Assembly (NCBI RefSeq): GCF_000725345.1
Contig: NZ_CP008852.1
Span: forward strand, 1,269,693-1,333,692
Direction of reading: 5' to 3'
Length of the DNA: 64,000 bases
Origin: Pelosinus sp. UFO1
GTDB taxonomy: Bacteria > Bacillota > Negativicutes > DSM-13327
In this document: positions 1 to 64,000 of the stretch, one piece after another
Layout: each line of letters opens with the position of its first letter
Position numbering within the stretch: the stretch's first letter is position 1
The notes under the pieces: model-generated
Databases searched by the model: none
Told to the model about the DNA's origin: nothing
Seen by the model: the letters and a program-made list of their open reading frames with translations, nothing else
Translations under genes and position numbers: made by a program

Positions 1-217
1 GCATTCTAAAAATGTGGATAATCTTACTCGGTTTGCTAAAGCGGTAGAAACAACAATCTTTATTAAGAATGCTCCTTCTTATGCCGGAATTGGTGTAGGC
101 GGAGAAGGCTTTATTACATTTACCATTGCTGGTCCTACAGGTGAAGGTTTGACTTCCCCTCGTAGTTTTACCCGCCAAAGACGCTGCGTTCTTGTTGATG
201 CGTTTTCCATCATCTAG
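1..217 (+). CDS. pduP: CoA-acylating propionaldehyde dehydrogenase, C-terminal end (partial)
   Basis: The window opens inside this gene; the reading frame runs from base 2 to the stop at 217. The visible 71 residues match the C-terminus of the PduP/EutE aldehyde dehydrogenases, which turn propionaldehyde or acetaldehyde plus CoA and NAD+ into acyl-CoA inside a bacterial microcompartment. Recognisable segments are NVDNLTRFAKAV, NAPSYAGIGVGGEGF and the terminal TFxRQRRCVL stretch. The catalytic Cys lies upstream of the window. Because pduS and pduT follow immediately, PduP is more likely than EutE, but the fragment alone cannot decide. Confidence 0.85.
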   Translation, partial: HSKNVDNLTRFAKAVETTIFIKNAPSYAGIGVGGEGFITFTIAGPTGEGLTSPRSFTRQRRCVLVDAFSII

Positions 218-251
218 GTTCACGAATCGAATAGCAAGGAGTTGGTAGAAA

Positions 252-1586
252 ATGCGCGACGAGATTGTTACTGCGGTAAAAGCATCAGGAGTGGTGGGAG
301 CCGGGGGAGCCGGTTTCCCCACTCATATCAAGATAAATGCAAGTGTTGATACCGTAATTGCCAACGGCGCAGAATGTGAGCCGTTACTTAGGGCTCATCA
401 GCACATTATGGCAGCGGAAAGTATGAAATTGGTATTAGGTTTGAAAACGGTAATGCTAGCTACCGGTGCTAGAAAAGGCTATATTGGCTTAAAGCGTAAG
501 TATGAAGAAGCCACGAATAATCTTCGAGCTGCTATAAAACAAATGGGTGAAGAAGAAATTGAACTGTTTTTTTTACCTGATATTTATCCAGCAGGGGATG
601 AGCAAGTACTGGTACATGAAGTAACAGGAAAAATTGTCCCAGAAGGTGGTATTCCATTACATGTAGGAGTCGTAGTTGCTAATGTGGAGACATTAGTTAA
701 TGTTGCAAATGCGCTAGAAGGCAAAGGTGTAACAGATAAGTATGTAACGGTTGGTGGCGCTGTAGGTCATCCTGCAACGGTAAAAGTACCTATTGGTATG
801 AAAGTGCAGGACTTGATTGCTTTAGCAGGCGGATCCCTTGTACATCCCTATGCCATCATTGATGGCGGGCCTATGATGGGGAAATTAATTGAACTAGATG
901 CGCCTGTTACGAAAACTACAGGAGGCATCCTTGTTTTGCCGATAGATCACTCTTTAATATTGCAAAAAAACACACCATGGCAGATGATCGCGAATCGGGC
1001 AAAATCAGTATGTTGTAATTGCCTAGCGTGTACAGAAGCCTGTCCTCGCCATTTATTAGGGCATAGTTTGGAGCCTCATCGCATTATGCAGGCCATTGGC
1101 AGAGGGCAAATTGGCGAATCAGAAATCTTTTCGAGGGCATTTTTATGCTCCGAATGTGGGGCATGTGACACTTATGGTTGTACTATGGGACTATCACCCC
1201 GTAGAGTGAATGGAGAATTAAAAAAGCAACTTGCTAAAGCTGGAATAAAGAATCCTCATCACAATAAACCGCAAGAGGTTCATGGGAGTCGTGAATACCG
1301 CTTAATTCCTACAAAAAGATTGACTGCTCGTCTGGGGATTTCTCAGTATGATGTGAAAGCACCACTCAGTGAAAAAGAGATTCATGTACAGGAAGTTAGA
1401 TTACCTCTTTCTCAGCATATTGGAGCACCGGCAGAGGCAATTGTAAAAGTAGGAGATAAGGTTGTAAAAGGGGAACTAATCGCAAAGATTCCTGAAGGGG
1501 CAGCTGTAGGAGCCAATCTACATGCTAGTATTTCAGGAGAAGTATTTATTGTAGACAAAAGCATCATCGGCATCCGGAAGGCTTAG
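252..1586 (+). CDS. pduS: PduS-like cobalamin reductase (RnfC-like Fe-S flavoprotein)
   Basis: 444 residues, the normal PduS length. Known role of the family: an FMN and [4Fe-4S] protein that reduces cob(III)alamin for diol dehydratase and passes electrons at the microcompartment shell. The N-terminus carries the Gly-rich SGVVGAGGAGFPTH segment typical of RnfC/PduS FMN-binding domains. The middle holds two cluster motifs, CCNCLACTEACP near residue 254 and CSECGACDTYGC near residue 299. The C-terminal region resembles a biotinyl-like/SLBB fold (VKVGDKVVKGELIAKI). AAGGAG sits about 10 bases before the ATG. It lies 34 bases after the dehydrogenase and 19 before pduT, so all three are probably one operon. 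Confidence 0.92.
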   Translation: MRDEIVTAVKASGVVGAGGAGFPTHIKINASVDTVIANGAECEPLLRAHQHIMAAESMKLVLGLKTVMLATGARKGYIGLKRKYEEATNNLRAAIKQMGEEEIELFFLPDIYPAGDEQVLVHEVTGKIVPEGGIPLHVGVVVANVETLVNVANALEGKGVTDKYVTVGGAVGHPATVKVPIGMKVQDLIALAGGSLVHPYAIIDGGPMMGKLIELDAPVTKTTGGILVLPIDHSLILQKNTPWQMIANRAKSVCCNCLACTEACPRHLLGHSLEPHRIMQAIGRGQIGESEIFSRAFLCSECGACDTYGCTMGLSPRRVNGELKKQLAKAGIKNPHHNKPQEVHGSREYRLIPTKRLTARLGISQYDVKAPLSEKEIHVQEVRLPLSQHIGAPAEAIVKVGDKVVKGELIAKIPEGAAVGANLHASISGEVFIVDKSIIGIRKA

Positions 1587-1605
1587 GACAACAGGGGGTA
1601 AAAGA

Positions 1606-2157
1606 ATGAAACGTGCTATAGGCTTATTAGAGTTAAAAAACATTACAAAGGGTATTTTAGCGGCGGATGCTATGTTAAAGGCTGCTAATGTTGAGATACT
1701 CATGGCCCAAGCCATGTGTCCAGGTAAGTATGTTGTAATGGTTGCCGGAGATGTAGGGGCGGTACAAAGTGCTGTTCGGAGTGGGACAGCGGTCAGTGGC
1801 TGCGAGAATGTAGTAGATGAATTTATTTTGCCAAACTTACATGATAGTGTTTTTCCAGCATTAACAGGATGTACAGATGTGAAAGAAATACAAGCCTTGG
1901 GAATCATTGAAAGTTATTCTGTTGCTTCGGCAATTGTAGCTGCTGATATAGCAGCAAAATCTGCAGATATAAAACTAATCGAAGTTCGACTGGCTAGGGG
2001 TATGGGTGGTAAAGCAATGGTCACATTAACTGGTGATGTAGGGGCAGTAACTGCTGCCATACGTGCAGGAGGTAATGCCATTAAAGATACTGGGTTCCTA
2101 GTGGATCAACTTGTTTTGCCAGCGCCTCACAATGCATTACACAAAGTTTTATTTTGA
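1606..2157 (+). CDS. pduT: PduT-like tandem-BMC shell protein with Fe-S cluster cysteine
   Basis: 183 residues made of two BMC domains in tandem (about 1-90 and 95-183), the architecture of trimeric shell proteins. Each half has the AIGLLE/SYSVAS start and the VxxxGDVGAVxxAxxAG helix. Cys38 lies in QAMCPGKY; in characterised PduT the equivalent Cys from three subunits binds a [4Fe-4S] cluster in the central pore, which is thought to carry electrons through the shell. This fits the neighbouring reductase PduS. It is the last pdu gene seen; other shell and diol dehydratase genes must lie upstream. Shine-Dalgarno GGGGG before the ATG. Confidence 0.93.
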   Translation: MKRAIGLLELKNITKGILAADAMLKAANVEILMAQAMCPGKYVVMVAGDVGAVQSAVRSGTAVSGCENVVDEFILPNLHDSVFPALTGCTDVKEIQALGIIESYSVASAIVAADIAAKSADIKLIEVRLARGMGGKAMVTLTGDVGAVTAAIRAGGNAIKDTGFLVDQLVLPAPHNALHKVLF

Positions 2158-2230
2158 CATTAATTTTGGCTTATATTTCTTAGTTTACACGATTAGCAAA
2201 GTTTCGAGAGTGTTTCAAAGCATTTTGAAA

Positions 2231-2309
2231 CGCAAAGGTCACAAAGAAACACAAATAACGCAAAGATAAGTTTATGTAGTTCCTTTGTGTTTTTTGTGTT
2301 TCTTTTTTA
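2231..2309. repeat. Palindromic element built from 9-base CACAAAGAA-type units
   Basis: The left arm (2231-2265) is a run of degenerate ~9-base units (CGCAAAGGT, CACAAAGAA, CACAAATAA, CGCAAAGAT). The right arm (2282-2309) is its approximate reverse complement, about 22 of 25 positions pairing, so the RNA would fold into a long AU-rich hairpin with a ~16-base loop. It ends in a T-rich run and may also terminate the pdu transcript. A related element with CAGAG in place of CAAAG lies at 3485-3563 on the other side of the permease gene. Confidence 0.7.
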
Positions 2310-2373
2310 TTGTAATAAGGTTTAGTTTGGTAAAAAATATGCAATTATTTATTTGTAATAGTGGAGGAGAGAA

Positions 2374-3456
2374 ATGACAACGCAGGATTTTTTAGTAGCA
2401 TTTGGTGTAATCATTAATGCCTTGCCTGGTGGGTTATATGCATTAACTTTTGGCTTTGCCTCTGTACCAACAGCGGCTGGTTTTATTATTGGCGCAGTTG
2501 GCTGTGGTGTTCTGGGAATTGTTTCTCCCATATCCTTTCAAGCAGAGACGCTTACCTTAGCTGGAACAATGGGGCGAACGATCCAGGAAAGATGTTCAAT
2601 GATTTTTCTGGAAGGGGCAATTCTTCTTGTTGTAGGACTGCTTGGCATATTTCAAGTACTTGTTAATTTTATCGGTCCTGTCATTACAAATGGAATGATG
2701 GCAGGCGTAGGTGTAATATTGGCGAAGGTTGCAGTAGAAATGACAACTAGAAATCCTATCGTTGGCGGAACTTCTATTTTCACTGCATTATTGACGTATT
2801 ACATTACACCAAACCCTGCCGATAAGTTAGTCTATACAATTGTTAGCTGCGTCATCTTATCCTCTATAGCAGCATTTTTCTTTAATAAACAAGGGGATAT
2901 CCAAATCGATGAGTCTCGTGAGAAGTTTATTTTACAAAAGTTTGTATTTAATAAGACAGTGATTCGCGGTGCTCTTGGCATTAGCGCTCTAAATGTAGGC
3001 GCAAACATTGCATTTGGCAATATAACAGCCCAAACATTAGCGAAATCCGAGGTCAATTTAGATCACTTAACGATTATTAGCAGCCTTGCAGATATGGTAT
3101 CTTCCTTATTTGGTGGAGCGCCTGTTCAGGCCATTATATCAGCAACAGGGACAGCACCACATCCAATTGCTTCAGGTGTGCTTATGATGAGTATCATGGC
3201 GATTATTCTGATCACAAAAATGTTGCCCAAGGTAGCCAAGTTTGTACCAAACGAGTCAATTTCTGGTTTTCTCTTAGTATTAGGTGCTATTGTCACTGTA
3301 CCAATTAATGCAGGCTTAGCCTTACAAAGTGGCTTAGGGAGTAATGATTTGATCATAGGTGGTGTTACCATGACGGTGACTGCCATCACAGATCCCTTTG
3401 TAGGTATGGTATCAGGATTAGTAGTTAAATTTCTAATAGGGTTTTTTGGAGGTTAA
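2374..3456 (+). CDS. NCS2-like (xanthine/uracil-type) membrane permease
   Basis: 360 residues, almost entirely hydrophobic with about 10-12 probable transmembrane segments. The composition and motifs (FGFASVPTAAGFIIGAVGCG near the start, NGMMAGVGVILAKVA in the middle) resemble the NCS2/SLC23 nucleobase-cation symporter group, but it is shorter than the usual 430-460 residues and the substrate cannot be read. GGAGGAGAG precedes the ATG. It stands alone between two related palindromic repeats, 216 bases after pduT, and shows no pdu role. A related but unassigned transporter family is possible. Confidence 0.6.
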   Translation: MTTQDFLVAFGVIINALPGGLYALTFGFASVPTAAGFIIGAVGCGVLGIVSPISFQAETLTLAGTMGRTIQERCSMIFLEGAILLVVGLLGIFQVLVNFIGPVITNGMMAGVGVILAKVAVEMTTRNPIVGGTSIFTALLTYYITPNPADKLVYTIVSCVILSSIAAFFFNKQGDIQIDESREKFILQKFVFNKTVIRGALGISALNVGANIAFGNITAQTLAKSEVNLDHLTIISSLADMVSSLFGGAPVQAIISATGTAPHPIASGVLMMSIMAIILITKMLPKVAKFVPNESISGFLLVLGAIVTVPINAGLALQSGLGSNDLIIGGVTMTVTAITDPFVGMVSGLVVKFLIGFFGG

Positions 3457-3484
3457 GGAATATTAGGAAGCCATTCGTCTTTTT

Positions 3485-3563
3485 ACCACAGAGGCGCAGA
3501 GAACACAGAGAAAATGGATAGGATTTTAAACAGTTCTCTCAGTGCACTCTGCGCCTCTGTGGT
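3485..3563. repeat. Palindromic element built from 9-base CACAGAGRN units
   Basis: The left arm 3485-3513 reads as 9-base units CCACAGAGG, CGCAGAGAA, CACAGAGAA. The right arm 3536-3563 contains its reverse complement, with 17 consecutive matching bases (ACCACAGAGGCGCAGAG) and weaker pairing further in. It is the sister of the element at 2231-2309. From memory, sequences of this CTCTGTG/CTCTGCG type occur between genes in many unrelated bacteria. Function unknown. Confidence 0.75.
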
Positions 3564-3613
3564 TACATTTCTATCTTTGTTCTTATGCTAAAGCTAAAAC
3601 ATCTAGTATAATG

Positions 3614-3648
3614 AAAAGGGAGCAGCTAATTGCTAGCGGCTCCCTTTT
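3614..3648. terminator. Bidirectional Rho-independent terminator
   Basis: AAAAGGGAGC (3614-3623) pairs with GCTCCCTTTT (3639-3648), with an A run on one side and a T run on the other. It lies between the convergent permease and channel genes and can stop transcription from both directions. Confidence 0.85.
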
Positions 3649-3673
3649 TATGCATCGAATCAGTTGTATTGTA

Positions 3674-4399
3674 CTAGAGAATACCAACACCTTTTGATAA
3701 AGCAAACGCGACGAATCCACCAATCATAGGGCCAACTACAGGCACCCAGGAATAGGACCAATCGGAATCGCCTTTGCCGGCAATGGGGCATATGGCGTGT
3801 GCAATACGAGGTCCGAGATCACGGGCAGGATTTAAGGCATAGCCTGTTGTACCACCAAGGCAAGCACCTAATCCAAAGATTAAGACTGCAACCATGTAAG
3901 GACCATAACCAGGACTCATTGCTCCCACATTTTTAGAAAACATAGCGAAAACGGGAAATATGAGCATGACGGTAGCAATGATTTCACAAAGTAGGTTCTG
4001 AGAATAATTGCGAATTGCAGGTCCAGTGCAAAAAACTGCTAACTTAATGCCCTTATCTTCTGTAATCTCCCAGTGTCCACGAAAGAATAACCAAGTAATA
4101 CAACCACCAAGAGTACCACCAGCTATTTGCAGAATCATAAGAGTAACTGCTTCTGACACCGCATAACCACCGTTTAACATTTTTGCAAATGTTACTGCTG
4201 GATTAAGATCACCTTGCCCACCTAAGGAAACGGAGACAAAAACACCCATTAGCACTGCTACCGCCCAGCCAGCAATAATATTTAGCCAACCGGCACCTTC
4301 TGCCTTGGAACCTTTTAATAATGAGTTCGCGACTACACCATTACCAAAAATGATAAGTGTCGTAGTACCTAGAAATTCGCCCAAAAACGGGGTTGCCAT
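3674..4399 (-). CDS. glpF: MIP-family channel, glycerol/propanediol facilitator
   Basis: 241 residues, six predicted membrane helices plus the two aquaporin half-helices with NPA motifs: NPAVTF (first) and NPARDLGPR (second). The Asp after NPAR is the signature of glycerol-type channels (GlpF/PduF) rather than water-only aquaporins. Known role: passive entry of glycerol or other small polyols. Its position beside the pdu genes suggests 1,2-propanediol as a substrate (PduF role), though it is transcribed towards them, not with them. Shine-Dalgarno AAGGAGG is visible before the ATG. The symbol could equally be pduF. Confidence 0.9.
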   Translation of the reverse strand: MATPFLGEFLGTTTLIIFGNGVVANSLLKGSKAEGAGWLNIIAGWAVAVLMGVFVSVSLGGQGDLNPAVTFAKMLNGGYAVSEAVTLMILQIAGGTLGGCITWLFFRGHWEITEDKGIKLAVFCTGPAIRNYSQNLLCEIIATVMLIFPVFAMFSKNVGAMSPGYGPYMVAVLIFGLGACLGGTTGYALNPARDLGPRIAHAICPIAGKGDSDWSYSWVPVVGPMIGGFVAFALSKGVGIL

Positions 4400-4642
4400 T
4401 AATAAAACCTCCTTATTGCATTCTTATTAATTTGAATTTACTACCTCCTGCTATATTTGCGAATCTTTAAGAATTACCTTCAGTATAAATTGTCTGGCTA
4501 CATGACATTATTGCTTTCATAAGAACTGAACTTTTGGCGCTAATACTGCTGATTACTAAAACTGTGATTAACATAGGATTTTATTGCCTCTAAAGTGGGA
4601 ATTAAAGAACTTGTAATTGAATCGGTGTTCAGATTATTTTTA

Positions 4643-4671
4643 TTGACACATGAAAAATCGGATGATATACT
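4643..4671 (+). promoter_or_regulatory. Sigma-A promoter of the sulfur operon
   Basis: A consensus -35 box TTGACA (4643-4648), a 17-base spacer and TATACT (4666-4671). Transcription should start near 4678. The first gene begins at 4789, leaving a ~110-base leader that contains a terminator hairpin. Confidence 0.85.
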
Positions 4672-4708
4672 AAGAAAAATTAAATACATAGCTGATTGGA
4701 AAACCAAA

Positions 4709-4755
4709 GGCTAAGGATGTCCCCTGTTTAGGGCGGACGTTCTTAGTCTTTTTTA
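4709..4755 (+). terminator. Leader terminator (probable attenuator) before the ssu-apr-cys operon
   Basis: GGCTAAGGATGTCCC (4709-4723) pairs with GGGCGGACGTTCTTAGTC (4732-4749, with G-U pairs and a bulge), followed by six Ts. It begins only about 30 bases after the predicted start site and before the first gene, so it probably controls readthrough. The pre-hairpin RNA is too short for a large aptamer; no known riboswitch class was recognised. Confidence 0.7.
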
Positions 4756-4788
4756 TTTGCTATAAAATAAAAAATGAGGAGGATGAAT

Positions 4789-5829
4789 ATGAAATTTGTA
4801 AAATTTGCCTTGGTGGTAACAGCCCTTATCGCATTAGCAGGGGGGATTAGTGGTTGTTCATCAAGCACCACGATGGAAAATAAAAATATAAAAGTTAGAA
4901 TTGCTCATTTTCCTAATATTACTCATTCCCAGGCCCTTGTAGGCAGAGCCAATGGTCAATTTCAAAAAGCCCTAGGAGAAGCAAATCAAATTGAATGGAA
5001 AACCTTCAATGCGGGACCCGCAGAAATTGAAGCTTTATTTGCTGGAGAAGTGGATATTGGTTATATCGGTCCTGGTCCTGCCATTAATGGATATACGAAA
5101 TCAAAGGGGGATCTGCAAATCATTGCAGGGGCAACGGATGCAGGAGCCATCCTAGTAACGAGAAAAGATTTAGTCTTAAAAAATGTAGGGGAACTAAGCG
5201 GCAAACGAATTGCTGTTCCACAGTTTGGTAATACCCAAGACTTATCTTTAAGGCACATTCTACAAGAAAATGGATTAACAGATACAACGAAAGGTGGCAC
5301 CGTAGAAGTAAGGCAAGCAGACAATCCTGACATTAAGACATTGCTTGATAAGGGAGAAATTGATGCTGCCCTTGTTCCGGAACCATGGGGAGCCCGATTA
5401 ATCAGTGAAGTCAAAGCCAATGTATTATTAGATCATAAACAAGTGTGGAGAGATGGTAATTACACAACGGCAGTTGTTGTTGCTAGAACAAAATTTATTC
5501 AAGATCACCCAGATGTAATTGAAAAATTCCTTAGAACTCATGTGGAATTGACAGATTATATTAACAAAAATCCTGAGCCAGCCAAAGAAACGGTGAACGC
5601 TCAAATTAAAGAATTTACAGGTAAACCTTTAGCCAAGGAAATTTTAGATGATGCTTTTAAAAGATTAACTGTTACCAATGATCCGGAAAAAGACTCCGTA
5701 ATTGACTTCGTCAAACTATCCGTCGATGCAGGCTTTATAAAAACAGCACCGGATCTTAAGAATCTATTTAACTTTACAATATTGAATAAGGTTCTAAAGG
5801 AAAAAGGGTTAAAGGAAATCGAGAATTGA
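4789..5829 (+). CDS. ABC transporter substrate-binding lipoprotein, sulfonate/nitrate (SsuA/TauA) family
   Basis: The start is placed at 4789: AGGAGG at 4777-4782 lies six bases upstream, whereas the earlier in-frame ATG at 4774 would overlap that site. 346 residues with a lipoprotein signal (hydrophobic stretch then GISGCSSS, Cys lipidated). The mature part resembles the NMT1/SsuA binding-protein fold (DIGYIGPGPAI, LVPEPWGARL). It delivers substrate to the following ATPase and permease. The operon continues into sulfate activation and APS reduction, so the ligand may be sulfate rather than an alkanesulfonate; no sulfonate-cleaving gene is present. Confidence 0.88.
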   Translation: MKFVKFALVVTALIALAGGISGCSSSTTMENKNIKVRIAHFPNITHSQALVGRANGQFQKALGEANQIEWKTFNAGPAEIEALFAGEVDIGYIGPGPAINGYTKSKGDLQIIAGATDAGAILVTRKDLVLKNVGELSGKRIAVPQFGNTQDLSLRHILQENGLTDTTKGGTVEVRQADNPDIKTLLDKGEIDAALVPEPWGARLISEVKANVLLDHKQVWRDGNYTTAVVVARTKFIQDHPDVIEKFLRTHVELTDYINKNPEPAKETVNAQIKEFTGKPLAKEILDDAFKRLTVTNDPEKDSVIDFVKLSVDAGFIKTAPDLKNLFNFTILNKVLKEKGLKEIEN

Positions 5830-5839
5830 GGTGTTATAG

Positions 5840-6679
5840 ATGAGTGTAGTAGTAGAAAATGTCAGTAAAAGCTTTATTACCAAAACAGATAATATAAAAA
5901 CTCTCGATAACATCAATGTTACCTTTCATAAGGGTGAATTTGTTTGTATTTTAGGACCCTCAGGGTGTGGAAAGTCAACTCTCTTAAATATCATTGCTGG
6001 CTTAGAAGAAGCCACAACAGGAAGAGTGATTTCTAATGGTACAGAGGTAAAGGGGGCTGGTCCTGATCGGGTTGTTATGTTTCAGGAAGCAGCCCTGTTT
6101 CCTTGGCTTAAAGTCATTGATAATGTGGAATTTGGCATGAAAATTGCTGGCATTCCCAAAGAAGAACGCAGAGAAAAAGCGGCAAAATACTTGAAGATGG
6201 TACATCTTACTCGCTTTCAAAATTGCTTCATACATGAATTGTCAGGCGGGATGCGGCAGAGGGTTGCATTGGCTAGAGCGTTAACCTTAGATTCAGAGGT
6301 ACTCTTAATGGATGAACCCTTCGCTGCTTTAGATAGTCAGACGAAGAGTATTTTACAAGTTGAATTGCAGCAAATTTGGTTAGAAACCAAAAAGAATATT
6401 ATCTTTGTTACTCATAATGTGGAAGAAGCAGTTCTACTGGCAGATCGGGTCATTGTCATGGCAGCCAATCCTGGTGTAATAAAAAAAGAATTCAATATAC
6501 AGCTTGCTAGACCAAGGCAACCAGAAAATGTGGATTTGGCTTATCTGGCAGCAGACATCATGAAAGAACTAAAAGAGGAGGTGGAGAAGGTTGCCAAAGC
6601 TGAATTTGACACTGATTGGACTAGCAAAAAAGGTACTATTTTACCTGCTTCTGATAATAATCTGGGAACTGGCATATAG
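5840..6679 (+). CDS. ABC transporter ATP-binding protein, SsuB/TauB family
   Basis: 279 residues with all ATPase motifs intact: Walker A GPSGCGKS (39-46), Q-loop MFQEAALFPW (~79), signature LSGGMRQR (~134), Walker B VLLMDEPF (~154) and the H-loop THNVEE (~191). It energises import of the ligand bound by the upstream lipoprotein. It begins 10 bases after that gene and its 3' end overlaps the permease gene by 89 bases. The C-terminal ~40 residues extend beyond the core ATPase and correspond to the overlap. Confidence 0.92.
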   Translation: MSVVVENVSKSFITKTDNIKTLDNINVTFHKGEFVCILGPSGCGKSTLLNIIAGLEEATTGRVISNGTEVKGAGPDRVVMFQEAALFPWLKVIDNVEFGMKIAGIPKEERREKAAKYLKMVHLTRFQNCFIHELSGGMRQRVALARALTLDSEVLLMDEPFAALDSQTKSILQVELQQIWLETKKNIIFVTHNVEEAVLLADRVIVMAANPGVIKKEFNIQLARPRQPENVDLAYLAADIMKELKEEVEKVAKAEFDTDWTSKKGTILPASDNNLGTGI

Positions 6680-7385
6680 GATTGGCGTAGATTGGCTACG
6701 ATTGTGGAAGGCATATATTTTTCCATCTCCTATCGCTGTTTTTACCACCCTTTGGGGGTTGGTAGCAGATGGCACCCTTGCCATTGCCGTTTTGGCAAGT
6801 GCCAAAAGAATATTGCTTGGGTATTTTATATCTATCATTATAGGCATATTGGTTGGTCTTGCCATTGTACGATTTAAGTATCTTGATGAAAACGTAAGTC
6901 CATTAATATTAGGATTACAAACTTTGCCAAGCATTTGTTGGTTACCTTTCTCGATTCTTTGGTATGGATTAAATGAGAGTGCTATTATCTTTGTTATCGC
7001 AGTAGGTTCAACCTTTGCTGTTTCCATTGCCATAGAATCGGGTATGAAAAATATAAATCCTATCTTTGTGAGAGCGGCAAAAACAATGGGTGCTAAAGGA
7101 TTTAAACTGTACTGGAATGTGATCATTCCTGCAAGCCTGCCTAGTATTATTTCAGGCTTAAAACAAGGATGGTCTTTTGCGTGGAGAGCCTTAATGGCGG
7201 GGGAAATGATATCTGCAACCAAGGGGCTGGGGCAGGTGCTTATGGTGGGCAGAGATTTAGCGGATATTAGCCAAGTGATGGCGATTATGATCGTCATTGT
7301 TGTGCTTGGGGTTGCAGTAGATAAATTAATATTTGGTCGAATTGAGATCAATATTAGGCAAAAATGGGGCTTAGATAAAGCGTAA
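6591..7385 (+). CDS. ABC transporter permease, SsuC/TauC family
   Basis: 264 residues, about six membrane helices, with the EAA-loop region AAKTMGAKGFKLYWNVIIPASLP that contacts the ATPase. TTG start at 6591 preceded by GAGGAGGTGG; this overlaps the ATPase gene by 89 bases, unusually long, but no good later start keeps the first membrane helix (VLFYLLLIIIWELAY). Forms the membrane channel of the sulfur-linked importer. Confidence 0.9.
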   Translation: MPKLNLTLIGLAKKVLFYLLLIIIWELAYRIGVDWLRLWKAYIFPSPIAVFTTLWGLVADGTLAIAVLASAKRILLGYFISIIIGILVGLAIVRFKYLDENVSPLILGLQTLPSICWLPFSILWYGLNESAIIFVIAVGSTFAVSIAIESGMKNINPIFVRAAKTMGAKGFKLYWNVIIPASLPSIISGLKQGWSFAWRALMAGEMISATKGLGQVLMVGRDLADISQVMAIMIVIVVLGVAVDKLIFGRIEINIRQKWGLDKA

Positions 7386-7425
7386 TGACACCAATTTGTG
7401 GGGACTGAGAAAGTAGGTGTAGTTG

Positions 7426-9114
7426 ATGGAGTTAACCATAAAGAATCTTGATACAGATGTTTTGATAGTTGGCGGCGGAACGGCAGGCTGTTTTGCGGCG
7501 ATAACCATTGTTGAAAATTCAGAGGCTAAGGTAATAATTGCAGAAAAGGCGAATCTTAAACGGAGCGGTTGTCTTGCTGCAGGGGTTAATGCCCTAAATG
7601 CCTATATTGTAAAAGGTCAAACACCTGAAACCTATCTTAATTATGTAAGAAATGATGCAGAAGGTGTGATAAGAGAAGATCTTGTATATACCATTTCTCA
7701 AAGACTAAATGCAGTCACAGAAAAAATGGAGACATTAGGTCTTGTCATACTGAAGGATGAGACAGGGGAGTATGTTTCTAGAGGCAACAGAAATATAAAA
7801 ATTAATGGGGAAAATATTAAGCCTATACTCGCTGAAGGAGTAAGGAAAAGCCAAAATGTAACTGTTTTAAATCGAGTGAACATCATTGACTATATTGTGC
7901 AAGAGGGAAAAGTAATCGGTGCCTATGGTTTTTCACTAGATAAGAATATATTATACGTTATTGGCGCAAAAGCGGTAATCTGTACTACGGGAGGGGCTGC
8001 GGGGCTATATAAACCCAATAACCCTGGATTTTCGAAACATAAGATGTGGTACTCTCCCTTTAATACAGGAGCCGGTTATGCCATGGGAATTAGGGCTGGA
8101 GCTGAGATGACGACCTTTGAAATGCGATTTATTGCCCTTCGCTGTAAAGATACCATTGCTCCTACTGGAACAATCGCACAAGGAATTGGAGCGCAGCAAA
8201 TTAATGGCATCGGGGAAGAATACGAAAAAAATTATGGAGCCGGGAAAACTTCACTTCGGATGTATTCTACCGTAATGGAAAATAAAGCAGGCAGAGGACC
8301 TTGTTACTTAAAAACCGTAGGTATTTCACCGGAGCAAGAAGGGGATCTTTATAAGGCTTACCTCAATATGGCTCCTGCTCAAACCTTACGCTGGCTTGAA
8401 AATGGTAATGGTCCTGCTGCTGAAAATGTGGAAATAGAAGGTACGGAACCTTACATTGTGGGTGGGCATACAGGAAGCGGGTATTGGGTAGATACCAAAC
8501 GAGAGACGACACTGAAAGGACTGTATGCAGCTGGTGATGTGGCTGGAGGAAGTCCACAAAAATATGTAACAGGTTGTTTTGCCGAAGGAGAAATTGCCGC
8601 ATTTTCAGCCCTAGCTTATCTAGAGGGTGTAACAAAAGTGGTACCTGAAATACAAGAGAGTAAGAAAAAGCTGGCAGAGGTAAATCAATTTCTAACTGGT
8701 AAAGTAAGCATTTATACCGTAGAAGAAGTAGAAGAAGCCATGCAGAAAGTAATGGATGAATATGCTGGTGGAATTTCGTCTGGTTATACCTATAATTCTC
8801 GTAAACTGCAAGAAGCCAAGAAAAGAATTATAGAAATACTAGATATCAGCCAAAAGTTAGTAGCTGAAGACTTGCATCAACTGATGCTGATCTATGAAGT
8901 CATTGATAGACTGTATGTATGCCAAACTCTCATTGCCCATTTAGAAGCAAGGCAAGAAACCCGCTGGCATTCTTTTCAGGAAAATGCAGATTATCCAAAT
9001 CGAGACGATGAAAACTGGTTGAAATTTGTTAATTCACGGTTTGAAGCAGGAAAAATCAAAATAGTAATGCGAGACTTGATTAAAAAGGATGACATCTATG
9101 AGCATAAAGATTGA
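7426..9114 (+). CDS. aprA: Adenylylsulfate (APS) reductase alpha subunit-like flavoprotein
   Basis: 562 residues. The N-terminal Rossmann motif VLIVGGGTAGCFAA binds FAD, and the body resembles the fumarate-reductase/AprA flavoprotein family (KRSGCLAAGVNALNAY; GGHTGSGYWVDTKRETTLKGLYAAGDVAGG). Family role: two-electron reduction of adenosine 5'-phosphosulfate to sulfite and AMP with the ferredoxin-like beta subunit. ATG 7426 is chosen; a TTG directly before it is also in frame. It overlaps the aprB-like gene by 17 bases. It lies between an importer and cysDN, so the role is probably assimilatory sulfate reduction. A related flavoprotein subtype cannot be excluded without alignment of the APS-binding residues. 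Confidence 0.85.
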   Translation: MELTIKNLDTDVLIVGGGTAGCFAAITIVENSEAKVIIAEKANLKRSGCLAAGVNALNAYIVKGQTPETYLNYVRNDAEGVIREDLVYTISQRLNAVTEKMETLGLVILKDETGEYVSRGNRNIKINGENIKPILAEGVRKSQNVTVLNRVNIIDYIVQEGKVIGAYGFSLDKNILYVIGAKAVICTTGGAAGLYKPNNPGFSKHKMWYSPFNTGAGYAMGIRAGAEMTTFEMRFIALRCKDTIAPTGTIAQGIGAQQINGIGEEYEKNYGAGKTSLRMYSTVMENKAGRGPCYLKTVGISPEQEGDLYKAYLNMAPAQTLRWLENGNGPAAENVEIEGTEPYIVGGHTGSGYWVDTKRETTLKGLYAAGDVAGGSPQKYVTGCFAEGEIAAFSALAYLEGVTKVVPEIQESKKKLAEVNQFLTGKVSIYTVEEVEEAMQKVMDEYAGGISSGYTYNSRKLQEAKKRIIEILDISQKLVAEDLHQLMLIYEVIDRLYVCQTLIAHLEARQETRWHSFQENADYPNRDDENWLKFVNSRFEAGKIKIVMRDLIKKDDIYEHKD

Positions 9115-9412
9115 TATTCAAAAGTGTACTGGCTGCGGAAAATGCCGTGAGGTCTGTCCTGGCAGTTTACTATATAAAGATATAGCTGGTAAGACACAAA
9201 TCAGATATCCCAAAGAATGTTGGGGTTGTACCTCTTGTGTAAAAGAATGCAGTTTTAATGCTATTCAATACTATCTCGGTGCAGATATGGGTGGTAAAGG
9301 TAGTTTTCTTTATACAAAACAGGAAGGGCAGTTATTGCATTGGATTGTTGTTTTACCTGATGGTACTGAAAAAATTCTTACCACAGATAAGAGTCAAGCA
9401 AATGCATATTAG
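9098..9412 (+). CDS. aprB: Ferredoxin-like APS reductase beta subunit
   Basis: 104 residues from ATG 9098 (AAAGGA upstream; an earlier in-frame ATG at 9089 is less well placed). Two cluster motifs are intact: CTGCGKCREVCP near the start and CWGCTSCVKEC around residues 42-52, so it should carry two [4Fe-4S] clusters. It is shorter than the ~150-residue AprB of sulfate reducers, lacking most of the C-terminal tail that wraps the alpha subunit there. Translationally coupled to aprA; supplies electrons for APS reduction. Confidence 0.85.
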   Translation: MSIKIDIQKCTGCGKCREVCPGSLLYKDIAGKTQIRYPKECWGCTSCVKECSFNAIQYYLGADMGGKGSFLYTKQEGQLLHWIVVLPDGTEKILTTDKSQANAY

Positions 9413-9439
9413 AACAAACGATTTGAGGAGGATGAGATT

Positions 9440-10240
9440 ATGGATCATTTAGATAGATTAGAAGCGCAAAGTATTTTTATTTTGAGAGAAGCGTATAAGA
9501 AATTTGGCAAATTGGGGATGTTGTGGTCAATCGGCAAAGATTCAACAGTTATGCTATGGCTCGCGAAAAAGGCGTTTTTTGGTCATTGTCCTTTTCCCTT
9601 CATCCATGTAGATACGACGCATAAGATTCCAGAAATGATTACATTTCGCGATCGCATGGCGAAAGAATATAATATAGAACTGATTGTTCATACAAATGAG
9701 GAAGCGCTACAGGCAGGCATGGGACCAGACAAAGGCAGATTGGTTTGCTGCAAAGCCTTAAAAACGGATGGTTTGCAACAGGTAGTTACCAAGTATGAAT
9801 TTGAGGGATTAATTTTAGGGATTCGCAGGGACGAAGAGGGATCCCGTTCTAAGGAACGAGTTTTTAGTGAAAGAAATAAAGATTCGGAATGGGATTATAC
9901 CAATCAAGCGCCGGAGTTATGGGATCAGTTCAAAACAGATTTTCCTAAGGGCAATCACATTAGAGTACACCCAATTCTCCATTGGAATGAAATGGATATT
10001 TGGGCCTATATTGAACGGGAAAAAATTGAGCTTGTCGATCTTTATTTTGCGAAAAATGGTAAACGTTACAGAAGTTTAGGATGTGCTCCTTGCACAGGGC
10101 AGATTGATTCAAACGCCGTTACTGTTGCCGAAATTATTGAAGAATTGAAAAATACTAAGGTCGGCGAGAGAGCGGGAAGAGCGCAAGACCAAGAAGATTC
10201 CTATGCTATGCAAAAACTTCGTAAAGATGGATATATGTAG
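9440..10240 (+). CDS. cysD: Sulfate adenylyltransferase subunit 2 (CysD)
   Basis: 266 residues. PP-loop-type ATP pyrophosphatase motif [13 protein letters not shown], followed by [34 protein letters not shown] and the CAPCTGQ segment, all CysD hallmarks. It makes APS from sulfate and ATP together with the GTPase CysN. AGGAGG lies before the ATG. It is followed 36 bases later by cysN. It is slightly shorter than the ~300-residue enterobacterial enzyme. Confidence 0.95.
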
Positions 10241-10276
10241 CACTGTGGACGTTATTAGATATAGGGAGGTTAACAA

Positions 10277-12001
10277 ATGGATATTACGAGAGAAGTATTA
10301 AATATTGTTGTTGTAGGACACGTAGATCATGGAAAGTCCACGGTGATAGGTCGGCTGCTATATGATACAAAATCTCTACCCGAGGGGGCGATTGATAGAG
10401 TAAAGAGGATCGCTAAAGAAAAAGGTAAGCCTTTTGAATACGCTTATCTTCTCGATGCCTTCGAGGAGGAGCAAAAACAAGGGATTACCATTGATACGAC
10501 CCAACTGCAATTTCGCACGGACAAGAGGGATTATGTCATCATTGATGCACCAGGTCATAAGGAATTTTTGAAAAACATGATTTCTGGTGCTGCTAGTGCA
10601 GAGGCCGCATTATTGATTATTGATGCTAATGAAGGGATTCAGGAACAGTCCAAAAGACATGGTTATATATTGTCTTTATTAGGTATACAAAAGGCCTATG
10701 TATTAGTTAATAAAATGGACTTAATAGAGTACTCCGAAGAGAAGTTTAATAACATAAAACAGGAAATGAATGAGTTTTTGAACAGTCTTCATGTGTATCC
10801 TTTAAAATATATACCTGTTTCTGCTTTTCATGGAGAAAATATAACAACCCCCTCAGATAAAATGCCATGGTACAAAGGAGAACCTGTTCTCAGTGCCATT
10901 GATTTATTTGAAAAAGATAAAGGGTTAGAGGGGAAACCTTTACGATTCCCGATACAAGATGTATATAAGTTTGATAATAGACGGATTATTGCAGGCAGAA
11001 TCGAGGCTGGTACTTTAAAAACAGGTGATGAAATTTTAATATCGCCGAGTAATAAGGTGACCAAGGTAAAAAGCATAGAGTATTGGGTAGATAAAGATAA
11101 AAAAGAGAGCATTTCTGCAGGGATGTCTGTAGGCATAACAGTGGAAGATGAATTTTTTAATCAACGAGGCGAATTTATTTCCCATACCTACGATACACCA
11201 TTAACTGCTGATACCTTTAAGGTGAGCTTGTTTTGGATGGGGAAAAACGATCTAGTAAAGAAAAAAGAATATAAGCTCAAACTAGCCACACAAGAAGTAG
11301 AATGTGAAGTTTTTGCGATTAATAAGGTAATTGATGCCACTACATTAGAAAATATCGAAAATTCGAATCAAGCAAAGACCAACGATGTGGCAGAAGTAAC
11401 CATCAAGACGAAACGGAAAATCTGTTTTGATGAGTTTAGAAATAACCAGAATACAGGAAGATTTGTTATTGTAGACGGCTATGATGTTTGTGGTGGTGGA
11501 ATTGTTACTGGTCTCGTACATGAAAGACAGCTTTCCAGTAAGTTTGCCAAAAAAGACAATGAAATAGTAATAAGTTGTTTTGATGAATATTATTATATTC
11601 TTTCTGAGGGCGGGTTAAAGAAGTTAGAGGCAATTCCTCATACCTTTACCATTGGTGATGTCATACCATCCACCGGTGCTACCTACCAATACCCAGAAGA
11701 TTTTAATCTGGTAGATGTGAAAACGAATCTTATCGGGAAAGTAAGAAAATCTAAGTTGCAAGATATTAGCTTATTAAGCGACATTGCCTATGATAAAGTA
11801 CCATTTATCGATTCCCAAGGAGCCTACATTCGGGTGCAATCAGGAGAAGACTTTGTAGCTTTCAAGGCAGAGCTTGAAAAGTTGCAATCAGCGAATACTG
11901 CTCTGGCTGATTTTGCTAACAAATGGTTCACCTTTATGCACTTTAGACAAGTAAGATATTTGCAAGCGGCGAAATCTTTGGAAATTGAGTATCAAATATA
12001 G
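10277..12001 (+). CDS. cysN: Sulfate adenylyltransferase subunit 1 GTPase (CysN) with C-terminal extension
   Basis: 574 residues. EF-Tu-like GTPase motifs: GHVDHGKST (14-22), DAPGHKEF (~90), NKMD (~145). Domains II and III follow to about residue 420. The remaining ~150 residues go beyond the ~475-residue CysN, yet they contain no P-loop, so this is not the CysNC fusion with APS kinase. The extension is soluble and partly helical ([20 protein letters not shown]); I do not recognise it. Last gene of the operon; a terminator follows at 12161. The lack of APS kinase agrees with AprAB acting directly on APS. Confidence 0.92.
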
Positions 12002-12160
12002 GCTTTTGCCAGTTATCTAAAACATATATGTTCTAGCTAGTCCGCGCAGGTTCCATTTTATTAATGTTCAGTTGTAACAAAGAAAATTGACTTACACCAA
12101 CCTTAAGCAGCAGCTTAAGTTAACTTCGTAAAAAAGCAAATTTTAGCTGATCAGAGACCT

Positions 12161-12204
12161 GAAGGCTAAGGTATATCCAAGATATGCCTTAGCCTTCTAA
12201 TTTT
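12161..12204 (+). terminator. Rho-independent terminator after cysN
   Basis: GAAGGCTAAGGTATA (12161-12175) pairs with TATGCCTTAGCCTTC (12183-12197), a 15-base near-perfect stem followed by TAATTTT. It closes the sulfur operon. The rest of the 344-base gap to 12346 shows no gene. Confidence 0.85.
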
Positions 12205-12345
12205 CGCTAAAAAAGTAGTCACGTCTTGTTAGCACTTTCATATAATAATAGGGTGTATTAAAAACTTTTTAATATGCTGTTGTATTTTTCAATTTGATTT
12301 ACTGATTGAGATTATGATGGCTTATATAAAGAAGGGGGCCCGAGA

Positions 12346-12987
12346 GTGCTCAAACTAACCAATCTCCACGCTTCTTATGGCAAGATTCATGTAGTAAAGG
12401 GAATAAGCTTAGAAGTAAACAAGGGGGAATTTGTTACGCTTATAGGTAGCAAAGGTGTGGGAAAGACAACAACACGTAAGACAATTATGGGTCTATTAAG
12501 GCCTGACTGTGGGAGCATACAATTTTTATCGCAAGAAATCGCTGGCGTAAGGCCAGACAAAATAGTAAATCAAGGAATCGCCTTCGTCTCAAAGGAAAAG
12601 AAAATTTTCCCCTTTATGAGTGTCGTAGAAAATTTGCATGTGGGAGCCTACTCTAGTAAAGAGAAAGAAGAAATAAATTGGGGCTTTGAAAGAGTTTATA
12701 AATTTTTCCCCCAATTATTTGATTGCAGACGCCAATTGGCAAGGAGTCTTTCGGAAGATCAAAAACAAATGCTAGCAATTGGGCGAGTAGTAATGACTCA
12801 ACCTAAAATGCTGATACTTGATGACCCTTCTATTACTTTTACACCAACGATTGTGGAACCAGTTTTTAAATTTCTTTCTGAAATACACAAACAGGGGATG
12901 ACCATTTTATTATTTGAAGAAAATGAACAAATGGCTCTAAAAATCGCTGACCGAGTATATGTCATGAAGGCTGGCAGGATTGTATAG
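12346..12987 (+). CDS. LivF-like ABC ATPase, truncated and probably non-functional
   Basis: 213 residues from a GTG start (AGAAGGGGG upstream). The N-terminus follows LivF of branched-chain amino acid importers, with a workable Walker A GSKGVGKT (34-41). The signature is LSEDQ (135-139) instead of LSGGE, and the Walker B reads LILDDPS, with Asp160 where the catalytic Glu should be. The protein ends at RIV with a TAG; in the same frame the next codons read His-Gly and continue into a decayed LivF-like tail (normal length ~235). No liv permease or binding protein is near. An inactive relic is likely; a regulatory ATPase-dead protein is the alternative. Confidence 0.7.
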   Translation: MLKLTNLHASYGKIHVVKGISLEVNKGEFVTLIGSKGVGKTTTRKTIMGLLRPDCGSIQFLSQEIAGVRPDKIVNQGIAFVSKEKKIFPFMSVVENLHVGAYSSKEKEEINWGFERVYKFFPQLFDCRRQLARSLSEDQKQMLAIGRVVMTQPKMLILDDPSITFTPTIVEPVFKFLSEIHKQGMTILLFEENEQMALKIADRVYVMKAGRIV

Positions 12988-13118
12988 CATGGTGCAATGT
13001 TAAAGATTATCAAATTTTATGGAATCATAGTATATACTTGATATAAAGTTCTGACTTATAATGAAAAATAGCGAATAGGGAAATTTAATAAATTAACTTG
13101 TACGGGGGACTTTTATCT

Positions 13119-13889
13119 ATGGAACAACAGCTTATAATTCATACAGATTATCATCAACTAAGTAGTGTGCTGCATATACCCCCATGTAATGAAACTGATA
13201 AAAAACCTGCTTTCATCCTATGCCATGGGTTTATTGGTAGTAAAGTTGGCCAGCATCGGATTTTTGTTAAAATGGCGCGTAAGCTATGTCGTGCTGGTTA
13301 TATAGTTTTACGATTCGATTTTAGTGGTTGTGGCGAAAGTTCAGGCGAATATAGAGATGTTACTATCACTGGCCAGATTAAGGAAGCTAAAAAGGCAATT
13401 GATCTAGTGGCAAAGCATCCGAATGTTGATTGTGAACAAATTACCTTGGTGGGCCATAGTTTAGGTGGTGCGATTGCCGCATGTGTAGCGGCACAGGATA
13501 AAAGAATTCACCGACTCATATTACTATCTCCTGTGGCAAAGCCATTTGATGATATTGTACAGATTGTAGGAAATGATCGTTATCAAAAATGCTTACAAGA
13601 AGGTATTGTCAATTACGAAGGTTTTGAAGTAGGGCGAGATTTATTTCTTTCCTTACCCGATGCCCAGCCGTTAGCTGAAATTCATAAATTTCAAGGACGG
13701 GTATTACTTATCCATGGTAGTGAGGATGAGGATACGCCATTAGATAATGCTTATCAATATCAGCATATATTTGACAAGAGATCAGAAGGTCAGTGTGAAT
13801 TACAGGTTATAAAAGGAGCGGATCACACTTACAATTCTCCCTTATGGGAGTTAGAATTACAAAAGATCATTATGCAATGGATATCTTAA
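13119..13889 (+). CDS. Alpha/beta-hydrolase (serine hydrolase)
   Basis: 256 residues from ATG 13119 with GGGGGA 10 bases upstream; a TTG at 13098 is a weaker choice because it precedes that site. Motifs: CHGF oxyanion region, FDFSGCGESSGEY, nucleophile elbow GHSLGG, the acidic segment HGSEDEDTP and the catalytic His in GADHTY. It has no signal peptide, so it is cytoplasmic; probably an esterase or acylaminopeptidase-like hydrolase, substrate unknown. Monocistronic, with a terminator 14 bases downstream. Confidence 0.88.
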   Translation: MEQQLIIHTDYHQLSSVLHIPPCNETDKKPAFILCHGFIGSKVGQHRIFVKMARKLCRAGYIVLRFDFSGCGESSGEYRDVTITGQIKEAKKAIDLVAKHPNVDCEQITLVGHSLGGAIAACVAAQDKRIHRLILLSPVAKPFDDIVQIVGNDRYQKCLQEGIVNYEGFEVGRDLFLSLPDAQPLAEIHKFQGRVLLIHGSEDEDTPLDNAYQYQHIFDKRSEGQCELQVIKGADHTYNSPLWELELQKIIMQWIS

Positions 13890-13902
13890 GTTTGTTTTTA
13901 GG

Positions 13903-13936
13903 AAGGGCCTTGAAGATTTAATCATCAAGGCCCTTT
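13903..13936. terminator. Bidirectional terminator
   Basis: AAGGGCCTTGA (13903-13913) pairs with TCAAGGCCCTT (13925-13935), followed by Ts. Lies between the convergent hydrolase and chemoreceptor genes. Confidence 0.85.
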
Positions 13937-13950
13937 TGCTATTCTTTTGC

Positions 13951-15660
13951 TTACAGTTTAAATTTACTGACAAGAGAGTGTAAATTTTGAGACATTGCAA
14001 AAAGAGTTTCAGCGGAACTTGATATTTCCTCTATGGATGCGGATTGTTCTTCAGCAGAAGCTGAGATAGTTTGCGTATTGGTGGCAGTTTGAATCGCTAC
14101 TTGTTTAATATTATCCACCGAAGCAATGATTTTTCCTCCGGAAGTGGAAATTCCTTCAGTAGCCTGATTGATATTTTGTATCTGATGTTCTAATTCTGCT
14201 ACTACCGCTACAATGTTTTTGAAACTTGTACCTGTCTGGCTAATGATATCAATACCTTTAGACGCTTCTTTTGTACCAGTATTCATAGTATTGATAACCG
14301 TTTTGGTTTCTTCTTGAATCTCCTGGATAATTTCCGTAATTTTATCCGCAGCAACATGAGATTGTTCGGCAAGTTTACGAACTTCCGATGCGACAACAGC
14401 AAAGCCGCGACCTTGTTCACCAGCTCTTGCTGCTTCAATAGCGGCATTAAGTGCTAACAGATTGGTTTGTCCTGCAATCTCACTGATGACATCAATAATT
14501 TCACTAATTTGGCGTGAACTACTGCCTAATTTATCGACAACTTTTGATGAAAGGCTAACTGACTTATTGATTGCTTCCATCTGTAGAATGGCTTGTTTAG
14601 CAACGACTTCTCCCGCGCTGGCTACCCGAGAGGCATGTTGTGACCTAGTTGAGACTTCATTCGAGGTAGCAGCGATTATATGAACAGCATCTACCATGTT
14701 CGTTATAGTTGCAGCAGTGTGCTCTATTTCCAGAGCTTGCCTAGCAGTACCCGTTGATACTTCGTTTACCGCATCTACAACGTGCAAAGAAAGCTCTGTA
14801 GAATGAGCAGTGGTTGTACTTAGCTGTTCGCTAGCAAACGCTACTTGCTCGGAAGCTTCCGTTACTTGCGTAATAATTTGTCGTAAGTGTTCAACCATTA
14901 GATTGACTGCTTGGGACATATCACCAATCTCATTATGGGGAAAGTGGGTTAAGGCTTTTTGTTGTAAATCTCCTGCTGCGATGCTTTGTGCCATAGTTGC
15001 GATGGTTTTTAGGGGGTGAGATATTTGGCGAGCCAACCAAAAACCACTGGAAGCGGCGATTAGAAAAATTGCGATATTGAGATACAGGGAAATCTTTTTC
15101 ATGCGTTCAATGGTAAGAGCAACGACTTGAATTTGTGTCGCAACTTGCTTTTTCATAGATTCAACAAAGTTTTCTGATTGTGCTCTTGCCGCATCAATTT
15201 CTACTGTAGATGATTCTAGGAATTTGATCGTTTCAGAAATGCCGGACATATTACTAATACCCATACCAATTTCTAAGGTTTTATCAAAATCAGCTGTTAC
15301 AGATCGTAATTTGTATAATTCCTCAGAGAGTTCAGGATCTAAATTATTTTGCAATTTTTCGAAAAGATTTTGCATCCTTTTACGGGAATACTCATAATTG
15401 CTTTTATAGGTAGTGTTCTGACTTGCGATATAAGATCTTGCTTCTGCGTTTTGTATCCAAACTTCGGTGTGAATACTTTTTACATCTTCAATAGCTGGCA
15501 TTGTATCATATAATAGGGTGTTATATTGCTCTTGCATGGAGCTGATTGTAATGTATGTATAAATATTAAGGCAGGTAAAAGCTATAACGATGAGTATTGA
15601 AGTTAGAAAGATTCTTGTCCCAATGTTAATTCGTAACGCAAAATTTGTCTGCATTTCCAT
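13951..15660 (-). CDS. Methyl-accepting chemotaxis protein
   Basis: 569 residues in the usual order: N-terminal membrane helix (~14-34), a ~150-residue four-helix-bundle sensor domain outside the membrane, a second membrane helix near 190, a HAMP domain (~210-265) and a long coiled-coil signalling domain. The CheA/CheW-contact tip [20 protein letters not shown] is perfectly conserved. It senses an unknown ligand and controls the flagellar motor through CheA. No C-terminal CheR-docking pentapeptide is present. Shine-Dalgarno AAGGGG precedes the ATG. Transcribed alone. Confidence 0.95.
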
Positions 15661-15827
15661 ATCGCCCCTTATTTTAATCTATAATGTGTAATAATTCTAA
15701 GTATTTTGAAAATTACCTCTAATATTTAGATAAAAAGGATAAAAATGTTATTAAAACATTTTATAAAGATGTGGGGAATATATGTAAAACCATCCTTGGG
15801 TTAAAAAACAAGCTATTTTCAAAGTTA

Positions 15828-15870
15828 AATAGGATATTCGAGGGATTTTAGAACGAATATCCTATTTTTT
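15828..15870 (+). terminator. Hairpin terminator in a 338-base gap
   Basis: AATAGGATATTCG (15828-15840) pairs with CGAATATCCTATT (15854-15866), a 13-base perfect stem followed by six Ts. It precedes the Omp85-type gene; no gene ends just upstream on this strand, so it may end an unseen short transcript or act as a leader element. Otherwise the gap is empty apart from a possible TATAAT at 15942. Confidence 0.7.
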
Positions 15871-15998
15871 ATTGGGATAAAAAATAAGAAAAATTAAATT
15901 AATTGTCAATATGTTGTAACCAAACCGTAACAAGCTCTTTTTATAATGAATATGAAAAATAAGGTACTTTTTCTAAAAGTTGTATGAGGAGATCATAA

Positions 15999-17771
15999 AT
16001 GAAAAATAGAAAATACATTAGATATTTAGTAGTAGCAGGGGTCTTCATGATAAAGAATCTATTTGGCACTGATGCGCTGGCTAGCGCTGCAGACTTTACA
16101 GGGAAAAAAATTGTTGATGTTAGTATCAGTGACAAGAATGCTTTAGTAACAAGTAATATAAGTAATGTGGTTAAGCTAAAATCAGGTGATACGTTCAACG
16201 CAGATTTAATCCAGCAAGATATAAAAGCAATTTATGGATTAGGTAGCTTTTATGATGTACAAGCTGATTTCATTGAAGTACCAGAAGGCATTAAGGTGAT
16301 TTATTCAGTTATTGAAAAAATGGAGATAAAAGATATTGTTTTCAAAGGCAATACTAAGGTTTCCACTGAAAAACTGGAAAGCTTATCTGCTGCAATGAAG
16401 GGGATTCTTATCGATAATAAAAAAATAAGTGATGAGGCACAGATTATAGAGAAATATTATCATGATCAAGGATATATAGTAGCAAAGGTAAATGATATTA
16501 GAATGGATCAAGAGGGAGTACTCACTGTTTTCATCAATGAGGGTATGACAGAAGACATCGTCATAAAGGGTAATGAAAAGACAAAAAATCATGTTATTAC
16601 TCGTGAACTAAAATTAAAAATAGGAGAGCCTTTTAATTCGAAAGATGCGAAACGGAGTATAGAGCGATTAAATAATTTGGGTTTTTTTGAAGATGTAAAT
16701 ATGAAATTGAACCCTGGTAGGGAACCTAATGCCGTTGTTGCTGAAGTAGATGTTAAAGAGCAAAAAACAGGAACATTTACTATTGGCGGAGGCTATAGCA
16801 AAAGTGATGGATTGACGTCAATTATTGGATTGGGTGATACTAACTTTAAGGGAACTGGAAATAATCTTAATGTAAGCTTTCAGCATGGTTATTCCAGTAT
16901 TGCAGGTACAGGATGGAATGTAAACTTTACCAATCCATATATCGATAAGAAAGAAACCTCATTAAGCGTTAGCTTATTTAACTCAGTCAGTGAGGTGAGT
17001 GATTATGGTTATAATGGTGATAACACGACACTCCGCTCTACGTATTATCGTAGATCCCGAGGCTTTAACATTACCTTGGGACGCCCCGAAGGTGAATATG
17101 TAAAAAATTACGTTACCCTTACTAAGCGAACAGATTTGTACGTAGAGCATGATTCTGGACCAGTGGACTATTCAGCTACGGTGGGGGATTCAGACTACAA
17201 CTCCGCTTATAATGCAAAGTATCTAGCAAAGAATTTTGGTGAGGTGCACAGCGTGACCTTGGCAAGGGTGTATGATACTCGGGACAATATTTTTAATCCT
17301 ACAGAAGGAAAACGTGTGTCACTAACAACTGAAATTGCCGGTCAAGGACTTGGCGGTCAATTTGATTTCAATAAGTACATTATTGATGGACGTAAATACT
17401 TTAAAGTTGGTAGTAAGCAAGTCCTAGCATTTCATGTATCGGTTGGCGCAGTTGATGGGGACGTTCCTGATGCCAGCAAATTTAGTGTGGGCGGAATTGA
17501 TACACTGCGCGGTTATGAGGACAATGAATTTAAAGGAAATAAAATGTTTACCGCTACAGTTGAATATCGTTATCCCATTGCCAATAAAGTGGAAGGCGTT
17601 CTTTTCACTGATGCTGGTAATGCGTGGGATGGTACGTATAAATTAAATGATTTAAAATACAGCGTTGGTATGGGCCTGCGGGTTAGTACGCCTATTGGGC
17701 CAATACGTCTTGATTATGGATATGGTAAAGAAGGTGGACGAACCCACTTTAGCTTTGGGACTCAATTCTAA
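15999..17771 (+). CDS. Omp85-family outer-membrane protein (BamA/TamA-like)
   Basis: 590 residues with a signal peptide ending near ALASAADF, about three POTRA domains (~35-255; e.g. IEKMEIKDIVFKGNTKVSTE, IERLNNLGFFEDVNMK) and a 16-strand-type barrel ending in the terminal Phe of SFGTQF. The motif LRGYEDNEFKG matches the conserved lid-loop region of the family. Role: insertion or secretion of proteins at the outer membrane; its presence implies a diderm envelope. It is shorter than BamA (~800 residues, five POTRAs) and has no skp/lpx neighbours, so it is probably an accessory paralogue. GAGGAG precedes the ATG. Confidence 0.92.
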   Translation: MKNRKYIRYLVVAGVFMIKNLFGTDALASAADFTGKKIVDVSISDKNALVTSNISNVVKLKSGDTFNADLIQQDIKAIYGLGSFYDVQADFIEVPEGIKVIYSVIEKMEIKDIVFKGNTKVSTEKLESLSAAMKGILIDNKKISDEAQIIEKYYHDQGYIVAKVNDIRMDQEGVLTVFINEGMTEDIVIKGNEKTKNHVITRELKLKIGEPFNSKDAKRSIERLNNLGFFEDVNMKLNPGREPNAVVAEVDVKEQKTGTFTIGGGYSKSDGLTSIIGLGDTNFKGTGNNLNVSFQHGYSSIAGTGWNVNFTNPYIDKKETSLSVSLFNSVSEVSDYGYNGDNTTLRSTYYRRSRGFNITLGRPEGEYVKNYVTLTKRTDLYVEHDSGPVDYSATVGDSDYNSAYNAKYLAKNFGEVHSVTLARVYDTRDNIFNPTEGKRVSLTTEIAGQGLGGQFDFNKYIIDGRKYFKVGSKQVLAFHVSVGAVDGDVPDASKFSVGGIDTLRGYEDNEFKGNKMFTATVEYRYPIANKVEGVLFTDAGNAWDGTYKLNDLKYSVGMGLRVSTPIGPIRLDYGYGKEGGRTHFSFGTQF

Positions 17772-17792
17772 AAATTTTTATTGGCATTGTAC

Positions 17793-17826
17793 AAAAAGCA
17801 TCACTCTGTATAGAGTGATGCTTTTT
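17793..17826. terminator. Bidirectional terminator
   Basis: AAAAAGCATCACTCT (17793-17807) pairs with AGAGTGATGCTTTTT (17812-17826), a perfect 15-base stem with A and T tails, between convergent genes. Confidence 0.9.
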
Positions 17827-17873
17827 GAAAAACAAGGGATAACAGAGCCATTTAGACTTCAATATCATCCTTA

Positions 17874-18365
17874 TTACAGTCTTTCTGGTACAGGACATGT
17901 TTTTGTCTTGTCCCTATTTACTTTGTAGCGTTGCTCGCCTTCTTCGAATCTTGCGCGTTCCGCATCAGAGGTTAGTTCTAGAGCAGGAACAGCGCAGGTG
18001 TGACCGCCTGCGTTTAAAGAGACCATTGTAAAAAATGCAGTTAGTGCACATTTGCGCGAGGCTTCCTTAAAGAGGTCTTCTACTTCAACGACAACGAAAA
18101 CTTCCATTGAGGACTTTCCTACAAATGTTAGGTGAGCATGACAGGTTACTAAGTTTCCTACATAGATAGGCTGATGGAAAGTTAGCTCGTCGACCCTTGC
18201 TGTAACAACATTTGAGCGTGCATGTCTGTGGGCCACTACATAAGCAGCGTTATCCATTAATTTCATAATTTCTCCACCATGAACATTACCAGCAACATTT
18301 GCCTGGTGGGGAAGCATTACTGTTGACATATCTACAGCGGAATCACGAATTGTTTTTGTTTGCAT
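17874..18365 (-). CDS. Acyl-CoA thioesterase (hotdog fold, YkhA/YciA type)
   Basis: 163 residues. The segment HQANVAGNVHGGEIMKLMDNAA is the hallmark of hotdog thioesterases of this subgroup, with the catalytic Asp in MDNAA. It hydrolyses acyl-CoA to free CoA and acid in the cytoplasm; chain-length preference cannot be told. The last ~25 residues are charged. AAAGGGG lies before the ATG. It stands alone; the 257 bases up to the exchanger gene hold nothing recognised. Confidence 0.9.
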   Translation of the reverse strand: MQTKTIRDSAVDMSTVMLPHQANVAGNVHGGEIMKLMDNAAYVVAHRHARSNVVTARVDELTFHQPIYVGNLVTCHAHLTFVGKSSMEVFVVVEVEDLFKEASRKCALTAFFTMVSLNAGGHTCAVPALELTSDAERARFEEGEQRYKVNRDKTKTCPVPERL

Positions 18366-18622
18366 TAATTATTACCCCTTTCCATTGATATATTTTATAA
18401 AGAAATAGTTGTAAAAAAGGTTGTTACCATTAGTCTACTTATAGCATAAAACAATCCATTTTTAAAAGCTAATTAAATTTTAAAGAAGATAATTTACATT
18501 GCTGAATATTAGGCATAGAAAGAAGACATTGACAGGACAATTTTGCATGGTTATAATTACGTAATCGCAACAGTTTTTTTACAGGACACAAAAGTGTTTT
18601 TAAACGTTACTGTAGTTACTGT

Positions 18623-19612
18623 TTACTTCAATAAAAAGACACATGCAAATACTAGATAAAATACTCCCGCATAGACTAAACGTATGGGAGATAGTTTGTC
18701 TCGCTTCAGTGTTATCAGCAAGTAAAAGATAGAGAGAAGGGTCATGATGCCAGCCCATATTAGGTGAAAGTCAAATAGCCAAGGAGTAAAGAATAAGCCG
18801 AGGGCAGTAGGAATGGTAGCTTGTATCATCATGGCACCGCTAATATTACCAAGGGCAAGGGTTTCCTTACCTTGGCGAATCCATATCACGGCGTTTAATA
18901 TCTCAGGTAATTCAGTAGCGATTGGGCTAATAAGAAGAGATACAAGGAGAGGTGGCATATTCCAAAGTCCACTAAGCAGTTCCAAATGCTTAACAAATAG
19001 GTGTGAGCTTATAAAAATCAGGAATAGGGAAAGAAAGGTCTGGAATAAAACCCAAAATACAGTTGGCTCTTTTTCCTTTGGTTGGAATGTTAGTGGATCT
19101 ATATCTTCTTCCCCAACAATACATTCTGCTCCCATTTCTTTATAAAAATACAAGCCATAGGCAGCCAAAAATAAGAATCCTGCAAAGGGTTTGATGCTAA
19201 AAACCAGTAATCCCATCAATACTTTAAATATAAAAATTGATACAAACCATAATTGATCGCGACTCAATTTGTTATTATCAATATCAATATCTGTTCCTAA
19301 TTCACGCTGTTTACGGAAAGAAATAATGCATAGTCCTACAACGGCATAGGCAATGGTTCCCAGTACAAGGGGACCGCCTAAAGCTGCTCCGACTCCAATA
19401 TCTTTTTGCTCGGCGCTAGTATTGAAAGCAACAGCAATAAGAGTTACCACGCTTTCAGGTAAGGCTGTTCCAAAGGCCGCCAGGATAGTTCCCACCGCAC
19501 ATTGAGCAATATTAAATTTTCTTCCAACCCACTCAATTGCATTAACAAAAAGCTCACAGCTATAATAAATTACGATAATAGCTACTAATAATGTTAGATA
19601 AAGACTTAGCAT
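18623..19612 (-). CDS. CaCA-family cation exchanger (probable Mn2+/Ca2+ efflux)
   Basis: 329 residues, about 10-11 membrane helices in two inverted halves. Each half has the alpha-repeat: GTILAAFGTALPESVVTL in the first and SLLISPIATELPEILNAV in the second, with the ion-binding Glu of LPE. Family members exchange Ca2+ or other cations for Na+ or H+. A manganese-responsive riboswitch lies in the leader, so this copy probably exports Mn2+ (or Ca2+/Mn2+). GGAGGT precedes the ATG. Confidence 0.9.
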   Translation of the reverse strand: MLSLYLTLLVAIIVIYYSCELFVNAIEWVGRKFNIAQCAVGTILAAFGTALPESVVTLIAVAFNTSAEQKDIGVGAALGGPLVLGTIAYAVVGLCIISFRKQRELGTDIDIDNNKLSRDQLWFVSIFIFKVLMGLLVFSIKPFAGFLFLAAYGLYFYKEMGAECIVGEEDIDPLTFQPKEKEPTVFWVLFQTFLSLFLIFISSHLFVKHLELLSGLWNMPPLLVSLLISPIATELPEILNAVIWIRQGKETLALGNISGAMMIQATIPTALGLFFTPWLFDFHLIWAGIMTLLSIFYLLITLKRDKLSPIRLVYAGVFYLVFACVFLLK

Positions 19613-19653
19613 ACAAATACCTCCAATGTAAATATATAAGGGGTAAAAACAAA

Positions 19654-19765
19654 GAGACCTTTGGTGCTAAAAAAGCACCAAAGGTCTCATTACGCACAAA
19701 TTGCGGGTACTACCAGGTTGGGAAACCATTCTGTTGATAGCACCTATGTTAATTACTCCCCTTCG
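19654..19765 (-). ncRNA. yybP-ykoY manganese riboswitch with terminator
   Basis: Read on the minus strand from 19765: AAGGGGAGTA, then TATCAACAGA, ACCTGG and finally AATGAGACCTTTGG, the conserved order of the yybP-ykoY aptamer (to 19678). The aptamer's 3' strand is also one arm of a perfect 14-base terminator stem (19654-19667 with 19675-19688) followed by TTTGTTTTT. Known mechanism: Mn2+ stabilises the aptamer and prevents the terminator from forming. It lies in the leader of the cation exchanger. Confidence 0.9.
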
Positions 19766-19773
19766 ATAAAATA

Positions 19774-19802
19774 ATTATAGTGTTTTTTAGTATTATAGTC
19801 AA
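19774..19802 (-). promoter_or_regulatory. Promoter of the riboswitch-controlled exchanger
   Basis: On the minus strand TTGACT (19802-19797), a 17-base spacer and TATAAT (19779-19774). The start site falls near 19767, right at the 5' edge of the aptamer, which supports both assignments. Confidence 0.85.
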
Positions 19803-19871
19803 GTTTACCAATTATTATACTAAGATATAGTAATGAAATGTATAAAAATAGGCCATAGTGGAGGAATTATA

Positions 19872-20822
19872 ATGAAGGTAATCCTTATTGGAATATTAGC
19901 ATCTTTCTTTTTCGCATCTACGTTTGTTTTAAATCGTGCCATGGATTTATCGGGAGGAAGTTGGATTTGGAGTGCTTCCTTACGATACTTCTTTTCTTTA
20001 CCTTTCTTAGTGTTGCTAGTCATGAAGCGCCAAAATATGAAAGCACTCCTGGATGAAATGAGCAGGAAACCCTTAGTCTGGTTTCGTTGGAGCACCATTG
20101 GCTTTGGATTATTTTATGCACCTTTATGTTTTGCTGCAGCAAATAATCCAGCTTGGCTCGTCGCAGGAACGTGGCAAATTACCATTGTTGCAGGTTCGTT
20201 ATTAGTACCTTTTTTTTATGATGAAATAAAAACAGCACATGGTACCTTGAAAATTAGACATAAGATTCCCAAAAAAGAAGTATGTACCTCTCTATTTATC
20301 TTACTGGGAGTGGGATTATTACAAAATAGTGGTAGTGAACGAGTAGGGGATGTATGGATGATGCTAATCGGTGTATTGCCAGTCCTAATTGCAGCCTTTG
20401 CCTATCCTTTAGGGAATCGAAAAATGATGGCGGTGTGTAAAGAACGGCTGGATGTGTATCAGCGGGTATTAGGTATGACTATAGCCAGTATGCCCTTTTG
20501 GATAATACTAGCCATATATGGGGTGGGGACTGTCGGTTTACCCAGTTCAGAGCAGGTGGTTCAGTCTTTTATTGTTGGGATTTTTTCTGGCGTCATCGCC
20601 ACTGTTTTATTTTTTCTTGCAACGGATATGGCAAAAGGCGACCCCAAAAAACTTTCTGCTGTTGAGGCTACGCAAGCAGGAGAGGTATTTTTTGCGGTAG
20701 TAGGTGAGGTAATATTTTTAGGTGGAAAAATACCTACTGGGTGGTCATTGGTTGGAATCGTTGTTATTGTAATCGGTATGGTATTACATAGTATAAATTT
20801 AGGCAAAGAGAATCAAAAATAG
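19872..20822 (+). CDS. DMT-superfamily multidrug-resistance-type efflux transporter
   Basis: 316 residues from ATG 19872, chosen because GGAGG lies just before it; an earlier ATG at 19833 has no such site. About ten membrane helices in two halves. The opening ILIGILASFFFASTFVLNRAMDLSGGSWIWSA-type segment and the long cytoplasmic loop after helix 5 fit the EmrE-like/multidrug resistance efflux group within the drug/metabolite transporters. Substrate unknown. Diverges from the exchanger; terminator follows at 20864. Confidence 0.8.
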   Translation: MKVILIGILASFFFASTFVLNRAMDLSGGSWIWSASLRYFFSLPFLVLLVMKRQNMKALLDEMSRKPLVWFRWSTIGFGLFYAPLCFAAANNPAWLVAGTWQITIVAGSLLVPFFYDEIKTAHGTLKIRHKIPKKEVCTSLFILLGVGLLQNSGSERVGDVWMMLIGVLPVLIAAFAYPLGNRKMMAVCKERLDVYQRVLGMTIASMPFWIILAIYGVGTVGLPSSEQVVQSFIVGIFSGVIATVLFFLATDMAKGDPKKLSAVEATQAGEVFFAVVGEVIFLGGKIPTGWSLVGIVVIVIGMVLHSINLGKENQK

Positions 20823-20863
20823 GAAACGAAAGTCTTTTTAGAAGTATTGTTGGGAAAATAGAA

Positions 20864-20902
20864 ACAGACTAGCAACAAATTTTTGTTGCTAGTCTGTTTT
20901 TG
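20864..20902. terminator. Bidirectional terminator
   Basis: AACAGACTAGCAACAAA (20863-20879) pairs with TTTGTTGCTAGTCTGTT (20883-20899), loop of three or so bases, T run after. It separates convergent genes. Confidence 0.9.
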
Positions 20903-20922
20903 GTTATTCTCACTTCTCATAA

Positions 20923-21462
20923 TTAGAACTTATGACTGATACCGAAACCTACACCATCTTTCGTTGCGTAATTATCGCGTTTATCTGATTTATAACCAAG
21001 ATTCAGAGAGGTTTGACCATCCATTTTATAGTTCAACCCTGCTTGCCATCCTGTAGCTATATCATTAGTCGTTACAGATGCATAGCCATCTAATCTAGGA
21101 GCTAAATTAGTATTTACGCCAATACCATAGAAGAATTTATCAGACTCTCCACTGTAACTGCGATCGCCAACGATCAGACGAATATTAGGATCTAATTTGT
21201 AATGGACATATATGTCCGTAGTATGGAAATCACCATATTCTGATGAGTAACCATTTCTTTCAATACCTGCAATAAATTTATTGGATAGGGCATTTTCTAA
21301 GTAAAAGCTATCATCCTTAACTCTATCTCCATTTTGATCTAAATTGTAATGATTATAGCCAATATTGGTTTCTCCTTGAGCTAAGTCAGTTAGGGGAGCA
21401 GCATAGCCAACACTAGTAGCTAACATAGTTCCTACCATAAGGGTCAGTATTTTCTTATTCAT
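20923..21462 (-). CDS. Small outer-membrane beta-barrel protein
   Basis: 179 residues from ATG 21462, preceded by TAGGAGG; a longer frame upstream has no binding site. Signal peptide MNKKILTLMVGTMLATSVGYA, cleavage after AYA-like GYA. The rest alternates polar and aromatic residues in short strands (FIAGIERNGYSSEYG, YKMDGQTSLNLGYKS) and ends GFGISHKF with a terminal Phe, as needed for outer-membrane insertion. About eight strands would fit. Probably a porin-like or structural barrel; not assignable to a named family. Confidence 0.75.
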   Translation of the reverse strand: MNKKILTLMVGTMLATSVGYAAPLTDLAQGETNIGYNHYNLDQNGDRVKDDSFYLENALSNKFIAGIERNGYSSEYGDFHTTDIYVHYKLDPNIRLIVGDRSYSGESDKFFYGIGVNTNLAPRLDGYASVTTNDIATGWQAGLNYKMDGQTSLNLGYKSDKRDNYATKDGVGFGISHKF

Positions 21463-21544
21463 AATGATTCCTCCTAAGATAAAAGTATTATACGCAGCAA
21501 ATGTGGCGGCAAACATCCAGTTCATTTGTTACGTGTATGTAAAT

Positions 21545-21608
21545 GATCGGCTATGTATCGGGTAATAGGTATTTATCATTGCAAAAATGAACCGATACTG
21601 TGCCGATC
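21545..21608. promoter_or_regulatory. Nested inverted repeat upstream of the barrel gene
   Basis: GATCGGC (21545-21551) and TATCGGG pair respectively with GCCGATC (21602-21608) and CCGATA further in, with 4-base gaps between the blocks. The double dyad lies 80-150 bases before the barrel ATG, near a possible minus-strand promoter (TTGTCA...TAAATA). A two-site operator or a leader hairpin would both fit. Confidence 0.45.
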
Positions 21609-21802
21609 AGTTGATGTATTTAGAATAACATGGAAGTGTGACAAAAATATGACAAAAATGACTGGTTAGTCTGTTTTGTTGGTAAAAAATTGCTTGTCCT
21701 TCAAGAAAACCTATGCTAAACTAATTTACTATTCAGTAACGTAATCATAGTACTTTCAAATGACGGAGAGTACTATGTAGAATAATAAAGGAGGGGAAAA
21801 GG

Positions 21803-22258
21803 ATGAATTCAATCTATTATTTGTTGGCATTCATTTCGGGATCAGTGTTAACTTTGCAAGTTGGAATTAACGGGAAACTATTACATAGCCTTGGGAGTCC
21901 TGTGCTTACTTCATTTATCAGTTTTATGGTAGGTACTATTGGATTAGGGGTTATTTATGTGTGTGCTGCTTTTCTTGGGGTACAAACAGTACCCTCTTTA
22001 CAGAGCTTTTCTCTTCCCAGCTGGTGGGCATGGAGCGGGGGGATATTGGGAGCATTTTATATTTTTACAGTTATTTTTGTTGCTCCGAAGATTGGATTTG
22101 CTAATATGTTTAGCCTAGTTGTTGCAGGGCAAATTATTCTGGCTATTTTGTTTGATCATTTTGGTGTGTTAGGAAACCAGATTCACAGTTTAACTGCGTT
22201 AAAATCGGTAGGTGTAGCTCTATTGATCGCTGGTGTATATTTAATTCAAACAAACTAG
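21803..22258 (+). CDS. DMT-family inner-membrane protein (DUF606/YdcZ type)
   Basis: 151 residues, five hydrophobic helices. LLAFISGSVLTLQVGINGKL at the N-terminus and AGQIILAILFDHFGVLG later are typical of the YdcZ/DUF606 half-size drug/metabolite-like transporters, which probably act as dimers. Substrate unknown. AAAGGAGGGG precedes the ATG. Stands alone; nothing is recognised in the 251 bases after it beyond a small hairpin near 22349-22371. Confidence 0.85.
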   Translation: MNSIYYLLAFISGSVLTLQVGINGKLLHSLGSPVLTSFISFMVGTIGLGVIYVCAAFLGVQTVPSLQSFSLPSWWAWSGGILGAFYIFTVIFVAPKIGFANMFSLVVAGQIILAILFDHFGVLGNQIHSLTALKSVGVALLIAGVYLIQTN

Positions 22259-22509
22259 GATGTAAATGTACAGTATATAAAAAGGTTCTATGCTACAAAA
22301 AAGTGCGTACTTGTTAAAAAAACTCCTACTGATTATTATAGTATTAGAGAAATATTGAAAAGTAATATTTCATATTGCTTAGTTCGTGAGCATAAAAATA
22401 TCTGATAAGGGTAGTTTTTTGAGGAAGTATAAAAAACAATATACTAAAGATACTACCTGGAAGATGCAAGTTCATTGGGGAAGCAGTTAATTAATAGGAG
22501 GTTGTATTC

Positions 22510-23502
22510 ATGTCATATTTACTTCAATCATTGCAAGCGGGTTCTTTGGCATTGGCTAATCGCTTAGTTATGCCGCCAATGGCTACCTCTAAAGCTGATA
22601 GTGATGGCAAAGTAAACTCAGGAGTACTAGATTACTATACGGAAAAATCCGAGGGCGGGTATTTGTCACTTGTTATCATAGAACATAGTTTTATTCAGCA
22701 GACAGGCAAGGCCAGTGAAAATCAGCTTTCTGTTGCCGATGATAGTGTAATAGAAGAATTAAGAAAGTTAGCAAATGTGATTCATCGTAATGGAGCTAAG
22801 GCTATCATGCAAATTAATCATGCGGGGAGTGCAGCTGATGAAAAGGTTATCGGCGAAATTCCCGTGGGACCTTCTGTCCTAGCCAATCCACGCAAAGGAA
22901 CAATTCCTAGGGAACTTACCCACCAGGATATTACTGCTATTGTCAAAGCGTTTCAAAATGCTGCCCGTCGCGTCAAAGAAGCTGGTTTTGACGGAGTGGA
23001 AATTCATTCTGCCCATGGATACCTGTTGAACCAATTTTTTTCTCCTTTAACAAACAAGCGTGTGGATGAATACGGTGGAGAAGTGCACAACCGTATTCGC
23101 CTTCATCTGCAAGTCATAGCAGCGGTACGTGAAGTCGTGGGTGATGATTATCCCATTCTATTGCGCTTAGGAGCTTCGGATTATATAGAGGGCGGAACAG
23201 CGATTGAAGATAGCAAAACTGCCGCACAAGAATTTGAAAAAGCTGGTATTAATATCTTAGATATATCGGGTGGTTTTTCAGGTTATATTGTACCTGGCAA
23301 CAACTCACAAGGCTATTTTGCCCCACTTACCGAAGCGATTAAGCAAGTTGTGTCCATCCCTGTCATCCTTACTGGTGGTATTATTGATGCGCAAGTGGCT
23401 GAGCAATTACTGGCAGAAGGTAAAGCAGACCTTATTGGTGTAGGTAGAGCTGTATTTAAAGATTCTAACTGGGCGAAAAAAGCAGTTGAAAGTCTTCGTT
23501 AA
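22510..23502 (+). CDS. NADH:flavin oxidoreductase, old yellow enzyme family
   Basis: 330 residues, a single FMN-binding TIM barrel. Visible motifs: NRLVMPPMAT at the start, MQINHAG, EIHSAHGYLLNQFFSPLTNKR with the active-site His pair, and VILTGGI plus ADLIGVGRA at the C-terminal phosphate-binding site. Reduces activated C=C bonds or similar substrates with NAD(P)H. It lacks the Fe-S and second flavin domain of the 2,4-dienoyl-CoA reductase type. TAGGAGG precedes the ATG. Single gene. Confidence 0.92.
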   Translation: MSYLLQSLQAGSLALANRLVMPPMATSKADSDGKVNSGVLDYYTEKSEGGYLSLVIIEHSFIQQTGKASENQLSVADDSVIEELRKLANVIHRNGAKAIMQINHAGSAADEKVIGEIPVGPSVLANPRKGTIPRELTHQDITAIVKAFQNAARRVKEAGFDGVEIHSAHGYLLNQFFSPLTNKRVDEYGGEVHNRIRLHLQVIAAVREVVGDDYPILLRLGASDYIEGGTAIEDSKTAAQEFEKAGINILDISGGFSGYIVPGNNSQGYFAPLTEAIKQVVSIPVILTGGIIDAQVAEQLLAEGKADLIGVGRAVFKDSNWAKKAVESLR

Positions 23503-23572
23503 CAGAGCATTACTGGCATATACGCCAATCTATCTAGCAATATAATCGAAGAGAAAAACTCTATTTGGTAAA

Positions 23573-23612
23573 AAGGAAGTGATTGGGGGAAAATATCCTA
23601 ATCACTTCCTTT
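23573..23612 (+). terminator. Terminator after the old yellow enzyme gene
   Basis: AAGGAAGTGATT (23573-23584) pairs with AATCACTTCCTT (23600-23611), T-rich tail. The remaining 220 bases before fabF contain no gene I can support. Confidence 0.75.
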
Positions 23613-23833
23613 GCATTATAACAAGTTACTGCGCAGAGTTTTCTGGAGTAGATATTTAGATAGGACTTTACCTTATTAATTGCATTGTGTGCTGGTATTT
23701 AACTACTTGAAAGCAAGAGTTGTTCATTTTTAAATCATCAATATGTTAAAGTTAATAAAGTATTATACTAGCGTATTGTGAAAAGTTATCCTGTGGCAAA
23801 GGAAAATCATAAAGTAACATTGGAGGTTTAAAA

Positions 23834-25060
23834 ATGAATAGACGTGTAGTTATTACAGGTATGGGGGCTGTATCTTCTTTAGGGTGTGGCGCAGATACAC
23901 TCTGGAATTCAATCAAGCAGGGGAAATCTGGCATAAGTAGAATTGAGAGAATTGATGTATCCGATTTACCTACGCAAGTAGGAGCTGAAGTAAGGGATTT
24001 TGATGCCAATCAGTTTGTGGAGAAGAAGGAAATTAAAAGGTTGGATCGCTTTACACAATATGCCTTGGCTGCTACCCAAATGGCAGTTGAGGAAGCAAAA
24101 ATAGATTTCGCGGCAGTAGATAAAGAGCGTGTCGGTGTAATTATCGGAACAGGCATTGGCGGTATCGAAACCATAGAAAATCAGCATAGCTTACTTTTAG
24201 AAAAAGGAACCAACAGAATTAGTCCCTTCTTGGTACCCATGATGCTGCCAAATATGGCTGCGGGCCTTGTTGCAATTAAATATGGCGCTAAGGGATTCAC
24301 TGAATGTACTGTTTCAGCTTGCGCTTCATCGACCAATGCGATTGGTGATGCTTATAAAATCATTCAAAGAAATGCCGCTGATGTGATGATTGCTGGTGGA
24401 GCGGAGGCATCCATTACAAGATTAGCATTAGCAGGTTTTTGTGCAATGAAAGCCATGTCAACCAATCTGGATGCTGCCACAGCTTCTAGGCCTTTTGATT
24501 TAGAGCGAGATGGATTTGTACTAGGAGAAGGTGCAGGCAGCCTTATTATCGAAGAGTTAAATCATGCTTTAGCGCGAGGAGCTACTATTATTGCAGAAAT
24601 TGTGGGGTATGGCTGTACGAATGATGCATATCATATTACTGCTCCTGATGAGAGTGGGGCCGCCCGATGTATGAAGTTAGCAATCGAGGATGCAGGGCTA
24701 AAGCCTCAGGATATTGGTTATATAAATGCCCATGGCACATCAACGCCATTAGGTGATAAGAATGAAACAAACGCAATAAAAACCGTTTTTCAAAAGCATG
24801 CATATGAGCTTGCGGTAAGTTCAACAAAATCCATGACGGGTCATTTATTAGGAGCAGCGGGAGCAATTGAGGCTATTATAACCGCTTCTGCTCTGAAAGA
24901 TGGTTTTTTACCACCAACGATCAATTACAAAACAAAAGACCAGGGGTGTGATTTATATTATGTGCCCAACGAAGGGAAAAAGGCTGAATTATCTTATGCC
25001 TTGACAAACTCCTTTGGTTTTGGTGGGCATAATGCAACACTGGTTTTAAAAGCGTTTTAA
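23834..25060 (+). CDS. fabF: 3-oxoacyl-ACP synthase II (FabF/KAS II)
   Basis: 408 residues, full length. The Cys-His-His active site is present: VSACASSTNAIGDA (Cys nucleophile), HGTSTPLGD (first His) and KSMTGHLLGAAGA (second His and the conserved Lys). Elongates acyl-ACP with malonyl-ACP in fatty acid synthesis. It stands outside a fab operon here, so it may be a second copy or serve a special product. GGAGG lies before the ATG. An AraC regulator follows 22 bases later and could be co-transcribed. Confidence 0.93.
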   Translation: MNRRVVITGMGAVSSLGCGADTLWNSIKQGKSGISRIERIDVSDLPTQVGAEVRDFDANQFVEKKEIKRLDRFTQYALAATQMAVEEAKIDFAAVDKERVGVIIGTGIGGIETIENQHSLLLEKGTNRISPFLVPMMLPNMAAGLVAIKYGAKGFTECTVSACASSTNAIGDAYKIIQRNAADVMIAGGAEASITRLALAGFCAMKAMSTNLDAATASRPFDLERDGFVLGEGAGSLIIEELNHALARGATIIAEIVGYGCTNDAYHITAPDESGAARCMKLAIEDAGLKPQDIGYINAHGTSTPLGDKNETNAIKTVFQKHAYELAVSSTKSMTGHLLGAAGAIEAIITASALKDGFLPPTINYKTKDQGCDLYYVPNEGKKAELSYALTNSFGFGGHNATLVLKAF

Positions 25061-25082
25061 AGTTTGGGGGCTATTCAAGGTT

Positions 25083-25982
25083 ATGATAGATATGAAAGAG
25101 ATTGTAGCGGCAAGTGTTAATTATATTGAGAATAACATCTATAACAAGATTAGCTTAGATGATATTGCCCAGCAATCAGGTATATCAAAATATCATTTGC
25201 ATAGAATGTTTAAGTCATTAACAGGTGAGTCTTTGATGGAGTATGTTCAGTCACGAAAACTTTCGTCTAGTATAAACGAATTGATTCATACCAATATGAG
25301 AATTATTGATATTGCTTTAGATTATGGTTTTGATTATGAACAGTCTTATATAAGGGCCTTTCGTAAAAAGTTTGGGCATACACCGCTAAAAGTACGTTTA
25401 GAAAATCTATCCGTAATCATTAAGGAAAAATTGAATATACATGATATTTTATCCCTTAATAATTCCATTATATATAAGCCATTTTTCGTTTATAAACCAA
25501 AAATGTATTTAGTTGGTAAGCAACATAAAATAGTAAGTAAATCTGGTGATAAGACTGCCAATGGCTATGGGAATGATTTTTATTATAATCATTCCCATAA
25601 GATTGTAAATGCAGTGAACCCAGCAGTATATTTTGGTTATACAGACTGGAGTAGAAATGATGAGGGATATATTTATTATATTCCCTCTCTTGAAGTCCCC
25701 AATCTATCTCATATACCCGAAGGGATGAAAGGAATCTCAATACCGGCGCATAAATATGTGGCCTTTCGTTTTGTAGGATTTTTTCATCCCAATGATATTA
25801 ATGGCAGGCAAGTAGGACGGTTATTAGTTCATATGTATTCCAAATGGATTTTTAAGTCAGGTTTTAAGTTTGCTGATACCTTTCGATTTGAGTATATTGA
25901 TACTTCTATATCAAAAGATAATTATTGTGAATTGGATATATACCAACCTATCATGGAAAATGATAGGAATGGTTTATTCTAG
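25083..25982 (+). CDS. AraC-family regulator with GyrI-like ligand-binding domain
   Basis: 299 residues. The N-terminal ~105 residues are two AraC-type helix-turn-helix motifs (ISLDDIAQQSGISKYHLHRMFK and IIDIALDYGFDYEQSYIRAFRKKFGHTP). The C-terminal ~150 residues resemble the GyrI-like/effector-binding fold found in Rob- and BmrR-like regulators that sense hydrophobic compounds. Start at 25083; an ATG nine bases later is about as good. It closely follows fabF. Confidence 0.88.
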   Translation: MIDMKEIVAASVNYIENNIYNKISLDDIAQQSGISKYHLHRMFKSLTGESLMEYVQSRKLSSSINELIHTNMRIIDIALDYGFDYEQSYIRAFRKKFGHTPLKVRLENLSVIIKEKLNIHDILSLNNSIIYKPFFVYKPKMYLVGKQHKIVSKSGDKTANGYGNDFYYNHSHKIVNAVNPAVYFGYTDWSRNDEGYIYYIPSLEVPNLSHIPEGMKGISIPAHKYVAFRFVGFFHPNDINGRQVGRLLVHMYSKWIFKSGFKFADTFRFEYIDTSISKDNYCELDIYQPIMENDRNGLF

Positions 25983-25983
25983 C

Positions 25984-26018
25984 AAAATAAATGTGAGTAA
26001 GTCACATTTATTTTTTTT
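25984..26018 (+). terminator. Terminator after the AraC gene
   Basis: AAATAAATGTGA (25985-25996) pairs with TCACATTTATTT (26002-26013) followed by Ts, two bases after the AraC stop. Confidence 0.9.
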
Positions 26019-26122
26019 GCAGAAAAGTATTCAGAAAAATGAGTGGAAGGAATATGTAGTTTGTAGCAGAATAGAAAATAAATGATCATTTAATGAAGAA
26101 TGTGAATTGAAGAGGTTAATGT

Positions 26123-27091
26123 ATGGATGTAAAATTAAAGTTAGCATATATTTTTATGGATCTTATCCTGCCCTTGGTATTAGGTTATCTATTTCGCCGC
26201 AAAAAGTATCTAAGCGAAGTAAATTGTAATAAGATGATTGTATTCAATATTCTAGTATTGTCCACTGCTCTGTCCATTCTTAGTTTTTGGACTTTGCCTT
26301 TGAAGTTGGAGTTAATGTGGCTGCCCCTCTTTGGAATCTTACTTAGCATCATTCCTGGTACTACTGCCTTTTTAATATCAAGTAATAAGTATGATAATGG
26401 GTTAGAGAAGGGGAGTTACTTAGTATCTGCTATTCTTTCCAATATTGGTACATTAGGTGGACTTTGTGCTTATATTATTTTTGGGGAAGCGGCATTTGCC
26501 TATACGCAGATTGTAGGCTTATTTCAAGGACTGGTATTATTCTTATTTTGTTTCCCCATGGCACAATATTATAAAATGAAAAGCAATCCTACAGGTGAAA
26601 ATAAAAAACTTACTTTTGGAGCTATGTTTTTTAACCGCAACCAGTTACCAGTTGTGGGTTTAGTCATTGGTATATTGCTATGTTTAGGCGGCGTTCCCCG
26701 TCCCGATTTTTTAGGTGCAGTATTTGACCCACTCGTTCATCTTTGCGCCTGGACGGCTCTAATTCCAGCAGGGTATTCCATTGAATTTTCAGGGATGAAA
26801 CAGTATTATGGTACTACACTTGATCTGCTTCCGATAAAGTTTATTATTACGCCAGTGCTAGGCTATTTACTAGCAAGAGAACTTTTCACCGATCCGGCAT
26901 TGCTTGGCACTATTTTGATAATCGCTAGTGTACCTACTGGAATTAATGCAATTGTAACTGCTAGGCTATATGGATTGAATCTACATGTGTCTGGTGCAGC
27001 CTTTGTAGTAACGACTGCCGTTTTTTTAGTAATTGTATATCCGATCTTATTTTTTTGGATTACAACAAATAACGTAGGTATGATTCATTAA
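26123..27091 (+). CDS. AEC-family membrane transporter
   Basis: 322 residues with about ten membrane helices in two blocks and a central polar loop (YKMKSNPTGENKK). The layout LILPLVLGYLFRRKKYLSE at the start and IIASVPTGINAIVTARLYGLN near the end is typical of the auxin-efflux-carrier (AEC) family, which in bacteria exports or imports organic acids such as malate. Substrate unknown. GAAGAGG lies before the ATG. Terminator at 27144. Confidence 0.8.
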   Translation: MDVKLKLAYIFMDLILPLVLGYLFRRKKYLSEVNCNKMIVFNILVLSTALSILSFWTLPLKLELMWLPLFGILLSIIPGTTAFLISSNKYDNGLEKGSYLVSAILSNIGTLGGLCAYIIFGEAAFAYTQIVGLFQGLVLFLFCFPMAQYYKMKSNPTGENKKLTFGAMFFNRNQLPVVGLVIGILLCLGGVPRPDFLGAVFDPLVHLCAWTALIPAGYSIEFSGMKQYYGTTLDLLPIKFIITPVLGYLLARELFTDPALLGTILIIASVPTGINAIVTARLYGLNLHVSGAAFVVTTAVFLVIVYPILFFWITTNNVGMIH

Positions 27092-27143
27092 TTAGGAAGA
27101 GTTCACTGATGGTTAAAAAAGGATAAACTGAGTTACAGATACT

Positions 27144-27184
27144 AAAAAAACTTGAACCATAACAGATATGGTTCAAGTTTTTTT
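27144..27184. terminator. Bidirectional terminator
   Basis: AAAAAAACTTGAACCAT (27144-27160) pairs with ATGGTTCAAGTTTTTTT (27168-27184), between the convergent AEC and htpG genes. Confidence 0.9.
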
Positions 27185-27199
27185 ATGTACCAGCAGGAC

Positions 27200-29161
27200 C
27201 TAATTCCCTTTTCGCGCCATTAAGTTGGATACTTTATTTGCAAAGCTGATAGGGTCTTCTGGGAGTAGACCTTCAATTAACATTGCCTGCACATACAATA
27301 GGTCGCAATAGTCTTTGAAGGCTTCTGAATCAGGAGTAGCTTCATGTAAATCCTTTAAGACATGGAACACATCGTGATTTGGATTTAATTCTAGAATTCT
27401 GCTAGCTTTGTACATGGTATTATTCATTTCTGACAAGATTTGCTCCATGGAAAGACTAATGCCATTATCATCACTAACCAAGCAGACAGCACTGGATTTC
27501 AGACGATTACTAATCTTCACATCCGCTATCTTGCCTTTCAATTGTTCTTTGATGGCCTTAATTAGAGACTCATTTTCTTTTAATATAGCTTCCGTATCTT
27601 TTTTAGCTTCAGGAGAGTCGATATCATCCAAGTTTAATTCCCCGCGGCTAATGGACTGGAACTTTTTCTCTTTATACTCTTGTAAAGCATCGATTGTAAA
27701 TTCATCAACCTGATCATATAGGTAGAGAACTTCAATCCCTTTTTCTTTCAGCAGTTCCATTTGTGGTAAGCGTTCTACGGAAGCTCGATCTTTACCTGTC
27801 GCATAATAAATGACTTTTTGGTTTTCCGCTATACGCTTCGTATAGTCATCCAAAGTAGTCAACTCTTCAGTTGCGTGGGAAGAAGCGAAGAGTAATAAAT
27901 CTTTTAATTTATCGCGGCTTTGGAAATCCGTGTAAGCTCCCACTTTAATAGCCTTACCAAATTCCTTCCAGAAGGTTTCGTATTTAGGACGATCTTTGGA
28001 GAGTAAATTTTCTAAAGTTTTTAATACGCTTTTCTCTAGATTTTTGCCAATTAGCTTTAATTGCTTACTGTGTTGCAACAGCTCCCTAGAGATGTTAAGG
28101 GAGAAGTCGGAGGAATCCACTAAGCCTTTAACGAAACGCAAATATTCTGGGAGTAGATCTTGGCAGTTGTCCATGATGAAGACTTGTTTTGAATAGAGGC
28201 GAATTCCAGAAGTAGTTTTTTGAGTGTACAAATCAAAAGGCGCACGGGAAGGGATAAAGAGTAAGCTTGTGTACTCTACTGTTCCTTCTGCTTTGGAATG
28301 AATAAGTTCTAGTGGATCTTCCCAGTCATGAAAGAGATTTTTGTAAAAGGTATGATATTCTTCTGCCGAGATTTCGTTCTTATTACGAGTCCATAAAGGA
28401 GTCATTGAGTTTAAGGTACGAATCTCTACTGTTTGGGTTGCTGGCGCATCTTCGATTACCTTGCCATCTTCATCTTTTGGTTTTTCTTCTTTAATGAAGT
28501 TCATTTTAATTGGGTAACGGATGTAATCCGAATATTTTTTTATTAATTCTTCGATGGTATGACGGTTTAGAAAATTGTCTTTAGAGCCGCCTGCAGAACG
28601 AAACTCTTCATTAAGGGTGATACTAATGGTAGTACCCCGTTTTTCCTTATCCACTTCTTCAATCGTATAGGTTCCATCTCCGCTAGACTGCCATTTGACA
28701 CCTTTTGCTTGTCCAGGGGCACGAGTGATTAGGGTTACTTTATCGGAAACCATAAAGGCAGAGTAAAAACCTACGCCAAATTGGCCGATTAATTCATTGT
28801 CAGTAGCTGTTTCCTTCTCTTTTAATTTCTGCAAGAAGGATTTAGTTCCTGATTTGGCAATGGTCCCAATATTTTCGACGACTTCATCATAGGTCATACC
28901 AATACCATTATCCGATATGCTTAGGGTATGAGTGGCTTCATCGGGAACAATGAAAATTTCAAAATTGGAGTCTCCTTCGAGTAAATCATGATTTGTTAAA
29001 GACTCGAAACGAATTTTATCGATAGCATCGGAGGCGTTAGAGATAAGTTCTCTTAAAAAGATTTCCTTATTTGTATAAATAGAGTGAATCATCAAATCTA
29101 ATAATTGCTTAGTTTCCGCTTGAAATTCCATAGTTTGTTTCGTTTTTGCTGCTTGGCTCAT
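27200..29161 (-). CDS. htpG: Hsp90-family molecular chaperone HtpG
   Basis: 653 residues, the standard length. N-terminal GHKL ATPase motifs: ELISNASDAIDKIRF, ISDNGIGMT, and GQFGVGFYSAFMV. The middle domain has the catalytic-loop Arg region (INVSRELLQ-like LNISRELLQHSKQL) and the C-terminal dimerisation domain ends without MEEVD, as in bacteria. ATP-driven folding of client proteins in the cytoplasm. A perfect CIRCE element and a good promoter lie upstream, so expression is likely heat-induced through HrcA. Confidence 0.97.
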   Translation of the reverse strand: MSQAAKTKQTMEFQAETKQLLDLMIHSIYTNKEIFLRELISNASDAIDKIRFESLTNHDLLEGDSNFEIFIVPDEATHTLSISDNGIGMTYDEVVENIGTIAKSGTKSFLQKLKEKETATDNELIGQFGVGFYSAFMVSDKVTLITRAPGQAKGVKWQSSGDGTYTIEEVDKEKRGTTISITLNEEFRSAGGSKDNFLNRHTIEELIKKYSDYIRYPIKMNFIKEEKPKDEDGKVIEDAPATQTVEIRTLNSMTPLWTRNKNEISAEEYHTFYKNLFHDWEDPLELIHSKAEGTVEYTSLLFIPSRAPFDLYTQKTTSGIRLYSKQVFIMDNCQDLLPEYLRFVKGLVDSSDFSLNISRELLQHSKQLKLIGKNLEKSVLKTLENLLSKDRPKYETFWKEFGKAIKVGAYTDFQSRDKLKDLLLFASSHATEELTTLDDYTKRIAENQKVIYYATGKDRASVERLPQMELLKEKGIEVLYLYDQVDEFTIDALQEYKEKKFQSISRGELNLDDIDSPEAKKDTEAILKENESLIKAIKEQLKGKIADVKISNRLKSSAVCLVSDDNGISLSMEQILSEMNNTMYKASRILELNPNHDVFHVLKDLHEATPDSEAFKDYCDLLYVQAMLIEGLLPEDPISFANKVSNLMARKGN

Positions 29162-29211
29162 GTAGGAAGTCTCCTTTTTATTATGTAATTAATTTATAGA
29201 TTACTTCTTTG

Positions 29212-29238
29212 TTAGCACTCTCAATATGCGAGTGCTAA
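29212..29238 (-). promoter_or_regulatory. CIRCE operator (HrcA binding site)
   Basis: TTAGCACTC-N9-GAGTGCTAA, a perfect match to the consensus. It lies 10 bases after the -10 box and about 50 bases before the htpG ATG, where HrcA binding would block transcription. Confidence 0.97.
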
Positions 29239-29247
29239 CTTTCTTAT

Positions 29248-29276
29248 ATAATACCTTGATTGTTATTTGAAATCAA
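29248..29276 (-). promoter_or_regulatory. htpG promoter
   Basis: On the minus strand TTGATT (29276-29271), 17-base spacer, TATTAT (29253-29248). Start site predicted near 29241, just at the edge of CIRCE. Confidence 0.8.
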
Positions 29277-29400
29277 GATATTAACCATCCAAATTTACGC
29301 AATAATAACATTTTTTTACCGCTTTTATTCAATTTACTAGCGAAATTATATTATCTTTCGTTTTTAAATGAATGTCTCATTCCAATATAAATAAGAGAAA

Positions 29401-29443
29401 ATATGTGGGCCGCTGTAGCTTGGTGCTACAACGGCCCACATAT
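29401..29443. terminator. Long hairpin, probable terminator
   Basis: ATATGTGGGCCG (29401-29412) pairs with CGGCCCACATAT (29432-29443), and inside it TGTAGC pairs with GCTACA. It lacks a strong T run. It lies 50 bases after the zinc-ribbon gene stop and would end its transcript before htpG. Confidence 0.6.
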
Positions 29444-29493
29444 TTATAAATGATAGTATGAGCTTGGGGCAGATATCGGAAAGAAATCATGAA

Positions 29494-29802
29494 CTACGTT
29501 GAGAGATGTTGTTTTGCATGGAAGGCTGATTGGATAGCCTTTTGAATTGTTTCAGTATTAATTCGTTCAGTCCACTTATCGAAATAACAAGGATAACTTG
29601 TTCTGCATGAACTGCATTCTATAAATTGCTTAGTATCCTTTTGCTCTCGATTATCATATAAGTGGGGAAGAAGTTCTTCCGTATTATTAATTCCGGGTGC
29701 ATTGGAATCTATGACATATGAATATTCATAGGTAGCTTGGTATTTTAATATAAGATGGTCACTATTACAAACGGGACATACAACAGAATTGGTTTGGGTC
29801 AT
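29494..29802 (-). CDS. Small zinc-ribbon-like protein of unknown function
   Basis: 102 residues from ATG 29802 (GGGGGA upstream; an in-frame start 39 bases earlier has no binding site). Two cysteine pairs, CPVC near residue 9 and CSSC near residue 62, could bind one zinc. The rest is polar with a helical C-terminus (TIQKAIQSAFHAKQ). No signal peptide or membrane segment. I do not recognise the family. Single gene between two divergent/convergent neighbours. Confidence 0.65.
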   Translation of the reverse strand: MTQTNSVVCPVCNSDHLILKYQATYEYSYVIDSNAPGINNTEELLPHLYDNREQKDTKQFIECSSCRTSYPCYFDKWTERINTETIQKAIQSAFHAKQHLST

Positions 29803-30101
29803 AGTAGTTCCCCCTATCTTAGTTTTGTTTGGCGCCTTCAACCTTCGTATTCATTTGTATTATATCCATATTTTAAGAGTATCAAACCGTAAGGATAAAG
29901 CCAGGGTTTTTGTTAAAAGTACATTCTCTGTTCTCACTCCACACGGTATGGGTGGTAATTTGATAAGAATGAGAAAAATTCTAGGCTTAAAAATAAAATC
30001 ATTCCAAGGATTAATGTAATGCTGATAATTTTTTTGTACATACTAAGTGTAAATATTGTAGTTTTTCCGAACAATCAGATGTAAATAAAGGAGTCGATTT
30101 T

Positions 30102-30497
30102 ATGAATAAAGTGATTCAATTTCTAACTGACAACACAACATTCTACCTTGCCACGGTTGATGGTGATGCCCCAAGAGTACGGCCCTTCGGATTTGTTATG
30201 AACTATAAAGATAAGATGTATTTTTGTACTAGCAATCAAAAAAATGTATACAAGCAGCTAAAAGCAAATCCTCAATTTGAAGTGTCTACAACTTCAAAAA
30301 CAGGGGAATGGTTACGTCTAAGAGGGAAAGCTGTTTTTGATACAAATAAGGAAACGAAACAAGCCGCATTGGACTCTGCCCCTTTTCTGAGTAGCATGTA
30401 TAGTGTTGATGATCCAAATTTTGAAGTGTTTTATATTGAAAATGCAGAGGCCAAATTTTACAATAGGACGGGTATTTCTGAAACGATCAACTTTTAA
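30102..30497 (+). CDS. Pyridoxamine 5'-phosphate oxidase-family flavin-binding protein
   Basis: 131 residues, one split-barrel domain. Motifs TFYLATVDGDAPRVRPFGFV, YFCTSNQKNVYKQLKANP and EWLRLRGKAVF are typical of the small PNPOx-like proteins that bind FMN or F420. The exact reaction is not known; several relatives are reductases or stress proteins. AAAGGAG precedes the ATG. A decayed relative lies at 62763. Confidence 0.88.
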   Translation: MNKVIQFLTDNTTFYLATVDGDAPRVRPFGFVMNYKDKMYFCTSNQKNVYKQLKANPQFEVSTTSKTGEWLRLRGKAVFDTNKETKQAALDSAPFLSSMYSVDDPNFEVFYIENAEAKFYNRTGISETINF

Positions 30498-30587
30498 GCA
30501 ATTGTTATTGAATTATAGCAATTGAGGTCTATTTTACCTCTTATTTTAATTAAAGTTATGGCAATAATACTATTGGAGGTGATAAAT

Positions 30588-30701
30588 ATGAAAGAACAGA
30601 AATGCAAACAAGAACAAAATAGAAAAGAAAATAAGAACGTTGAATTTGCAAAAGAAATTTTTAATAAAGAAAATAAGAAGCAAAATAAAGAAAAATGCTA
30701 A
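30588..30701 (+). CDS. 37-residue Lys/Glu/Asn-rich protein, possible minor spore protein
   Basis: A very strong ribosome site (GGAGGTGAT) lies seven bases before ATG 30588, and the frame runs to TAA 30701. The product is highly hydrophilic, with Cys at position 6 and at the C-terminus. The central NVEFAKEIF resembles the E-(F/I)-A-S-E cleavage motif of small acid-soluble spore proteins cut by the GPR protease, and the composition (K, E, N, Q) resembles gamma-type SASP. This is a hypothesis only. An 18-base perfect palindrome GGTGGCTATATAGCCACC (30712-30729) follows and may end the transcript. Confidence 0.55.
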   Translation: MKEQKCKQEQNRKENKNVEFAKEIFNKENKKQNKEKC

Positions 30702-30838
30702 AATAACAAAAGGTGGCTATATAGCCACCTCTTATATTGCAATTAAGGACTTATTGCATATTAGAACCCGGATCAGGATTTTGGAAGGCTGGCGGTTGAA
30801 AAATTTTAAGATCAATTTGAATTCTATAGAATAGAAAA

Positions 30839-30892
30839 AAGATCAGCCCTACTTGCTAACATTTGTTATTTGCGTAGTTAGGGCTGATCTTC
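30839..30892. terminator. Bidirectional terminator
   Basis: AAGATCAGCCCTA (30839-30851) pairs with TAGGGCTGATCTT (30879-30892 region) around a long loop. It sits three bases from the feoB stop and ends both opposing transcripts. Confidence 0.75.
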
Positions 30893-30894
30893 GA

Positions 30895-32298
30895 TTATAC
30901 TAGGTTAAGTAGTCGTGCTGTCTGGGCTACTAAAAAGCATACCAAAAATGCAACTGTAGTGGGAATTATGAAAGTCAGAAAGGTCCATTTTTTACTACCC
31001 GTTTCTTTGTAAGCAGATAGAAGGGCAGTAGTGCAAGGCCAATGTAATAGGCAAAACAGCATAGTACAAACGGCCGTTAGCCAAGTCCAATTATTATGGA
31101 TCAGAATATTTCGCAGTTCCTCAAGACTTTCAAACTCCATCATCTGACCTGAGGATAAATAACACATTAAAAGGATTGGCATAACAATTTCATTCGCAGG
31201 CAGGCCCAGGATAAAAGCTAAGAGGATAAAACCATCAAGGCCAATGGCATAACCGAGAGGCTGCAGCCAAGCCGCCAAGTGACCAATAATACTTAATTCT
31301 CCTATGTAGATATTTGCCAGCAGCCAGGTGATGGCACCTGCTGGGGCTGCCATTATGATGGCTCGTTTTAAGACAAAGACAGTGCGGTCGATGAGAGAAC
31401 GATAAAAGATAGGACCGAATTGGGGTTTGCGATAGGGCGGGAGCTCTAAGACTAAAGAAGACGCTTCCCCTTTTAATATAGTGTGGGATAATGCCCAAGA
31501 TACGGCAAAAGTTACTAAAACTCCAAGCATAACCAAGCACGTAACTACGAGAGAAGCCACTACAGTTTCTAGCTCTGAAATAAACATGCCGCCCATAAAG
31601 ATAGTAGCAATGGCGATTAGCGTGGGAAAGCGTCCATTGCATGGCACAAAATTATTAGTTAAAACGGCAATCAGACGTTCTCTTGGAGAGTCGATAATAC
31701 GACAGGAGATCACTCCAGCGGCGTTACAGCCGAAGCCCATACACATAGTGAGAATTTGTTTACCGCAGGCATGACACTTTTTAAATAGATTATCTAAATT
31801 AAAAGCTACTCTTGGTAAGTAACCAAGATCCTCTAAGAGGGTGAATAATGGGAAAAATATCGCCATAGGCGGCAACATAACAGCTACAACCCAAGCTAGC
31901 CCTCGATACATACCAAGGACGAGCACACCAGTTAACCAATTTGGTGCTCCAGCGATTTCAAACCATACTAATAATTGATCTTGAAAAGCAAAAAGCGCAT
32001 CTCCAATTATCTCTGAAGGAACATTTGCTCCGGTTATTGTGATCCAAAAGATGGTACTAAGTAATAGCAGCATAATTGGATACCCGAATAGTCGTGAGGT
32101 TAGAATATCGTCTAGCTTACTATCCCAACTGCGATTTTCAGAAATTTGTTTTGTAATCGCCGGCCTAGCTATCGCCTCGGCGTTGGCATAAATGTCAGAA
32201 ACAATTTGATCGCCTAAATTTTCATGATTGAGACGGATTTTTTCCGCTTCAATGCATATTTCTTCTAAAGTCATCATAGGTTTAATTGTAGCATTCAT
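30895..32298 (-). CDS. feoB: FeoB membrane half (ferrous iron permease domain, split gene)
   Basis: 467 residues. About 65 soluble residues that look like the end of the FeoB helical domain are followed by the permease with two Gate domains. Conserved segments: MCMGFGCNAAGVISCRIID, RERLIAVLTNNFVPCNGRFP, and LILGLPANEIVMPI-like LAFILGLPANEIVMP. It carries Fe2+ across the inner membrane. It overlaps the preceding GTPase gene by ATGA and has its own AGGAGG eight bases upstream, so it is a true separate gene, not a sequencing frameshift artefact by appearance. Confidence 0.93.
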   Translation of the reverse strand: MNATIKPMMTLEEICIEAEKIRLNHENLGDQIVSDIYANAEAIARPAITKQISENRSWDSKLDDILTSRLFGYPIMLLLLSTIFWITITGANVPSEIIGDALFAFQDQLLVWFEIAGAPNWLTGVLVLGMYRGLAWVVAVMLPPMAIFFPLFTLLEDLGYLPRVAFNLDNLFKKCHACGKQILTMCMGFGCNAAGVISCRIIDSPRERLIAVLTNNFVPCNGRFPTLIAIATIFMGGMFISELETVVASLVVTCLVMLGVLVTFAVSWALSHTILKGEASSLVLELPPYRKPQFGPIFYRSLIDRTVFVLKRAIIMAAPAGAITWLLANIYIGELSIIGHLAAWLQPLGYAIGLDGFILLAFILGLPANEIVMPILLMCYLSSGQMMEFESLEELRNILIHNNWTWLTAVCTMLFCLLHWPCTTALLSAYKETGSKKWTFLTFIIPTTVAFLVCFLVAQTARLLNLV

Positions 32299-33065
32299 AC
32301 TGCGGCCTCCTGTAAATATGTCAAACTCAAACCTAAGTAGCTTGTAATACTTTTTATAAAAGCCTGATCACCATCTAGCAGGCGTAGTGCTACCCATCGA
32401 GAATTTAAATTAGGGCCTATTACTCTTGCAATATTAGGTAGGAGTTGTTGGATTGCATTTTCTACTTCCGGAGAATACTTAATTTGTCTAGGGGTTCCTA
32501 TGCACGAGCCTATAGACATTTCATATAACCCTTGACGTAGTTCGTCAAGGCCTACTCCATTTCGGGCGGCAGTGGCGATAACTGGCACGCCCAATTCTTT
32601 TTGTAAGGCAGGAATATTGATTTGTATATTTTTTTTTGTCGCTTCATCCATCAAATTGACACAAACAATCACTTTAGACGTTATCTCCATGACTTGCAAA
32701 GCTAAATTGAGATTGCGTTCGAGACAAGTGGCATCAAGTACTACTAGTGTAGCATCGGGTTTGCCAAAACAAATAAAGTCTCTGGCTACTTGCTCTTCGA
32801 CAGTATGAGCCAAGATGGAATAGGTACCAGGTAAATCTACCATTAAAAAAGAGTGGTCAAGATAGGTAAAATTGCCTTGGGCATTATCAACTGTTTTTCC
32901 AGGCCAGTTACCTGTATGCTGGTGTAATCCTGTTAGCGCATTAAATACAGTACTCTTACCCACATTCGGATTACCAGCTAAGGCTACGGTAAATTGTCCT
33001 GGACGCGTTGTAATGCCAAAATGCTCATGTAAAATCCTATGGTGTTCATCACGATTATTGCTCAT
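32295..33065 (-). CDS. feoB: FeoB GTPase half (split gene)
   Basis: 256 residues from ATG 33065, preceded by TAGGAGG; a longer upstream frame is not supported. G-protein motifs: GNPNVGKST (31-39), DLPGTY (77-82), NLMD (137-140), then a helical domain to the end. In usual FeoB (~700-770 residues) this module is fused to the permease; here it stops in the helical domain at the permease gene's start codon. Part of feoA-feoB-feoB. Confidence 0.93.
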   Translation of the reverse strand: MSNNRDEHHRILHEHFGITTRPGQFTVALAGNPNVGKSTVFNALTGLHQHTGNWPGKTVDNAQGNFTYLDHSFLMVDLPGTYSILAHTVEEQVARDFICFGKPDATLVVLDATCLERNLNLALQVMEITSKVIVCVNLMDEATKKNIQINIPALQKELGVPVIATAARNGVGLDELRQGLYEMSIGSCIGTPRQIKYSPEVENAIQQLLPNIARVIGPNLNSRWVALRLLDGDQAFIKSITSYLGLSLTYLQEAAV

Positions 33066-33084
33066 TTTGATGTTCCTCCTAATA

Positions 33085-33333
33085 TTAGTTGGTGAGATTA
33101 ACAGTAATTTGGCTAGCATCTTCACTGCGTAAAGCAATGAGAGTATCTCTCACTAAGTAAGCTATTGGATCTCCTGATGGACTTTTTCGTATACATTGCA
33201 CAGGTGTCCCAGGAACCATACCTAGATCAAGAATGCGTCGGCGTAATAAACCTTGCAAATTAAGGGATACGACTTGACAAATAGATCCTATCCCTAAGGA
33301 TGATAATGGAACAGTAGTTGATAATGTATTCAT
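33085..33333 (-). CDS. feoA: FeoA ferrous iron transport accessory protein
   Basis: 82 residues with an SH3-like FeoA fold: LSSLGIGSICQVVSL, RRRILDLGMVPGTPVQ and IALRSEDASQI. It supports FeoB function, probably by contact with its cytoplasmic part. AAGGAG precedes the ATG; the FeoB GTPase gene starts 19 bases after its stop. Confidence 0.93.
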   Translation of the reverse strand: MNTLSTTVPLSSLGIGSICQVVSLNLQGLLRRRILDLGMVPGTPVQCIRKSPSGDPIAYLVRDTLIALRSEDASQITVNLTN

Positions 33334-33351
33334 GCTAAAATCTCCTTGTTT

Positions 33352-33386
33352 AATATGTTTTGTAGACGCTGGTTACAAAACATATT
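33352..33386. promoter_or_regulatory. Perfect inverted repeat just before feoA
   Basis: AATATGTTTTGTA (33352-33364) and TACAAAACATATT (33374-33386), 13-base perfect arms with a 9-base spacer, ending about five bases before the feoA Shine-Dalgarno. It may be an operator or an mRNA hairpin that affects translation start. Confidence 0.6.
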
Positions 33387-33516
33387 TTATTTTTACTTAA
33401 TTGTTGATTCCCATTTTGATAAGCGGGTGGTTCTTCTCTCTTTAGAGTAGAGGGAAACTGATAGGGTTGATGACAGTTTTACTATAAGAGATCGCGTTTT
33501 AACATAGGAACTGATA

Positions 33517-33564
33517 TTAGCCGTGGCTAACATTTCTTTTAAAAAAATAGTTAGCCTTGGGTAA
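33517..33564. promoter_or_regulatory. Two tandem TTAGCC-GGCTAA-like boxes upstream of feoA
   Basis: TTAGCCGTGGCTAA (33517-33530) is a perfect 6+6 dyad; TTAGCCTTGGGTAA (33551-33564) is a one-mismatch copy, 34 bp apart centre to centre. The half-site resembles DtxR/IdeR/MntR-type metal repressor boxes. A weak minus-strand -10 (TAATAT) overlaps the first box. Probable iron- or manganese-responsive operator of the feo operon. Confidence 0.55.
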
Positions 33565-33756
33565 CATGTAGATAACTTAATTTACTATATGAAAAGCGAA
33601 AGGTTTTTGTTACTTACATAGGAAGCTGTCAAGAAATATAGAATAAATTAAATTTTTCGAGTTTTGGTAATTGTGTCCCGTATCATCAAAAAAACTAAAG
33701 AAAATTATTTTATTTTAAATGGGGCAACATATAAGAAAAAGGAAAGGTGGGTAATT

Positions 33757-34143
33757 ATGCAGGATTATTGCGGTAGTAATGGTTGCTATATGTTAGAGTC
33801 AAGTGAGGACTTTGATGGTGAGTTTCTTGAAATTTATCTTAATAGTCCAGTTGTCTATGTTCTTGACAATAATGGTAGCAGTGTTCGTGTAGTAGGTGGG
33901 GACCGCCCTGAACCTGATATTATCTTTGAGTTATTCAAAAATGATGAAGATGGTGTCTTATTAACTGATAAGATGGAAGTGCCTTCATTATTTTTACATG
34001 GTGTTAAGGAGTTCATAATAGCACTCTTGCAGTATGATAGAGAGGATTTCGGTACAAAGGAAGGACTTTTAAAGGCTGTAGAAAGTCTACTCGACAAGGA
34101 AGGCGCAGAATGGGGTATTGTTCATGAATCCGCAGCGGAATGA
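33757..34143 (+). CDS. Small acidic protein of unknown function
   Basis: 128 residues from ATG 33757, with AAAGGTGGG just upstream; a longer frame from a TTG at 33664 lacks such a site. Acidic, soluble, no signal peptide. Two cysteines near the start (DYCGSNGCYML), then a region predicted as strands (FLEIYLNSPVVYVLDNNGSSVRVVGG) and C-terminal helices. I do not recognise the family. Lies between the divergent feo operon and the C39-like gene. Confidence 0.65.
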   Translation: MQDYCGSNGCYMLESSEDFDGEFLEIYLNSPVVYVLDNNGSSVRVVGGDRPEPDIIFELFKNDEDGVLLTDKMEVPSLFLHGVKEFIIALLQYDREDFGTKEGLLKAVESLLDKEGAEWGIVHESAAE

Positions 34144-34184
34144 TTGACTAATGACTTCATAAGATTAGTGTGTTTTAAAAAGAA

Positions 34185-34234
34185 AATGAAGACTTTTGCT
34201 TGTGCTAACACATGGCAGAGGTCTTCATTATTTT
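34185..34234 (+). terminator. Terminator
   Basis: AATGAAGACTT (34186-34196) pairs with AGGTCTTCATT (34219-34229), with an inner hairpin (TTGTGCTAACACA), followed by ATTTTA. The remaining ~220 bases before 34457 show nothing I can name. Confidence 0.65.
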
Positions 34235-34456
34235 ATAGTAAGATTTTTACAATAGCATAGCTAAACTACATACTAGTAGAAAGAATGCAACAGAATGAAC
34301 AGTTAGTGTTTTATAAGGTATCACTATTTTACTTGACTTAGTTATTCTAAATAGATAGAGTTTATTAATAATGGCAAGTATCCGCACGTAAGATAGGGAA
34401 TAGAAAAAATATGTTCTCCTGTACTATCAGTAATGCGGTGAAAGGGGGAGTGAGAT

Positions 34457-35077
34457 ATGGAAGTTAAGCATCCTGAATGGTTACAGATTCAATCAGATAA
34501 CCAAACATTATATGGTTACAATCAGGAGTGGTATAAGACTTCGTTTCAAAGAACGAGGGGCTGCGGACCAACAGCTGCTGCCATGTTGCTTTTATATCTG
34601 AATAAACGAGTAATAGAATCTCTGCCATACCAGGGCCATAGTATTCCTGCTATAACAAAGGTACTTGAAGACGTATGGAATTTTGTTACTCCTGGATGGT
34701 TGCTAGGACTGAATAGCACTAACAAGTTTTGTAAGGGTATGGAGGCTCTTTTGAGGCATTATAGGCTAGCTTGGCGATGTCATGTACTGAGCATTCCTAT
34801 GTTTAGATCTAGTCGGCCATCCCTTACGAAAGTTGTAAAGTTTTTGGAAGAGGGGATTGCTTCAGATTGTCCCATCGCATTTTTAAACCTTCACAAAGGG
34901 CGAGAGATAGCCTTGGAGAGCTGGCATTGGATTGTGCTAATCGCTTTATCCTATGATGCAGAACAGAAACGTTATATTGCTACCTGTTATGATGGAGGCC
35001 GCTTGGTTACATTTGATGTAGGTCTATGGCTGGAAACTAGCAGCTTCGGGGGCGGTTTTGTCTATATAACAGTTTGA
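34457..35077 (+). CDS. C39-like cysteine-peptidase-fold protein, cytoplasmic
   Basis: 206 residues. RGCGPTAAAMLLLYL near residue 37 has the Cys-Gly-Pro helix of papain-like C39-type peptidases, SWHWIVLIAL near residue 155 supplies the His, and CYDGG or a later Asp could complete the site. There is no signal peptide and no ABC-transporter partner, so it is not a normal bacteriocin-processing C39 protease. Substrate unknown. AAAGGGGGAG precedes the ATG. Confidence 0.65.
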   Translation: MEVKHPEWLQIQSDNQTLYGYNQEWYKTSFQRTRGCGPTAAAMLLLYLNKRVIESLPYQGHSIPAITKVLEDVWNFVTPGWLLGLNSTNKFCKGMEALLRHYRLAWRCHVLSIPMFRSSRPSLTKVVKFLEEGIASDCPIAFLNLHKGREIALESWHWIVLIALSYDAEQKRYIATCYDGGRLVTFDVGLWLETSSFGGGFVYITV

Positions 35078-35100
35078 AAGAATGAGGATATAAAAGTAAA

Positions 35101-35135
35101 ATGCAGCCAACCTACGAAAGGTGGCTGCATCTTTT
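35101..35135 (+). terminator. Terminator after the C39-like gene
   Basis: ATGCAGCCAACCT (35101-35113) pairs with AGGTGGCTGCAT (35119-35130), followed by CTTTT. The dispersed repeat begins directly at its T run. Confidence 0.8.
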
Positions 35136-35233
35136 ACGGAATCAGAAAGTATAACACTTTCTTGATTCCAAGTAAGAACGACTAAGGCTTCTGCCTGCGT
35201 CCGAGGATTTGGCACAAGCAAGTCTTTTCTTAT
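35132..35233 (+). repeat. Dispersed structured repeat, copy A (102 bases)
   Basis: Almost identical to copy B at 60359-60463: differences are one substitution and three missing bases. Internal structure: hairpin 1 GGAATCAGAAAGT/ACTTTCTTGATTCC, hairpin 2 AGGC/GCCT, hairpin 3 GACTTGGC/GCCAAGTC (weaker in this copy) followed by TTTTCTTAT. It begins in the T run of a terminator and lies between convergent genes. Confidence 0.9.
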
Positions 35234-35237
35234 ATAA

Positions 35238-35366
35238 TTAGGGTCTTTGAGGTTTCCTCTGTGTGTTAACTGTTCGGTCACTTCTCCGGTTGGAAACATC
35301 TTTAGGATCACCGAAAGTGACCTTTTTAGAATTAGCGACGATTTTCTGTTTATGTACAATATCCAT
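35238..35366 (-). CDS. 42-residue basic protein of unknown function
   Basis: GGGAGGTGAT lies just before ATG 35366, an excellent ribosome site, and the frame runs to TAA at 35240-35238. The product is strongly basic (many K and R; VTFGDPKDVSNRRSDRT) with no hydrophobic segment. It ends five bases from repeat copy A. I do not recognise it; a nucleic-acid-binding or spore-associated peptide would fit its charge but this is a guess. Confidence 0.5.
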   Translation of the reverse strand: MDIVHKQKIVANSKKVTFGDPKDVSNRRSDRTVNTQRKPQRP

Positions 35367-35501
35367 AAAATCACCTCCCGCTCAATAGTTTATCCATATC
35401 ATAGTGATTCATGTTATAAAAAGAAAATCGTCCATAAATTGGCAAGATTCATAAATAAGTCTTTACGCTATAAGGGCACAAATTCTGAAAAGTATTTGCA
35501 G

Positions 35502-35550
35502 GAATCAAGCCTCTTATTCGTAAATAGATTACTAATAAGAGGCTTGATTC
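35502..35550. repeat. Perfect 17-base inverted repeat hairpin
   Basis: GAATCAAGCCTCTTATT (35502-35518) and its exact reverse complement (35534-35550), loop of 15 bases, then TCTTA. It lies 49 bases before the QueG-like gene. It could be a terminator for an unseen transcript or a leader element. Confidence 0.65.
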
Positions 35551-35598
35551 TCTTAGGTTTATAATCTTGATACTATTTATAGTAAAGGAGTAAAGTGA

Positions 35599-36444
35599 AT
35601 GAAAGAAGAGATTATTTCGCAAATCACCAATTTTGTCAGTACTTCCGAGTTGAATAAGTTACCACATACGGAAATAAAAATCTACAATTCTCCTCTAATT
35701 GGGTTTGCGGATGTAAACAATCCAATTTTTGAAGTCTATAAGCAGAAGATAGGATCATTTCACCTGACACCGAAAGAATGGTTTGGTTTGGAATTTGAGG
35801 ATAGTTCCTTGTCCAAAGGAACCGTAATATGTTGGATCCTTCCTTTTACCGAAAGTGTCTTAAAAAGCAACTCCTTAGAAAATGAACTTCCTTCAAAAGA
35901 GTGGGCTCAAGCTAGATTTTATGGTGAGCAGTTTAATGATATGCTAAGAGAGTTTGTCGTCAATATAGTCACTGAAACGGGGAGTCGTACGGTTGCACCT
36001 TCTTTGAGTTCACACTGGAAGCGAAGCTATGACGATACTATTGGAATTGCATCGACTTGGTCGGAAAGGCATGCCGCTTATGCCGCTGGTCTAGGAACAT
36101 TTAGTCTAACCGATGCACTAATAACGGAACGTGGCATGGCGATGCGTGTTGGTAGTGTAATCACGGAATTGGTTCTAGAGTCTTCTCAAGCTACATACAA
36201 CGGAGTTTACGACAATTGCTTGCATTACAATTCCAATAGTTGTGGAGTTTGCATTCGTAGATGCCCAGCCGGAGCGATTTCAAAAAATGGGCACAATAAA
36301 GATGTATGCTTTGACTATACGCGCAAAATAGTAATGCCTGCAGTCAATGAAGCCTATGAGGTTACCACGCCCAGTTGTGGGCTATGCCAAACTAAGGTGC
36401 CTTGTGAAAAAGCCATTCCCAAAAGGCCCAAAGTAAAATCATAG
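35599..36444 (+). CDS. Epoxyqueuosine reductase-like iron-sulfur protein (short form)
   Basis: 281 residues. The region ERHAAYAAGLGTFSLTDALIT resembles the QueG core, and the C-terminal part has CGVCIRRCPAGAIS for one [4Fe-4S] cluster plus CGLCQTKVPCEKAIP, a less regular second set. QueG proper is ~370 residues; this short form lacks part of the cobalamin-binding N-terminus, so queuosine synthesis is not certain. Such short proteins are often annotated as 4Fe-4S epoxyqueuosine reductases. Single gene; AAAGGAG before the ATG. Confidence 0.75.
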   Translation: MKEEIISQITNFVSTSELNKLPHTEIKIYNSPLIGFADVNNPIFEVYKQKIGSFHLTPKEWFGLEFEDSSLSKGTVICWILPFTESVLKSNSLENELPSKEWAQARFYGEQFNDMLREFVVNIVTETGSRTVAPSLSSHWKRSYDDTIGIASTWSERHAAYAAGLGTFSLTDALITERGMAMRVGSVITELVLESSQATYNGVYDNCLHYNSNSCGVCIRRCPAGAISKNGHNKDVCFDYTRKIVMPAVNEAYEVTTPSCGLCQTKVPCEKAIPKRPKVKS

Positions 36445-36551
36445 TAATTAATTAAAGTTTGTAGGGATTTTGTTAATGCATAAGGTGATACTATCTTTTG
36501 TATTGATAAATTTAGTAAGAGTATTAATATATTCATTTAGGAGGCAGGAAA

Positions 36552-37067
36552 TTGGAAGGTGAGAACTTGGTTTCCGTGCATAATCAGTATGACATTTTTT
36601 TGGCGTCGCCGATTTCCAGCTTTGGTTCAGCTTCCCAGTATATAGATGATAGGTACAATACACTTCAACTCATTGGTATATTAGAAGATAAGGTAGGAAC
36701 CGTTTTTTACGCTGGGAGAAATCTACCGGATAAGGAAAACTTAGATGGTGATCAGGAGGTAACGAAAGATTTTGAGGCGATCAGAAATTGTGACTACTTT
36801 ATCATGTGTTATCCTGAAAAAAGTACATCGAGTGTGTTAGTTGAGGCGGGATATGCTCTTGCATTAGACAAGTTTTCTATCTATATTGTCCGAGATCTTT
36901 CCGATTTACCATTTCTGTTACAATTTGCGATACGATCGTTTAAAAACGTTCTAGCCTATGAATCAGAGTCCATAGAGGAATCTGCCGTATTTATAGAACG
37001 GGAAATTTTCCTAAATAGGGAGAGTAGCGGTAATCGTCCTCCTTATAGAGATAAAATTATGAAATAA
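36552..37067 (+). CDS. Nucleoside 2-deoxyribosyltransferase / TIR-like-fold protein
   Basis: 171 residues from TTG 36552, supported by AGGAGG at 36539-36544. The fold signals are DIFLASPISSFG (first strand), VFYAGRNLP, NCDYFIMCYPEKSTSSVLVEAGYAL with a conserved Glu, and FSIYIVRDLSDLPFLL. This order matches the deoxyribosyltransferase/TIR-like superfamily, whose members cleave N-glycosidic bonds of nucleosides or NAD+. No defence partner gene is adjacent. Specific activity unknown. Confidence 0.65.
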   Translation: MEGENLVSVHNQYDIFLASPISSFGSASQYIDDRYNTLQLIGILEDKVGTVFYAGRNLPDKENLDGDQEVTKDFEAIRNCDYFIMCYPEKSTSSVLVEAGYALALDKFSIYIVRDLSDLPFLLQFAIRSFKNVLAYESESIEESAVFIEREIFLNRESSGNRPPYRDKIMK

Positions 37068-37176
37068 GGGTTTAGATTGCCTGTGGTTCTCAATAACGGT
37101 ATTTTGCCGTATTTTTTGAAACTACATTCATATTTTAGTTCAACTTCGGTAAATACTAATCATAGGAGGTGATCCT

Positions 37177-37728
37177 ATGAAAGAGAAACTTCATCATAAG
37201 ACGATACGGCATTATAAAAAAATAGCGGCAGCACTTGGCAGTGCTGCAGTTGTTGCAGCTTCGATTATTCCGGGCATAGCTGCAGTAGTTGGATCTCCTG
37301 ATGTTACCCCGCCAGCAGCGGAGCCTACTACGCAAGAGGCACAACCTCAACAAGCTGATCAGCAGGCGCAAAATGTGTCGCAGGAAGAAGCGGGGGCAAA
37401 ACAGGTCCTAGATATAACCGCGACTGCATACGCACCAGGACCTCATGACAACGATCAGTGGGGTAACAAGACTCGTATGGGAACACAAATTAGACCTGGG
37501 GTAATTGCTGTGGATCCGAAAATAATCCCTCTCGGTTCACAAGTAATGATAAAGTATCCTGATGGTACAAAAGAATATGCAGTAGCAGAAGATACAGGCG
37601 GAGCTATCAAGGGACATCGAATCGATGTGGCAAAGTGGACGGTAAAAGAAGCAAGCCGATTTGGTATTAAACCTGTTAAACTATATGTATTAAATACTCC
37701 GGAACAGAGTAATGAAGGGCAAGCATAA
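37177..37728 (+). CDS. 3D-domain cell-wall protein
   Basis: 183 residues. An N-terminal hydrophobic segment (~14-38) acts as a signal peptide or anchor, followed by a Q/A/P-rich linker (~45-75) and a C-terminal 3D domain with its three Asp residues: GVIAVDPKIIPLGS, AEDTGGAIKG and HRIDVA. The domain is a double-psi barrel related to MltA-type lytic transglycosylases, so it probably cuts or binds peptidoglycan. AGGAGGTGAT precedes the ATG. Its stop is 2 bases from the end of the convergent MarR-GNAT gene. Confidence 0.88.
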   Translation: MKEKLHHKTIRHYKKIAAALGSAAVVAASIIPGIAAVVGSPDVTPPAAEPTTQEAQPQQADQQAQNVSQEEAGAKQVLDITATAYAPGPHDNDQWGNKTRMGTQIRPGVIAVDPKIIPLGSQVMIKYPDGTKEYAVAEDTGGAIKGHRIDVAKWTVKEASRFGIKPVKLYVLNTPEQSNEGQA

Positions 37729-37730
37729 GT

Positions 37731-38645
37731 TTACAAGTCTAAGTCCCAACGCTCCTCCAAGATATTTTCACCCCAAGTAGGATTTTCGTGAGAGCTTGTT
37801 AATGTGAAACCGTGACTTTTATAGATGTGGCGGGCAGTTTTAAGCAAGCTAAATGTTTCAAGAAAAACGTGTTTATAGCCTTTTTCGCGGCAAAAGTCTA
37901 ATGCCATTGTGACGAGTCTATGCCCTAAGCCTCTGCCGCGGATTTCAGGCTCAATTAAGAAATATCTTAGCTGAGCAGTCGAATTATCAGACTTGACGAT
38001 TACTACGCTACCGATAGGTTTGTTTTCTATTTCTGCGATTAGCATGCATTCATAGTTTATATCATAGTGCTTTGCGAAATGATGTAAACCTTTGTCTACA
38101 TAATCTCTAAAAACGGAATTTAACCCATATTCCTCTTCGTATAAGACGCAATGTCGGGAAAGAATGTAATCAATATCTGAGGCAATAAAATTTCGTATTA
38201 TAATTGGGTTAACACGATCTGATATGATGTTTTTAATTATTTCCATTGCCTCTGTAACTTTTGTAAGCTGATTCTCATCTAAAGGTTGAATTAGAGAAGC
38301 AATGTGCTCATCGGATTTTTGGTTTAGATTTGCGATTGTTTCATTGCCTTTCACTGTTAAAGTAATCAAGTTTATTCGATTATCTTTTATAGACTGAACT
38401 TTTGAAATAAGTTGGTTTTTTTCTAAAACCTTGATAATTCTACTCATATAACTACGGTCTATATTTAGGCGAGCGGCCAACGCATTGGAGGTACAATGCG
38501 TTATTTTGCTTATTTCAAGCAGTACACGAGCCTCTGTTAAGGCGTAGCCACTCTCTAGAATATGCTGATTAAGTAATCCTAAAATATTGGTATAAAATCG
38601 ATTGAAACTTCTGATCTTATGAATACAATCTAGATTATTTTGCAT
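37731..38645 (-). CDS. MarR-GNAT fusion: regulator with N-acetyltransferase domain
   Basis: 304 residues from ATG 38645 (TAGGAGG upstream; a longer frame runs into the promoter). Residues ~1-140 form a MarR winged helix (SNALAARLNIDRSYMSRIIKVLEKNQLI). Residues ~150-304 form a GNAT domain with the acetyl-CoA loop PEIRGRGLGHRLV and the terminal IYKSHGFTL. Such fusions are widespread; the acetyl acceptor is unknown. Direct repeats in its promoter suggest autoregulation. Confidence 0.9.
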   Translation of the reverse strand: MQNNLDCIHKIRSFNRFYTNILGLLNQHILESGYALTEARVLLEISKITHCTSNALAARLNIDRSYMSRIIKVLEKNQLISKVQSIKDNRINLITLTVKGNETIANLNQKSDEHIASLIQPLDENQLTKVTEAMEIIKNIISDRVNPIIIRNFIASDIDYILSRHCVLYEEEYGLNSVFRDYVDKGLHHFAKHYDINYECMLIAEIENKPIGSVVIVKSDNSTAQLRYFLIEPEIRGRGLGHRLVTMALDFCREKGYKHVFLETFSLLKTARHIYKSHGFTLTSSHENPTWGENILEERWDLDL

Positions 38646-38669
38646 AATTAATCCTCCTAAAACTAATTG

Positions 38670-38717
38670 TGGACTTTGTCCTCTAATTAGTTTATGAAAA
38701 ATAATGGACTTTGTCAA
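38670..38717 (-). promoter_or_regulatory. Promoter and repeated operator of the MarR-GNAT gene
   Basis: On the minus strand TTGACA (38717-38712), 17-base spacer, TAAACT (38694-38689). The 11-mer GACAAAGTCCA occurs twice in the same direction (38715-38705 and 38680-38670), 35 bp apart, one in the -35 box and one just after the -10. Both copies are bordered by AACTAATT-type sequence. Confidence 0.7.
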
Positions 38718-38800
38718 CTAATTTGTGTTGAGGGAAGAAAGGTTCAATGTAACTATAAAATGAACTAGCAACTCAAACATGTGTGATAATTAGATAGAAA

Positions 38801-38827
38801 AGTATTAGCGTAAAGCTAATACTTTTT
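38801..38827. terminator. Hairpin terminator
   Basis: AGTATTAGC (38801-38809) pairs with GCTAATACT (38815-38823), followed by TTTTC. It lies in the 400-base gap between divergent MarR genes with no obvious gene before it. Confidence 0.6.
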
Positions 38828-38960
38828 CTATAGAAGCAGCAAAGTGGGACATTCCTTTGTTTTTACTTAAAACAAATCAATAGAGTAAAGATAGGAAACG
38901 TAATATACGATATGCGAGGAAAAAGAACGTTAGTAGAAGATAAGTAGTATTACTATTTTT

Positions 38961-39015
38961 TAGTTGAAATATCAACTAAAAAATAGTAGAATGTAATTAG
39001 TTGATATTTCAACTA
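38961..39015 (+). promoter_or_regulatory. Promoter with two mirror-image MarR operators
   Basis: TAGTTGAAATATCAACTA (38961-38978) and TAGTTGATATTTCAACTA (38998-39015) are exact reverse complements of each other and each is itself a near-palindrome. Between and over them lies a promoter TTGAAA (38964-38969), 17-base spacer, TAGAAT (38987-38992). One operator covers the -35 box and the other the start site. Probable autorepression by the MarR protein encoded at 39045. Confidence 0.8.
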
Positions 39016-39044
39016 AAAGTAATCATGGGGGAATTGATAGTAGT

Positions 39045-39503
39045 ATGCTTAAAAATAAAGTGCTACGGGAAGTTGGTATGCTTGCTCGTTGTATCCAATC
39101 GATTAGTGATATTAAATATCGTGATATCAAATTACAAAGAGGGCAGTTTATCTTTCTGACTCGGATATGTGAATGTCCAGGTATCAATTTAATTGAACTT
39201 TCCAATATTCTCAAAGTCGATAAGGCAACAACAACGAAGGCAATACAAAAGCTGATGGAAGAGAATTATGTAATAAGAGAACGCAATAATGCAGACAAAA
39301 GAATGTGGCATTTGTTTCCTTCTTCAAAGGCCCAGGAGTTTTATCCTTATATCATCCAACAAGAAAACTGCAATATTGAAAGCTGTTTTACTGGATTTAG
39401 TCTTGAGGAAAAGGAAACTGTATATCACTTGCTCAAGAGAATGCGTGAAAATATTGAACAGGATTGGAAGGAACTAAAAACGTGTAAAGAGGATTTAGAA
39501 TAA
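39045..39503 (+). CDS. MarR-family transcriptional regulator
   Basis: 152 residues with the full MarR winged helix: GINLIELSNILKVDKATTTKAIQKLMEENYVIRERNNADKR-like core at ~50-90 and dimerising helices at both ends. It probably represses its own operon through the two operators at 38961-39015 and is released by a small ligand. GGGGGA lies before the ATG. The acetyltransferase gene follows 40 bases downstream in the same transcript. Confidence 0.92.
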   Translation: MLKNKVLREVGMLARCIQSISDIKYRDIKLQRGQFIFLTRICECPGINLIELSNILKVDKATTTKAIQKLMEENYVIRERNNADKRMWHLFPSSKAQEFYPYIIQQENCNIESCFTGFSLEEKETVYHLLKRMRENIEQDWKELKTCKEDLE

Positions 39504-39543
39504 AGAGTGTTAAAAAAACTACTCACTAAGGGAGAGGTTAATA

Positions 39544-40035
39544 ATGACAAAAATTATTTTCAAAGAGTATTCTAAGGAGTATAAAGAGGCAATCATTCAT
39601 TTAATTCTCGATATTCAACAAAATGAATTTAGTATTCCAATAACGAAAGAAGACCAACCAGATTTAAGTGATATACCTAATTTTTATCAATCGGGCAAGG
39701 GTAATTTTTGGGTGGCTTTATGCAACAATCAGGTTGTTGGGACGATTTCATTGATAGATATAGGAAATAGCCAAGGCGCATTGCGGAAAATGTTTGTGAA
39801 AGATGCCTATAGGGGAAGTAAGTATAATATATCAAAACTATTGTTGCAAAAATTGATGGGATGGGCAAAAGAATGTAGTATTCATGAAATTTATCTAGGA
39901 ACCACTGAAAAATTTTTAGCGGCCCATCGTTTCTATGAAAAAAATAACTTTATTCAAATAGCAAAAGAGGACTTGCCAAACGGGTTTCCGATCATGAAAG
40001 TTGATACGAGATTTTACAAAATTAAGCTTAAATAA
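39544..40035 (+). CDS. GNAT-family N-acetyltransferase
   Basis: 163 residues, one GNAT domain: GTISLIDIGNSQGALRKMFV (strand 4), the acetyl-CoA loop DAYRGSKYNISKLLLQ (a variant of Q/RxxGxG/A), and IYLGTTEKFLAAHRFYEKNNF. Acetylates an unknown amine, perhaps the compound sensed by the upstream MarR protein. AGGGAGAGG before the ATG. Terminator at 40057. Confidence 0.88.
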   Translation: MTKIIFKEYSKEYKEAIIHLILDIQQNEFSIPITKEDQPDLSDIPNFYQSGKGNFWVALCNNQVVGTISLIDIGNSQGALRKMFVKDAYRGSKYNISKLLLQKLMGWAKECSIHEIYLGTTEKFLAAHRFYEKNNFIQIAKEDLPNGFPIMKVDTRFYKIKLK

Positions 40036-40056
40036 CAAACTTTGTAGTATGAAAAA

Positions 40057-40088
40057 ACATCCTTAGTCGATTATTGACTAAGGATGTT
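40057..40088. terminator. Terminator after the MarR-GNAT operon
   Basis: AACATCCTTAGTC (40057-40069) pairs exactly with GACTAAGGATGTT (40076-40088), preceded by an A run and followed by TA. Confidence 0.85.
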
Positions 40089-40206
40089 TACTATTTAAAT
40101 AAACTTTAAGATTTATGGAACTGTATTAAGTTTATAGAGGATAAATAAAAGACGAATTGAATAATAATTAACATGAAACGCCCACCCAAGACCTAGGAGG
40201 AGGATA

Positions 40207-40779
40207 ATGAGAATGAAATTTCCTAAAGAAACTGTGTTACTTATTATTGATGTGCAAAAGGCAATCGATAATCCAGTATGGTCTAAACATGGAAACCGCA
40301 ATCATCCTAAAGCCGAAGAGAATATGGCGACAATTATTCAGGAGTGGAGAAAATCTGGGCGAAACATAATCCATGTCAAACATGAATCAAAGGAACCTAA
40401 TTCCACCTATCGCCCTGACAGTTTTGGATGTGAGTTCAAAGAATGTGTTACCCCTATAGCTGGTGAACGAATTATTAGTAAGCATGTGAATAGTGCCTTT
40501 ATTGGGACAAAGCTTGAAGCAACTTTAAGAGAGCAAAATATTTCAGATTTGGTGGTCTTTGGTGTTATCACGAATAACTCTGTGGAAACCACAGTGAGAA
40601 TGGCTGGAAATTTGGGATTTAATACATACGTAGTAGAGGATGCAACGTTTACCTTTGCAAAACCAGATTATTATGGACGTATTTATAGTGCAGAGGAGGT
40701 GCATGGGATATCCCTGGCAAATATGAATCATGAATACTGTAAGATTATCAGCACGAGTGAATTAATGAATATGTTATAA
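40207..40779 (+). CDS. Isochorismatase-family hydrolase with Ser at the nucleophile position
   Basis: 190 residues. Family triad Asp-Lys-Cys: Asp15 in LLIIDVQKA and Lys92 in IISKHVNSAF are present, but the segment GVITNNSVETT has Ser125 where the catalytic Cys normally lies. The rest of the motif (RMAGNLGF, VEDATFTF) is conserved, so the protein is not decayed. Members hydrolyse amides or isochorismate. AGGAGGAGG lies before two possible starts (ATG 40207 and 40213). Single gene. Confidence 0.85.
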   Translation: MRMKFPKETVLLIIDVQKAIDNPVWSKHGNRNHPKAEENMATIIQEWRKSGRNIIHVKHESKEPNSTYRPDSFGCEFKECVTPIAGERIISKHVNSAFIGTKLEATLREQNISDLVVFGVITNNSVETTVRMAGNLGFNTYVVEDATFTFAKPDYYGRIYSAEEVHGISLANMNHEYCKIISTSELMNML

Positions 40780-40879
40780 AATAAATACCTTTGTCAAAGC
40801 TGTTTTTGGGGGTGAGTGTTATTTGTATTACATGCCAGATTTTACTTGAGGAAGTAATGCCAAAGATTTATAGGCAGCT

Positions 40880-42235
40880 TCATATTTCTTCATAATCTTC
40901 CATTGGTTCAATGATGGTAAAAAGAATGAGAAGGGTCATTAATGAGCTTGTGGATAAGAAAGTAAATACCATATCCCAGTTGAATTTATCCAAGAGAACA
41001 CCTACGACAAAAGGGGCAAATGCACCGCCCAACGATCCGGCTGTGTTAATGATTGAAGCTGCAAAGGGACACTTCTCTTTTGATGCAAGACCCATAGGAT
41101 ACACCAGAAAGGTGGAGTAACCTAGATTCAAAAGAATACCGGCAAGTAAGAGAACGGTGCTGAGAACGATTGGATCATTAGGGGCATACAACAAGGAATA
41201 CATCATACATACGGTAGAGGCGGCAGTTAAAATCATTACTGGTTTGCGGCGTTTATCAAAGATTTTATCCGATAACCATCCGCCAATTAGATTCCCTAAC
41301 ATAGCACCTACCCAGGGGGCTGCTGCCACAAAGCCCATTTTTATAATGGAAAATTTCTTAACTGTAACAAGATAAGTAGGTACCCAAGTCATGATGGCAT
41401 AGGTAATTCCAACCATGAAGAAATATCCCAAAGCACAGCCCCAGATGTTCCAGGAAAAAAGTACTTCTCGATTGGTATTAAGGGGCTGGATTTTCTTCGT
41501 ACGTATGATCTTGTCTAACCAGCGTAATGAGTTAATTTTCTGGAGTTTCTTACTATTAATGGTATCTTCGCTGGCGGTTATCCCAGAATTTATATAATCA
41601 ACCTCGATCTTTGAGCAATAGGGACTGTCTTTGGGATTATCTTTTACTAACCACCACCATAGGACAGCAGAAATAAAACCAGGAATAGCAAACAGGTAGA
41701 ATACTTCTCGCCAACCAAATACCAAAATGATCCATGCGCAGATTGGCGGCACAATTGCAGGAGCAAATTTTATGGATGACATGAAAATGCCTGTTGCAGT
41801 TCCTTTTTCCTGGGGAGGAAACCAGCGGTTAATGGTAGTTACGATTCCAATATTGAGCGGTCCCTCGGAAAATCCCAATAATAGCCGAGCAGCCTTAAGC
41901 TGGAAAACTGAAGTAGCTACTCCCATGACAAGGGTTGCTAAAGAAGTTAAAATAATGGATAAAGAGAAAAGTTTACGTACACCGTATCTGCCAAAGAAAA
42001 ATCCCGCGGGAATTTGAATGATAGCATAGCCAAGATAAAACAAGCTAGTCATGGCACCTATATCTGTGTTAGTCAATTTGAAACTTTCTTTAATAAATGG
42101 AACGATCACACCAATATTGGCTCTATCCGCACCGGCGATCATGTAAACAAGAAATATCATTGATACAACTATCCAACGAAATTTGGTCTTTTTCTTTAGT
42201 ATTGTTTGGATATTTTGCTCTATAACGTTTTGCAC
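40880..42235 (-). CDS. MFS transporter, anion:cation symporter (ACS) family
   Basis: 451 residues from GTG 42235, where AAAGGGG lies eight bases upstream; an earlier GTG at 42283 would overlap the preceding gene and has no site. Twelve membrane helices. DRANIGVIVPFIKESFKLTNTDIG after helix 1 and GFSEGPLNIGIVTTINRWFPPQEKGTATGIF are typical of ACS members that import sugar acids or other organic anions (galactonate, glucarate, tartrate types). Last gene of a three-gene operon with an RraA-like protein and a hydroxyacid dehydrogenase. Confidence 0.88.
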   Translation of the reverse strand: MQNVIEQNIQTILKKKTKFRWIVVSMIFLVYMIAGADRANIGVIVPFIKESFKLTNTDIGAMTSLFYLGYAIIQIPAGFFFGRYGVRKLFSLSIILTSLATLVMGVATSVFQLKAARLLLGFSEGPLNIGIVTTINRWFPPQEKGTATGIFMSSIKFAPAIVPPICAWIILVFGWREVFYLFAIPGFISAVLWWWLVKDNPKDSPYCSKIEVDYINSGITASEDTINSKKLQKINSLRWLDKIIRTKKIQPLNTNREVLFSWNIWGCALGYFFMVGITYAIMTWVPTYLVTVKKFSIIKMGFVAAAPWVGAMLGNLIGGWLSDKIFDKRRKPVMILTAASTVCMMYSLLYAPNDPIVLSTVLLLAGILLNLGYSTFLVYPMGLASKEKCPFAASIINTAGSLGGAFAPFVVGVLLDKFNWDMVFTFLSTSSLMTLLILFTIIEPMEDYEEI

Positions 42236-42266
42236 GATTGATTGCCCCTTTCTTGGCACCTTCTCT

Positions 42267-42944
42267 TTATCCGATATATTCACAGCCGCGCTCTTGAAGC
42301 GCTTTATCCACCCAAGTCCGATCCCAATTCATGTTTTCGATATCTTTCATGGTTTGTTGTTCAGCAAGATTTTTCGCTTTGGTTTTTTGTAGCAGCTCTG
42401 GTGCATCTTCTGGCTTAATAACGACTAGACCATCTTCATCACCGATAAGAATATCTCCAGGCTGAATCACTACACCGCCGCAGGAAATCGGAGCATTAAT
42501 TTCTCCAGGACCGTCTTTGTATGGACCAGCAGGTGTAATCCCTGCTGCATAGATTGGCATATCAATTTTTTTCAGGGTTTCTATATCCCGAATGGCTCCG
42601 TCAATAACAAAGCCCCCAAGACCCCGTTTTTTTGCCCACAATACCATCAATTCGCCCATAATAGAATTACTCATGTCACCTTGTGCATCGACTACTAGAA
42701 TATCGCCAGGCTGTGCGAGATCAAGGGCTTTGTGAAGCAGCAGATTATCACCAGGACGTGATCGAATGGTAAAAGCAGGGCCTAGTAAAGGGGCCTGATT
42801 CATAGGACGAATTCTTGCATCTATACAGAACATTCGATTCATATTATCTGCAATATTAGCCACTGGTAAGCCTGCAAAACTTTTAATTAAGTCTTTTGAC
42901 GGACGATTTATCTGGGTGTAAATACGTAATCCTACATTTGACAT
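42267..42944 (-). CDS. RraA-family protein (HMG/oxaloacetate aldolase-like)
   Basis: 225 residues from ATG 42944 (AAGGAG upstream). Motifs: VANIADNMNRM, GPAFTIRSRPGDNLLLHKAL, GDILVVDAQGD, GGFVIDGAIRDIETL and GDEDGLVVI. The GxVxDGxxRD-type segment binds the metal and substrate in 4-hydroxy-4-methyl-2-oxoglutarate aldolases/oxaloacetate decarboxylases; true RNase E regulators are usually shorter (~160). Given the neighbours it is probably a catabolic lyase or decarboxylase. Confidence 0.85.
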   Translation of the reverse strand: MSNVGLRIYTQINRPSKDLIKSFAGLPVANIADNMNRMFCIDARIRPMNQAPLLGPAFTIRSRPGDNLLLHKALDLAQPGDILVVDAQGDMSNSIMGELMVLWAKKRGLGGFVIDGAIRDIETLKKIDMPIYAAGITPAGPYKDGPGEINAPISCGGVVIQPGDILIGDEDGLVVIKPEDAPELLQKTKAKNLAEQQTMKDIENMNWDRTWVDKALQERGCEYIG

Positions 42945-42991
42945 GGTTAACACTCCTTTTATTCCATTATGTACAAAAATATATTTTGGAG

Positions 42992-43960
42992 CTAGACTTT
43001 TCTAATGATATTATCGGGCAATGCACCCCCTTCCATTTTCGCGATATTTTGAAAGGATAAACGGAGAACTTCTTCCAAGACATCGCGTGTGCCTCCGGCG
43101 ATATGGGGAGTAACAAGCGCATTATCAAGCCCAAACAGCGGATTGTCTTTATGTACAGGCTCTGAAGCAAATGTATCCAAGCCTGCACCAAGTAAACGAC
43201 CCTCTTTTAAAGCCTGTGCAAGTGCCAGCTCGTCTACGATATTGCCTCTAGCAACATTAATTAAGATTGCATTAGGTTTCATTAACCTAAATTCTTTTTC
43301 CCCAATCATATTTTTAGTTTCAGGAAGTAATGGAACGTGGAGACTCATAATATCAGATGTTGATAACAAATCTTTCAATGGTACGTAACTTACGCCAAGT
43401 TCTTTTTCTTTTTCTGGTGAAAGTCTGTATGCGTCGAAATAGATTATTTTGGTTCCAAACCCTTTAGACAACCTAGCGACTTGTTTACCAATGTTGCCAA
43501 TGCCAATGATACCATGGGTTTTGCCTTTCATCTCAAACATAAAGGGGCGGTATTCGAACATCAGCCACTTTCCTTGTTTGGTTTCTCGGTCTAAAAAATG
43601 CAGCTTGCGGTATAAACATAAAATCATGCCGATTGTCATCTCTGCCACACTGGTTGAATTTACCCCGGGAGTACTGGAAACCATAATCTCCATTTCAGCG
43701 GCGGCGATTAAATCAATGTTGTCTACCCCGCTGCCAGTCTTTTGTATTAGTTTTACATGGGGAGCCTTTTCCAGCAATTGGCGTTTAATCGGAAAGGCCG
43801 CGGTAATTAAATACTGTGCTTGTGAGAGGCAAAGTTTTCTTTGGCTCTCATTTAACTGATCCCAATACGCTACTTCTGTGCCTGGACTTTTATAAGTCTC
43901 AATAAACTCATGTGCTGCAGGTGATACTTTCTCAAAGTAAATTACTTTTGTACCCATCAT
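42992..43960 (-). CDS. D-2-hydroxyacid dehydrogenase (NAD-dependent)
   Basis: 322 residues. NAD-binding GIGNIGKQVARLSKGFG at ~147-163, catalytic residues in NVARGNIVDE (Arg), the Glu of FASEPV and the His of TPHIAGGT. Oxidises or reduces a 2-hydroxyacid/2-ketoacid pair; phosphoglycerate-dehydrogenase-like but with no ACT domain. First gene of the operon with the RraA-like protein and the MFS transporter, divergent from a LysR gene. CAGGAGG before two adjacent ATGs (43960, 43957). Confidence 0.9.
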   Translation of the reverse strand: MMGTKVIYFEKVSPAAHEFIETYKSPGTEVAYWDQLNESQRKLCLSQAQYLITAAFPIKRQLLEKAPHVKLIQKTGSGVDNIDLIAAAEMEIMVSSTPGVNSTSVAEMTIGMILCLYRKLHFLDRETKQGKWLMFEYRPFMFEMKGKTHGIIGIGNIGKQVARLSKGFGTKIIYFDAYRLSPEKEKELGVSYVPLKDLLSTSDIMSLHVPLLPETKNMIGEKEFRLMKPNAILINVARGNIVDELALAQALKEGRLLGAGLDTFASEPVHKDNPLFGLDNALVTPHIAGGTRDVLEEVLRLSFQNIAKMEGGALPDNIIRKV

Positions 43961-44087
43961 TAACCTCCTGAATTTTTTGAATTGACTAAATGTTCTATCT
44001 AATCTAATATTAAATAGAAATGTTTAAATAGTAAAACGAATTAAATGGCTATATAATAGCAGGATTTATGGTATTTGGAGGTACATC

Positions 44088-44966
44088 ATGTATACTCTTG
44101 GAATTGAGACTTTCCTTAGTGTGGTACGTTCACAAAGTTTAAGCAAGGCAGCAGGAGAATTAAATTTAGCCCAAACTACAGTTAGTCAAAGATTAAAAGT
44201 GCTGGAACAGGAACTTGGTATTACTTTAATCGAACGAGGCAAAGGAATAAAACAAATTCGGTTAACACTTGCTGGCGAAGAGTTTTACAAGTTGGCTGAG
44301 CAATGGAGTTCCATTTGGCGGGAAGCCAAAATTCTGCAGGCACAAGGGCCTAAACTTTCTTTAGTGGTGGGTTCTGTTGACAGTCTAAATACGTTTGTAT
44401 TGCCACAGGTATATCGTACTCTAAATAAACATCATCCACCAATTAAACTGGAAATCTGTACATCTCATTCGATTGATCTTTATGCAGAAGTTGAAAAAAG
44501 ACATATCCATGTTGCCTTTGTTCTTCGAGAATTGGTTCATCCCAATATTCAGGTCACCAAATGTTTTACAACACCAATGGTAGTGCTGCGTCCAGCCACA
44601 ACTGGTGAGCAGGAATCTACCATAGTCCCTCCTTCGGAGTTGGACCCCAATCATGAGTTATTTATGCCTTGGGGGCAAGGATTTCAAACTTGGCATGAAC
44701 ACTGGTGGGATCCACTTTCTCCTTCCAGAATAAAACTCGATAGCACACACTTGCTCCTTAATCTCCTGCAAGATCCTATGCAATGGGCAATTGTTCCCAG
44801 GTGGGTTGCCGAAGCGGCTTTGAAGTCTGGGAATTACTTTATTTACAGGCTTACAGATCCGCCTCCGGACTATATATGCTATAAAATTACTCACAAAAAT
44901 CCCACAAGCCTTACACTTCGAGCGTTAGAGATTTTTGATCAATATTTTATTTCTGTTAGTGGTTAA
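44088..44966 (+). CDS. LysR-family transcriptional regulator
   Basis: 292 residues. N-terminal winged helix (FLSVVRSQSLSKAAGELNLAQTTVSQRLKVLEQELG) at ~8-45 and a periplasmic-binding-like effector domain. It diverges from the hydroxyacid operon with 127 bases between, which contains TCTAT-N15-ATAGA and T-N11-A type dyads, so it very probably controls that operon in response to its substrate. GGAGG before the ATG. Confidence 0.92.
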   Translation: MYTLGIETFLSVVRSQSLSKAAGELNLAQTTVSQRLKVLEQELGITLIERGKGIKQIRLTLAGEEFYKLAEQWSSIWREAKILQAQGPKLSLVVGSVDSLNTFVLPQVYRTLNKHHPPIKLEICTSHSIDLYAEVEKRHIHVAFVLRELVHPNIQVTKCFTTPMVVLRPATTGEQESTIVPPSELDPNHELFMPWGQGFQTWHEHWWDPLSPSRIKLDSTHLLLNLLQDPMQWAIVPRWVAEAALKSGNYFIYRLTDPPPDYICYKITHKNPTSLTLRALEIFDQYFISVSG

Positions 44967-45020
44967 TGAATCTGCCTGTCTTAAGAATAAGAAGGTCTTG
45001 CATACATTGGACAGAAGTAG

Positions 45021-45055
45021 AAAAGAAGGGATGTTAGACTGACATTCCTTCTTTT
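45021..45055. terminator. Terminator after the LysR gene
   Basis: AAAAGAAGGGATGT (45021-45034) pairs with ACATTCCTTCTTTT (45042-45055), one mismatch. Confidence 0.85.
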
Positions 45056-45166
45056 CTATCAGGCGTGTGAATGAATTATCACACAAGGTATAGGAATATT
45101 GATAAAATAGCCTAAAGAGTGTGGTTTTTAATGTAGTAATATGCTATCATGAGATCAAAATAAATA

Positions 45167-45269
45167 TATAATTTAAGTGTAATCTTATAATAAGACGTTG
45201 AGTCTGTTATAGCCTCGCATTATGCGATAATGACTCTTACCAGACGACTGGTAAGAGTCTGTTTTTTTT
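45167..45269 (+). promoter_or_regulatory. Structured leader with terminator before the EamA gene (candidate riboswitch)
   Basis: TATAAT at 45167-45172 (poor -35) places the start near 45179. About 50 bases later a perfect 12-base stem (45232-45243 with 45248-45259, loop ACGA) is followed by eight Ts. GAGTC at 45200-45204 can pair with GACTC at 45232-45236, the left arm of the terminator, giving a competing fold that also encloses the hairpin TCGCA-TTA-TGCGA. TAATGACTC-TACC resembles the 3' part of the crcB fluoride aptamer as I remember it, but the 5' part does not match well. Confidence 0.5.
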
Positions 45270-45325
45270 AGAAAGTCATTTAAGATTAGTAGATTAATGT
45301 TTAAGGATGAAGGGGATGAATATAT

Positions 45326-45757
45326 ATGGAAAATCTTTGGTTAATTTATGCGCTACTATCGGCTTTGACCGCTTCGCTGGTTGCGATATTTGGAAAAATT
45401 GGCTTACAATCAATCGATGCAAATGCTGCTACTGCTATTAGATCCATAATTATGGCTGTTTTTTTAGTTGCAGTAGTTGCTGTTCAAGGAAATTTGGGGC
45501 AATTGTCGTCAATTATTTCTGATAAAAAGGCGATTTCCTTTATTGCACTTAGTGGGATTGCTGGTGCACTATCATGGTTATTCTATTTTTTGGCTCTAAA
45601 GGTTGGGAAAGTATCACAAGTTGCTCCCATAGATAAATTAAGTGTTGTAATTGCTGCAATCATCGCCGTAGCTTTTCTCGGTGAAAAAATTAGCACATTA
45701 GGCGGAATTGGTATCGCCCTTATTGCACTTGGTGCTATATTAGTTGCTGTAGGATAA
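45326..45757 (+). CDS. EamA-type half-size DMT transporter
   Basis: 143 residues, one EamA domain with about five membrane helices: LLSALTASLVAIFGKIGLQ at the start and AFLGEKISTLGGIGIALIALGAIL at the end, the conserved end of DMT repeats. As a half-size protein it probably works as a dimer. Substrate unknown; a regulated leader with a terminator suggests it responds to a specific ion or metabolite. AGGGGA lies before the ATG. Confidence 0.82.
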   Translation: MENLWLIYALLSALTASLVAIFGKIGLQSIDANAATAIRSIIMAVFLVAVVAVQGNLGQLSSIISDKKAISFIALSGIAGALSWLFYFLALKVGKVSQVAPIDKLSVVIAAIIAVAFLGEKISTLGGIGIALIALGAILVAVG

Positions 45758-45792
45758 ATGATCGGCTAAGCCTTAAGGTTAAGCTAAACGGA

Positions 45793-45840
45793 TGAAGGTT
45801 TCAAATGGAGTTAGTACTCCACCTGAAACCTTCGTTTTTT
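45793..45840 (+). terminator. Terminator after the EamA gene
   Basis: GAAGGTTTCA (45793-45802) pairs with TGAAACCTTC (45824-45833); GGAG and CTCC pair inside. Seven Ts follow. Confidence 0.85.
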
Positions 45841-45958
45841 TATTCTGTTTTGTTTCTCAGTGTCCTCTAGTGATAGATAAAATGAGGATAATATGTTTTA
45901 GCTAAGACGGGCAACGGGTTTTTGCTGGGCTCGAAGGTGTAAAGAAAATTTCCGAATG

Positions 45959-45996
45959 TGGCAACTTTCATTCCATAAGTGGAAATAAAGTTGCCA
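45959..45996. promoter_or_regulatory. 38-bp near-perfect palindrome, probable enhancer site
   Basis: TGGCAACTTTCATTCCA (45959-45975) and TGGAAATAAAGTTGCCA (45980-45996) are reverse complements with two mismatches around a 4-base centre. It lies about 140 bases upstream of the start site predicted from the sigma-54 promoter at 46094, the usual place for an activator binding site. Confidence 0.6.
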
Positions 45997-46093
45997 ATTG
46001 ATATAACTATTGAGCAGATATTGGACTGTAAGCAGTGCTGAAAAAGTGGTAAGAGTGGATTATTGGATAGACTGGTACGTATTACATTTTTTC

Positions 46094-46109
46094 TGGCATA
46101 GAAATTGCA
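46094..46109 (+). promoter_or_regulatory. Sigma-54 (-24/-12) promoter of methionine gamma-lyase
   Basis: TGGCATAGAAATTGCA carries the invariant GG (46095-46096) and GC (46107-46108) with exactly ten bases between, matching TGGCAC-N5-TTGCA in all but one core base. Start site near 46120, 40 bases before the GTG of the gene. An ACT-PAS-AAA activator gene lies just downstream. Confidence 0.85.
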
Positions 46110-46158
46110 CATTTAAATTACAGTCAATGAACAATAAGAACTATGGGAGGTTATTTTT

Positions 46159-47391
46159 GTGGAAAAACATCACAATCTTGGTTATGATACTACAATCATT
46201 CATGCTGGTCAGTCGCCAGATCCGACTACCGGTGCGCTTGCCACTCCAATTCATCAAACGTCTACTTTTGTATTTGAGAATGCCGAACAAGGAGCAGCAC
46301 GGTTTGCCTTGGAGGAAAATGGTTACATATACACCCGTCTGGGAAATCCTACGCAACATTCTCTTGAAGAAAAAATGGCTGCTCTTGAAAAGGCAGAAGC
46401 AGCTCTGGCTGTTGCTTCTGGCATGACGGCAATCGCTGCCTCGTTTTGGACGGTTTGTGGTAACGGTGATCACATTGTAGCATCGGATACGTTATATGGA
46501 TGTACTCATGCCTTGTTATCTCACAGCATGCCTAAATTTGGGATTGCCGTCACTTTTGTTGATGCGTCTAATTTAGAAAATATTCGTAAAGCCATACGGC
46601 CTAATACGAAAGTAGTATTTATTGAGACTCCGTCTAATCCGACACTTACCATTATTGACATTGCGGCAACTGCCAAGTTGGCCCACGAGCACAATGTCAA
46701 ACTTATGGTAGATAATACATTTATGTCTCCTTATTGCCAGCGTCCTTTGGAATTAGGTGCCGATATAGTAGTGCATAGTGCTACTAAATATATCAATGGT
46801 CATGGAGATGTTATTGCTGGTATTGTTTTAGGAAAAAAAGAATTCATCAATGCGGTAAGGTTTGTTGGTGTAAAAGATGTTACCGGCGGCTGCATCAGTC
46901 CCTTCAATGCCTGGCTGACTCTGCGCGGCCTGAAGACCCTTGGCGTCCGGATGGAAAGACATTGCCAAAATGCTCTGCAGGTTGCTAAATTCCTTGCGGG
47001 ACATCCCAATGTAGAAAAAGTAAATTACCCGGGTTTGCCAGGACACCCTGGACATCAGCTAGCCAAATCCCAAATGTCAGGCTTTGGCGGTATTATAAGT
47101 TTTGAAGTAAAAGGAGGCGTTGAAGCCGGACGTAAGATTATGAATAGTGTTAAACTTTGCTTACTGGCAGTCAGCCTTGGCGATACGGAAACGCTAATTC
47201 AACATCCTGCCTCAATGACCCATTCACCCATACCTCGTGAAGAACGCCTAAAAGCAGGTATTACTGATGGACTAATTCGATTATCTGTGGGTTTAGAAGA
47301 CCCTAGTGATATTATCTTTGACCTAGATCAAGCGATAAAAAAGGGGAGTGCCAATATTCTCGATAAGCCCAATATAAAGTTGGCCTTCTAA
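46159..47391 (+). CDS. mgl: Methionine gamma-lyase
   Basis: 410 residues from GTG 46159 (GGGAGG upstream). PLP enzyme of the Cys/Met metabolism family: PLP Lys210 in [11 protein letters not shown], Tyr113 and Cys115 in [11 protein letters not shown]; that Cys is characteristic of methionine gamma-lyase (Cys116 in the Pseudomonas enzyme). [18 protein letters not shown] contains the substrate-binding region. It splits methionine into methanethiol, ammonia and 2-oxobutyrate. A cystathionine gamma-lyase or homocysteine-acting relative is less likely because of Cys115. Sigma-54 promoter upstream. Confidence 0.92.
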
Positions 47392-47397
47392 TTGCTA

Positions 47398-48996
47398 TTA
47401 TTTTGATGTTCTTGATAAATTGCTACTAAGTAAGTACTCCAATCCATAACGACGAATTTTAGTTAAAACTGCTGTATGGGAAAGACCAATATCACGGGCT
47501 GCTCCCCTGGCACTTCCATGTCTTTTTAAAGCTTTTTCCAAGATCAATCTTTCCGTATGGTCGATCACTTGTTTCAAGCTTTTTTCCCTTACATCAGGCC
47601 GAGTCTCATTAACACCTAATTGATTATGTAGTAAAAGATCTGAGATATCAATTTCTTTACCCAAAGTTAGGTGAATGGCACGTAGAACTACATTTTGTAA
47701 TTCTCGCACATTACCTGGCCATTCATAGTGGACTAAAAATTCAATTGCAGCTGGCGAAAAATCGAATTGCCTGTTTAGTTCTGCACAATACTTAGCATGA
47801 AAGTGCTGCAAAAGTATGGGAATGTCCTCAGGGCGTTGCCTTAACGGAGGAATTTGGATGGGGATTACATTAATACGGTAATATAAATCCTGACGAAACT
47901 GTTTTTTTAGGATCATTTCTTCTAAATTTCTGTTAGTAGCCGCAAGAATTCGTACGTCAATGGGTATCTCTTGCGTCCCACCTACACGACGGACAACTCC
48001 CTCTTGGAGAACTCGTAACAGTTTTCCTTGTAAAGCAAGTGGCAATTCACCAATTTCATCAAAAAATAGAGTTCCCTTGTGAGCTGCTTCAAATAATCCA
48101 CTTTTACCACCTTTTCTTGCACCGCTGAAAGAGCCATCTTCATAACCAAATAATTCGCTTTCTAATAAAGCTTCTGGAAGTGCTGCGCAATTGATCGGCA
48201 CAAAAGGTTTAAGGCACCGGGTACTAGCATGGTGAATGGCTTGAGCGAACATTTCCTTGCCTGTACCACTTTCTCCCCCAATTAGAATACTGCAGTCATT
48301 TACTGCTACCCTTTGGGCAATCTTAATTAGCTGTTCCATGGATGAGCTAACATAGATGATATTATCAAACTCAAATTTCTGGTTTTTCATAATCGATTTA
48401 ACAAGTTGTTTGGCCGATTTCATACTTTTTAACGTAGCAACCGATCCAATTATTTGATTAGTTTCATCTCGTATCGGTTGCCCAGAGCATAAATAATGGA
48501 GAGGGCCTCGGGGTGTAGCAATTAACATTTGTTGATTATCAAAGGATTTCCCTAATTGAAGTCCATTAAAATGCAAATTTGATCCGATAATTTGGGTGAT
48601 GTCTTCCCCTACGGATGTCGACTTATCGATCCGCAAGAGTTGTGCAGCAGTGGAATTGATATATCGAATTGACCCTTCTGAGTCTAAACCGATAATACCA
48701 TCATTTGCAAATTCCAATACCGTTTGCAATTCTTTTTCGCGTTGTTCATAAGGCTGTAAAGCGATATTCGTAATGCCATGGATATCACTGTGATGTAACA
48801 GTTCCCTTTTGATTGAATCTGCAATTTTATTATTATCATCTAGTAGATCACCATCTAAATGAAACTTAATAAAAATTTGTCCGGTTGATACCTCCATAGA
48901 CTTTATGCTTACTCCTTCCTGAGAAAAAACCTGGGCTACTTCTTGAATCATACCAATACGGTCACCTGTTTTTAACATCCAGCGAATCACAGTCAT
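47398..48996 (-). CDS. TyrR-like sigma-54-interaction regulator (ACT-PAS-AAA-HTH)
   Basis: 532 residues from ATG 48996 (AGGAAG upstream; a GTG nine bases earlier is possible). Order: ACT domain (~1-75, amino acid sensing), PAS domain (~80-190), AAA+ domain with Walker A GESGTGKE, Walker B TLFFDEIGEL and R-finger region, and a C-terminal Fis-type helix-turn-helix (GSARGAARDIGLSHTAVLTKI). The sigma-54 contact loop reads GSFSGA instead of GAFTGA. It converges on mgl, seven bases apart, whose promoter is sigma-54 type, so methionine or another amino acid may be its signal. Confidence 0.9.
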   Translation of the reverse strand: MTVIRWMLKTGDRIGMIQEVAQVFSQEGVSIKSMEVSTGQIFIKFHLDGDLLDDNNKIADSIKRELLHHSDIHGITNIALQPYEQREKELQTVLEFANDGIIGLDSEGSIRYINSTAAQLLRIDKSTSVGEDITQIIGSNLHFNGLQLGKSFDNQQMLIATPRGPLHYLCSGQPIRDETNQIIGSVATLKSMKSAKQLVKSIMKNQKFEFDNIIYVSSSMEQLIKIAQRVAVNDCSILIGGESGTGKEMFAQAIHHASTRCLKPFVPINCAALPEALLESELFGYEDGSFSGARKGGKSGLFEAAHKGTLFFDEIGELPLALQGKLLRVLQEGVVRRVGGTQEIPIDVRILAATNRNLEEMILKKQFRQDLYYRINVIPIQIPPLRQRPEDIPILLQHFHAKYCAELNRQFDFSPAAIEFLVHYEWPGNVRELQNVVLRAIHLTLGKEIDISDLLLHNQLGVNETRPDVREKSLKQVIDHTERLILEKALKRHGSARGAARDIGLSHTAVLTKIRRYGLEYLLSSNLSRTSK

Positions 48997-49137
48997 TAGA
49001 ATCACTTCCTAATAGTTGTTATCGTGTTTTGCTTTTATAAATATTGTAGCAAAGATTTAAAGAATTGAACTAGTTGGTATATAGTTACGCCAAGGTTTCG
49101 TTATTTCCTTTATATGTAAGGGGTTTATGCATAGGAC

Positions 49138-49170
49138 TAACCTTCGTCAATGATTTGACGGAGGTTTATT
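49138..49170 (+). terminator. Hairpin terminator in a 315-base gap
   Basis: TAACCTTCGTCAA (49139-49150 region) pairs with TTGACGGAGGTTTA (49154-49167), then TTTCTTT. Only the promoter below is otherwise seen in this gap. Confidence 0.6.
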
Positions 49171-49234
49171 TCTTTGCAGAAAATGCACTAGAAAATTAAC
49201 TAGTAAAAGTTATATAGTCGTGAAAATACAGTTA

Positions 49235-49296
49235 TTGACAATGTAAGTATTATCCAATACAATATATATCAGAAGTAAATATATCAACTTGATATA
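49235..49296 (+). promoter_or_regulatory. Promoter and dyad operator of the PadR gene
   Basis: TTGACA (49235-49240), 17-base spacer, TACAAT (49258-49263). The dyad TATATCAACTTGATATA (49280-49296) begins about 15 bases after the -10, just before the Shine-Dalgarno, and suits autorepression by the PadR protein. Confidence 0.75.
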
Positions 49297-49311
49297 GAAA
49301 GGTAAAATGAT

Positions 49312-49839
49312 ATGATTGATTATATAATCTTAGGATTTTTATTAGATAAAGAAATGACTGGTTACGATATTAAGCAAAAAATTAATGTAAGTACAGCTAA
49401 TTTTTACGATGCAAGTTTTGGCAGCATTTATCCAGCCCTAAAACGCTTGGAAGCACAAAAGCTAATTGTTTCAAAAAAAAGTATAAAGAAAGGAAAATTC
49501 AAAAACATATATCATATTCTTAATTTAGGTAGACAAACCTTCTTAGATTGGGTTAAAGAACCACTTGTGCTACATCAATCTCGAAATGAATATTTGCTCA
49601 AGATATTTTTCTATCGTCATCTATCCAAGGAAGAAGTGGTTAGTCGAATCACACAATTTATAAAGTTGTTATCGGAGTATAAAGAGAATCTGGTCAAGAT
49701 TGAACCCTTAGTTGCTTCACAAGCGGACTTCTTCCAAATGTCCACACTACGTTATGGATTGGATAATTATCAGTTTTTAATTGATTGGTTTCAAAAGTAT
49801 TTAATAATTATAGATCAAGAATATTCAAAAACTGAATAA
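49312..49839 (+). CDS. PadR-family transcriptional regulator
   Basis: 175 residues. N-terminal PadR winged helix: YIILGFLLDKEMTGYDIKQKI, FYDASFGSIYPALKRLEAQKLI and KNIYHILNLGRQTFLDWV, followed by a C-terminal helical dimerisation domain (Vir-like). It probably represses itself and the following flavodoxin-like gene until a phenolic or other compound binds. AAAGG precedes the ATG. Confidence 0.92.
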   Translation: MIDYIILGFLLDKEMTGYDIKQKINVSTANFYDASFGSIYPALKRLEAQKLIVSKKSIKKGKFKNIYHILNLGRQTFLDWVKEPLVLHQSRNEYLLKIFFYRHLSKEEVVSRITQFIKLLSEYKENLVKIEPLVASQADFFQMSTLRYGLDNYQFLIDWFQKYLIIIDQEYSKTE

Positions 49840-49908
49840 GCTTATTAAGACTCTAATGGAATCCAGGCTAAAAAAGCCATACTATATAAATTGAGGGGAG
49901 AATAAGTG

Positions 49909-50631
49909 ATGAAAATTGTAGCTATTAATGGGAGCCCTAGAGGCAAGGCTAGTAATACGAATGTCATGGTTACCGCTTTTTTAAAGGGAGCACAAGCGGC
50001 AGGAGCAGAAACTGTAAATGTTTATTTAGCAGAAAAGGAGATCAAACATTGTAAAGGATGCTTTTCCTGTTGGATCAATAACCCCGGACAATGCGTAATT
50101 AAAGATGATATGGCAGAAATAATTTCGCTTACAGAAGGTGCAGATATTCTTGTTTTAGCTACGCCACTTTACTTTGATAATATCTCTGGTATTCTAAAAG
50201 ACTTTATGGACCGCAGTATAGTAAAGGGCGATCCTCATTTTCAAAAAGACCCAACAGGAGAATGTCGGCACTTGAAAAGTACAAAAGGACCATCTCCTAA
50301 ACTAGTAATGATATCTAATTGTGGTTTTCCTGAAAGATCTCACTTTCAAGTAATTTCTCATTGGGTTGAGAGAGCAGCACTTAACATGCATACCGAAGTC
50401 ATCGGCCAAATTTATGCAACACAAGGGGGACTTCTGACTGCTCAAATAGAAGATTTACAACCTGTTATTTTTAACTATCTACAACTTTTAGAAAAGGCTG
50501 GAGAAGAGGTTGTTACGAATTTGAGAATATCCGAGAAAACTGATAAATTATTAGAACAAAGCTTTATCCCTGATGAGATTTATATTAAACAAGCTAACAA
50601 TTATTTTGATACTATAATAAAACAGAGTTAG
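49909..50631 (+). CDS. Flavodoxin-fold NAD(P)H-dependent oxidoreductase
   Basis: 240 residues from ATG 49909 (GAGGGGAG upstream; a GTG directly before it is in frame). FMN phosphate loop NGSPRGKASNT at ~8-18, then CKGCFSCWINNPGQCVIKDDM typical of the iron-sulfur flavoprotein/NADPH-dependent FMN reductase group, and ATPLYFDNISGILKDFMDR. Whether its cysteines hold a cluster is unclear. It lies 69 bases after the padR gene and is probably its target. Confidence 0.88.
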   Translation: MKIVAINGSPRGKASNTNVMVTAFLKGAQAAGAETVNVYLAEKEIKHCKGCFSCWINNPGQCVIKDDMAEIISLTEGADILVLATPLYFDNISGILKDFMDRSIVKGDPHFQKDPTGECRHLKSTKGPSPKLVMISNCGFPERSHFQVISHWVERAALNMHTEVIGQIYATQGGLLTAQIEDLQPVIFNYLQLLEKAGEEVVTNLRISEKTDKLLEQSFIPDEIYIKQANNYFDTIIKQS

Positions 50632-50722
50632 ATTACTCGCCTATTTTGAAGCGCCAATGAATATTGAATGATGTTATTACCCAATGGTACTAAAAGGATA
50701 TAAGCTGTGTAAAAATTAAAAG

Positions 50723-50758
50723 AACCCAGGATGCGTGTAAATACGTATCCTGGGTTTT
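50723..50758 (+). terminator. Terminator after the PadR-oxidoreductase pair
   Basis: AACCCAGGAT (50723-50732) pairs with ATCCTGGGTT (50747-50756), Ts follow. The remaining 230 bases to 50986 hold nothing recognised. Confidence 0.85.
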
Positions 50759-50985
50759 AAGCATTATTGACTGTCTACTTTTGAGGTTTATCAATTAGCT
50801 TAGAATGTTATAGAAGTAATTAATAAACTGGAAAGTCCGATTAGGTAATAATATTTTCTCTATCTTAGGCAGGAATATCATATGATATTACAGAAATTTC
50901 CTTTTAATACAACAAAATTTATCCATCTAGCCGAATCTTAAAGAAAAACGGTCTAGGCCATAAATTCATTTAGGAGGGTATTAGA

Positions 50986-51813
50986 ATGATACGATTGCTT
51001 ACGGAACAGGATAGAGTCCAAGTTATGAAGTATTTGCAAAAAGATAGTTTTGGAGGGGCTTTTATAATAGGAAATTTGTTAGGATTTGGCTTAGAAAATC
51101 ATAAGGACCAGAGAAGATGCGGTGATTACTATGGCTATTTTTCTCAAGGAGAATTAATAGGAGTATTACCCTTTTATAATATGGGCAGCTGCATCCCCGT
51201 ATTTGAAGACGAAAAAGAAGTGGTTACGTCCTTTGCGGATATTATGAGGATGCGACAGTTCCAAGTTCTAATAGGAATGAAAAAGTTTATTAAACCCTTA
51301 TATGATGTCGTTTCTAATGAAAAGGAGATAGTAAGTTACCAAGAAAGCAGCTACTTTGTAAATAAGCATTTTAGCCCTTTGGCTATAGAAAATACAACTT
51401 TTTCCGATGCCCGTGAAATCAATAATAATGATGCAGTGGAATTTATCAGAAGGGCTTATCGGGAAGGATTCCATCAAGAGCATACTCCTGAAGAAACAAA
51501 GAAAATAATAGAACAACGCAATGCGGAGGAAGAATTTCTTTTTCTAATAGTTGACGGTAAAATCGTTGCACAGGCCTATATTCAAGCTGTTACTGATAAA
51601 ATCAATCAAATTGGCGGAGTATTCACTTTGGAGGGGGAACGTAATAAAAGATATGGTAAGGCCATTGTATCGGAACTATGTCGTCGAATTATTGCTAGGG
51701 GCAAAATTCCAACTCTTTCAGTTCGTAAAGATAATACTCCAGCAGTTAAAGCATATGTCACTCTTGGCTTTTCACATCATGATGATTATCTAATTGTTAA
51801 GTGCAAAGTATAA
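50986..51813 (+). CDS. GNAT-family acetyltransferase with N-terminal extra domain
   Basis: 275 residues. The first ~140 residues look like a second, degenerate GNAT-like domain (FGGAFIIGNLLGFGL, DYYGYFSQGELIGVLPFY). The C-terminal half is a working GNAT domain: IVDGKIVAQAYIQ, IGGVFTLEGERNKRYGKAIVSELCRRI with the acetyl-CoA loop and NTPAVKAYVTLGF. Substrate unknown. TAGGAGG before the ATG. Single gene. Confidence 0.85.
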   Translation: MIRLLTEQDRVQVMKYLQKDSFGGAFIIGNLLGFGLENHKDQRRCGDYYGYFSQGELIGVLPFYNMGSCIPVFEDEKEVVTSFADIMRMRQFQVLIGMKKFIKPLYDVVSNEKEIVSYQESSYFVNKHFSPLAIENTTFSDAREINNNDAVEFIRRAYREGFHQEHTPEETKKIIEQRNAEEEFLFLIVDGKIVAQAYIQAVTDKINQIGGVFTLEGERNKRYGKAIVSELCRRIIARGKIPTLSVRKDNTPAVKAYVTLGFSHHDDYLIVKCKV

Positions 51814-52009
51814 TTAGGTGAGGGGCATAGAAAACCTAGAAAGTCATTAAGACAATATTTGTGTTTTAAATCAGTTTGTACTAAAGCTACGAACCTGTGC
51901 TATAACGGTTATCAGCCATTCCTTCGTATTTTGAACCTGCCCAAAAACAGGGTTTACAGTGAAGTAACATTTTCTCAACCATTCTGTTAGGTTAGTCGGC
52001 ATAATAAAA

Positions 52010-52050
52010 GAAGGATAAACTCTATGATACTAGAGTTTATCCTTCTTCTT
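52010..52050. terminator. Terminator
   Basis: GAAGGATAAACTCTA (52010-52024) pairs exactly with TAGAGTTTATCCTTC (52031-52045), then TTCTTTC. It lies in the 408-base gap before the Lnt-like gene; nothing else recognised there. Confidence 0.85.
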
Positions 52051-52221
52051 TCATTCAGATGCTTTTTCGCCGAACTTAACCTTTCTAATTTAAATAAACA
52101 GCAGATGTGAAACTAGTATTATGCATGCTACTTTGGATTGTTTCTAGGGATAATATGGTATATAGTTAGAATTAACCGAAGCGGAGGTAGTACGAAAAGA
52201 AAAATCTTGGAGGAAGGAATT

Positions 52222-53745
52222 ATGCAATTAGGCAGAAGCTCAAAAGATATTATAAACAGCTATCTTTATTGGAGTAGTTTATATAGCCTTCCGCGCTGTA
52301 TCTTTACAATTATGCTTAGTTCATTGTCATATTATTTGTCTACAGAGTATTGGTATTTCTCTTGGATTGCTCTTTTACTCCTTTGTCTTTATGCGCTGAA
52401 AGGATCATCCTTTTTCACATTTCTAACGGGATTTTTTTCATATTTACTTGGATCATCCAATCCTCATGCGGTGTTGCCCCTTATCGTTTACTGGCCTTTG
52501 ATTATTATTAATGCTATTCTATTTGCCAGTGTACTTGCTATCTTTCATCATTTTGCCGTCAAATGGAAAGGACGGGATACAAGCTTTATCTTTGCGTGCG
52601 GTTTAACTGCACAGGAATTCATTGTGTCACTATATTCTCCCCATGGTACTGTACATAGTATAGCTTATACACAAATATCTAACCCTCCCATTGTTCAAAT
52701 TGCATCGATCACAGGTATTTGGGGTATTACTTTTTTAATGGCACTCATCCCTGCAAGTATTGCTTTAGCTTATCATTATCCTCAGAATCGAAGGTTAACC
52801 ATAAAAACAAATCTAATTCCAGTAAGTCTACTTTTATTCACGATTTTATTTGGATTTTATCGCTTACATACGCCTTTGGAAGGGCCTAGTATAAAAGTTG
52901 GCATTGCTTCGATATCTACTAATTTAGAACAATATGCAGTCGTAGCAGCAAATCGGGATAGACATCAAGTTACAGACACGATTCAACGTTATATTCAAAA
53001 GATTGACTTGCTTGCACAATCAGGGGCAGAAGTTGTTTTGCTGCCAGAAAAGATTATTACGATAGAAAAGTACGACGATAATTTTCAGCGTCTATTTAAT
53101 ACAGCACAAAAGAATAAAGTTAACTTAATTGTAGGAGTAACTAGAAAAGATGATAGGGATTTTTACAATTCGGCCTATATCTTTTCTCCAGCAGGAGAAG
53201 TTCTTTTAGAATATGATAAAAAACATCTACTACCAGCGTTTGAAAGCAGGTATACTTCAGGAACTACGCTTGGAATCATAGATAAGTGGGGCATTGAAAT
53301 TTGCAAAGATATGGACTTTACCCAACCTGCACTCGATTATAGTAAGCAAGGAGTAAATATTGTTTTCGTTCCTGCACTGGATTTTCATGACGATGGTTGG
53401 AGTCATGCGCGTGTTGCAATTATGCGAGGTGTTGAAGGGAATTATGCAGTAGCACGAGCTGGACAGTGGGGATTATTAACCTTAAGTGATAGTAGAGGTC
53501 GTATTATAAATATGGTATATAGCGATGTAGAGGATGACAGCGGAGCTGTGTTAGTGAGCAAGGTAGACCTTGGGCAGGGAAAATCAATATATAGCAAATT
53601 GGGTAATAGTTTTGGATGGTTATGCCTAGGAATGTTTATTATACTGAGCATTTCTATGTTGATTATAATACCTAATAAATCTAAAATCAGGGAGATGAAG
53701 ATATGGATTGCAGAATTGTTAAAAAAGAGGCATTCAAGGTTATAG
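52222..53745 (+). CDS. Apolipoprotein N-acyltransferase-like membrane carbon-nitrogen hydrolase
   Basis: 507 residues from ATG 52222 (GGAGGAAGG upstream; a longer frame has no site). About six N-terminal membrane helices (~20-225) and one at the C-terminus surround a nitrilase domain with the Glu-Lys-Cys triad: LLPEKI, YDKKHLLP and GIEICKDMDF. This is the Lnt layout, where the enzyme adds a third acyl chain to lipoproteins. The surroundings of the triad differ from classical Lnt, so another acyl or amide substrate is possible. First gene of a four-gene cluster; overlaps the next by 43 bases. Confidence 0.82.
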   Translation: MQLGRSSKDIINSYLYWSSLYSLPRCIFTIMLSSLSYYLSTEYWYFSWIALLLLCLYALKGSSFFTFLTGFFSYLLGSSNPHAVLPLIVYWPLIIINAILFASVLAIFHHFAVKWKGRDTSFIFACGLTAQEFIVSLYSPHGTVHSIAYTQISNPPIVQIASITGIWGITFLMALIPASIALAYHYPQNRRLTIKTNLIPVSLLLFTILFGFYRLHTPLEGPSIKVGIASISTNLEQYAVVAANRDRHQVTDTIQRYIQKIDLLAQSGAEVVLLPEKIITIEKYDDNFQRLFNTAQKNKVNLIVGVTRKDDRDFYNSAYIFSPAGEVLLEYDKKHLLPAFESRYTSGTTLGIIDKWGIEICKDMDFTQPALDYSKQGVNIVFVPALDFHDDGWSHARVAIMRGVEGNYAVARAGQWGLLTLSDSRGRIINMVYSDVEDDSGAVLVSKVDLGQGKSIYSKLGNSFGWLCLGMFIILSISMLIIIPNKSKIREMKIWIAELLKKRHSRL

Positions 53746-54185
53746 GCAAGGTGTCCAAAGTATCCACAAAGGGAGGGGCAGAACTAAGAGAAATTCCTGA
53801 GTTGTGGGATAAATGTAATTCTGATGGAACTTGTCAGAGAATATGTTCAATCGATCACAGACAAAATATACTAGGTATTTGTATGGACTTTGAACATGAT
53901 AAAGAACAATTTTCTTATATGATTGCAATAGAAGATATAAATAATTTGCAGGATACTGGTTTTGAAACCAGAGAAATTCCGGCTGGCACTTGGGCAGTTT
54001 TTACATCAGTAGGGTCTATGCCAAATGCCATACAAACAGTATGGGAAAAAATCTTTAAGGAATGGTTACCCACGTCAGGCTTTAAGCACGCTGATGCACC
54101 TGAACTTGAAGTATATTTTCCTGGAAATCCATCAGCGCAGGATTATAAATGTGAAATATGGATACCGATAATAAAGAATAGCTAA
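53703..54185 (+). CDS. GyrI-like effector-binding domain protein
   Basis: 160 residues, one GyrI-like domain without DNA-binding part: FKVIGKVSKVSTKGGAELREIPELW at the start, ICMDFEHDKEQFSYMIAIE in the middle, ETREIPAGTWAVFTSVGSMPNAIQTVWEKIF and LEVYFPG near the end. Such stand-alone domains bind small hydrophobic molecules; some hydrolyse cyclopropanoid toxins. GGGAGATG precedes the ATG, which lies inside the Lnt-like gene (43-base overlap), so the two are translationally coupled. Confidence 0.88.
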   Translation: MDCRIVKKEAFKVIGKVSKVSTKGGAELREIPELWDKCNSDGTCQRICSIDHRQNILGICMDFEHDKEQFSYMIAIEDINNLQDTGFETREIPAGTWAVFTSVGSMPNAIQTVWEKIFKEWLPTSGFKHADAPELEVYFPGNPSAQDYKCEIWIPIIKNS

Positions 54186-54209
54186 TAGGAGATAGGTATT
54201 AATACATAA

Positions 54210-55034
54210 ATGCAAACATTGTTGAATGTACTAATTTTAAGTGTAACAGAGATTTTTTATTTATTCGGGATATTAATTGCAGTAGGTTTGTTATTAGGTT
54301 GGATTGAATCGCTTTCAAATGGATGGGCATATAAAGCCTTTGGTAAATCGGGTATAATGTTAACTGCATGTATAGGGACACCAATACATGAAATAGGTCA
54401 TGCTCTAATGTGTTTACTATTTGGGCATAAAATTATTTCTATAAAACTTTTTGATATCAATCCTAATAATTCAACCCTTGGATATGTGAATCATAGTTTC
54501 AACAAGTATAGTCTATATCAAAGAAGTGGGAATTTTTTCATAAGCATTGGGCCGATATTTAGTGGTACAGCAGCCATATTATTCTTTATGTACATGCTAG
54601 AGCCTAATACCTTCAAAGCATTGCAGATGTACATAGTATCAGCTCCTGTAGGGAGTAACAACATAGTAGACTTTATAAAATGGTCAGGGCACTCCATCAT
54701 GATAGTGTACAAAGGAATAGTAAGCAATGGAAGCATAAGTTCTCCAAGTTTCTGGTTATTCTTAGTATTAACAATATGTACGTCCTCACATATCGCGTTA
54801 AGTAGGGCGGATATAGATAATGCGAAATCAGGGCTGATCGTTACTTTATTAGTGGTTGTACTATTTAATATAGGTGCATCGTTATATGGAATTGAAACCC
54901 TAAAATATGTATTGGCAGTTGCTAAGTATAATATCTACTTACTATCTGTGTTATCTGTATCGATTGCTTTTTCCCTCGTAACAGCTTTAATAATGGGGAT
55001 CTTTTGTAGTATAAAAGGCTATCATAGAAACTAA
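54210..55034 (+). CDS. Membrane protein with HEIGH zinc-metalloprotease motif (M50-like)
   Basis: 274 residues, about seven membrane helices. GTPIHEIGHALMCLLFGH near residue 56 is an HExxH motif inside a hydrophobic context, as in site-2-type (M50) intramembrane proteases; FDINPNNSTLGYVNH follows. A second Asp/Asn motif (such as NxxPxxxLDG) was not clearly found, so activity is uncertain. It sits 24 bases after a GyrI-like gene and 43 before another. Confidence 0.75.
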   Translation: MQTLLNVLILSVTEIFYLFGILIAVGLLLGWIESLSNGWAYKAFGKSGIMLTACIGTPIHEIGHALMCLLFGHKIISIKLFDINPNNSTLGYVNHSFNKYSLYQRSGNFFISIGPIFSGTAAILFFMYMLEPNTFKALQMYIVSAPVGSNNIVDFIKWSGHSIMIVYKGIVSNGSISSPSFWLFLVLTICTSSHIALSRADIDNAKSGLIVTLLVVVLFNIGASLYGIETLKYVLAVAKYNIYLLSVLSVSIAFSLVTALIMGIFCSIKGYHRN

Positions 55035-55077
55035 TTATGTCAGGTTGAGGCAAGATAATTTTGAAGGAGATAATTAC

Positions 55078-55689
55078 ATGGGAGAAAAGGCTGATTATAA
55101 AAAAGAACTAAAAGAATTATACAAAGCATCGTCTAAAGCATGTTCAGTCATAGAGGTTCCGGCTATGAGATTTCTAATGATTGAGGGAAAAGGAAATCCA
55201 AATGAATCACTTGAATTTCAAAATGCCGTGGAAGCGTTGTTTAGCGTTTCCTATACCTTGAAATTCATGATTAAAAAATCAGCTAGTATAGACTATGGAG
55301 TAATGCCTTTAGAAGGTCTGTGGTGGTGCGACGATATGGGAAAATTCAGTGTGGAAGATAAAGATAACTGGAAATGGAAGCTAATGATTATGCAGCCATC
55401 TCACATAACCCATGAGAACTTTCTCGAGGCAGTTGAAAAAGTAAGGCGGGAAAAAAAACTAAATGCTGCTGATAAAATTAGCTTTGCTACATATGACGAG
55501 GGAAAAGCCGCACAGATATTACATATTGGACCTTTTTCAGAGGAAGGGCCAACCGTTCAAAAACTTCATACATTTATTTTGGACAATCAATATCAGATGA
55601 GAGGAAAACACCATGAAATTTACCTTAGTGACACTAGGCGAGGTAAAGCAGAAAACTGGAAAACTATTATTAGACAACCGATTATGTGA
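55078..55689 (+). CDS. GyrI-like domain protein (second copy)
   Basis: 203 residues from ATG 55078 (AAGGAGATAA upstream). KASSKACSVIEVPAMRFLMIEGKGNP and EALFSVSYTLKFMIKK followed by MPLEGLWW and HEIYLSDTRRGKAENWKTIIRQP are typical of the larger GyrI-like family with an N-terminal extension. Small-molecule binding is likely. Last gene of the cluster; terminator at 55756. Confidence 0.88.
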   Translation: MGEKADYKKELKELYKASSKACSVIEVPAMRFLMIEGKGNPNESLEFQNAVEALFSVSYTLKFMIKKSASIDYGVMPLEGLWWCDDMGKFSVEDKDNWKWKLMIMQPSHITHENFLEAVEKVRREKKLNAADKISFATYDEGKAAQILHIGPFSEEGPTVQKLHTFILDNQYQMRGKHHEIYLSDTRRGKAENWKTIIRQPIM

Positions 55690-55755
55690 TTAGCGGCAGT
55701 GAGCTGCCCTGGATGGGAATCTTAGAGCAGTTCAACATCATTAAAGAAAGTTGAA

Positions 55756-55800
55756 CGCCCACAAGAAGAGTGTAACTCCTTTTTGTGGGCGGCTTTTTAT
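55756..55800 (+). terminator. Terminator of the Lnt-GyrI-M50 cluster
   Basis: CGCCCACAA (55757-55765) pairs with TTGTGGGCG (55783-55791), an inner AGGAG/CTCCT pair helps, then CTTTTTAT. Confidence 0.85.
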
Positions 55801-55900
55801 TGTTTGTGTAAGGGATGAATTTTAGCACGCAATCTAAGGGCGGGTTGAATATAGACTCAATGGATGGTATGATTGTAAAAAAATGGGCGTGAGGTTATTA

Positions 55901-56713
55901 ATGTATAAGAAATATTTTAGTTTTTTACATAAAGCCGATAAATCGGTAAATGAAAGCGTGTTGGTAGAAGATTACCTGGATAATAATCATTTAATCGAAT
56001 TGCGTCAAGTTGAGAAGATATATCACACTGATGCAGGGGATTTTACGGCACTCAGAGGTGTTGATTTACAAGTCAATGCAGGGGAATTCCTGGCGATTAT
56101 TGGTAAGTCGGGTAGTGGGAAATCGACAATTCTTAATATGATTACAGGTGTCGATCGACCTACTGCAGGTGAAGTAATGATAAATGGTACGGCCGTGCAT
56201 AAAATGCAAGAAAACCAAATGGCAGTGTGGCGTGGGCGCAATATCGGCATTGTATTTCAGTTTTTTCAATTGCTGCCGACCTTATCCGTTTTAGAAAATA
56301 TTATGCTGCCGATGGATTTCTGCAATATGTATAGACCTAGTGAACGGCAAGAAAGGGCGATGTCATTGTTAGCAATGGTTGAAATGACTGGTCAGGCGCA
56401 TAAATTGCCTACTGAGCTTTCTGGCGGTCAGCAACAGCGGGTAGCGATTGTACGTGCGTTGGCGAATGACCCACCGATTATCGTAGCCGATGAACCAACG
56501 GGAAATTTAGACTCTAAAACAGCGGATGCTGTTTTTACGTTATTTGATGAGTTGGTTGGACGTGGGAAAACAATTTTAATGGTTACACATGACAGCGACA
56601 TAGAGAGACGTGTTGGGCGGTCGATTACAGTTGCAGATGGTGAGATAGTGAATCAAACTGCAGATCATAAAATTGTTAATCAGGCGTCCACAGTAGGAGG
56701 AAATCCGTCATGA
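55901..56713 (+). CDS. ABC transporter ATP-binding protein (MacB/LolD type)
   Basis: 270 residues from ATG 55901 (GTGAGG upstream; an ATG 18 bases earlier is possible). Walker [11 protein letters not shown]-loop [16 protein letters not shown], signature [10 protein letters not shown], Walker [14 protein letters not shown] and H-loop MVTHDSD. The FFQLLP and DEPTGNLDS segments mark the MacB/LolD class, which drives mechanotransmission rather than import. The ~35-residue N-terminal extension is unusual. It overlaps the FtsX permease by ATGA. Confidence 0.93.
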
Positions 56714-59115
56714 TGATTGGCGTGCGGTGGCTCAAGGTGCTCCGTGACCTATTGAATAATAAGATTCGCACGCTGTTGGTAGTATTATCGATAGCAGTAG
56801 GTGTTTTTGCCATCGGCATGGTAGCAGGCACTTATGAGATTATATTACGGGATTTAAGCAGTAGTTATAAAGCTGTGAATCCGGCTATGGCAACCATTTA
56901 TTCCAGCTCATTTAAAGAGGAGTTTTTAGAATCCATTCGTAAGGTAAAGGGAGTTTCAGGAGCGCAAGGACAGCGGACACTATCTATGCGCGTAAAGGTG
57001 GGGCCTGATAAATGGCAAAAGCTAGAGATGGCTGTAATCCCTGATTATAAGGATATCCAAATTAATAAGCTGAAACTGATTAGTGGTTCCTGGCCACCGC
57101 CAGAAAAACAGATGCTGATTGAACGGAGCGGATTGAGTGATATAAAGGCCAACGTGGGTGACGAGGTGGAGGTAGAGAGTTCGGATGGTAAAAAACGCAG
57201 CCTGCGTATTGCAGGAGTCGTTCATGATATTAACCAGAATCCCACCGCCTTTTCAGGCAGAATCTATGGATATATCACTCTTGAGACGTTAGATGCCTTA
57301 GGATTGAAATGGGAACTAGATACCGTCAACATCACGGTTGATGGGGATCCCCCTTCGGAAGAATATATTGCTCAAGTTGGACAAAAGGTATGGGAAAAAA
57401 TTGAGAAAAGTGGACGTAAGGTTTTCTGGATGTATAAAAATAAGCCGGGTGAGCATCCGGCTCAATCCATGATCGATGCGTTATTGATGACCCTCGGCGC
57501 AATGGGGATATTGTCATTGATATTAAGCGGGTTTTTGCTGGTAAATACCATCTCTTCACTTTTAACGCAGCAAGTCAGGCAAATTGGAGTCATGAAGGCG
57601 ATCGGCGCTTCCACGAAGCAGATTATCAAAATGTATCTCATGTATGTGATTATTTATAGCCTATTGGCATTGATGATAGCTGTGCCTTTGGGGATTTTAG
57701 CAGCGGGAGTTGTATCGAAATTTATTGCCAGTTACATAAATTTTGATATTTCAGGTCTTGCCATTTCTTATCCTGTATTAGCTGCGGAAGTGGCTACCGG
57801 TTTACTTATCCCATTACTGGCTGCAATACTCCCAGTTGTTAGAGGGGCCAGGATTACCGTGCGGGAAGCTATTAATTCTTATGGTGTAGGCAGTGCAGGC
57901 GGTTTTGGTACAGGGATGATTGATCGAATTACCAGACGGATGAAAGGTGTGTCTCGTCCAGTTCTTTTATCCCTGAGGAATACATTTCGCCGTAAAGGGC
58001 GCTTGGCACTTACTCTGATTACCCTAACTGTCAGCGGGGTAATTTTTATCTCCATATTCAGCGTGCGCGATTCTATGATGCTAACACTTGATGATGCATT
58101 GGATTATTTTAAATATGATATAGAAATTGATGTTAAGAATTGGTCTAGAGTAGAACAACTCGAACAAACGGCGATGAATGTACCAGGCGTGTCAAAGGCG
58201 GAAAGTTGGAGCTTTGACGGTGCGAGATTATTGAAAAGTGATGGCAGGGAGAGCGAAAGTACTGAGATTGTAATCATGGCGCCGCCAAGTGGGACCAAAA
58301 TGCTTAAACCGATTGTGCTGCAAGGGCGTTGGCTTGTACCTGAGGATGAAAGCGGAATTGTTATTAATACTGAGGTTTTGAAGGATCATCCAAATGTTAA
58401 GGTAGGCGACCGATTGGCGATTAAACTGAGTAAGTCTGATAAGCAAAAAACCTACTGGACAGTAGTGGGAATTGTCAGAGGTGTTATGGCCGGACCTTTT
58501 GTGTATGCCAATTACTCCTATTTTTCAAATGTAGTAGGTAAACCGGGGCAAGGTATTAACGTCTTTGCAGTTACAGAAAGTCGCGATCCTGATGTTCAGA
58601 TGCAAATCTCTAAAACCCTGGAAAAGCATTTTAAAGATTCCGGCATGCCAGTAAGTCGTATACAGACGATGTCGGATTTAAAGGCGCAAATCCAGTCTCA
58701 ATTTAATGTAATTATTATATTCTTACTCGTGATGGCTTTGATGCTTGCTATTGTGGGCGGTTTAGGGTTGATGGGAACGATGAGTATTAATGTACTTGAA
58801 CGTACCCGTGAGATTGGAATCATGAGGTCAATTGGCGCATCCAATTGGGCGGTACGAAGAATATTTATCATTGAAGGTGTACTGATTGGGATATTGAGCT
58901 GGGGATTGGCGATGATTATCGCGTTACCGATTAGTAAACTATTCAGCAATATGCTAGGAAATGCTTTTATGCATGCGCCCTTTAGTTTTACTTTTTCTGT
59001 TGGCGGTGCTATATTATGGCTCATCATTGTAATTGTTTTAGCTGCTGTTGCCAGCTTTTTACCGGCTTGGAATGCTTCTCGGTTAAGTATACGGGAGGTC
59101 TTGGCTTATGAATAA
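56710..59115 (+). CDS. FtsX-type ABC transporter permease
   Basis: 801 residues. N-terminal membrane helix (~17-40), large extracytoplasmic domain, FtsX domain 1 (~255-400; [13 protein letters not shown]), a second helix and large domain, and FtsX domain 2 (~660-801; [23 protein letters not shown]). The duplicated arrangement is common in LolCE/MacB-like permeases that move lipoproteins, peptides or drugs out of the inner membrane. Works with the ATPase and the adaptor protein that follows. Confidence 0.92.
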
Positions 59116-59137
59116 TGAATTGCAAAGGGGATTTATA

Positions 59138-60187
59138 ATGAATTTAAATAGCAAAGGTAAAAAATGGACAGCAGTCGTTTTAATAGTTATTATCTTATTG
59201 GCTGGTGGCGGATATTATGCTTTTCACCGGGAAAGTACGCCAACACAGCAGCCTATACTGCCGCCAGTAAAGGCGAGCAATAAGGTAGTAGCAGAAGGAA
59301 AAGTGATTCCGGTAAAATATTCGGTGCTCAGTTTCTCGGTAAGTGGTATTATATCGGAGATTCTTGTGGCTGAGGGAGACAAAGTAGAAGCAGGGCAAGT
59401 TCTGGTTCGGTTGGATAGCCGGGAGCTTCAAGCCAAATCACAAAGTGATCTAGCGGAATTGGCTAAGGCTCAGGCAAGTCATAGCAAAACTAACGCCGGG
59501 CTTAGGCCACAGGAAGTAACGATGAAGCAGGCAGTAATGGAACAGAATCGTGCTTCGAGTGAAGAAGCAAAAGCAAACTTTGAGCGAACCAAGCGACTTT
59601 TTGAGCAGGGCGCTGTTTCAGGGCAGCAGTTGGATAAGGACAAGACAGCCTATCTAAAATCAATGGCCGAATTGCGGCAGGCGGAGGCTGACCTCGACAT
59701 GGCGAAAGCCGGTTCAAGATCGGAAGATATTGCAGTGACAGCGGCGGATGTAGCTGCTGCTAAAGCAAAATTGCATGGTACACAGGAAAGTATCGTACTT
59801 ACAGAACTTCGGGCGCCTTTTAGCGGTACTATAGCATCGATAGATCTTAAAGTAGGTGAATTTGTTTCGATTGATCCGGCTAAACGTGATGAAAACGTAG
59901 AAATAACAGATAATGATAATATTCAGTTAGCAGATTTATCAAAATGGCAAATTAAAACTACGGATTTGACGGAGATTAATATTGCCCGCATCAAGGAGGG
60001 GGCCGAGGTGAAAATTACCTTTGATGCGATTCCTGGGCTGGAGCTTCCTGGAAAGGTAACGCGAATCAGGCCCTTTGGTGAGAAAAAACGCGGTGACATG
60101 ACCTACGCGGTATTCATTGAGCCTCTCCAAATGGATGAACGGATGCGTTGGAATATGACGGCATCGGTGTCGATTGAAGCATCATAA
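59138..60187 (+). CDS. Membrane-fusion (HlyD/MacA-type) adaptor protein
   Basis: 349 residues from ATG 59138 (AAAGGGGA upstream; an earlier ATG at 59108 overlaps the permease). One N-terminal membrane helix (~8-26), a lipoyl half (SVSGIISEILVAEGDKVEAGQVLVRLDS), an alpha-hairpin coiled coil (~85-165), the second lipoyl half (LRAPFSGTIASIDLKVGEFV) and a beta-barrel domain. Bridges the inner-membrane FtsX transporter to an outer-membrane exit, which fits a diderm cell. Terminator at 60315. Confidence 0.92.
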   Translation: MNLNSKGKKWTAVVLIVIILLAGGGYYAFHRESTPTQQPILPPVKASNKVVAEGKVIPVKYSVLSFSVSGIISEILVAEGDKVEAGQVLVRLDSRELQAKSQSDLAELAKAQASHSKTNAGLRPQEVTMKQAVMEQNRASSEEAKANFERTKRLFEQGAVSGQQLDKDKTAYLKSMAELRQAEADLDMAKAGSRSEDIAVTAADVAAAKAKLHGTQESIVLTELRAPFSGTIASIDLKVGEFVSIDPAKRDENVEITDNDNIQLADLSKWQIKTTDLTEINIARIKEGAEVKITFDAIPGLELPGKVTRIRPFGEKKRGDMTYAVFIEPLQMDERMRWNMTASVSIEAS

Positions 60188-60314
60188 CTCTAAATTGAAC
60201 AATCATAGTAGAGATCTCCTCAATTAGTTTAGCCTTTAATTAGATAGTGATAACATCATCTATCGATTAGGTAACATAGCATGCCGTGGAAGTGTGTTGG
60301 AAGAAGTTTAAAAG

Positions 60315-60362
60315 ATCGTAAAGTACCCTTACCAAAAAGGCGAGAGTACTTTACGATTTTTT
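60315..60362 (+). terminator. Terminator of the MacAB-like operon
   Basis: ATCGTAAAGTAC (60315-60326) pairs exactly with GTACTTTACGAT (60346-60357) followed by six Ts. Repeat copy B begins in this T run. Confidence 0.85.
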
Positions 60363-60463
60363 ACGGAATCAGAAAGTATAACACTTTCTTGATTCCAAGT
60401 AAGAACGACTAAGGCTTCTGCCTGCGTGTCCGAGGACTTGGCACAAGCCAAGTCTTTTCTTAT
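60359..60463 (+). repeat. Dispersed structured repeat, copy B (105 bases)
   Basis: Sister of copy A at 35132. Here hairpin 3 is perfect: GACTTGGC-ACAA-GCCAAGTC followed by TTTTCTTAT, a terminator-like end. It starts in the T run of the preceding terminator, and its right end supplies the stop codon (60460-60462, minus strand) of the HxlR gene. Confidence 0.9.
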
Positions 60464-60834
60464 GTTATTGCGTGACAGTTACAGTTGGTCTTTTGTTTAG
60501 TAGACTCAACTTCATTTGCATGGTTGAGCCCCCATTGGCAGAGGGTGGACAAAATGGGTAAAAGACTTTTACCAGCCTCTGTAAGAGAATACTCCACTTT
60601 AGGTGGTATTTGAGTATAGATTAATCGATTCACTAATCCGTTTTCTTCTAGCTGCCTAAGTTGCTGAGTTAACATTTTTTGTGTAATCTGAGGCAATGAT
60701 CGCCTGAGATCGCTAAATCGTATTGTCTTTTCACCAATATACCATAATATCATTGATTTCCATTTTCCACCAATGAGGCCCAGTGTTAAGTCCATGGAGC
60801 ACCTGTATTCTGCGTTCTTATACGTAATGGTCAT
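60460..60834 (-). CDS. HxlR-family transcriptional regulator
   Basis: 124 residues from ATG 60834 (GAGGAG upstream). HxlR winged helix: YRCSMDLTLGLIGGKWKSMILWYI with the conserved, often redox-active Cys, then RFSDLRRSLPQITQKMLTQQLRQLEENGLVNRLIY and VEYSLTEAGKSLLPIL. The C-terminus has an unusual CNCH. Divergent from the triple-repeat gene; an AGGTACT/AGTACCT operator overlaps that gene's promoter. Another HxlR gene is at 63607. Confidence 0.92.
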   Translation of the reverse strand: MTITYKNAEYRCSMDLTLGLIGGKWKSMILWYIGEKTIRFSDLRRSLPQITQKMLTQQLRQLEENGLVNRLIYTQIPPKVEYSLTEAGKSLLPILSTLCQWGLNHANEVESTKQKTNCNCHAIT

Positions 60835-60878
60835 TATACTCACTCCTCGCAGTTTCATTCAAGGGGCTAATTTAATTA

Positions 60879-60920
60879 TTGACGGTATATTAAAAGGTAC
60901 TATAAAACAAATAAGTACCT
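60879..60920 (+). promoter_or_regulatory. Promoter with HxlR-type operator before the triple-repeat gene
   Basis: TTGACG (60879-60884), 16-base spacer, TATAAA (60901-60906). The inverted repeat AGGTACT (60895-60901) / AGTACCT (60914-60920), 12-base spacer, overlaps the -10 and start site. Such spaced dyads fit HxlR dimers; the divergent HxlR gene is the likely source. A leader of ~115 bases follows. Confidence 0.65.
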
Positions 60921-61033
60921 ACTTGCCAAAAAATACCTTATGATTTAAGATTATACCATAAGAAGTGATTCGGGAAAAGAAAAACCGAAAGAATAAATCA
61001 CTGAAATTAATATAAATCTTGGAGGAAAAGAAA

Positions 61034-61681
61034 ATGAAAAAAACTTTTGTAGCAGCGTTAGTAGGAATGAATATGATGGCAGCTGGGATTGCTTCAGCTA
61101 ATCAAATTATCCCAGAAATAAATCCAATAAAGCCAGGTATTGAAACTGTAACGACTAGTAATGGGAAAAATGGTTCTCAATATGCAATGATTGACCATAA
61201 CCCTACTATCTATGATAAACAGGTAGTCGGTGTACATACTGTGGAAGGTTGGGTCAAAAATAATGTAGTCCACACTACAATAGATGGAGTTGCCGCTTAT
61301 TCCCATCCCATTAATGCAGATCTTGAAACAGTAGTAATGAATAATAGCAGCAAGAATGGAACTCAATACGCCGTAACTGATCATAATCCCGCTAACTATA
61401 ATAAACGGGTAGTTGGTGGACATATTGTGGAAAGTTCGGTCAAGGATGATGTAGTTAACACCGCCATCGACGGAGTCATTACTAATTCTTATCATATCAA
61501 TGCAGATCTTGAAACTGTAATGATTAGTAATAGCAATAACGGCTCTCAATATGCTGTGATCGATCATAATCCCACTAATTATAATAAACGGATCGTTAGT
61601 GGACATTCTGTAGAAAGTTGGTCCAAAAACGATGTAGCTCACACCATAGTTGACGGAGTTGCTATGAAAGGTGACGAATAA
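61034..61681 (+). CDS. Secreted protein of three ~61-residue tandem repeats
   Basis: 215 residues from ATG 61034 (GGAGG ten bases upstream). Signal peptide MKKTFVAALVGMNMMAAG ending IASA. After ~20 residues come three repeats beginning near residues 37, 98 and 160 with the shared pattern ET[V]-x-NG-[ST]-QYA-DHNP-x-Y-K-V-x-H-VE-x-K-x-V-x-DGV. Asn- and His-rich, no cysteine in the mature part, no membrane segment. I do not recognise the repeat; periplasmic or extracellular, possibly a binding protein. Probably under control of the divergent HxlR regulator. Confidence 0.75.
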   Translation: MKKTFVAALVGMNMMAAGIASANQIIPEINPIKPGIETVTTSNGKNGSQYAMIDHNPTIYDKQVVGVHTVEGWVKNNVVHTTIDGVAAYSHPINADLETVVMNNSSKNGTQYAVTDHNPANYNKRVVGGHIVESSVKDDVVNTAIDGVITNSYHINADLETVMISNSNNGSQYAVIDHNPTNYNKRIVSGHSVESWSKNDVAHTIVDGVAMKGDE

Positions 61682-61696
61682 AAGGAATAGTAAGTA

Positions 61697-61738
61697 AAAG
61701 GGGCTGTCTTAAAATTTCATTTTGAGACAGCCCCTTTA
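61697..61738. terminator. Terminator of the triple-repeat gene
   Basis: AAAGGGGCTGTCT (61697-61710) pairs with AGACAGCCCCTTT (61725-61737); inner AAAAT/ATTTT extends the stem. Confidence 0.9.
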
Positions 61739-61793
61739 CTTAATTCATTTCATTTAGAAGAGAAAAATCAATAAAAATAATAGGGAGATAATA

Positions 61794-62606
61794 ATGGAGC
61801 TAATTACAGTAAATAAAGACTTATGTATTCAATGTGGAATTTGTGCAGAAGTATGTCCAGCGAAAGCTTTGGGAATGGGGGAAAATGGTCCAGAAGCAAT
61901 AGTACCACAAGCCTGTAATGGTTGTGGACACTGTGTTGCTGTGTGTCCTCATATGGCAATTGATAGTAGCAGAGCACCTTTAGCAAATCAGTCTGATTTA
62001 TTAGAATTTCCAGTTATAAATGAAAAAACTGCTCAACAATTTCTTAGGTCACGTAGATCAATTCGCTGCTATAAGGATACTGCGATTCCAAGAGAACAAC
62101 TACTAAAGTTAGTTGAAATCGCTCGATTCGCTCCCACAGCCAGTAATAAGCAAGGGGTGTCCTATATTATTGTTGAGGATAAGAAAATCATTCAAAGGGC
62201 TACTGAGATTACGATTGAGTGGATGGAAGAAGAATTGAAAAAGGAAACCACATCCCATTGGAGCTTTCCATATCATGTTCGTAACTATAGGGAAAAAGGT
62301 GTAGATACTGTTTTACGTAATCATGCTCCTTTAATTTTAGCAACTGCGCAAAAGAATTTTAACAATGGACGAGAGAATACGATTTTTTCTCTTGCTTACC
62401 TTGAACTTTTTGCAACGGCTCTTGGATTGGGTTCTTGCTGGGCGGGACTCTTCGAAATGTGCATATTTGCAAACCATGACCCTTTGATAGAATTGTTCAA
62501 AATCCCCGAAGATAAAGTGATAACAGGAGCAGTTATGGTTGGTTATCCCAAATATAAATATAAAAGGCTGGTTGACCGTAATCCATTAGATGTGGCTTGG
62601 CTGTAA
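61794..62606 (+). CDS. Ferredoxin-nitroreductase fusion protein
   Basis: 270 residues. N-terminal 2x[4Fe-4S] ferredoxin domain: CIQCGICAEVCPAKAL and CNGCGHCVAVCPHMAI. After a short linker a nitroreductase domain starts: FLRSRRSIRCYKDTAIPREQLLKLVE (FMN contact), ARFAPTASNKQ, and GLGSCWAGLFEM. Such fusions use ferredoxin-like clusters to reduce FMN and then nitro or quinone-type compounds. AGGGAG before the ATG. Confidence 0.93.
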   Translation: MELITVNKDLCIQCGICAEVCPAKALGMGENGPEAIVPQACNGCGHCVAVCPHMAIDSSRAPLANQSDLLEFPVINEKTAQQFLRSRRSIRCYKDTAIPREQLLKLVEIARFAPTASNKQGVSYIIVEDKKIIQRATEITIEWMEEELKKETTSHWSFPYHVRNYREKGVDTVLRNHAPLILATAQKNFNNGRENTIFSLAYLELFATALGLGSCWAGLFEMCIFANHDPLIELFKIPEDKVITGAVMVGYPKYKYKRLVDRNPLDVAWL

Positions 62607-62762
62607 TCAAGATAATAAAATAGAAAAGGTAGTAGTCAAAAACTGTACTGCTGATTAGGCCCCCAAAATACCCACAAAAAAGTGTGTAATTTACTACTTA
62701 ACTTTGAAATGGTACCATAAGTAATAAATCCAAGGCAGGAAAATTAATAAGGAGGGATTAAG

Positions 62763-62888
62763 ATGAAAGATGTAGAGAAAACAGTAGGTAACTTAATTGA
62801 TAAAGTGAATGTTTCTTTATCGGCCCTATAGACAGTGAAGGATTTTTATTTTACTACAAACACTTCGTCTATGAGAGTAAGTCAGTAA
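62763..62888 (+). pseudogene. Remnant of a PNPOx-family (general-stress-protein-26-like) gene
   Basis: A strong GGAGGG site and ATG 62763 open a frame that stops after 22 residues. Beyond it, a one-base shift continues as FIGPIDSEGF, and then the original frame resumes as DFYFTTNTSSMRVSQ before TAA at 62886-62888. These pieces match the order of small PNPOx-like proteins (VAFI-G-DSEGFP ... FYFTTNTSSMRV). So a one-base deletion and an internal deletion destroyed the gene. Confidence 0.7.
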
Positions 62889-62925
62889 AATCGAATTTCA
62901 CTAATTGTTATAGGGAGATTGCTTA

Positions 62926-63543
62926 ATGTTAATAAAACGACATCTATTACTATTTATTCTAATTACTGTTTTTATAATGTATACTTCCAGCTCAATATTA
63001 TCAGCAAAATCAATTGAAAGAGAAAGAGGAGTTGAAAAAAATATGATCGTTACTAGTAGTGGTGTTATTAATGGTATAATTGATAAAAAGTATGGGAAAT
63101 ATGGAGCACAATTTTCAAAAGGCATGCCAACTCATTCAATACCATTAGCAATAAAGGAATATCCTAAAGACACTAAGACGTTTGCTATAATCATGGAAGA
63201 TAAGGATGCGATTCCGGTTGTAGGATTTTCATGGCTGCATTGGTCTGTTGCCAACTTAACTAAGGATTCACTAGAGGAAAATGCAAGCATAGACGCAAAA
63301 GATTTTATCCAAGGGACAAATAGCTGGTCTAGTACTTTACTTCCCCAACCATTAGATAGATATGAAGCCGCAAAATATGGGGGACCGACTCCTCCGGACA
63401 AACCTCACAATTATGAAATACATGTGTTTGCATTAGATACTACACTAGACTTACATAAGGGTTTTTATGTGAATGAGCTATATAAAGCTATGGATGGGCA
63501 TATATTAGCTCAATATACATTAAAAGCAATTTATAATAACTAA
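62926..63543 (+). CDS. YbhB/YbcL-family (PEBP, Raf-kinase-inhibitor-like) protein
   Basis: 205 residues. N-terminal signal or membrane anchor (LLLFILITVFIMYTSSSIL), then the PEBP domain: TKTFAIIMEDKDAIPVVGFSWLHWSVANL with the ligand-site residues, YGGPTPPDKPHNYEIHVFALD, and DGHILAQYTLKAIY. Ligand unknown in bacteria. GGGAGA before the ATG. It follows the PNPOx remnant by 37 bases. Confidence 0.9.
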   Translation: MLIKRHLLLFILITVFIMYTSSSILSAKSIERERGVEKNMIVTSSGVINGIIDKKYGKYGAQFSKGMPTHSIPLAIKEYPKDTKTFAIIMEDKDAIPVVGFSWLHWSVANLTKDSLEENASIDAKDFIQGTNSWSSTLLPQPLDRYEAAKYGGPTPPDKPHNYEIHVFALDTTLDLHKGFYVNELYKAMDGHILAQYTLKAIYNN

Positions 63544-63606
63544 GATAAACCATCTTGGGATTTTCATTAATTGTAGCACAGGCTAAGTTAGGCGGGAGGA
63601 TAAATA

Positions 63607-63960
63607 TTGAAAATACGAAGCGAATTTACTTGTCCTTTAGAATTAACACTTGATATGATTTCTGGGAAATGGAAACCGATCATAATTTGGAGACTACGCC
63701 TAGGAAAGCAACAACTCTCTACACTTAATAAAGATATTCAAGGCATAAACCAAAAGATGTTAATACAGCACTTGAGTGAATTAATTGAGTGTGGAATTGT
63801 TGAGAAAATTACGTACCTAGGTTATCCTTTAAAAGTAGAATATTTTCTTACAGAAATCGGTTTCAAATTCTTAGAGGGTTTAGAAGTTTTTCAAAAAATA
63901 GGTCAAGAATACTTTAATCGATATCAAGGGGCGGTTCCGCAAAAGGAAGTCATTATATAA
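63607..63960 (+). CDS. HxlR-family transcriptional regulator (second)
   Basis: 117 residues from TTG 63607, supported by GGGAGG seven bases upstream. HxlR winged helix FTCPLELTLDMISGKWKPIIIWRL with the conserved Cys, INQKMLIQHLSELIECGIVEKI and VEYFLTEIGFKFLEGL. It follows the PEBP gene by 63 bases and may regulate it. It ends 40 bases before the window edge. Confidence 0.9.
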   Translation: MKIRSEFTCPLELTLDMISGKWKPIIIWRLRLGKQQLSTLNKDIQGINQKMLIQHLSELIECGIVEKITYLGYPLKVEYFLTEIGFKFLEGLEVFQKIGQEYFNRYQGAVPQKEVII

Positions 63961-64000
63961 TTATGTGGAATAAGTATGGCTTGTTATTAAGTCATGACCA

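Follow-up and report, generated by a model that had tools for sequence, protein, structure and literature searches.

An element of 96–99 nt (about 98 nt; C GGAATC...TTTTCTTA), without terminal inverted repeats and without coding capacity, very probably moves within the genome of Pelosinus sp. UFO1 and targets intrinsic terminators. Two copies, A and B (Table 1), lie in the window, the whole stretch of 64,000 nt that was analysed; its source genome (G000) is a single contig of 5,115,410 bases. The sequence-only reading, an earlier inspection of these 64,000 nt, had described a repeat present twice and had proposed either a mobile miniature element targeting terminators or a small RNA or 3'-end processing element. 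Both copies were confirmed, a single substitution and three bases of indels being all that separates them. The first proposal was borne out by copy number, clean empty sites, hairpin enrichment in one orientation, tandem insertions and covariation. The sequence-only reading placed the left ends in the T-run of the preceding terminator, as was seen at copy A (terminator stem TGCAGCC...GGCTGCA, then CTTTTA) and copy B (ATCGTAAAGTAC...GTACTTTACGAT, then TTTTTA). Its statement that the right end touches the stop of an opposing gene held for copy B, where the terminal TTA (60460-60462) is the minus-strand TAA stop of an opposing HxlR-type regulator gene; copy A ends 5 bases short of such a stop. 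The convergent setting likewise applies to copy B, and to copy A only if a small opposing ORF is counted; this reading frame (35238-35363, minus strand, about 42 aa) has a clear ribosome site and ends 5 bases from copy A.

Table 1. Coordinates of the two element copies in the window, of the host terminators in front of them and of the parts of copy A.
Feature	Position	Strand	Sequence or extent	Remark
Copy A	35137..35232	+	96 nt, C GGAATC ... TTTTC TTA	ends refined by empty-site comparison
Host intrinsic terminator upstream of copy A	35102..35136	+	hairpin and T-run CTTTTA	gene ends at 35077; target site of copy A
Left-end hairpin, copy A	35138..35169	+	GGAATCAGAAAGT..ACTTTCTTGATTCC	fold and covariation
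Putative guide, copy A	35172..35178	+	GTAAGAA	complementary to left-flank T-run and right end
Middle hairpin (GAC..GTC), copy A	35180..35201	+	GACTAAGGCTTCTGCCTGCGTC	fold and covariation
Right-end terminator-like hairpin, copy A	35205..35232	+	then TTTTCTTA	fold and covariation
Copy B	60364..60462	+	99 nt	
Host intrinsic terminator preceding copy B	60335..60363	+	3' arm and T-run	hairpin start near 60318

A sequence search of G000 with the element returned 41 scored places, and a search with a 19-base core pattern gave about 125 copies (66 forward, 59 reverse) against 2 and 3 for the pattern read backwards. This genome-wide search, which the sequence-only reading had recommended, thus went far beyond the two copies in the window; the case that it had named against itself, only two copies and no covariation, was not what was found, and a simple recent duplication was ruled out by the copy number. 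Full-length copies (104, from 1.09 Mb of G000) were read individually, and all counts of target and context given for G000 rest on these; their median identity to the consensus was 97%, and 12 were identical to it. One copy (1176391) had decayed through an internal deletion. The stretch of G000 from 1.749 to 2.561 Mb (0.81 Mb, opposite dnaA at 4.754 Mb) is empty of the exact-core copies listed (chance ~1e-5 with all gaps allowed for).

Occupied and empty sites were compared over 360 kb between G000 and the close genome G006, and clean pairs were obtained; the sequence-only reading had suggested such a comparison with related strains. Most sites, including that of copy A, were common to both genomes and several were polymorphic. 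In the cleanest pair a consensus-identical copy occupies C1:280143 of G006 and the corresponding position 1077204 of G000 is empty (junction between GCTGTTTTA and TTTTTATAC); the flanks of the two sites match at 97.5 and 100%. Positions 1183571, 1045759 and 1060220 are additional candidates for empty sites. In these pairs the whole unit was inserted directly after the terminator T-run (between TTTTA and T) without target-site duplication. Across the 104 copies the base preceding the element was A in 79% and G in 20%, and the right end was TTA in about 97% regardless of the left base. The final TTA does not vary when a G precedes the element, and so is not a duplicated target; a DDE-type MITE was rejected on this ground and for the lack of inverted repeats. 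Tandem copies were found in G000 (1511232/1511329). Elsewhere, in G006, a second repeat family (described below) is represented by a member of 148 nt that lies cleanly behind a copy's own terminator and is absent at the G000 counterpart, and at one further site G000 and G006 carry different families at the identical point.

For the mapping of insertion sites, also suggested by the sequence-only reading, a strong hairpin was defined as one below -10 kcal/mol that ends at the T-run directly upstream. Such a hairpin preceded 84 of the 104 copies (81%), compared with 21% of 1189 intergenic T-run sites (Fisher p ~7e-35), and was present at 11.5% of all T-run sites and in 5/104 downstream flanks; about 20% of copies were without one. 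By a crude ORF call, a same-strand gene lay upstream of 84/104 copies and an opposing gene downstream of 59/104, the stop codon of the latter often being the element's own TTA. The gene upstream was an opposing one for 20 copies, of which 11 were oriented with and 9 against the replication fork. Orientation follows gene direction and not replication, and targeting of a replication strand was rejected since gene direction accounts for the bias.

From left to right, the left-flank T-run with A or G is followed by C, the left hairpin, AA, the heptamer GTAAGAA, the middle hairpin, the right hairpin (GACTTGGC-ACAA-GCCAAGTC), TTTTCTTA and T (84%). The three hairpins of the sequence-only reading, the last of them terminator-like, were recovered in a consensus RNA fold of -43.8 kcal/mol, far below shuffled sequences (-19.3 +/- 3.3 kcal/mol, z = -7.5). 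The hairpin structure is supported by covariation. Using 26 divergent copies taken from several genomes, four helices were scored (that of the left hairpin with a lower stem of T-run and guide, two nested ones in the middle and that of the right hairpin); 87.8% of pairs were kept (slid controls 38-53%) and 28 two-sided changes were counted versus 13.3 in shuffles. Rfam covariance models gave no match to the element, and a known RNA family was rejected on that basis; plasmid, phage and viral collections gave no match either. Both the left flank TTTTTA together with C1 of the element and the right end TTCTTA are complementary to the heptamer GTAAGAA, which is here called the putative guide. In 208 copies a T-type guide (GTAAG) went with a right-end A in 131/133 cases and a C-type guide (GCAAG) with a right-end G in 34/35; genome G009 mixes guide types, and in G008 a shorter form of about 80 nt occurs, which has GCAAGGG and the right end TTTTCTATG. 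In the same 208 copies C-type guides were accompanied by a shift of the target base from A towards G (p = 0.0027 stratified by genome), and this association was modest once tandem insertions behind other elements had been removed (p = 0.013). The co-change of the right end could reflect inheritance within subfamilies; the shift of the target base cannot easily be explained in this way and is modest in size. Taken together, the guide variants may be read as moderate evidence for guide-directed cleavage.

Copies were numerous in G000, G006, G009, G008 and G003, the highest-copy relatives reaching about as many as G000; five further genomes of the same genus contained very few. A degenerate core pattern searched in GTDB genomes matched only Pelosinus, Sporomusaceae and Bacillota/Clostridia MAGs, and a longer exact pattern searched in genome contigs gave no match. 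A decayed relative without the 5' arm of the left hairpin was seen in four low-copy genomes (G007, G005, G002 and G001; L337-L340, around 1501-1574) at one and the same place, between a SCIFF peptide gene and the next ORF, which is about 450 aa long and presumably encodes the maturase. In G017 and G034, which belong to another family of the class (L036, L038, L052, L053), each genome has five to six divergent relatives; these share the extra flank CGGATTTTAG..GGCAATTTTTCAC, so that their repeat unit may be larger. The second repeat family (TGGTATCAGAATTTATAAGTTTCTAG ... AAAAAGGACGCGTAGCGTTTTTCTTA, about 130-160 nt) was found at 22 places in G000 between 29273 and 5069464 (L195-L216; for example 1069599-1069755). 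It has a variable interior and the same kind of right end, follows the same terminator rule and often lies directly behind a first-family copy. Some of its copies are mosaics with other repeats, and it is absent between 1.22 and 3.19 Mb of G000.

A mobiliser was sought in G000 and in relatives. G000 encodes a single Y1 (IS200-like) protein, at 398045; it has 253 aa, and its C-terminal part gave a weak HTH match. Neither an element copy nor a flanking repeat lies beside its gene, and a REPtron was rejected accordingly. The protein resembles the HTH-bearing subclass 2.1, for which published searches found no link to REPs (PMC6006769). In the Y1-bearing genomes examined, the best Y1 locus of each had no element ends next to it, and in 40 relatives Y1 counts did not track element counts (no Y1 and about 80 element candidates in G008; 10 Y1 and few elements in G004). 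TnpB (PF07282) and reverse transcriptase (PF00078) were not found in G000; TnpB with omega RNA was rejected for the former, and a group II intron (IIC) for the latter together with the negative Rfam search. No transposase was linked to any copy. The search for an autonomous relative with the same ends returned only partial matches in G008, which are the shorter form, and distant single copies in other families. We infer a mobiliser, and the single-strand DNA mechanism set out here draws on the anatomy and the guide of the element, not on an enzyme.

For this non-autonomous element of about 98 nt a HUH-like, guide-directed mechanism is the reading that we favour, with reserve, from its anatomy. 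The element inserts as a unit and in fixed orientation just 3' of the T-run of an intrinsic terminator (between hairpin-TTTTT[A/G] and T) without target-site duplication. It would move as single-stranded, folded DNA, like IS200/IS605 and REP elements. A HUH-type nuclease acting in trans would recognise hairpin, T-run and TTA at the right end (hairpin-TTTTCTTA) and the corresponding hairpin-TTTTTA at the target, with the GTAAGAA heptamer selecting both cleavage points through base pairing. The element's own terminator would become a target for further copies and would leave host termination intact; accumulation would be possible because each element ends in such a terminator. Whether a single internal guide pairs both with host T-runs and with the element's own right end, and thereby makes terminators a programmable landing site for an enzyme yet to be recognised, is a more tentative matter, and we regard it as possible but rather doubtful.

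A different chemistry is unlikely, in which a reverse transcriptase or group IIC-like machinery supplied in trans, or an IS110-type guided recombinase, would recognise the terminator hairpin and the T-run, and the element RNA or a guide RNA would pair with the T-run as in EBS1-IBS1. It would agree with the insertion of group IIC introns behind terminators, and the target rule with a G-U-tolerant guide pairing (A or G opposite T) would suit an RNA guide too; moreover, IS1111/IS110 elements choose sites, folded ones included (attC, REP), by RNA (PMC11187229). However, the host genome has no PF00078 match, a group II intron would be far larger than the element, which matches no Rfam model, and the second family keeps its ends and varies its interior, which fits the DNA ends of the HUH-like mechanism better.

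Selection has also to be weighed. Copies might have spread long ago and now be retained at gene ends as a host-useful 3' element, be it an extra terminator, an mRNA stabiliser or an sRNA. The strong fold with its covariation and the location at gene 3' ends would agree with this, as would the divergence of copies shared by G000 and G006 (2.2% versus 5.0% in adjacent flanks, p = 0.0006, one decayed copy left out); mild constraint on shared copies is possible, but gene conversion could also reduce their divergence. Polymorphic sites with clean empty counterparts, young consensus-identical copies, the decayed copy at 1176391, the fifth or so of copies that lack a strong upstream hairpin and the near absence of the element from close relatives of the same genus all count against it, and we consider this explanation improbable. 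The sRNA or 3'-end processing role offered by the sequence-only reading may thus persist as a secondary effect and does not explain the spread. Insertion without any target preference, followed by selection that keeps harmless gene-end sites, resembles the filtering proposed for pneumococcal repeats (PMC3049150), but selection cannot fix a junction beside a T-run in one orientation. With hairpins at 21% of intergenic T-run controls against 81% of copies, and with different elements at the same site in two genomes, it is very improbable.

In a compact bacterial genome, a site directly behind an intrinsic terminator offers a near-neutral safe harbour. About 100 genes of this organism bear a second, transposon-borne terminator at the 3' end. 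If the landing site were programmed by the guide, re-coding the guide would change it, which could yield a small, retargetable insertion system. A small element that located such sites through a hairpin together with guide pairing would link REP-type repeats, the guides of IS200/IS605 and terminator-seeking group II introns.

No terminator-targeting element of comparable kind was found in the literature searched. The element shares with IS200/IS605 (IS608, ISDra2) and their non-autonomous derivatives subterminal hairpins, the lack of inverted repeats and of target duplication and an insertion point on the 3' side of a short T-rich motif; its putative guide may also correspond to theirs in pairing with the cleavage site. 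It differs in the hairpin at the target, in that neither a transposase-bearing relative nor TnpB was found, and in a single guide for both ends that lies 3' of the left hairpin (5' in IS608). The element is without replication-strand bias, unlike IS608 and ISDra2, whose target is the lagging-strand template. Group IIC introns insert directly behind terminator hairpins and pair with the target T-run; the element resembles them in its insertion site and, through its putative guide, perhaps in the pairing, but they comprise a ribozyme and a reverse transcriptase and measure about 600 nt or more; the element has about 98 nt, no Rfam match and a host without reverse transcriptase. REP/REPIN sequences with TnpA-REP (RAYT) are likewise short, palindromic, non-coding intergenic repeats with folded ends in more than 100 copies, and their conserved tag GTAG, which may act as a guide, stands beside a hairpin like the similar GTAAG of the element (PMC8266576). 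Unlike these, the element has two unlike end hairpins, defined ends within about 98 nt, terminator-specific insertion as a unit and no REPtron arrangement. SPRITE of Streptococcus pneumoniae is a small repeat with a terminator-like hairpin; it is over-represented at the 3' ends of genes and between convergent ones, and it clusters with other repeat families (PMC3049150). In the hairpin, the gene-end location and the clustering it resembles the element; a sequence relation is not known, and the description consulted mentions neither insertion at host-terminator T-runs nor a guide (PMC3049150). The element is best placed, as a variant, among the small non-autonomous mobile repeats represented by REP and SPRITE.
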